Positions 1-22,125 of a DNA stretch of 22,125 nt are shown in pieces. How positions within the stretch are numbered: the first letter of the stretch is position 1; each line of letters opens with the position of its first letter. The DNA is from a virus: the IMG/VR virus record IMGVR_UViG_3300035698_024167, positions 1-22,125 of that record; one strand, written 5' to 3'. The position numbers and the translations under genes are program-made. The notes under the pieces were generated by a model. That model did no database searches. It was not told the DNA's origin and was given only the letters and a program-made list of their open reading frames with translations.

Positions 1-1839
1 ATCATTATCGTCGATGACCCTTGTTTTGCACCTGAAACTCCTGTACTAACAAGCCATGGAGATGTTTCTATAAAAGACATAAAGGTCGGTGACAAAGTAG
101 TCACAAGATACGGACTAAGAAAGGTCACTTGGAGTGGAGTCACTCAGAAGAATGCCATGGTTTATGATCACGATATAAACGGAAAAGTGCTAACTTGCAC
201 AAAGAGACATAAAATAATAACAAAAAACAGGGGCAAGGTTAGCTTAAGCGAAATAGGCGAAGACACAATAATAAAGTACGAGGAGAGCGTATGGAAGTCA
301 GAAAAATTGGTAAGGCCGAAGTTATTGAATTTAACGGAGTCAAGTACAGAAGATACCCAGAGTCTAAAAGAAAGGCTCATCGAAGATATTTTTTCTCAAG
401 CGGCAATATTGAAAGAAAAATTTCTATTTTACATCGTGCAGTCTGGATGTATCATAACGGAGAAATTCCTGGTGGTTTTCATATCCATCATAAGAATGGC
501 AATGTCGATAACAACGAAATTGAGAATCTTGAAATCAGACCGGGGAGAGAACATTGCTCAGAACATGCGAGGGAAGCTTTTCTCGATCCAAAACACGAGA
601 AAGCTGCAATACAAAGCTTACATGATAACCGTCATCTCGCGAGTGAGTGGCACAAATCTGACGAGGGTAGGGCTAAATCTAGGGAGGTTTATAAAAACTC
701 TCCAATGGTTGAAAAGGTATGCTTGGTCTGCGGAGGAAAGTTCCTCGTTAAAACCATTTCCAGCACAAGACAAAAATATTGTTCCAGAAAATGCAGAATG
801 TCAGAATACAAGCGGCTGGGAATATCAAGCTATGCGCCCAAAAAAAATGGACGTGTACAACATAACTGTTGAGTCTGTCCATGAGTTTGTGGCCAATGGA
901 GTACTTGTTGCAAATTGTGACATTAACGACCGTGAGAGCGAGGCAACCAGACAATCGAAAATTAGATGGTTCGATGGTCTAAAGCCTCTTTTAGTCCCAT
1001 TCAAAGACAAGAAAACTAAGATAGAATTCGAGACGATATATTACATTTCTACTATTTGGCACATGAGAGACTTAACCAATCAGACACTAGAGAAAAACGA
1101 AAAACTTCCAGAAGCTCAAAAGTGGGATGTGGAATCAGAATCTATTTGTAATGATGCGGGAGAAAGCAATTATCCAGACTTTATTTCAAATCAAAAGATA
1201 GCAGAGATCAGAGCTGATATGTCAGACGTGTTTTTTAGTTGTCAGTATATGAATCAGGCCATGATGGAAGGCATGCAGATATTTGACTTCAAAAAGTTGA
1301 CTTTTGTTCGAGAAGAACAGGTGAATATAAAAGATGGACAAATTGTGTGCTTTTTTGACCCTTCTCTCGGCAAGGCTTCTTCGGATTATCCCATGACAAT
1401 TTGGTTTCATGTTCAAGAAGGGATTATGACAATAATAGATGCTATCGATAAAAAGGTTGAGTTGAGTTTGATTGTTCATCAGATAGCTGATCGCAATAAG
1501 AAATATGGATGTCGCACAATAGTTTTTGAGAATAATGGTATCACTTTAATCGAGCAGTCTTTGAAAGATGCTCATGATAGATCGGGTTGGTTAATGCAGT
1601 ATGAACCTATACATCATAGTTCGAACAAAAACGAGAGAATACTTAGTACACAACCAGATTTATATTCCGGGGCAGTTCGCTTCTTATCAGATTACATGAC
1701 TAGATATCCAGAAATGATGAACCAAATAATATTTTATCCGGTGTATGGTCACGATGATGGACCTGACTGTATGGAAATGGGGATTTCTTATTTTAGACAG
1801 CAGCACTTTGTATTCCAAAGATTTGAGGGGTGTTTATAA
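1..1839 (+). CDS. terL: Terminase large subunit (TerL), partial at the 5' end, interrupted by an intein
   Basis: TerL is the packaging motor ATPase and nuclease that pumps DNA into the prohead through the portal and cuts the concatemer. The gene runs in from before the window. Its first seven codons (1-21) read IIIVDDP, a Walker B motif with the paired acidic residues. An intein (22-915) follows, and the terminase resumes at Cys 916-918 with DINDRESEATRQSKIRWF, the usual continuation after a terminase Walker B. The C-terminal extein is about 307 residues. Its RNase H-like nuclease acids are visible: Asp in CFFDPSLG (codon 1357), Glu in IVFENNG (1528) and the HDDGPD cluster (1753-1767). The reading frame is open without a break from base 1 to the TAA at 1837-1839. 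The portal follows, as is usual. Family assignment is firm; the exact subfamily is not determined. Confidence 0.93.
   Translation: MIIVDDPCFAPETPVLTSHGDVSIKDIKVGDKVVTRYGLRKVTWSGVTQKNAMVYDHDINGKVLTCTKRHKIITKNRGKVSLSEIGEDTIIKYEESVWKSEKLVRPKLLNLTESSTEDTQSLKERLIEDIFSQAAILKEKFLFYIVQSGCIITEKFLVVFISIIRMAMSITTKLRILKSDRGENIAQNMRGKLFSIQNTRKLQYKAYMITVISRVSGTNLTRVGLNLGRFIKTLQWLKRYAWSAEESSSLKPFPAQDKNIVPENAECQNTSGWEYQAMRPKKMDVYNITVESVHEFVANGVLVANCDINDRESEATRQSKIRWFDGLKPLLVPFKDKKTKIEFETIYYISTIWHMRDLTNQTLEKNEKLPEAQKWDVESESICNDAGESNYPDFISNQKIAEIRADMSDVFFSCQYMNQAMMEGMQIFDFKKLTFVREEQVNIKDGQIVCFFDPSLGKASSDYPMTIWFHVQEGIMTIIDAIDKKVELSLIVHQIADRNKKYGCRTIVFENNGITLIEQSLKDAHDRSGWLMQYEPIHHSSNKNERILSTQPDLYSGAVRFLSDYMTRYPEMMNQIIFYPVYGHDDGPDCMEMGISYFRQQHFVFQRFEGCL
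281..285 (+). promoter_or_regulatory. Shine-Dalgarno site for the nested HNH gene
   Basis: AGGAG lies five bases before the ATG at 291, inside the intein coding sequence. A good site at ideal spacing, in front of an ATG that opens exactly on a complete endonuclease, supports independent translation of the out-of-frame gene. Confidence 0.65.
291..872 (+). CDS. HNH homing endonuclease nested out of frame inside the TerL intein
   Basis: This is a 193-residue protein read in the -1 frame relative to terL. Residues 9-46 form a basic N-terminal part (EFNGVKYRRYP). Residues 47-82 are an HNH core (LHRAVWMYHNG, HIHHKNGNVDNNEIENLEI, with His66/His67, Asn69-Asn71 and Asn79). Residues 119-128 carry EWHKSDEGRA, a motif common in phage HNH proteins. 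A likely zinc finger follows (Cys144, Cys147, Cys164, Cys168). Such proteins make site-specific breaks that drive copying of the element into intein-less alleles. The ATG has AGGAG five bases upstream. The frame is closed upstream by TAG at 240-242, so no in-frame fusion from the terminase is possible before that point. The TGA (870-872) lies within intein block F. The third frame is closed early (TAA 311, TGA 326). Endonuclease identity is firm; homing activity is inferred. Confidence 0.88.
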   Translation: MEVRKIGKAEVIEFNGVKYRRYPESKRKAHRRYFFSSGNIERKISILHRAVWMYHNGEIPGGFHIHHKNGNVDNNEIENLEIRPGREHCSEHAREAFLDPKHEKAAIQSLHDNRHLASEWHKSDEGRAKSREVYKNSPMVEKVCLVCGGKFLVKTISSTRQKYCSRKCRMSEYKRLGISSYAPKKNGRVQHNC

Positions 1840-1846
1840 AAAATGT

Positions 1847-1873
1847 TTGACAAGACTAATATAATATGATAAT
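1847..1873 (+). promoter_or_regulatory. Possible sigma-70-like promoter before the portal gene
   Basis: TTGACA (1847-1852) is followed after 15 bases by GATAAT (1868-1873). The -35 is perfect and the -10 matches five of six, but the spacer is two bases short of ideal. It lies in one of the few true intergenic gaps in the window, which favours it somewhat. Confidence 0.35.
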
Positions 1874-1931
1874 CATGGCAAGACTTTGCTTGCTCTATTG
1901 TATAATCGTTGACCGCGAAAAGGTTATTCGC

Positions 1932-1959
1932 TTGCCTGCGCGATAAAAGGCAACTTTTT
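1932..1959 (+). terminator. Weak hairpin with a T tract (possible attenuator)
   Basis: TTGCCT (1932-1937) can pair with AGGCAA (1948-1953) around a 10-base loop, followed by C and TTTTT (1955-1959). The stem is only six pairs, so this is at best a weak terminator or leader attenuator just before the portal ribosome binding site. The rest of the 1840-1974 gap holds the possible promoter and nothing else I recognise. Confidence 0.25.
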
Positions 1960-1964
1960 AAAGC

Positions 1965-1969
1965 GAGGA
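1965..1969 (+). promoter_or_regulatory. Shine-Dalgarno site that decides the portal start (TTG 1975)
   Basis: GAGGA lies five bases before the in-frame TTG at 1975. The earlier in-frame TTG at 1909 has no purine-rich site before it, and no in-frame ATG occurs near the expected N-terminus. Confidence 0.6.
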
Positions 1970-1974
1970 ATAGA

Positions 1975-3459
1975 TTGGCTGAAACATATGAGTTGATACT
2001 AAGACAGAGACACCCTGAATTAAAAAAGAAAGACGAGAATTGGAAACTGATATATAATTCCTACCTCGGTGGAACCAACTTTAGTGAGGCTGGTTATCTT
2101 ATTAAGTACCCAAAGGAGTCTCCGGCATCCTTCGAAACAAGAAAGAAAAGAGCGGTATATTTTAATCAGGTCAGTCCTATTGTCGACATGATGTCAGGAC
2201 TTCTATATTTAAACGAACCTATCAGAAAGATTCCACAGAAATATCATTATCTTGTAGATAACATGAGTGGCGACAAGAAAATAAGTGAGTTTATGCGCAA
2301 CGTATCCGCTCATTCTTTCATGTTCACTTGCGGTGTTTTAGTAGATATGCCGGATTTCAATCCAGAAGTAATCAAAACAAAAAAAGATGCCAATGACAAT
2401 AAAATAAATCCTTATGCAACCTTATATTTACCTTTTCGTATAAGAGATTTTAATATTAACTCTGACGATGGTGGCTTGGATTGGGTTATACTCGACAATT
2501 CTTTTTATGATCATTCAGATCCTATGTCTCTTGGAGTAACGGTAACTCGTTATACGCTTTGGGATAGAATGGGATACGAGAATTTCGAACAAAGGGAAGG
2601 CAGTGAGTCTATAGTTTCTGGAGGCAGAAAAGAACACGGAATTGGTTATGTCCCTTTTCGTTTCGTGAGCTGGAGAGATGATAATAGCGATTTTATCTCG
2701 GAAAGTGTATGTGAAGATATTGCTATGGTCTCTAAATTGATCTATAACAATATGAGTTACATGGATGAAATGCTTGCGGCAGGTACTTTTAAGATGCTTG
2801 CTTATCCGACCAAAACAGGGGAGGTCCCGAAGAGTATGACTATGGGTGGCGTTGGCCCTCTCAGCATAATACCATACGATATTACTGCGAGTACGGCTCC
2901 ATCTTTTATTGGGCATAGTCTTCAAGACGTAGAACCATTCATAAAAGCTATAACTTTTTATATGGCAGAAGTCCTAAAAAAGGTTGGTTTAAGTACAGAC
3001 GAAACAAAAGAATTTGTTAAATCTGGAGCAGCTAAAAAAATAGATTTTCAAAAAATGAAAGCTCTTCTTATTTCTGGTGCATTGATGATGGGAAAATTAG
3101 AAGAGTGGATCTTTAGAACCGCAGGGGCTTGGAATCAGGACTTTTCTGTGGATATTAAAGTTGATTACACTTCTTCTTTTAGTGATGAAGATTTAGTAAC
3201 AGAGGTTACGTTACTTACAGAACTTTTGGTCTTACCTATAAAAACGCTTAACAAAGAAGTCACTAAATTGTTGGTCAAGAAAACTATGGGAAATTATCTT
3301 GAACCGCAGGTGATCGAAGAAATAAATAAAGAAATCGATTCAAGCAATTCAGTTGGAACGATTGAGCAAGAAAGCAAGTCAAGTATAGATGTGAACGCAG
3401 CAGCAGATGTAATCAAAAAAAATACAGACCTAACAGGGCAAGGAGCAACAGATGCTTAG
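1975..3459 (+). CDS. Portal protein
   Basis: The portal forms the dodecameric ring at one capsid vertex, through which DNA enters and leaves; it docks the terminase and nucleates head assembly. From TTG 1975 the protein is 494 residues, normal for portals. The N-terminal part has the typical stretch YPKESPASFETRKKRAVYFN followed by VSPIVDMMSGLLY. The centre holds conserved-looking turns such as GIGYVPFRFVSW. A long helical region (DVEPFIKAITFYMAEVLKKVG) suits the stem/crown. The C-terminus is polar, ending near DLTGQGATDA. Position directly after terL and before a scaffold and capsid gene supports the call. An alternative start at TTG 1909 would add 22 residues but lacks a ribosome binding site. 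The stop overlaps the next gene by eight bases, suggesting coupled translation. Confidence 0.85.
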   Translation: MAETYELILRQRHPELKKKDENWKLIYNSYLGGTNFSEAGYLIKYPKESPASFETRKKRAVYFNQVSPIVDMMSGLLYLNEPIRKIPQKYHYLVDNMSGDKKISEFMRNVSAHSFMFTCGVLVDMPDFNPEVIKTKKDANDNKINPYATLYLPFRIRDFNINSDDGGLDWVILDNSFYDHSDPMSLGVTVTRYTLWDRMGYENFEQREGSESIVSGGRKEHGIGYVPFRFVSWRDDNSDFISESVCEDIAMVSKLIYNNMSYMDEMLAAGTFKMLAYPTKTGEVPKSMTMGGVGPLSIIPYDITASTAPSFIGHSLQDVEPFIKAITFYMAEVLKKVGLSTDETKEFVKSGAAKKIDFQKMKALLISGALMMGKLEEWIFRTAGAWNQDFSVDIKVDYTSSFSDEDLVTEVTLLTELLVLPIKTLNKEVTKLLVKKTMGNYLEPQVIEEINKEIDSSNSVGTIEQESKSSIDVNAAADVIKKNTDLTGQGATDA

Positions 3460-4273
3460 ACAATTTTTAAAGGATGGATATCTGGGTAAATCAACCCCGA
3501 TAACAGTGATGCACGACGAAGGCGATCCGGCAGATATGGGAGCTGGAGCAGCGGAACCAAAGATGGTCGATTTCAAAGATCCTCAGACCGGACAGATGAT
3601 TAAGATACCCGAAAACATGAGCGCTTTGCTTGGGAATATTATTGCCAAGACAAGAAAAGAAACTGAAGGGAAGTACAAACCGACTATTGAAGCACTCGAG
3701 AAAGAAGCAGCAGAGGGGTCACTCTCTAAAGTAGAACTTGAAAAATTACAGCTCGAAGCAATGAGTGCAGAAGAAAGAGCACAAGCTAATGCGAGAAAAG
3801 TGATTGGAGAACATGAAAAGATTGCGAAGACTGCAACAGAAGAGGCACAGAATTGGAGAACTAGATTTGAGAGTTCAACACTCAAAACAGATATCATGTC
3901 GAGCTTTGGTGATTCTAAATTGTGTAACCCAGAGCAAGCAGCAATATTATTCCAGATTGAAGGTGGTGCAAAAATCTCTGAGGTTGTTGACGGTGAAGGA
4001 AAACTTACCGGAAACTTTGAAACCAGAGTCATGCTTTCATTAGAGGGCACAGACGGTAAGCCTGAAGCAGTAGAAGGCACACCGAAAGAGCTTTTCAAAA
4101 GATGGATACAACTTGAGCGAAATTCCCATCATCTCATGAATACGGCGCCTGCGGGTAGTGGTTCAAGAAGCGGTGGTGGTGGAAATAGAGGCGGTATGAG
4201 TGAAGCGGAAATGATGAAGCTGAACCCTACCGAAAGGATGCAACATGCAAGAGATCAAGCAAAGAAACAATAA
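3452..4273 (+). CDS. Capsid scaffolding-like protein
   Basis: This 273-residue hydrophilic protein lies between portal and major capsid genes, the usual place of a scaffold. Residues about 60-150 are Glu/Lys/Ala/Gln-rich and predicted helical or coiled coil (KVELEKLQLEAMSAEERAQA). A more globular part follows (about 150-225). A Gly/Ser/Arg-rich linker near residue 230 leads to a short basic C-terminal helix ending RMQHARDQAKKQ, as in scaffolds that use a C-terminal helix to bind capsid protein. AGGAG lies before the ATG, and the gene overlaps the portal stop. No Ser/His/Asp protease signature is seen, so if the head is processed, the protease is not obvious here. Family membership rests on composition and position rather than a diagnostic motif. 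Confidence 0.72.
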   Translation: MLRQFLKDGYLGKSTPITVMHDEGDPADMGAGAAEPKMVDFKDPQTGQMIKIPENMSALLGNIIAKTRKETEGKYKPTIEALEKEAAEGSLSKVELEKLQLEAMSAEERAQANARKVIGEHEKIAKTATEEAQNWRTRFESSTLKTDIMSSFGDSKLCNPEQAAILFQIEGGAKISEVVDGEGKLTGNFETRVMLSLEGTDGKPEAVEGTPKELFKRWIQLERNSHHLMNTAPAGSGSRSGGGGNRGGMSEAEMMKLNPTERMQHARDQAKKQ

Positions 4274-4299
4274 CGATGATAAATCTTAGGAGGATTTAA

Positions 4300-5226
4300 A
4301 TGGCATTAACACTTGTAGAAGCCAGTAAACTTTACGCAGGAGACCCAATACGTTCAGCAATAATCGAGCTGTATGCTAGAAGCTCCGACGTCTTAATGGT
4401 ATTACCGTTCCAAAACATCAACGGTAACGCGTACAGATATAATAGAGAGGAAACTCTCCCGGGTATCGGCTTTCGTGGCGTAAACGAAGGGTACACAGAA
4501 AGCACAGGAATTCTCAATCCGATAACAGAACCTCTCGTTATTGCAGGTGGAGATCTTGATGTTGATAAATTCATTTTAGATACAATGGGTGAAAATCAAA
4601 GATCAGTTCAAGAAGCGATGAAAGTTAAAGCTCTTGCACTCAACTGGACTTTAAAATTCATTAAGGGCGATCAAGCTTCAGAGCCTAGAGAATTTGATGG
4701 TCTTCAAGTAAGATGTACTGGAAACCAACTTATAGATGGCGGAGTAACTGCTGGTGGAGCAGCTCTCAGTCTTGCGAAGCTTGATGAATTGGTAGATGCT
4801 GTAAATGAGCCTCAGTACCTAATCATGAACAAGACTATGAAACGTAGACTTTCAGCCGCAGCAAGAACGACTTCTGTTGGTGGATACATTACATATGATC
4901 TTGATGCTTTTGGAAGATCAGTGACTAAATACAACGATCTACCGATTCTTATAATTGACGAAGACAACACTGGATCTCAAATACTTGGATTCACAGAAGC
5001 TTCTACTTCAGGCGGAGCAACCTCTACTTCTATTTATTGTACAAGCTTCGGTGATGGGAAATTCACTGGTCTACAGAATGGTGGAATGGATGTTCGTGAC
5101 CTAGGTGAGCTTGAGGATAAACCCGCTCTTCGTACTAGAGTTGAATGGTATAACGGACTCGCGATCTTTCATGGTAAATCTGCAGCAAGACTCCAGCACA
5201 TCGGAAATCTCGCGGTAGTGGCATAA
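4300..5226 (+). CDS. Major capsid protein (HK97 fold)
   Basis: This is a 308-residue protein with the strongest ribosome binding site in the region (AGGAGG, suitable spacing), as expected for the most abundant virion protein. The N-terminus (ALTLVEASKLYAGDPIRSAI) and the segment RYNREETLPGIGFRGVNEGY resemble the N-arm and E-loop of HK97-like capsid proteins. The middle has an A-domain-like stretch (YLIMNKTMKRRLSAAAR). The C-terminal part (SFGDGKFTGLQNGG, then DVRDLGELEDKP and RVEWYNGLAIFHGKSAARL) is a very typical ending for this family. No N-terminal delta domain is present; a separate scaffold precedes it. Two decoration-like genes follow. Call is firm on pattern and position. Confidence 0.9.
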   Translation: MALTLVEASKLYAGDPIRSAIIELYARSSDVLMVLPFQNINGNAYRYNREETLPGIGFRGVNEGYTESTGILNPITEPLVIAGGDLDVDKFILDTMGENQRSVQEAMKVKALALNWTLKFIKGDQASEPREFDGLQVRCTGNQLIDGGVTAGGAALSLAKLDELVDAVNEPQYLIMNKTMKRRLSAAARTTSVGGYITYDLDAFGRSVTKYNDLPILIIDEDNTGSQILGFTEASTSGGATSTSIYCTSFGDGKFTGLQNGGMDVRDLGELEDKPALRTRVEWYNGLAIFHGKSAARLQHIGNLAVVA

Positions 5227-5237
5227 GGGGGTAGATA

Positions 5238-5666
5238 ATGAGTAATATAACAAAAACTTATGATCATGCCCTGCTCCTTGACGACGGTGGATCCATCACC
5301 GCGTCTGAAGCTGGAGAAGTTGGAGGAGTTGCAAGGATTCTTAATCTTGGAGAAGGCTTCGTTGGTGGAGACATCATCGTAGACGTTTCTACCCTTGATG
5401 TAGATACCGGGAATGAGGTCGTAACTCTTGGTGTTCAGGTTAGCAGTGAAGACGATTTCGCTTCTGACTACTATCAAGTAGCGTCGCTTGTTATTGGTGA
5501 TGCAACAGCAATCAGTGGGGACACCGATATGACGACTGGTAGATATGTGATACCTTTCAACAATATCATAAAAAATAACACCGCAAAACAATATTTGAGA
5601 ATGTATTGGACTATTGCAGGAACCGTTGCTGGGTTTGCTGCTACTGCATATCTCTCAAAAAAATAG
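5238..5666 (+). CDS. Capsid decoration/cement protein, Bbp16-like (copy 1)
   Basis: This 142-residue, beta-rich, acidic protein has GGGGG upstream of its ATG. The pattern ITKTYDHALLLDDGGSITAS, then DIIVDVSTLDV, VTLGVQVSSEDDF, and a closing GRYVIPFNNII with LRMYWTIAGTVAGF resembles capsid cement proteins of the Bbp16 type that trimerise on the capsid surface and stabilise it. It lies directly after the major capsid gene. The next gene is a clear paralogue sharing the beginning, the QVSSEDDF/QISEDSDF block and the GRY...F block. Function is inferred from fold-like pattern and location. Confidence 0.7.
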   Translation: MSNITKTYDHALLLDDGGSITASEAGEVGGVARILNLGEGFVGGDIIVDVSTLDVDTGNEVVTLGVQVSSEDDFASDYYQVASLVIGDATAISGDTDMTTGRYVIPFNNIIKNNTAKQYLRMYWTIAGTVAGFAATAYLSKK

Positions 5667-5675
5667 GGAGGCATC

Positions 5676-6503
5676 ATGAAAATTACCAAATCGTTTGATT
5701 CTCTCCTGGTAATGAAAGATGCTGGTCTGGTGGCTGCTTCGGCGGCTGCCACCGTTTCATCTGCAGCAAAGATATACGACTTAGGTCTTGGAGATGCTGA
5801 GTGCGATATGGTAATTGATGTCAGCGCTTGTGAAGTAGCATCTCGTGACGAGAGTTTTAGAATTGCGGTGCAGATAAGCGAAGATTCAGACTTCGGAGGA
5901 AACGTATATGAGGTAGCCAGTATTCAGATCGGGGCTGCTGATTATGATTTTGTCAACTCTGTCAACAGATTATCAGACTATACTTTGACTTATGATACTC
6001 CGGTAGATGGACTTGTGACACCTACTGCTGGTATTGCAGCAATTTCAAATGCTACAGGAGCCCTCGGGACTCTTACTGGTGCAACTGTTCCAGCTCTACC
6101 AAGTGGAACATACGGTATCGACATCAGTGCAGATGGGACAAACCGCAAGCTGGCTGTAGCGCTTCTTGTTACAGACGATTGGGACGGAATAGCAACAAAA
6201 CTCCAAGCAGCCCTCAGAACAGCATCATCTGCTCTCGAGACAATTGCGATTACTGGCGGGAAAATCCTCGTCACTTCTGCAACTACTGGAGTCCTTTCTA
6301 AAATCATAATCGCCACAGGGACTACAAAAACAGCGACAACCATTGCTGGCGATGTAGACATGGGCGTGGGTCGTTACATTATAAATTTCAAAAACTCTAT
6401 AGCTGAAAACGTAATTAAGAGATACGTCAGAATTTATACACATGTTTCAGGTACAATTGCATCTGGTGTAAATTTCAAGGCATATCTTGCAAGAAAGAAT
6501 TAG
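5676..6503 (+). CDS. Capsid decoration protein paralogue with an inserted beta domain (copy 2)
   Basis: This 275-residue protein is a duplicate of its upstream neighbour. Both ends align: ITKSFDSLLVMKDAG at the start, MVIDVSACEV and QISEDSDFGG in the first third, and DMGVGRYIINFKNSI then VRIYTHVSGTIASG at the end. Between them, residues about 90-220 form an insert absent from the first copy. The insert has TYGIDISADGTNRKLAV, then DDWDGIATKLQAALR and GGKILVTSATTGVLSKI. The WDGIATKLQAAL...I.VTSATTG pattern resembles beta domains seen in DUF3383-type phage tail proteins and some adhesin-like domains. The insert probably projects from the capsid surface. A GGGAGG ribosome binding site precedes the ATG. 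Host-surface or polymer binding by the insert is speculation. Confidence 0.68.
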   Translation: MKITKSFDSLLVMKDAGLVAASAAATVSSAAKIYDLGLGDAECDMVIDVSACEVASRDESFRIAVQISEDSDFGGNVYEVASIQIGAADYDFVNSVNRLSDYTLTYDTPVDGLVTPTAGIAAISNATGALGTLTGATVPALPSGTYGIDISADGTNRKLAVALLVTDDWDGIATKLQAALRTASSALETIAITGGKILVTSATTGVLSKIIIATGTTKTATTIAGDVDMGVGRYIINFKNSIAENVIKRYVRIYTHVSGTIASGVNFKAYLARKN

Positions 6504-6516
6504 TGTTTTGAAGATA

Positions 6517-6540
6517 GTTTCCCTTTTAAATAAGGGAGAC
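6517..6540 (+). other. Stem-loop in the intergenic gap
   Basis: GTTTCCCTT and AAGGGAGAC can form a nine-pair stem (one G-U pair) around a six-base AT loop. It follows the decoration gene. No T tract follows, so it is not a clear intrinsic terminator; transcript protection, processing or partial attenuation after the abundant capsid genes is possible. Confidence 0.4.
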
Positions 6541-6571
6541 CTTCTCGAGAACAATAAAAAAGGAGAACTAT

Positions 6572-6868
6572 ATGTCAGTAATATTATACGATGAGAGCGG
6601 TGAAGAGGTTAACTTTCCTCACGCTATAGATGCAAGAGAGGCTGTCAAATCCGGTCTTTTCTCTGAAAGTATGCCAAAAAAAGAGAATAAACCCTCCAAA
6701 GAAGAATTAAAGGCACAAGAAAAAGCAGCGGAAACTAAAGCTAAAGAAGAAGCCAAATTGAAAGCAGTAGAAGTAGAATTGAAAATATTGGCAGAAAAAG
6801 AAGAGGCCGAATTAAAAGCACTGGAAAAAGAAGAAATGAAAGAAGACGCAATTCTATATAAAGATTAA
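6572..6868 (+). CDS. Small, highly charged coiled-coil protein of unknown function
   Basis: This 98-residue protein has a strong AAAGGAGA ribosome binding site. Residues 1-35 (MSVILYDESGEEVNFPHAID) look like a small folded N-terminal part. The rest is a Lys/Glu/Ala-rich helix of about 60 residues (KAAETKAKEEAKLKAVEVEL and onward) with coiled-coil character. Phages often carry a short gene of this kind between decoration and head-tail connector genes. No catalytic motif is seen. The N-terminal part could be a small structural motif that anchors the helix. I do not recognise a specific family. Confidence 0.6.
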   Translation: MSVILYDESGEEVNFPHAIDAREAVKSGLFSESMPKKENKPSKEELKAQEKAAETKAKEEAKLKAVEVELKILAEKEEAELKALEKEEMKEDAILYKD

Positions 6869-6882
6869 GAAGGGCATATTAT

Positions 6883-7191
6883 ATGTTAGAGATAATAAAA
6901 GAGTTTTGGCCATTATCTGTTTATATAATCGCGACTATTGTTTGGTTGGCGAGAATGGATTGGAGAGTAAGAGAAAATGGTAAGAGTAGAGCTGGATGTG
7001 AAAAGCGTTGTATGGAACGAGTAGACTTTTTGAAAGTTAAGTACAATGATGATCTGATCGATCTCAAGTCAGATCTAAAAGAAACTATGAAATTATCTCA
7101 AAACATGAACTTGAATTTGACTTCCTTGACTTCTTTCTTAAAAGGTCGAGGAACTATAGGGAAAGGTGGCAGACTTGAAGATGAGGAATAA
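6883..7191 (+). CDS. Small membrane protein with one N-terminal transmembrane helix
   Basis: The protein is 102 residues. Residues about 5-25 (IKEFWPLSVYIIATIVWLAR) form one hydrophobic helix, followed by positive charges (RMDWRVRENGK), so the C-terminal part probably stays in the cytoplasm. Two cysteines (CEKRC, about residues 39-43) precede a polar helical stretch. There is no lipobox and only one membrane segment. By architecture it resembles small phage membrane proteins such as XhlA-type lysis accessory proteins or class III holin-like proteins, but it sits among head genes and not in a lysis cassette. Function is open. Confidence 0.6.
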   Translation: MLEIIKEFWPLSVYIIATIVWLARMDWRVRENGKSRAGCEKRCMERVDFLKVKYNDDLIDLKSDLKETMKLSQNMNLNLTSLTSFLKGRGTIGKGGRLEDEE

Positions 7192-7194
7192 ATC

Positions 7195-7704
7195 GTGCTA
7201 AGTGCAACAAACACAATAACTTCTGTTAAGTTAAAACTGAAGAACGACTATACTTTCTTTGATTATGATTCCGATGCTCTGTTTGTCGTGGACTTAACCT
7301 CAGTTGCAGATGATGTCCGGATGATTTCTTTTTACGACAAGATAGGTAAAACTGAATATGATCGTATAGCTCTGAAAGATAAGGTAGATTTGTCACAGAC
7401 AGAAGAGTACCTTTATTGGGCTGAAGTTTTTACCATCTGCCTTGAGTTTTTGCAAGCTAAATCTGCAAAATCCGGGCAACTATATTCTAGTGAAACCGGA
7501 AGTAAATTAACCGTAGAGGGCTATTCTTACCAAACTGGATCTTCTGAAGGTTCTTCTGAAGGCGATCTCTCAGAAGGGTTCTATTTTGAGAGAGCTTATT
7601 CTTACTGGAAACTTGCTGGATTCGATATAATGTCACTTCAGAGAACATGCTCTATTTTTGGAGAGCAAGACTATAATACTTTTGGCAGGACTATAATAGA
7701 ATGA
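7195..7704 (+). CDS. Probable head-tail connector (adaptor) protein
   Basis: This 169-residue protein starts at GTG with GAGGA seven bases upstream, just after the previous stop. The sequence is acidic, with a helical middle (YLYWAEVFTICLEFLQAKSA) and a short repeat GSSEGSSEGDLSEG near residues 115-130. The order scaffold, capsid, decoration, this gene, Mu F-like protein, closure and completion is where adaptor proteins (HK97 gp6/SPP1 gp15 role) are found, and the helical core around a Tyr/Trp-rich segment is compatible. No diagnostic motif is present, so the call rests on position. The stop overlaps the next start (ATGA). Confidence 0.5.
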   Translation: MLSATNTITSVKLKLKNDYTFFDYDSDALFVVDLTSVADDVRMISFYDKIGKTEYDRIALKDKVDLSQTEEYLYWAEVFTICLEFLQAKSAKSGQLYSSETGSKLTVEGYSYQTGSSEGSSEGDLSEGFYFERAYSYWKLAGFDIMSLQRTCSIFGEQDYNTFGRTIIE

Positions 7705-8708
7705 TTCCATACGTTAGTGTTAAAACAGAAAGTCCTTTAGACTTTTATTCAGCTTTTGAGCTCACAGAAGACGATGAGGAACGCATCTTAGTTTTATTCG
7801 AAGAAGGTTACGATCTTGAAGCCACAGATTTGTTTGTATCTGAATTTATGGAGTCTGCATCTGTCAAATACCAGGAGTTAATGTCGTATTATCTAAGATA
7901 TTCCGAGCAAGGGCCAATGAGAAGTAACGATCAAGATAAACTAATCCGCAATATATCTTTATTATCGCTTGGACTCTCTACTGTTTTAATTAAAAATTTT
8001 AATACTTATTTAAACAATATTTATTCAAATAATATATTTAATAATGCAGGAATAAAAGATAGTAAAATAAAAAAAAGTATATTAAATGAAACGTTGTCAG
8101 AGTTTGACAATTTAATGAGTGGCACAGTATCTAAGACTCAGAGTTTCATATTGAATAGTCTAAGGACATTTCAAAGAGAAATGATCGCTGAAAATTTATT
8201 ATTAACCAATTCTGGAATAACTGGTGCAGCATTAGAGAATGAAATTGACAGATTCAAGAAATCCCTGTTTATAAAATACCCAGAAGTATATAAAGCGATG
8301 AACAAAGGAAATCTTTTGACCACGAGTAAATTTAAAGATGGTGTTGAGTTTACCCGGCACTACAAGATGGATTATTATATAGATTTGGTTGCAAGGACAA
8401 CACTACTCAACACAGACAGAATTTCTAACACAATCTCTGCTCTTGTAGATGGAGAGCAGGTTGTAGAATATTATCTTTCTGATAATAGAAAGGTAAAGAA
8501 GGATCGAGAATTGTGTCAAACTATATTAAACAATAAAGTCAATGGACTGAGCATACTGGCTTTAAACCAAGACACCGCTACTAAATTGGGTGTGATGACA
8601 TATGACGAAGCTAAGAATACCCCTGATTACGCAATGGGTCCGCTTTGCAGACATAGCGTTAGGAGATGTAGTAAGGAATACCTGGAGAGTATAAATTATG
8701 GCAATTGA
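7701..8708 (+). CDS. Mu F-like / minor capsid (head morphogenesis) protein
   Basis: This is a 335-residue, mainly helical protein. The last 120 residues carry the hallmark of Mu gpF/SPP1 gp7-like minor head proteins: a VARTTLLNTDRI helix, then VEYYLSDNRKVKKDRELCQ, and TPDYAMGPLCRHSVRRCS at the end, matching the Cys...P.C.H..RC pattern of that family. These proteins are carried in a few copies in the head and help DNA exit or head assembly. In many phages this gene follows the portal directly; here it lies downstream of the decoration genes. It starts in ATGA overlap with the previous gene and overlaps the next by 11 bases. A stretch around 7980-8090 is notably AT-rich compared with its surroundings. 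Confidence 0.72.
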   Translation: MIPYVSVKTESPLDFYSAFELTEDDEERILVLFEEGYDLEATDLFVSEFMESASVKYQELMSYYLRYSEQGPMRSNDQDKLIRNISLLSLGLSTVLIKNFNTYLNNIYSNNIFNNAGIKDSKIKKSILNETLSEFDNLMSGTVSKTQSFILNSLRTFQREMIAENLLLTNSGITGAALENEIDRFKKSLFIKYPEVYKAMNKGNLLTTSKFKDGVEFTRHYKMDYYIDLVARTTLLNTDRISNTISALVDGEQVVEYYLSDNRKVKKDRELCQTILNNKVNGLSILALNQDTATKLGVMTYDEAKNTPDYAMGPLCRHSVRRCSKEYLESINYGN

Positions 8709-9102
8709 TCTTGGAATGACGTCGTCAGCACAAGCCAATGCGAAGAAACATGTATTGAATGTGTGTAGCCAAGGAATGGACGTTGTATTGTTTGAACCCG
8801 CGACTAAAGATGAATTCGGAACTCCATTGACTGAAGTTACACAGACATTGAAAGCATTTCCAGTAAGATTAACTCCTTACGATAGAAAAACGATGGAAAA
8901 GATAAGCTGGTCTGAAGATACAGATATACTATGTTTTATATCCAAGTCTGCAGTAGATAAATTGTCACTCACGACACAGATGATACAAAGTAGATACAAG
9001 GGTTTCAGGTTTAATGATAAGACTTATGACATCAGATACATAGAGAATTATAGTCCTTTTGGAACTGATTTCCTTTATATTGTTATTGGTGGAAAGGTAT
9101 GA
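8698..9102 (+). CDS. Probable head closure (head-tail joining) protein
   Basis: This 134-residue protein has a helical N-terminus (TSSAQANAKKHVLNVCSQGM) and a beta-rich remainder: DVVLFEPATKDEFGTPL, then KAFPVRLTPYDRKTMEKISW, and a final YKGFRFNDKTYDIRYIENY. The ending, with a modified-surface beta strand and a terminal hydrophobic strand DFLYIVIGGKV, resembles head closure proteins (SPP1 gp16/HK97 gp7 type) and head-tail joining proteins. Its position between the F-like protein and a tail completion protein agrees. It overlaps both neighbours (11 bases upstream, ATGA downstream), suggesting coupled translation. Confidence 0.6.
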   Translation: MAIDLGMTSSAQANAKKHVLNVCSQGMDVVLFEPATKDEFGTPLTEVTQTLKAFPVRLTPYDRKTMEKISWSEDTDILCFISKSAVDKLSLTTQMIQSRYKGFRFNDKTYDIRYIENYSPFGTDFLYIVIGGKV

Positions 9103-9680
9103 GTTTCGAGATAAAACTAGATAAAAAAGTAATTCAGGGGTTTAAAAAAGACCTTGATCGGTTGGTCGAGGTAGTTTCTTCGTCAGAACTTAATTTGCAT
9201 AGAGCTAAATCTTATCGTGAATATACAATTCGGGTTGTAGATGAAGGAACATTGAATATAAGACCTACCGGAACTTTAACAAGATATTTGACGGATGACC
9301 ACCAAGCAGAAAGTCATACTGGCGGTTTGTTAAAAGCTATGGAGATAAAGCCTTCTGGAAAAAAGAATGCAGAAGCCGGATACTTTAATAAATCGAAAAA
9401 AGTTCCAGATCAAAGAGGGAAAGACAAAAATCTTACATATACTCAGTTAGCAATCATACAACATACAGGATGTAGGATACCGCTTCAAGGTGACAGCGGA
9501 GAAAGAGTCAGGGGTTATTTTGCGCATCCTGACAGGAAAATATATTTCAAGAAAGACAAACAATGGCTTATAGTTCCGCCTAGACCGTTCATGATGAGGG
9601 CAATGAGAGGGTATCTCGCAAATGATTTAGATTCAAAGGCTGCAGCAGAATTTATAGAAAAGGAGCTAAGTAAAAGTTAA
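9099..9680 (+). CDS. Tail completion / neck protein (HK97 gp10 / Mu gpG-like)
   Basis: This 193-residue protein has, in its second half, the pattern LAIIQHTGCRIPLQ followed about 45 residues later by IVPPRPFMMRAM. Proteins of the HK97 gp10/P2 gpS/Mu gpG group share this 'hE.G..IP...PpRpF(l/m)' arrangement; they cap the head-proximal end of the tail or join it to the neck. The N-terminal 50 residues are helical, followed by a beta segment with Arg-rich strands (YREYTIRVVDEG). The stop overlaps the next ATG by one base (TAATG). Confidence 0.7.
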   Translation: MSFEIKLDKKVIQGFKKDLDRLVEVVSSSELNLHRAKSYREYTIRVVDEGTLNIRPTGTLTRYLTDDHQAESHTGGLLKAMEIKPSGKKNAEAGYFNKSKKVPDQRGKDKNLTYTQLAIIQHTGCRIPLQGDSGERVRGYFAHPDRKIYFKKDKQWLIVPPRPFMMRAMRGYLANDLDSKAAAEFIEKELSKS

Positions 9681-10762
9681 TGTTTAGTGAATTTGAAACC
9701 CAAGTCTGGTCTTTATCTGCAACGGGTGTGGCAATTTCTAACAATACTGATTTTAGTATAGATGGGAGTAGTAAGAAAATAGTCTGGACTGAAAGCGAGA
9801 AGTCTGCTACTCTCACTTTTGATAGTGTTGATTTGTCTGAATGGGAAGAGATTAGTGTGCATTTATATGTAAGAGGTACTCTGAGTACCAATCTTTTCAC
9901 AATGACTTTGTCCGGTGAGACATTTACTTTTACTCGGAAAGATTTCGGAAATAAAGATTGGACGCATATGTTGATAGATTGCTCGAAAATGACCGACACG
10001 ACTTCAATTGTATTCACTAGCATTGCTGCAGACCTAACATTGTTTGTAGATTATGCAGGATATAGGAAAGTTACATATAATTGTGATGTAGATATCATAG
10101 AAGCTTTAAAGTCTCATATAAATTTAGATTATGGAGTTTCTACAACTTTGACTGCAAGTGCACCGATAGGTACAACTTCAATTGCTTTCATCAAATCTGG
10201 AATAGAGGGTTATGTCAATGACACGACTTTGATGGAGCTTGACGATGGCGCAGGCACAACTGAGACAGTTTCTTTGATTAACAGAAGTGGTCTTTTATCT
10301 GAAGCGACTACGAGTGCTTTTGCAATTGGTAATACAGCGAGGATTCTTTGTCCAGTAAGAAGTGAAGACTATGACGACATACAGCCCGATCCAATTTGTG
10401 GAATAGTAGTTTATGACCTGTCTGTAGATAAGCAGCTTACAACAGTTTATACAAAAAACGGATCAAAGCTCAAACAATACCTCGGAGATCTCGGGATAGC
10501 GGTATATATAGATTGCAAGAGCCTTAAAAAGTTGTTGCAAATGTCGCGAGAGTATAATAAGAAGTATGGAGAAGAGTTCCAATTCTTATTAGATGGAGAG
10601 AGGGTAAACATATATTTGTCAGACGAAAGTGTTTTTTCTGATTCTATTATTGGTAACAACCCTAGGATGATGTATTATTATAGGTTGCAACCACAACCGT
10701 ATCTTTATGCGGGATCCGAAAAGATGCAAACAATAACTCTCTCCACGACTGTAAGTGGATAA
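9680..10762 (+). CDS. Unusual neck/tail protein with an N-terminal jelly-roll-like domain
   Basis: This 360-residue protein sits where a tail terminator is expected (between tail completion and sheath) but is over twice the normal length. Residues 1-130 are a beta-rich domain (SSKKIVWTESEKSATLTFD, then DLSEWEEISVHLYVRG and DWTHMLIDCSKM) that looks like a carbohydrate-binding jelly roll. A short helix (DVDIIEALKSHI) follows. Residues about 150-230 form a beta module (GTTSIAFIKSGIEGYV, then LMELDDGAGTTETVSLI and SAFAIGNTARIL) like those inserted in many phage structural proteins. The C-terminal 120 residues are mixed alpha/beta (DIQPDPICGIVVYDLS). A terminator fused to extra domains is one reading; a separate neck whisker/collar-like protein is another. 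Neither is shown. Confidence 0.5.
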   Translation: MFSEFETQVWSLSATGVAISNNTDFSIDGSSKKIVWTESEKSATLTFDSVDLSEWEEISVHLYVRGTLSTNLFTMTLSGETFTFTRKDFGNKDWTHMLIDCSKMTDTTSIVFTSIAADLTLFVDYAGYRKVTYNCDVDIIEALKSHINLDYGVSTTLTASAPIGTTSIAFIKSGIEGYVNDTTLMELDDGAGTTETVSLINRSGLLSEATTSAFAIGNTARILCPVRSEDYDDIQPDPICGIVVYDLSVDKQLTTVYTKNGSKLKQYLGDLGIAVYIDCKSLKKLLQMSREYNKKYGEEFQFLLDGERVNIYLSDESVFSDSIIGNNPRMMYYYRLQPQPYLYAGSEKMQTITLSTTVSG

Positions 10763-10776
10763 CGATAGGAGGAAAC

Positions 10777-11034
10777 ATGTTCAAAATTTTTACAAATAAA
10801 ACAGCAACTCCACAACAAGTAATGACTATAAGCGGAGAATCGATAAGTTTTATGCCTGGGGAGTCTATTTCTGTAGACTTGGATAAAATGTATTATGGAG
10901 AATTAAAGAGGAGTGAAAAATTCTTTAAGATTAAAGAGGCCGAGCCAGTACAAATTGTAAGTCCTCGCGCATCAAAAGTCTCAGTAGTAAAAAAAGAAGT
11001 TGAAGAAGAAAATGAATATGGAGGTAACGAATAA
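10777..11034 (+). CDS. Small acidic-tailed protein preceding the sheath
   Basis: This 85-residue protein has a good ribosome binding site (AGGAGG, seven bases before ATG). The N-terminal 55 residues are beta-rich (MFKIFTNKTATPQQVMTISG, GESISVDLDKMYYGEL) and look like a small SH3-like or single beta-barrel fold. The tail is Lys/Glu-rich (VSVVKKEVEEENEYGG). Its TAA overlaps the sheath ATG by one base. I do not recognise a family; close translational coupling with the sheath suggests a tail-assembly role. Confidence 0.5.
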   Translation: MFKIFTNKTATPQQVMTISGESISFMPGESISVDLDKMYYGELKRSEKFFKIKEAEPVQIVSPRASKVSVVKKEVEEENEYGGNE

Positions 11035-12833
11035 TGGGTTATGGTTCAAGAATCCAAAGAGTGCCAGCTCGGGGTGCATCTATACTGACAGATGTAGATA
11101 TATTTAAAGTAGCTCTTCTTGCTCAAACAGAAAGAGGAGTTGTAGACGCTGACGGCAACGTCATGGTTATGTCAGATATCTATTCTATGTCAGATTTTTA
11201 TTCCAAGTGTGGCGGTTTCAATAGTAATTATCAAGGATCTTATATTGCGAAGTCTTTTTTTGATGAACTTGATAACGGAGTTAATTGTGAATTAAAAGTG
11301 TTGAGTTATGTGGATTCAGGATCAGCACAAGCCTCTTATGAACTGATGGATATTGCAAGCTCTGCCGTGAAGATTTTTGATATAAAGGCTGGTTATAAAG
11401 GCCTTGTGGATACATCTTCTTTTGGTAATAAAGTAGCAATAAAGACCACGCAAAAAAACGATATCACTATGAATCTCACGGCAGAAGTTATTACAGGAGC
11501 TACAGAAGCGGTCTTAGACGGTGTAGACAACCTAACTGTTGGAAACTACATTAAATTTGTAGATACCGCCACAGCATATGTAAAAATACTCACGATTGTT
11601 GCCGCGACAAAGACTATAACATTTGCAGCACTGACTTTGGCCACAACATTAGCTGTAGCTACCACTGTAGTTAGTAGACAAGATATTAAACTTGAAGTCG
11701 CAGTAAAAGATGAAAATGGCGATTATCAGAAAAAGAGTGACGACACAGAACCTTTCGCTCAGTCAGATACTATTGGATTGGCATCTGTAATAAATGACGC
11801 TGTTGATGGAAACTATTTCATAACAATGGCTGTTAACGCTGCTAATGTGAGCGTAGCAGAGGACCAAATTCCGGCAGATCTTACTACTTGGACTCCTCTT
11901 GCTGGTGGTTTAGACGGAAGTGCAGCAACAGATTCGAACTGGAAAACTCTCGCTGAAACATATTTTGAATCAGAAGAATTTACAATTTTGTTGGCTCCAG
12001 AAAGTGCAAGTACAGCTCACAACTTGAACATGCTTACTTTTTGTACTGATGGATACAAAGGTATTTATTATGCTCAAGCCTCAGATGGAGCTTCAGAAGA
12101 TAACCTTAAAAATTTCGGAGCACTGCTTCGAGGTTCAGTTAAGTTTGGAATGATCCCTTCCGACAAATGGATAAAAGTTTCTGATCCCACGACCATAAAC
12201 GGATATAAAGACATTCCAATGGTAGGAGTTGCCGCTGCTCATTGGTTCAATGTTTATGAGAGCTATGGAGAGTCTAAAGTGGCTGCTGGTAATAAAGCAG
12301 GGATGGTCCTCAAGACAAATTCAACTCTTATAGATAGTAATGGGTTGGTTCACGATGACACTCTTGGAGTCGGTGCAAGACTCATAAGAAACTACAGCAT
12401 CAATATCAGTAGATTCAGGCGCGGTAAGGGTATAACACTCAATTCCGCAAGAACATTCTCAACAGACGATGGGTATAAATTCCAGAATCAATTATTTCAA
12501 TTTATACTTTATTCAAGATCTATTGTAACGTATCTACAAACTATCGAACAAGATAGAGCGGGCAAAAATGCTCAAGAAACACATTATCTTGCGGTAAGAG
12601 CATATATGAATCAAAAGTATAAAGCTGGACATCTTTTTGTCGGGCAGAATGAAGACGGCTCAAGTACCTCATTCACGGACGTATGTATCATAGTTAATGA
12701 TTTTTCAATCAATACCTTAGCTAATATCGCGAATGGTATAGAAGAAATATTCTTACAGTTTGTTGCTCCAGTTCCAATAGAAGAGGCGATTCTTTCTCTT
12801 GCTAGTGCTGGTGTAACTTCAGTTAAGTCCTAG
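11034..12833 (+). CDS. Tail sheath protein
   Basis: This 599-residue protein forms the contractile outer tube around the tail tube. The N-terminus (RGASILTDVDIFKVALLAQT) and the domain with DFYSKCGGFNSNYQGS fit the DUF3383/sheath-like superfamily. The C-terminal third is typical: RLIRNYSINISRFRRGKG, then NSARTFSTDDGYKFQNQLFQ and a long helix with IVTYLQTIEQDRAGKN. Residues about 145-230 form a beta module (TGATEAVLDGVDNLTVGNYI, ITFAALTLATTLAVATTVV) inserted in the sheath and related to the one in the 9680-10762 protein. GGAGGT lies just upstream of the ATG. The tube gene follows after 11 bases, the usual sheath-tube order, which defines a contractile phage. Confidence 0.85.
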   Translation: MGYGSRIQRVPARGASILTDVDIFKVALLAQTERGVVDADGNVMVMSDIYSMSDFYSKCGGFNSNYQGSYIAKSFFDELDNGVNCELKVLSYVDSGSAQASYELMDIASSAVKIFDIKAGYKGLVDTSSFGNKVAIKTTQKNDITMNLTAEVITGATEAVLDGVDNLTVGNYIKFVDTATAYVKILTIVAATKTITFAALTLATTLAVATTVVSRQDIKLEVAVKDENGDYQKKSDDTEPFAQSDTIGLASVINDAVDGNYFITMAVNAANVSVAEDQIPADLTTWTPLAGGLDGSAATDSNWKTLAETYFESEEFTILLAPESASTAHNLNMLTFCTDGYKGIYYAQASDGASEDNLKNFGALLRGSVKFGMIPSDKWIKVSDPTTINGYKDIPMVGVAAAHWFNVYESYGESKVAAGNKAGMVLKTNSTLIDSNGLVHDDTLGVGARLIRNYSINISRFRRGKGITLNSARTFSTDDGYKFQNQLFQFILYSRSIVTYLQTIEQDRAGKNAQETHYLAVRAYMNQKYKAGHLFVGQNEDGSSTSFTDVCIIVNDFSINTLANIANGIEEIFLQFVAPVPIEEAILSLASAGVTSVKS

Positions 12834-12844
12834 GAGGGATATAA

Positions 12845-13294
12845 ATGGCTAGAGCCTCGAGTTTAAATGTTGAAGTAGTCGTGAATGGATACACAATATA
12901 CCCTCTCGAACTCGGAGAAGTTGGAGAAGGAGAAGAAGGAAGAATTGATGTAGCTGATGGTGGAAGGAAATACAAAGTTCGTGATCAGATCTTTGACATT
13001 GGAGAAATCCCAATAACAATTCTTTTAACAAACACAGGTTTGGCAATCGCTAGTGATGGAACTCAGGCTTCGGCTGGTCTGTCAGAGTATAGTGAAATGC
13101 AAGCTTGGTGTACTTCTGGAGCAGTTTATGATGTCTTTGTAATATTTAGAGACAGTGCACAAACTGCAGTTCTAACTTATCAGCTTTCGAACACTCAGTG
13201 TGCGATGGGGAAGAAAAATGCTTTCAATAGAAACAGTAAGGAAGTCGATACAAAACAATACACATTGCTTCCTGAATTCATAGAACAGGTTTAA
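12845..13294 (+). CDS. Tail tube protein
   Basis: This 149-residue protein has AGGAGGG before its ATG. It directly follows the sheath, as tail tube proteins do in contractile phages. The sequence is beta-rich: SLNVEVVVNGYTIYPLELGE, then GGRKYKVRDQIFDIGEIPIT and ILLTNTG, with an exposed Glu/Gly loop (EVGEGEEG). It ends in a short beta segment (DTKQYTLLPEFIEQV) typical for tube proteins. Stacked hexamers would form the DNA conduit, with length fixed by the tape measure. No export signal is seen. Confidence 0.78.
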   Translation: MARASSLNVEVVVNGYTIYPLELGEVGEGEEGRIDVADGGRKYKVRDQIFDIGEIPITILLTNTGLAIASDGTQASAGLSEYSEMQAWCTSGAVYDVFVIFRDSAQTAVLTYQLSNTQCAMGKKNAFNRNSKEVDTKQYTLLPEFIEQV

Positions 13295-13297
13295 GAC

Positions 13298-13326
13298 TTG
13301 ACAACTATTTGCCTACTCTGTATAAA
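13298..13326 (+). promoter_or_regulatory. Near-consensus sigma-70 promoter upstream of the tail chaperone/tape measure genes
   Basis: TTGACA (13298-13303), a spacer of exactly 17 bases and TATAAA (13321-13326) give a -35 identical to consensus and a -10 with five of six matches. Transcription would start near 13333, about 35 bases before the next ATG. It lies in a 73-base gap between the tail tube gene and the chaperone gene and is the best promoter match I can find in the window. Confidence 0.65.
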
Positions 13327-13346
13327 GATATCAGAGTAGGCAAATA
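13306..13346 (+). repeat. Perfect 15-bp inverted repeat overlapping the promoter
   Basis: TATTTGCCTACTCTG (13306-13320) is repeated as its exact reverse complement CAGAGTAGGCAAATA (13332-13346) around an 11-base AT-rich centre that contains the -10 box. As DNA it could be an operator; as read-through RNA it would fold into a strong hairpin just after the tail tube gene. No T tract follows on either strand, so it is not a standard intrinsic terminator. The ribosome binding site (AGAGG) lies a few bases further on. Confidence 0.85.
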
Positions 13347-13367
13347 TAAAAAAAGAGGTCTAAAATT

Positions 13368-14228
13368 ATGTCGAGATTTCAACTTTATTGCGGTTTAGAA
13401 AGAGAAGGCGAATGGTTCAATTATTCTGAAGTACATCCACTAGAGGGCGGAGTATTGTCAATGCTAGAGGGTGCTGAAAAGACTGGTGCCGCAAGGCTCT
13501 TGAACCTATTGAAAGGTTCTATTACTTCGTTGTTCACTGAAGACGGACAAGAGTATGTGTTGGCTCCGAAGGATTTTGAAGACATTAAAGTCGTGGATTC
13601 TTGGAAAATAGGATATGAAGCGATCAAACTGAAGACAGGCGAAGAACAACCTATAATTACAGAATATTTTCATTGTAGTAGATGCAGTGAAACAAAGAAT
13701 GAAAAATATACTAGAAAAGACGAAAGCTGGCAAAAACTCATAGACGATGGACTTATCGATGAATTTTATTTAGAAACTTCTAAGGATTCTTTTGAAGTCG
13801 AATTGGTAGATCCTATTGAGATACAGCCTGGCAAATCTTTTTCTGGTGGAACATATAGAAAAATAGAGATGAAGCAGTTGAGTATTGGCGATATGTTAAG
13901 AATACATAGAAGTCAAGAGGCTATGTCTAGCCAGGCAAACATGATCAGAGCTACATGGGACGAATGCATCATAAGAATAACTGGAATGTCTGAGGCAGAT
14001 TTCAACAGAATAAAAAAGATACCTGGACAGTCGTTCTCAAAGAAATATCTCGAAACTGAAGCGAACTATCTTGCAGTAGAAGAAGAAATGGATAAAAATA
14101 TAGTTGGTGTAGATGCATGGAGAAGAATTGTGTACTGCGACAACTGTGGAATGGAGATAAGAGAAGGTTTAGATTACACAAATTTTTTCTCACCCTTGTT
14201 GCCGAAAAAGTCCACCCGAAACCGATAA
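13368..14228 (+). CDS. Tail assembly chaperone, short form (lambda G-like role)
   Basis: This 286-residue protein is read in frame to TAA at 14226-14228. The gene lies between tail tube and tape measure, the fixed place of tail assembly chaperones, which bind the tape measure and recruit tube subunits. Two Cys pairs, Cys103/Cys106 (HCSRC) and Cys257/Cys260 (YCDNCG), suggest a zinc ribbon or two metal knuckles. The middle has a helical segment (LSIGDMLRIHRSQEAMSSQ). Ribosomes that slip -1 at 14183-14189 leave this frame after residue 274 and make the longer form. The 12 residues after the slip site (SPLLPKKSTRNR) are unique to this short product. Promoter and dyad lie upstream. A relation to baseplate-hub assembly proteins with zinc ribbons is possible. 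Confidence 0.75.
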   Translation: MSRFQLYCGLEREGEWFNYSEVHPLEGGVLSMLEGAEKTGAARLLNLLKGSITSLFTEDGQEYVLAPKDFEDIKVVDSWKIGYEAIKLKTGEEQPIITEYFHCSRCSETKNEKYTRKDESWQKLIDDGLIDEFYLETSKDSFEVELVDPIEIQPGKSFSGGTYRKIEMKQLSIGDMLRIHRSQEAMSSQANMIRATWDECIIRITGMSEADFNRIKKIPGQSFSKKYLETEANYLAVEEEMDKNIVGVDAWRRIVYCDNCGMEIREGLDYTNFFSPLLPKKSTRNR

Positions 14229-14272
14229 AAGGCGGCTCGGGGCTGTGGTGGTACCCGAGCATAGGCAACAAG
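14180..14272 (+). other. Programmed -1 frameshift signal: slippery site plus nested stem structure
   Basis: In the zero frame the codons read ACA AAT TTT TTC. T-TTT-TTC (14183-14189) is a classic slippery heptamer; the overlapping A-AAT-TTT (14180-14186) also fits the rule. After a five-base spacer, CTTGTTGCC (14195-14203) can pair perfectly with GGCAACAAG (14264-14272). Inside that outer stem, GCTCGGG (14235-14241) pairs with CCCGAGC (14254-14260). Slippage moves ribosomes into the frame that stays open to 14491 and so bypasses the zero-frame TAA at 14226. Site, spacing and structure together make this convincing. Confidence 0.82.
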
Positions 14273-14491
14273 AGCTACCCATATTCGGGATGGGAATTCG
14301 GAATGAGAGAAGCAGCTTGGAATACTTTAGAGAATATAGGTGATTTATATGGGTCTATTTGTAGAATGTTAAGAAATCAATATAAGTGGAGCCCCAATGT
14401 AGTCGATTCAATTACCGTAGACAGACTTTTGAAGATAGTAGAAGAAACGATTGAAGACGCAGAAAAGAACAGTACGGATTTCGACGATTGA
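14189..14491 (+). CDS. C-terminal extension of the tail assembly chaperone, reached by -1 frameshift (lambda GT-like)
   Basis: These 100 residues follow residue 274 of the chaperone when ribosomes slip, giving a fusion of about 374 residues. The sequence begins LTLVAEKVHPKPIKGGSG, then WWYPSIGNKSYPYSGWEFGM, a Trp/Tyr/Pro-rich segment, followed by a helical, acidic end (VDRLLKIVEETIEDAEKN). The frame could also be entered at ATG 14117, but that ATG lies within the zinc-ribbon coding part in another frame and lacks a convincing ribosome binding site, so frameshifting is preferred. In known systems the minor long form binds the tape measure protein, whose gene starts 15 bases downstream. Confidence 0.75.
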   Translation, partial: LTLVAEKVHPKPIKGGSGLWWYPSIGNKSYPYSGWEFGMREAAWNTLENIGDLYGSICRMLRNQYKWSPNVVDSITVDRLLKIVEETIEDAEKNSTDFDD

Positions 14492-14506
14492 TAGGGGTGA
14501 TTTGCG

Positions 14507-16585
14507 ATGGCCAAGAAGAACAGTGAGTTAAAGTACAAATTTATTGCTGATGTCAACAAAGCTGTTGCAGATGTCAAGAAGCTGGGCAGAGAAGTTGACA
14601 AACTCAATAATAAAATGAGATCCTCTGGAGAAAACAAAGCTTTTGCTTTTGGATCTTCTAAAATGAGCGGGCCTTTCAACCAAAGAGAAATTCAGAGACC
14701 TGCGGGATGGGAAAAATCTCCAGCATTTAATCAGATGAATAACCAAAGACATTTCGAAGCGATGTATGGTGGGCAAAAATTTCCAAGAATCCAACCATCG
14801 CCGATGGGCGGTCACAAGACCATGGCAGACAGCTTTATGAATACTCGCGCAGGTTTAGAAGGTGCAAAAACTGGTTGGGGAAAGCTATTTGCCGGGATCA
14901 AGTCGAAATTTGGGTTTTTTGGGGGCACAATAGATAAGGCCAAAGACAACATGAAGGGGTTCGGAACTGCTTTAGGGGCCGTCAACCCTGCTCTTGGAGC
15001 TTTTATTAACAAACTCGGGCCTTTGGCAAAAATAATCGGGATCTTAATCATATCGTTTAAAGCTCTAGCTCATGCAGCAAAACAAATAGCTCACTTCGGA
15101 AACACTATAGAGCAATCTAAGATTGTCTTGGCAACTATGATGGGCGGAGATAAAAAAGCAGTAAAGACAATAGCCCAGATGAGAACATTCTCAAGAAAGA
15201 CACAATTCTTACCAGAGGATATCGTAGGGTCAACAACAATGCTCGCTAAGTTCGGAGTCAACCCCTTCGAAAAAGGTAAATTTGGCCTGGGCAAAGACAA
15301 ACACGTCATGGACTTAATGTCTGGTCTAGCTGCAATGCCGGGGATGAAAGGAACTCCTATTGGACTAGACAGAGCAGTAAATGCCGTAATTGCTGGTCGT
15401 GACATCAGACCGATCAAAGCTCTCGGTCCTGAAGCTCTCGCTGCCTATCAGAAAGCTAAAAAAGTAGGAACTTCTGGATCTCCAGAATTCATAAAAGTAA
15501 TGCTGACTGAATTAGGCAAACTTCCAAAAATCATGGGACTTGCAGAAATGCAAATAGATTCCATGAAGGGACTCTGGTCTACAATCACTGGATACACTGA
15601 AGAGATCTGGATGGACATCGCGGGCGCAGGACAAGAGAAAGGGGTAGTAACTCTATGGTCACAAGTAAAAGATATACTGAGAGATATTAGAGACAGTGGC
15701 GACAGATTTATAAACTACATGGGGCCATTCTTTCGCGACTTTGGAACAGCTATTGGAGCTATTTTCAAATTTATCTGGGAGATACTAGGGCAGGTTTGGG
15801 AAATTATAGGTCCAGTGCTAATCCCTGCATTTAAGATTTTAGTTGCAGTTGGCAGGATATTTTTCGAAGTCTTGAAAGGTGTTCTTAATTTAATAATAGA
15901 TATGGCAAAGGTACTAATTGCTGTCATCAAGTTACCGTTTCAACTAATAGATGCTTTGTTTGGAGTTAATGATTCCTTGAAAAGTTTGTTAGACTATCTT
16001 TTAAACATAGTTCTCGGCTTACAGATAGCTTTCATGTTCTTAGGTATATTCACAAATGGTATAGTTGAAGACGTGAGGTCTGGCATTCAGAGTTGGATAG
16101 ATAAATTGAAATTGTTCTTCACTGCGCTTTCGGATGGATTTAAAGAATTTTTAGCTAGGCACCCATGGCTTTCTAAAGGCATAGACTTGATTTTTAAAGA
16201 TCGTGGTCCTAATGTTTCACCTGCAGTTCAAGAACAACTAGACAAAGAAAATAAAGAAGGGGCAACTCCTCTTTCTGATAAAAAGAAAATGACTATGAGT
16301 GATATGCTAGGAGCATCGGTAGACAACAGTGTCTTTGGCATGGCAAAACAATTTGGAGACCGCGTAGGAAAATGGGGTCAAGACAAACACAACCAAAAAC
16401 ATAACAGTCCTCAATCATTTTTCCCTAAGAGCTCTGGAACAAAAACAGTAGTCAACAACACCTATCATAACTATGTCTCTGACTCGACAGCTAAAGCCGA
16501 TATAAGAAACGCAACAGGCAAGAATTCATTCACTGGTAGTTATACCGATGGGTTCTTAAAGATTATGCAAGATGCGTCGCAGTAA
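14507..16585 (+). CDS. Tape measure protein
   Basis: This 692-residue protein is the largest in the window, directly after the chaperone pair. The N-terminal 40 residues are charged and helical (ADVNKAVADVKKLGREVDKL). A first hydrophobic stretch lies near residues 160-200 (GPLAKIIGILIISFKALAH), and a long run of membrane-like helices covers about 405-525 (IWEILGQVWEIIGPVLIPAF, LLNIVLGLQIAFMFLGIF), which could insert into the host membrane during DNA injection. By the usual rule of roughly 1.5 Å per residue, it would set a tail of about 100 nm, typical of a myovirus. The C-terminal part is Gly/Ser/Asn/Lys-rich and polar. No peptidase or lytic domain is visible. Confidence 0.85.
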   Translation: MAKKNSELKYKFIADVNKAVADVKKLGREVDKLNNKMRSSGENKAFAFGSSKMSGPFNQREIQRPAGWEKSPAFNQMNNQRHFEAMYGGQKFPRIQPSPMGGHKTMADSFMNTRAGLEGAKTGWGKLFAGIKSKFGFFGGTIDKAKDNMKGFGTALGAVNPALGAFINKLGPLAKIIGILIISFKALAHAAKQIAHFGNTIEQSKIVLATMMGGDKKAVKTIAQMRTFSRKTQFLPEDIVGSTTMLAKFGVNPFEKGKFGLGKDKHVMDLMSGLAAMPGMKGTPIGLDRAVNAVIAGRDIRPIKALGPEALAAYQKAKKVGTSGSPEFIKVMLTELGKLPKIMGLAEMQIDSMKGLWSTITGYTEEIWMDIAGAGQEKGVVTLWSQVKDILRDIRDSGDRFINYMGPFFRDFGTAIGAIFKFIWEILGQVWEIIGPVLIPAFKILVAVGRIFFEVLKGVLNLIIDMAKVLIAVIKLPFQLIDALFGVNDSLKSLLDYLLNIVLGLQIAFMFLGIFTNGIVEDVRSGIQSWIDKLKLFFTALSDGFKEFLARHPWLSKGIDLIFKDRGPNVSPAVQEQLDKENKEGATPLSDKKKMTMSDMLGASVDNSVFGMAKQFGDRVGKWGQDKHNQKHNSPQSFFPKSSGTKTVVNNTYHNYVSDSTAKADIRNATGKNSFTGSYTDGFLKIMQDASQ

Positions 16586-16598
16586 GGAGGAATAATCT

Positions 16599-17327
16599 AT
16601 GAGAAATATAGCCGAAAAAAGCACCAAAGCAAGCATCAAAGCAGGCAACAAGATTGAGAGCGGCCTCTCTGGTCTAACCTCCTCTCAGGGTCATGGAATA
16701 ATAATTAACATGAATAGCTATGCCCCTTTTGTCTTTACTTTTAATCCGGAAAGTGTAGAAACTCAGAAAAACATAAATTACAGCATAGCTCCGAATATTG
16801 GTGGAGCATCTAAAAAAAGATATTTTGCAGGTTTTGACGCAAAAGAAGTCACATTTAACATAGTTTGCCTAGATATGGAAGCTCCTACCGGGGTAATGAG
16901 TGAGATAGCGTTCTTTGAACAGCTCAGAGAGCCTGACGGCGGTCCTTTGATGGGACTATCATTGTATGGCAACTTGAACTTTCCTCCGCCAAAAGTGTTA
17001 TTCCAATTTGGGGTTTCAATGATCCCTTTGATCTGGACTGTACTCAACGTAAAGATAAGCGAGAGCCACTTTCACTATGGATCTGTTCGAGGTGTAATAG
17101 GGGTCCCGAAGAGAGCAGAAATTTCGATCTCACTTGCTCTCGACGAAGATTCGAATCTCAACAAAGCAAATCAAATCGTTAAAAAAGTAGAAATGTATGC
17201 CGCTTCTGCAAAATCTATAGTCAGAGAAGTGCTGTACAAGAAAAGAGGAACCAGGAAAGAATTGCCAGGAATATTTTCTAAGCAAAAAGGCAAGGGCAAA
17301 AATATAGGCCAAAACAGTAGGTATTAG
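16599..17327 (+). CDS. Baseplate / tail tube initiator-like protein (gp53/gp54 or CIS tube-like)
   Basis: This 242-residue protein has AGGAGG before the ATG. The first 40 residues are polar and flexible. The core starts with PFVFTFNPESVETQKNINYS, then KEVTFNIVCLDMEAPTGV and a strand-rich part with PKVLFQFGVSMIPLIWTVL. An 'F.FNPES' opening followed by a tube-like beta domain is typical of proteins at the tube-baseplate junction in contractile injection systems and T4-like baseplates. The C-terminus is Lys/Gly-rich (KGKGKNIGQNSRY) and may bind DNA or the tape measure. It follows the tape measure and precedes the gpX-position and gpD-like genes, in line with a tube initiator. Exact homology is uncertain. 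Confidence 0.6.
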   Translation: MRNIAEKSTKASIKAGNKIESGLSGLTSSQGHGIIINMNSYAPFVFTFNPESVETQKNINYSIAPNIGGASKKRYFAGFDAKEVTFNIVCLDMEAPTGVMSEIAFFEQLREPDGGPLMGLSLYGNLNFPPPKVLFQFGVSMIPLIWTVLNVKISESHFHYGSVRGVIGVPKRAEISISLALDEDSNLNKANQIVKKVEMYAASAKSIVREVLYKKRGTRKELPGIFSKQKGKGKNIGQNSRY

Positions 17328-17328
17328 T

Positions 17329-17601
17329 ATGTTAAGATGGAATGATGTAGAAGATCAGACAATATTCGGAATGGCTGTCAAGATGTACAGAGAGCCATTT
17401 ATACCGGAAGACACGATAAAGTCTTTGTATGTGGGCTTAGAATTCGATCACTATGCGTATAAATATATGGGTAGTGAATTATATATGTATAGGGTGTTGG
17501 ATACGAATTTCATAGAATATATAGAAGAACGCGGAGACTTAGATCGCGTTAAGGATATAGTCTTGCCAAGAGGCGAGAGCTTCAAAGAGACGGTTCTATA
17601 A
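17329..17601 (+). CDS. Small baseplate protein in the gpX (LysM-like) position
   Basis: This 90-residue protein lies between the initiator-like gene and the gpD-like hub gene. In P2-like phages a short LysM-type protein (gpX) occupies a similar place. The sequence (MLRWNDVEDQTIFGMAVKMY, then GSELYMYRVLDTNFIEYIEE and GDLDRVKDIVLPRGESF) has an aromatic, acidic character and no clear LysM motif. The start follows the previous stop by one base, and the stop overlaps the next ATG by one base (TAATG), so all three genes are probably translated together. A baseplate role is inferred from position. Confidence 0.5.
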   Translation: MLRWNDVEDQTIFGMAVKMYREPFIPEDTIKSLYVGLEFDHYAYKYMGSELYMYRVLDTNFIEYIEERGDLDRVKDIVLPRGESFKETVL

Positions 17602-18893
17602 TGGCTAGGATGCCAGACACAATGGTTCGCGACTCAGAGATGGTGTATTGGGACATAGAAGTAAAAAACGATACTATGATTTGGAAAAGTATACTGAGAG
17701 ATATGGCCCCTGAATTTGGCAGTTTTGTGAGTTCGATAAAAGTGACAGATGGGATTTCTATGCCAAAAAAGAAGAACAAGAAAAAAGTGAGCGCCCCATC
17801 TGAATGTGAAATAGTAGTATCTTCTAATAACTATGTAGAAGATCTATTTACTGAAGGCGTAATGATAAAGGTTTTTATAGGGTATGATCCTGTGAGACAA
17901 CCTCTTGTTTTTACAGGGAGAATTATCGCTCTTCCTGATGGTAGTGCAAAAGAAATGTTGCATTATGTCATAAAGGCATATAGCTTAGAAGTTGAGTTAG
18001 GATTCAAAGAAAAATCTAAAAGATTCAAAAGCAAAACAAAAGAACCACTGGTACACGAAATTGTTTTGAGCAATAGTTCTGTAAAAGGAGCTTTTGTTGA
18101 CATCGAGGACAAAAAGCTCTTCAAGGCTGGGTATTCACCAATGCAAAAGGGGATGTCTGACACCCAAATGTTAGATCAGTTCGCTCTTGATTGGAGATGT
18201 AGTTGGTGGGTGCAAGATGAACTTCTATATTTCGTAGATGAAGAAAATGCTCATAGCTTTTCAGATTCTTTTGCGACTATTCCCGGTCCCTATAAATTAG
18301 GATACAGAACGGACTTTGTCAAAAATAATGTAGAGTCTGTAAATTGGAGTCAAAATCCGTCCCCTGGTGGAAGTGCAATACAATCTATTTTCACTGCTCT
18401 TGGGGAACAGGGGAAAGATAAGTCACTTAATGAATATAAAATAGTTTATAAGGGTCAGACTTGGAAGCTGAAGGGGAATTATGTTGGCGAAATAAAGACT
18501 AATTATTCGGCTTTTGCCAATAGAGCTGTTATGACTATTGGAAAGACTGCAACTGGCAATGCATACGATGTTCTAAAAACTTTTTTCGTAATTGATCCTT
18601 CTGGGGGAAATGGTGGAAGAGATATTCCTCAAGGTGGTGGCTTGGGAATGGATGTTGATATAACTATCAGACTGAATGAGGGCGATCCAGAGCTTAAACC
18701 ACCAAGAACAGCAAGACTCTACAATTCGGTTACAAACGATTCTGTAGACAATGCTAAATTGCCAGATTGGTTGTTTAGAATGAGTGATGCTCCGGATGAA
18801 TATGCAGAGTTAAAAATAAATGAAATTGTGTTGACATACTCACAGGGACGACTAACATCAGAATTAAAATGTGGAATGATAGGTCATAAATGA
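17601..18893 (+). CDS. Baseplate hub protein, gpD-like (late control D family)
   Basis: This 430-residue protein fits the gpD/gp27 hub family: an N-terminal beta domain with a Lys-rich insert (MPKKKNKKKVSAPSECEIVV), then YVEDLFTEGVMIKVFIGYDP and LVFTGRIIALPDGSAK, the standard 'G..v.v..Gy.......FtG.I....' layout. A second domain includes QMLDQFALDWRCSWWVQDEL, the conserved 'fA..l....w.v..d.l.f' segment of hub proteins. The final region is Gly-rich, then beta strands ending ELKCGMIGHK. The trimeric hub connects tube to spike. The stop overlaps the next start (ATGA), matching a hub-spike gene pair. Confidence 0.75.
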   Translation: MARMPDTMVRDSEMVYWDIEVKNDTMIWKSILRDMAPEFGSFVSSIKVTDGISMPKKKNKKKVSAPSECEIVVSSNNYVEDLFTEGVMIKVFIGYDPVRQPLVFTGRIIALPDGSAKEMLHYVIKAYSLEVELGFKEKSKRFKSKTKEPLVHEIVLSNSSVKGAFVDIEDKKLFKAGYSPMQKGMSDTQMLDQFALDWRCSWWVQDELLYFVDEENAHSFSDSFATIPGPYKLGYRTDFVKNNVESVNWSQNPSPGGSAIQSIFTALGEQGKDKSLNEYKIVYKGQTWKLKGNYVGEIKTNYSAFANRAVMTIGKTATGNAYDVLKTFFVIDPSGGNGGRDIPQGGGLGMDVDITIRLNEGDPELKPPRTARLYNSVTNDSVDNAKLPDWLFRMSDAPDEYAELKINEIVLTYSQGRLTSELKCGMIGHK

Positions 18894-19447
18894 TAAGTGA
18901 ATATGTTGCTACAGCTAAAATAGTAGATCCTTCGAAAGTTGCCATAAAAGCTACATCAGAAGGGATAACTCCACATGCAGGTGCAATATATATAGAAATA
19001 CCAGAATTAGGATTTTTGAATCCGGATCTAATATATTGTAGGTATGCACTTTCTATTCCTTTCATGAAAATACAAGAAGGTTGGAAAGTTTTGGTAAAGC
19101 CTACTGTGAACGACGATTCTAGGTGGTTTTTTACAGGAATAGTAGATTGCGGAGACGAAGAACCTACAGATGACGATCAACTGATCATACAGCTCTTGTC
19201 GCAGGTTATATACGCAAGCACTGGTGGAACTATCCATTTATCCGCTAAAGGTGCCTCAGAGCCCTTTATCTTGGGTGATAAATTCAAAACATATATAGAC
19301 GCTCATATTGACAGTAAATATAACACTCATACGCATCCAACCACAGCAACCGTTGCGGCAACTGCAGCAGTTGGGGTAATTGGACCTCCAGTTGTGCCCG
19401 CAGAAAAACCTGTGGATATATATTCTAAAAAGATATTTGGAGAATAG
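18890..19447 (+). CDS. Baseplate spike protein, gpV-like, with an HTHP metal motif
   Basis: This 185-residue protein follows the hub. The N-terminal 90 residues form an OB-fold-like segment (ISEYVATAKIVDPSKVAIKA, WKVLVKPTVNDDSRWFFTGI). A short connector carries GTIHLSAKGASEPFILGDKF, then a helix and NTHTHPT near residue 145. The H-x-H pattern is known in spike tips (gpV/gp45 family), where it holds iron at the apex. The end is Ala/Pro-rich (VAATAAVGVIGPP) and closes IYSKKIFGE, as in many baseplate assembly V proteins. It pierces the outer membrane or cell envelope at contraction. No lysozyme domain or PAAR motif is visible. Confidence 0.72.
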   Translation: MISEYVATAKIVDPSKVAIKATSEGITPHAGAIYIEIPELGFLNPDLIYCRYALSIPFMKIQEGWKVLVKPTVNDDSRWFFTGIVDCGDEEPTDDDQLIIQLLSQVIYASTGGTIHLSAKGASEPFILGDKFKTYIDAHIDSKYNTHTHPTTATVAATAAVGVIGPPVVPAEKPVDIYSKKIFGE

Positions 19448-19448
19448 A

Positions 19449-19835
19449 ATGGCAAAAGAAGATACAACATATCTTGCAAATCTTGCTTTTATTTTAGACT
19501 ATGACGATGGAACTGAAAATGATGAAATAGAATACGAGATATATAAACTTGCTTTTCAAGACAAAGAGAGTGTACATTATGATAGATCGTTGGGTGGGAA
19601 TTTTATGGATTTAGAGCAATCTCCGAATAATATTGCCACAGGACTTTTATTTGGAGCCAGCTTAATAGAATCGATTTATCTAGGTAATGCTGAAAAAAAT
19701 AATGAACCTTTTATCGTAGTCGGATATAACGACATAACAATAGAAGACGATTCTTATAAAGATGGTGGTTATTTGGTGAGTATTGGATACAGATTATTAA
19801 AAGATTTAACAATACAGGGTGCGGTAACAATATAA
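19449..19835 (+). CDS. Baseplate wedge protein, gp25/gpW-like position
   Basis: This is a 128-residue protein. I chose ATG 19449 because GGAG lies six bases upstream (19439-19442); the same frame opens upstream, but those residues overlap the spike gene and look unrelated. The sequence has the pattern of small wedge proteins: YDRSLGGNFMDLEQSPNN, then GLLFGASLIESIYLGNAEKN, PFIVVGYNDITIEDDS and a last strand pair GGYLVSIGYRLLKDL, as in the gp25/gpW fold (reverse 'RpFdp.fG..l', later 'v.v.......i.i.y.l'). It lies between the spike (V) and wedge J, matching the P2 order V-W-J-I. The stop overlaps the next ATG (TAATG). Confidence 0.65.
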   Translation: MAKEDTTYLANLAFILDYDDGTENDEIEYEIYKLAFQDKESVHYDRSLGGNFMDLEQSPNNIATGLLFGASLIESIYLGNAEKNNEPFIVVGYNDITIEDDSYKDGGYLVSIGYRLLKDLTIQGAVTI

Positions 19836-21328
19836 TGACAATTGACAATTTATATAAACACAACGCAAGATCATATTATGATGTCTATACTCCTTTGGTT
19901 GCAGCATATCCTAGAAAGCCTACTTGGTTATTCAAAGAAATTGCGGGTATGTTCGACCATCAATCCGAACTAATGAACAGAATAGCCACAGACATATTGT
20001 ATCCTCAAACTAGAGAAAGTGCCTATGCCTTTGCAGCGACATGTGATTATGACCCAACTGAAGCTGATGGAGCCTCAGACACTCTCACACTGACCCTGGG
20101 AAGTGCTATGGCAAAAACCCTACCAATTGATAGCACTTTCAGAGGAATTTCTACAGCTACCGGATCAATGGTAGATTATGAAACTACAGAAGTGGGCGAT
20201 AGTGGTGGAACAGACACAATAACTGTGACTGCAAAGCAGAAGAAGTCTTATTCGAGTATTTTGATTGCGACCATAGAAGACAACGATGATTTTAGAGATT
20301 ATCCAATAGACGGATATACTGATATCATAAAAGATTCAATGGAATTAACGATAGATGCTCTTACTTGGACTAGAGTTTCTTATTTCGATGATAGCGATTC
20401 TACAGACAAGCATTTTCAATTAGTATTCCAAAGTAGTGGGAAAGTAAGAATAAGATTTGGAGATGGAGTCACGGGATTAAAACCCACCATTGGTGACGGT
20501 GTTTATGCAGATTTTGAAGTCACTAAGGGGTTGACAGGGAAAATGGACACCGGAGAAATAGACATAAATGCGAGCGGGGATTCTGATGTAATCGAAGTAA
20601 CTAACGCCGGAAGTAGTGGTGGAAACGATTCCGAGACCATAGCTTCTATTCTAAGGAATGCAAGGGGAAGTGTAAGGCTCCGAGACATTATATGGTCACA
20701 GGAAGACTTGGAAATAGCCGCAAGAAGTTCAAGCAGTAGTGTCCAGAAAGCACTAGGGATACCCGGATCTGGTGCGGCATCTATCCATATAGTGCCAAGT
20801 GGAGGAGGAGTCCCTGGGGCAGGTTTGCTGACTGACGTAGAGAACTATGTCCAACCCCTAACTCAGTTTGGAGCTATGCCTATCACTGGTGTGGCACCAA
20901 ATTATGTGTCTGTCTCTCCGACGGCCACGGTTACAACCAGAACCGGATTTGTACAGGCAAAAGTAGAAGATTTGGTCGAATTTGCTTTGACTCTAACCAC
21001 TTCTGCAATAGATAACCAAGTCATAGAATATTATGACGACAACGGAATAGATTCCACTAGAACAGATATTATAAATACATTGTGGGCTCTCGCTTTTGTA
21101 GAAGCGGACAATGCTGCTCTAGCTTCTATAATAGACAAATGGAAAGTTCTACTTGGAGATAGAGACTATCGCGAATGGGGACAGGACCTAGAAGTTGGAG
21201 ACCTCTGGATAATGGGGAACAGTCTCTATGACTTTGGAGCAGATCTCTTTGCGCTATCTGCACCTGCGGCAAATGTTTCCGCGGCATCTGATGAGATAAT
21301 AAGTGTTGGCACTGTGACGGTGGCCTGA
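19835..21328 (+). CDS. Baseplate wedge protein, gpJ-like (baseplate J family)
   Basis: This 497-residue protein opens with a helical part (FKEIAGMFDHQSELMNRIAT), then YAFAATCDYDPTEADGASDT, where J proteins begin their first beta domain. The central part has FQSSGKVRIRFGDGVTGLKP, a strong J hallmark ('rFGDG..G..P..G'). Next come NDSETIASILRNARGSVRLR and IIWSQEDLEIAAR, the 'E....R..ap......ra.t..Dye' segment. The C-terminal 120 residues have helices and a Trp-rich patch (DRDYREWGQDLEVGDLWIMG). It forms the ring around the hub and links to tail fibres. The stop overlaps the next start by one base (TGATG). Confidence 0.82.
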   Translation: MTIDNLYKHNARSYYDVYTPLVAAYPRKPTWLFKEIAGMFDHQSELMNRIATDILYPQTRESAYAFAATCDYDPTEADGASDTLTLTLGSAMAKTLPIDSTFRGISTATGSMVDYETTEVGDSGGTDTITVTAKQKKSYSSILIATIEDNDDFRDYPIDGYTDIIKDSMELTIDALTWTRVSYFDDSDSTDKHFQLVFQSSGKVRIRFGDGVTGLKPTIGDGVYADFEVTKGLTGKMDTGEIDINASGDSDVIEVTNAGSSGGNDSETIASILRNARGSVRLRDIIWSQEDLEIAARSSSSSVQKALGIPGSGAASIHIVPSGGGVPGAGLLTDVENYVQPLTQFGAMPITGVAPNYVSVSPTATVTTRTGFVQAKVEDLVEFALTLTTSAIDNQVIEYYDDNGIDSTRTDIINTLWALAFVEADNAALASIIDKWKVLLGDRDYREWGQDLEVGDLWIMGNSLYDFGADLFALSAPAANVSAASDEIISVGTVTVA

Positions 21329-21903
21329 TGAATCATTGGTTTAATTTCAACTTACCGTATTTCAATGAACAGTTTGGAACAGACTGGGACGACTTTGTTG
21401 CTATAATAGATGACAATGTGGACTATGTGATGGGCAAGACATATGACCTCTATAAGCTCAGAGACATAAGCATGATGCCTTTGATGGCCACAGAGATGGC
21501 CTTAAAACTCAGGAACATAGACACCGAGCCAGACGAACTACTCAGCGTAAAAAAGAGTAAGCTCAGAAGATTCAACACAGACTTCAAGTCTAAGGGGATG
21601 CAAGACACATACCTCAACTACCAAGAACTTGTAGCCGGAATAAGAGGGGTGATTTATAACGGTTATGTCTTTGGCAACTTTGTTTGGGATACCTCTCATT
21701 GGCCTGTTACTGGAGCACCAGATGGATACGATATAGTCTGGGCGACAGGAGACGCAAAATTTGACATTTATATAGACTGTAAAACGCTTAACTCCGATGA
21801 ACTTGATGAAATAGTTATGATATTCCAGCAGTCTTTTTTACTGCCAGCATTTTATAATATTTATCTGATAGACTCATCTTTCAATATATTAAGGACGGTA
21901 TAA
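21328..21903 (+). CDS. gpI-position baseplate / tail protein
   Basis: This 191-residue protein follows gpJ at the place of tail protein I in P2-like order, where it attaches fibres to the baseplate. The sequence is aromatic-rich at the start (NHWFNFNLPYFNEQFGTDWD), then a helical middle (LMATEMALKLRNIDTEPDEL and a Lys/Arg-rich helix), and a beta ending (KFDIYIDCKTLNSDELDEIV, FYNIYLIDSSFNILRTV). The strand plus helix end resembles the DUF2313/gpI C-terminus. No catalytic or binding motif is seen. Function is assigned by location and general layout. Confidence 0.55.
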   Translation: MNHWFNFNLPYFNEQFGTDWDDFVAIIDDNVDYVMGKTYDLYKLRDISMMPLMATEMALKLRNIDTEPDELLSVKKSKLRRFNTDFKSKGMQDTYLNYQELVAGIRGVIYNGYVFGNFVWDTSHWPVTGAPDGYDIVWATGDAKFDIYIDCKTLNSDELDEIVMIFQQSFLLPAFYNIYLIDSSFNILRTV

Positions 21904-21904
21904 C

Positions 21905-22125
21905 ATGACACTTTTTAGCAATAAGAAAACAAATATAAGCGGAGATACAGAAGTAGCAGGTAGGACCCCGGATGCCCAGGGAGACTTCTACAACATCACA
22001 GACGCGCAACAAGATGATATCTACAGGGAAGGGAAATTAGTAGATATCTTATCTAGTATTTCGAGCAATCCTGATACTGAATTCCAAGTTCTCTTCGGTG
22101 GAGTCGTGACTGATGGCGGAGTCGG
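21905..22125 (+). CDS. Start of a tail tip/fibre-region gene, cut by the window end
   Basis: ATG 21905 opens 73 codons with no stop before the window ends. AGGA lies nine bases upstream. The product begins MTLFSNKKTNISGDTEVAGR, then DAQGDFYNITDAQQDDIYRE and a stretch with LVDILSSISSNPDTEFQVLF. The place right after the gpI-position gene suggests a tail fibre, fibre-baseplate connector or other receptor-binding component. The visible part shows no diagnostic domain, so the function is a positional inference only. Confidence 0.55.
   Translation, partial: MTLFSNKKTNISGDTEVAGRTPDAQGDFYNITDAQQDDIYREGKLVDILSSISSNPDTEFQVLFGGVVTDGGV

Follow-up and report, generated by a model that had tools for sequence, protein, structure and literature searches.

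An HNH endonuclease gene overprinted on, and not fused to, a viral terminase intein, with related loci in phages and proviruses of bacteria and archaea

The window analysed here, 22,125 bases of a virus fragment from IMG/VR, very probably carries in its terminase gene terL an intein, presumably mobile, whose HNH homing endonuclease is overprinted in a second reading frame and not fused to the intein. As judged from sequence comparison, the intein would splice, the endonuclease would be translated separately and intein-less sites would be cleaved. Phages and proviruses of bacteria and archaea contribute 107 loci with the same layout, mostly in TerL. All features of terL, its intein and the HNH gene described below for the window lie on the + strand.

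No stop interrupts the terL frame (frame 1) between 1 and 1839. This frame enters the window with the end of the N-extein, the Walker B motif IIIVDDP (1-21), the remaining TerL-N being seen upstream in L017; the upstream half of TerL was supplied by the contig IMGVR_UViG_3300031227_000598, which is 100% identical to the window over the 6836 nt compared, with zero indels. The intein itself spans 22-915 (298 aa) with exact boundaries, from Cys1 (codon 22-24) to a final Asn (913-915); its C-terminus reads ...VYNITVESVHEFVANGVLVAN and is followed by the +1 Cys (916-918). The N-terminal Hint half (22-276) holds blocks A and B, with the TxxH motif at intein residues 60-63, and the C-terminal half (832-915) holds blocks F and G and ends in VLVAN. 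Both curated thresholds are passed, by Pfam Hint_2 (31.3 bits, cut-off 28.4) and by NCBIfam intein_Cterm (TIGR01443; 19.2 bits, cut-off 15.6), so that the earlier note's recognition of all four blocks in an open terL frame holds. In a 55-row alignment, the block A nucleophile Cys1 and the block B residue H63 are invariant and T60 is nearly so. The penultimate residue is Ala and not the His of a typical intein; this His is common in inteins without being universal, and some natural inteins do without it. Among the 107 related loci, the position is occupied by His in 77 and by Ser in 21. The C-extein with the +1 Cys (916-1839) matches phrog_38 (1.4e-33), positions 229-410 and 415-706 of phrog_38 align on the two sides of the intein, and the spliced TerL aligns in one piece to the intein-free TerL of ANMV-1 virus (4e-37). 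In an AlphaFold model of intein residues 1-297, i.e. with the last Asn left out, both ends are confidently modelled as Hint halves (pLDDT about 85-98 over residues 1-80 and 92-96 at the C-terminus), and the best solved structural matches of the model are the gp41-1 and DnaB inteins (E 2e-5). The window intein is thus predicted to adopt the Hint fold and, from its sequence features, to splice. Between the two halves, the overlapped region (289-831) lacks stops in the TerL frame and is weakly modelled, with pLDDT mostly 44-60 and one modelled helix, as would befit a linker.

In the -1 frame relative to terL, an HNH endonuclease gene of 193 aa runs from the ATG at 291 to a TGA (291-872), so that its 3' end overlaps the C-terminal Hint half at 832-872. 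It matches Pfam HNH_3 (4e-14) and the PHROG HNH endonucleases (1e-17), and AlphaFold models it with a pLDDT of 90.7. A Shine-Dalgarno sequence, AGGAG (281-285), stands 5 nt ahead of the ATG, with a predicted duplex of -8.9 kcal/mol. The residues of the HNH motif region (483-554; H66, H67, N75, N79, H88) and the four cysteines of a C-terminal zinc finger (720-794; C144, C147, C164, C168) are invariant in alignments of 13 and 36 proteins, and the third frame closes at 311 (TAA) and 326 (TGA). The earlier note had described this gene, its ribosome binding site, its zinc finger and both third-frame stops, and each was found again. Promoter and terminator scans near the gene gave nothing above expectation. 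Its own start signals suggest that the endonuclease may be translated separately, and it may cut empty sites. Canonical inteins, whether HNH or LAGLIDADG, have an endonuclease that shares the frame of the splicing domain, whereas the window's lies in the -1 frame relative to that domain. The nearest solved sequence to this HNH family, and weakly also the nearest fold, is I-HmuI (PDB 1U3E), likewise an HNH homing endonuclease but encoded in a group I intron and associated with no intein.

With 13 aligned HNH proteins as the query, relatives were gathered at 80 viral loci and 76 loci from bacterial or archaeal genomes. At 107 of these, an open ORF shows recognisable N- and C-blocks of an intein and contains, out of frame, an HNH gene of the same family; within this count, L154 and L155 look like one sequence present twice, and the block matches of a few loci are weak (L153, L130). 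The layout is therefore widespread and not unique to the window, which corrects the earlier note. Annotated terL ORFs with a -1 frame HNH gene inside occur in Rhodobacteraceae phage LS06-2018-MD07, Acinetobacter phage Highwayman and Tetrasphaera phage TJE1. Each of the four annotated records that were inspected (L018, L019, L020, L186) lists the host ORF alone and leaves the HNH gene unannotated. Most of the 100 N-exteins scanned match terminase families (Terminase_3 in 35, Terminase_6N in 34). Copies from genomes have archaeal hosts (L107, L123) as well as hosts in many bacterial phyla, and a Halobacterium plasmid also carries the layout. A search of phages at the DNA level with the window's terL gave no match. 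Elsewhere in the window, a pair of overlapping ORFs (13368-14491) with a TTTTTT run near 14184-14190 separates the likely genes for tail tube and tape measure, a location consistent with a tail assembly chaperone pair produced by frameshifting.

The open terL frame is hardly due to chance, as the earlier note had estimated. When synonymous codons of the window were resampled with the HNH protein held fixed, 8.4 stops were expected in the terL frame where none is observed, and not one of 2000 draws was stop-free; the stricter test of permuting the ORF's own codons gave 3.8 expected stops (p = 0.002). Across the 107 loci, no host-frame stop was observed against 621 (resampling) or 278 (permutation) expected. 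At 44 further loci that carry an HNH of this family, by comparison, 267 stops were observed, close to the 293 or 264 expected by the two procedures. These figures bear on the idea that the HNH gene is intron-encoded or free-standing, that the terL frame is open by coincidence and that TerL is restored by RNA splicing. The group I intron origin of I-HmuI would speak for it, as would the free-standing copies of the family that adjoin terminase genes. Yet an Rfam scan of the window at gathering thresholds returned no family and no group I intron core, intein blocks with catalytic residues stand on both sides of the HNH gene, and the stop-free frame (p <= 0.002 in the window, 0 against 278-621 stops over the 107 loci) leaves this account a very slim chance.

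Since freedom from stops was part of how the 107 loci were defined, we also ran a block search blind to frame. It yielded 126 loci in which the HNH gene is flanked by both blocks; 106 of them are continuous and stop-free. Three others comprise one locus with a single stop (L113), one with a frame change (L112) and one with an in-frame HNH (L172), and the last 17 have several stops or halves in different frames, i.e. split or broken inteins. L172 (1230-4175) is a terminase-like gene with a canonical in-frame HNH intein whose HNH is weakly related to the family. The HNH gene has the same phase as in the window at 102 of the 107 loci and the other phase at five; this bias is explained by the HNH+1 frame expecting far fewer stops per gene (~5) than the HNH+2 frame (~16). 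At L063, L064, L092, L130 and L153, the gene is in the HNH+2 phase despite about threefold more expected stops. We also considered that an ordinary in-frame HNH intein had decayed, or been misread, through one indel at each edge that put the HNH out of frame. An A-rich run near the 3' edge (about 839-847) and the frame change beside the HNH gene of L112 would be in keeping with such an origin, but the 102 loci of the same phase with similar boundaries and no stops, the second contig identical to the window, and the window gene's own Shine-Dalgarno sequence and stop codon give it next to no credibility. Nor did the searches turn up in-frame relatives with indels at the edges, L172 being the sole in-frame case, or terL-frame stops in relatives other than split or broken inteins and the one single-stop locus, either of which the earlier note had named as grounds for abandoning its interpretation.

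The anatomy of these loci is regular. Inteins are about 270-340 aa long; the HNH gene starts a median of 89 aa past Cys1 (90 in the window) and stops a median of 20 aa ahead of the +1 residue (16 in the window), which is the usual position of the endonuclease in inteins. A good Shine-Dalgarno sequence precedes 59 of 105 HNH starts, compared with 32 of 96 interior controls, and given that proportion internal initiation is not uniformly supported. Where related loci were compared, the HNH frame varies most at its third codon positions, and in every pair the host-frame residues diverge faster than the HNH residues. It follows that the HNH is the conserved protein and that the host frame is mainly held open. 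Constraint on the host-frame peptide beyond the avoidance of stops gave no strong signal (mean hydropathy z 0.49 +/- 0.13, with all else that was measured close to zero), and the overlapped part is modelled as a low-confidence linker between two confident Hint halves. The earlier note's proposal that the intein carries an unfused HNH gene while selection holds the intein frame open is thus backed by the comparative data; its suggestion of selection on both frames stands insofar as both are kept, but the two are treated unequally, with the HNH protein conserved and the host frame essentially only stop-free. The same comparisons weigh against the overlapped HNH being an untranslated relic, retained only because the intein frame is retained. 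Homing endonucleases often decay after fixation, and L103 has a stop in the HNH frame (near 2263) while its host frame is still open, an example of such decay. Slower change of the HNH residues in all pairs, the invariance of the catalytic and zinc residues and an apparently recently mobile copy in phage Highwayman nevertheless make a relic unlikely. The HNH tree has many weak forks, with dual, split and free copies interspersed, and gives no direction of change.

Acinetobacter phage Highwayman looks to carry a recently mobile element. Compared with terL of the near-identical phage Acba_21, its gene has an exact 981-bp insertion and 15 substitutions, none of which lies farther than 163 nt upstream or 13 nt downstream of the insertion. 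The two phages share the first 1052 nt of terL without a difference, and in the gene that follows 6 of 1405 positions differ. Such clustering of differences at the site is what homing with co-conversion during break repair would predict. The uninvaded protein of Acba_21 reads IDKDNHYIDALRYALEK and the invaded one of Highwayman IDKDNHYIDA-intein-CRYAIEK, so that the +1 Cys came with the insertion. At the DNA level, the Highwayman intein was found in no other phage record. When viral contigs were searched by TerL for an uninvaded counterpart of the window's terL, only the identical contig came up. Acinetobacter phage BP10 had been tried as the empty-site partner of Highwayman; its terL proved too different, and Acba_21 was taken instead. 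In BP10, which has a very different terL but a segment of 92% identity downstream, a free-standing HNH gene (L021, 2519-3160) upstream of the small terminase gene encodes a protein 51% identical to the overprinted Highwayman HNH.

We therefore picture one terL mRNA carrying two overlapping reading frames. Ribosomes entering from the terL start would read the whole intein, the Hint halves of which would splice it out, the overlapped 180 residues being tolerated as a linker; other ribosomes would begin at the internal AGGAG/ATG 291 and make a separate HNH endonuclease of 193 aa. This enzyme would cut intein-less terL near the insertion site, and repair would copy the whole intein in. Selection would preserve the function of the HNH and, because TerL is essential, purge stops from the terL frame.

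Two parts of this layout are already known, namely an out-of-frame HNH gene in a non-splicing insertion, as in ShiLan, and fractured genes with split inteins. For the latter, Dassa et al. in 2009 reportedly found split inteins and free-standing endonucleases in fractured genes; as in the window, an unfused endonuclease is said to occupy the endonuclease position between the splicing halves, but the host protein would there be divided over two genes, whereas the window has one read-through ORF overlapped by the HNH gene. The ShiLan methylase insertion resembles the window in that an HNH gene of ~195 aa lies out of frame in a mobile insertion that leaves the host frame open; it differs in having no intein blocks or splicing domain, in being thought not to splice, in its host gene and in a GTG start without a Shine-Dalgarno sequence (Arsenault, Gosselin and Gogarten 2025, PMC11855218). 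Its HNH is weakly related to our family profile (best piece, 19.9 bits), and the layout is described for a few actinophages (PMC11855218). The earlier note, which knew of no described example, had thus missed a published out-of-frame HNH in a phage gene. By analogy, TerL in the window might retain the insert as a loop, with no splicing and only the HNH of consequence. However, the ShiLan insertion is without splicing blocks, while the window has blocks A, B, F and G and a predicted Hint fold; besides, a retained loop of 298 aa in Walker B would be expected to inactivate the ATPase, and we regard this possibility as highly unlikely. PMC11855218 also cites, for overlapping frames in actinophages, a preprint (Gosselin et al. 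2025, bioRxiv 2025.01.02.630785) whose title announces actinobacteriophage inteins of non-canonical architecture and which may therefore already describe inteins with an overprinted HNH. Relative to the actinophage inteins of that title, most of the present loci are non-actinophage, TJE1 of Tetrasphaera excepted. Our literature search brought up no further paper describing a splicing intein with its endonuclease out of frame, a layout that this preprint may cover. The TerL inteins of mycobacteriophages (Kelley et al. 2016, PMC5050341) are like the window's in occupying functional motifs of TerL and in where the homing endonuclease lies within the intein.

The HNH family also occurs between TerL intein halves that lie in separate ORFs (L080, L085, L091 and ~14 more), which makes these loci candidate naturally split inteins. 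Their TerL-C gene is small (about 70-110 aa). In the three named loci the host gene is split, unlike the continuous window ORF (1-1839), giving three genes in the order TerL-N / HNH / TerL-C, and the TerL-N ORF ends just past the HNH start; in L080 and L085, the TerL-C ORF begins with GTG at the HNH stop, behind AAGGTGG. Two loci may be intermediate. In L113, on a Methanimicrococcus contig, the host frame is open through the HNH gene and then meets a single TAG directly before an ATG (3991-3996); this is possibly a nascent split intein, or else, as the contig is from a methanogen, the TAG may be read as pyrrolysine. In L112, which stands beside L049 and L119 on the HNH tree, the N-block is read in one frame and the remaining host ORF in another, the two overlapping briefly (3427-3463), and the downstream host frame remains stop-free over the HNH gene, possibly as a result of a recent frameshift, a sequencing error or a nascent split. 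With somewhat less than even confidence, we propose that overprinted HNH inteins are a major, undescribed intein architecture of viral terminases in bacteria and archaea and an evolutionary bridge from continuous to split inteins. If so, once the endonuclease is translated on its own, one stop and a restart in the host frame would split the host gene, and L113 and L112 would have been caught mid-transition.

Long overlapping genes are regarded as uncommon and as difficult to demonstrate. About 100 diverse loci with the same layout, similar boundaries and avoidance of stops amount to a natural experiment on two frames sharing one stretch of DNA, and gene callers miss this class of overprinted HNH genes. 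The loci indicate that the endonuclease of an intein need not be fused to it. The HNH enzyme probably spreads the intein insert, and the layout would offer a route to split inteins as well as many candidate new inteins.
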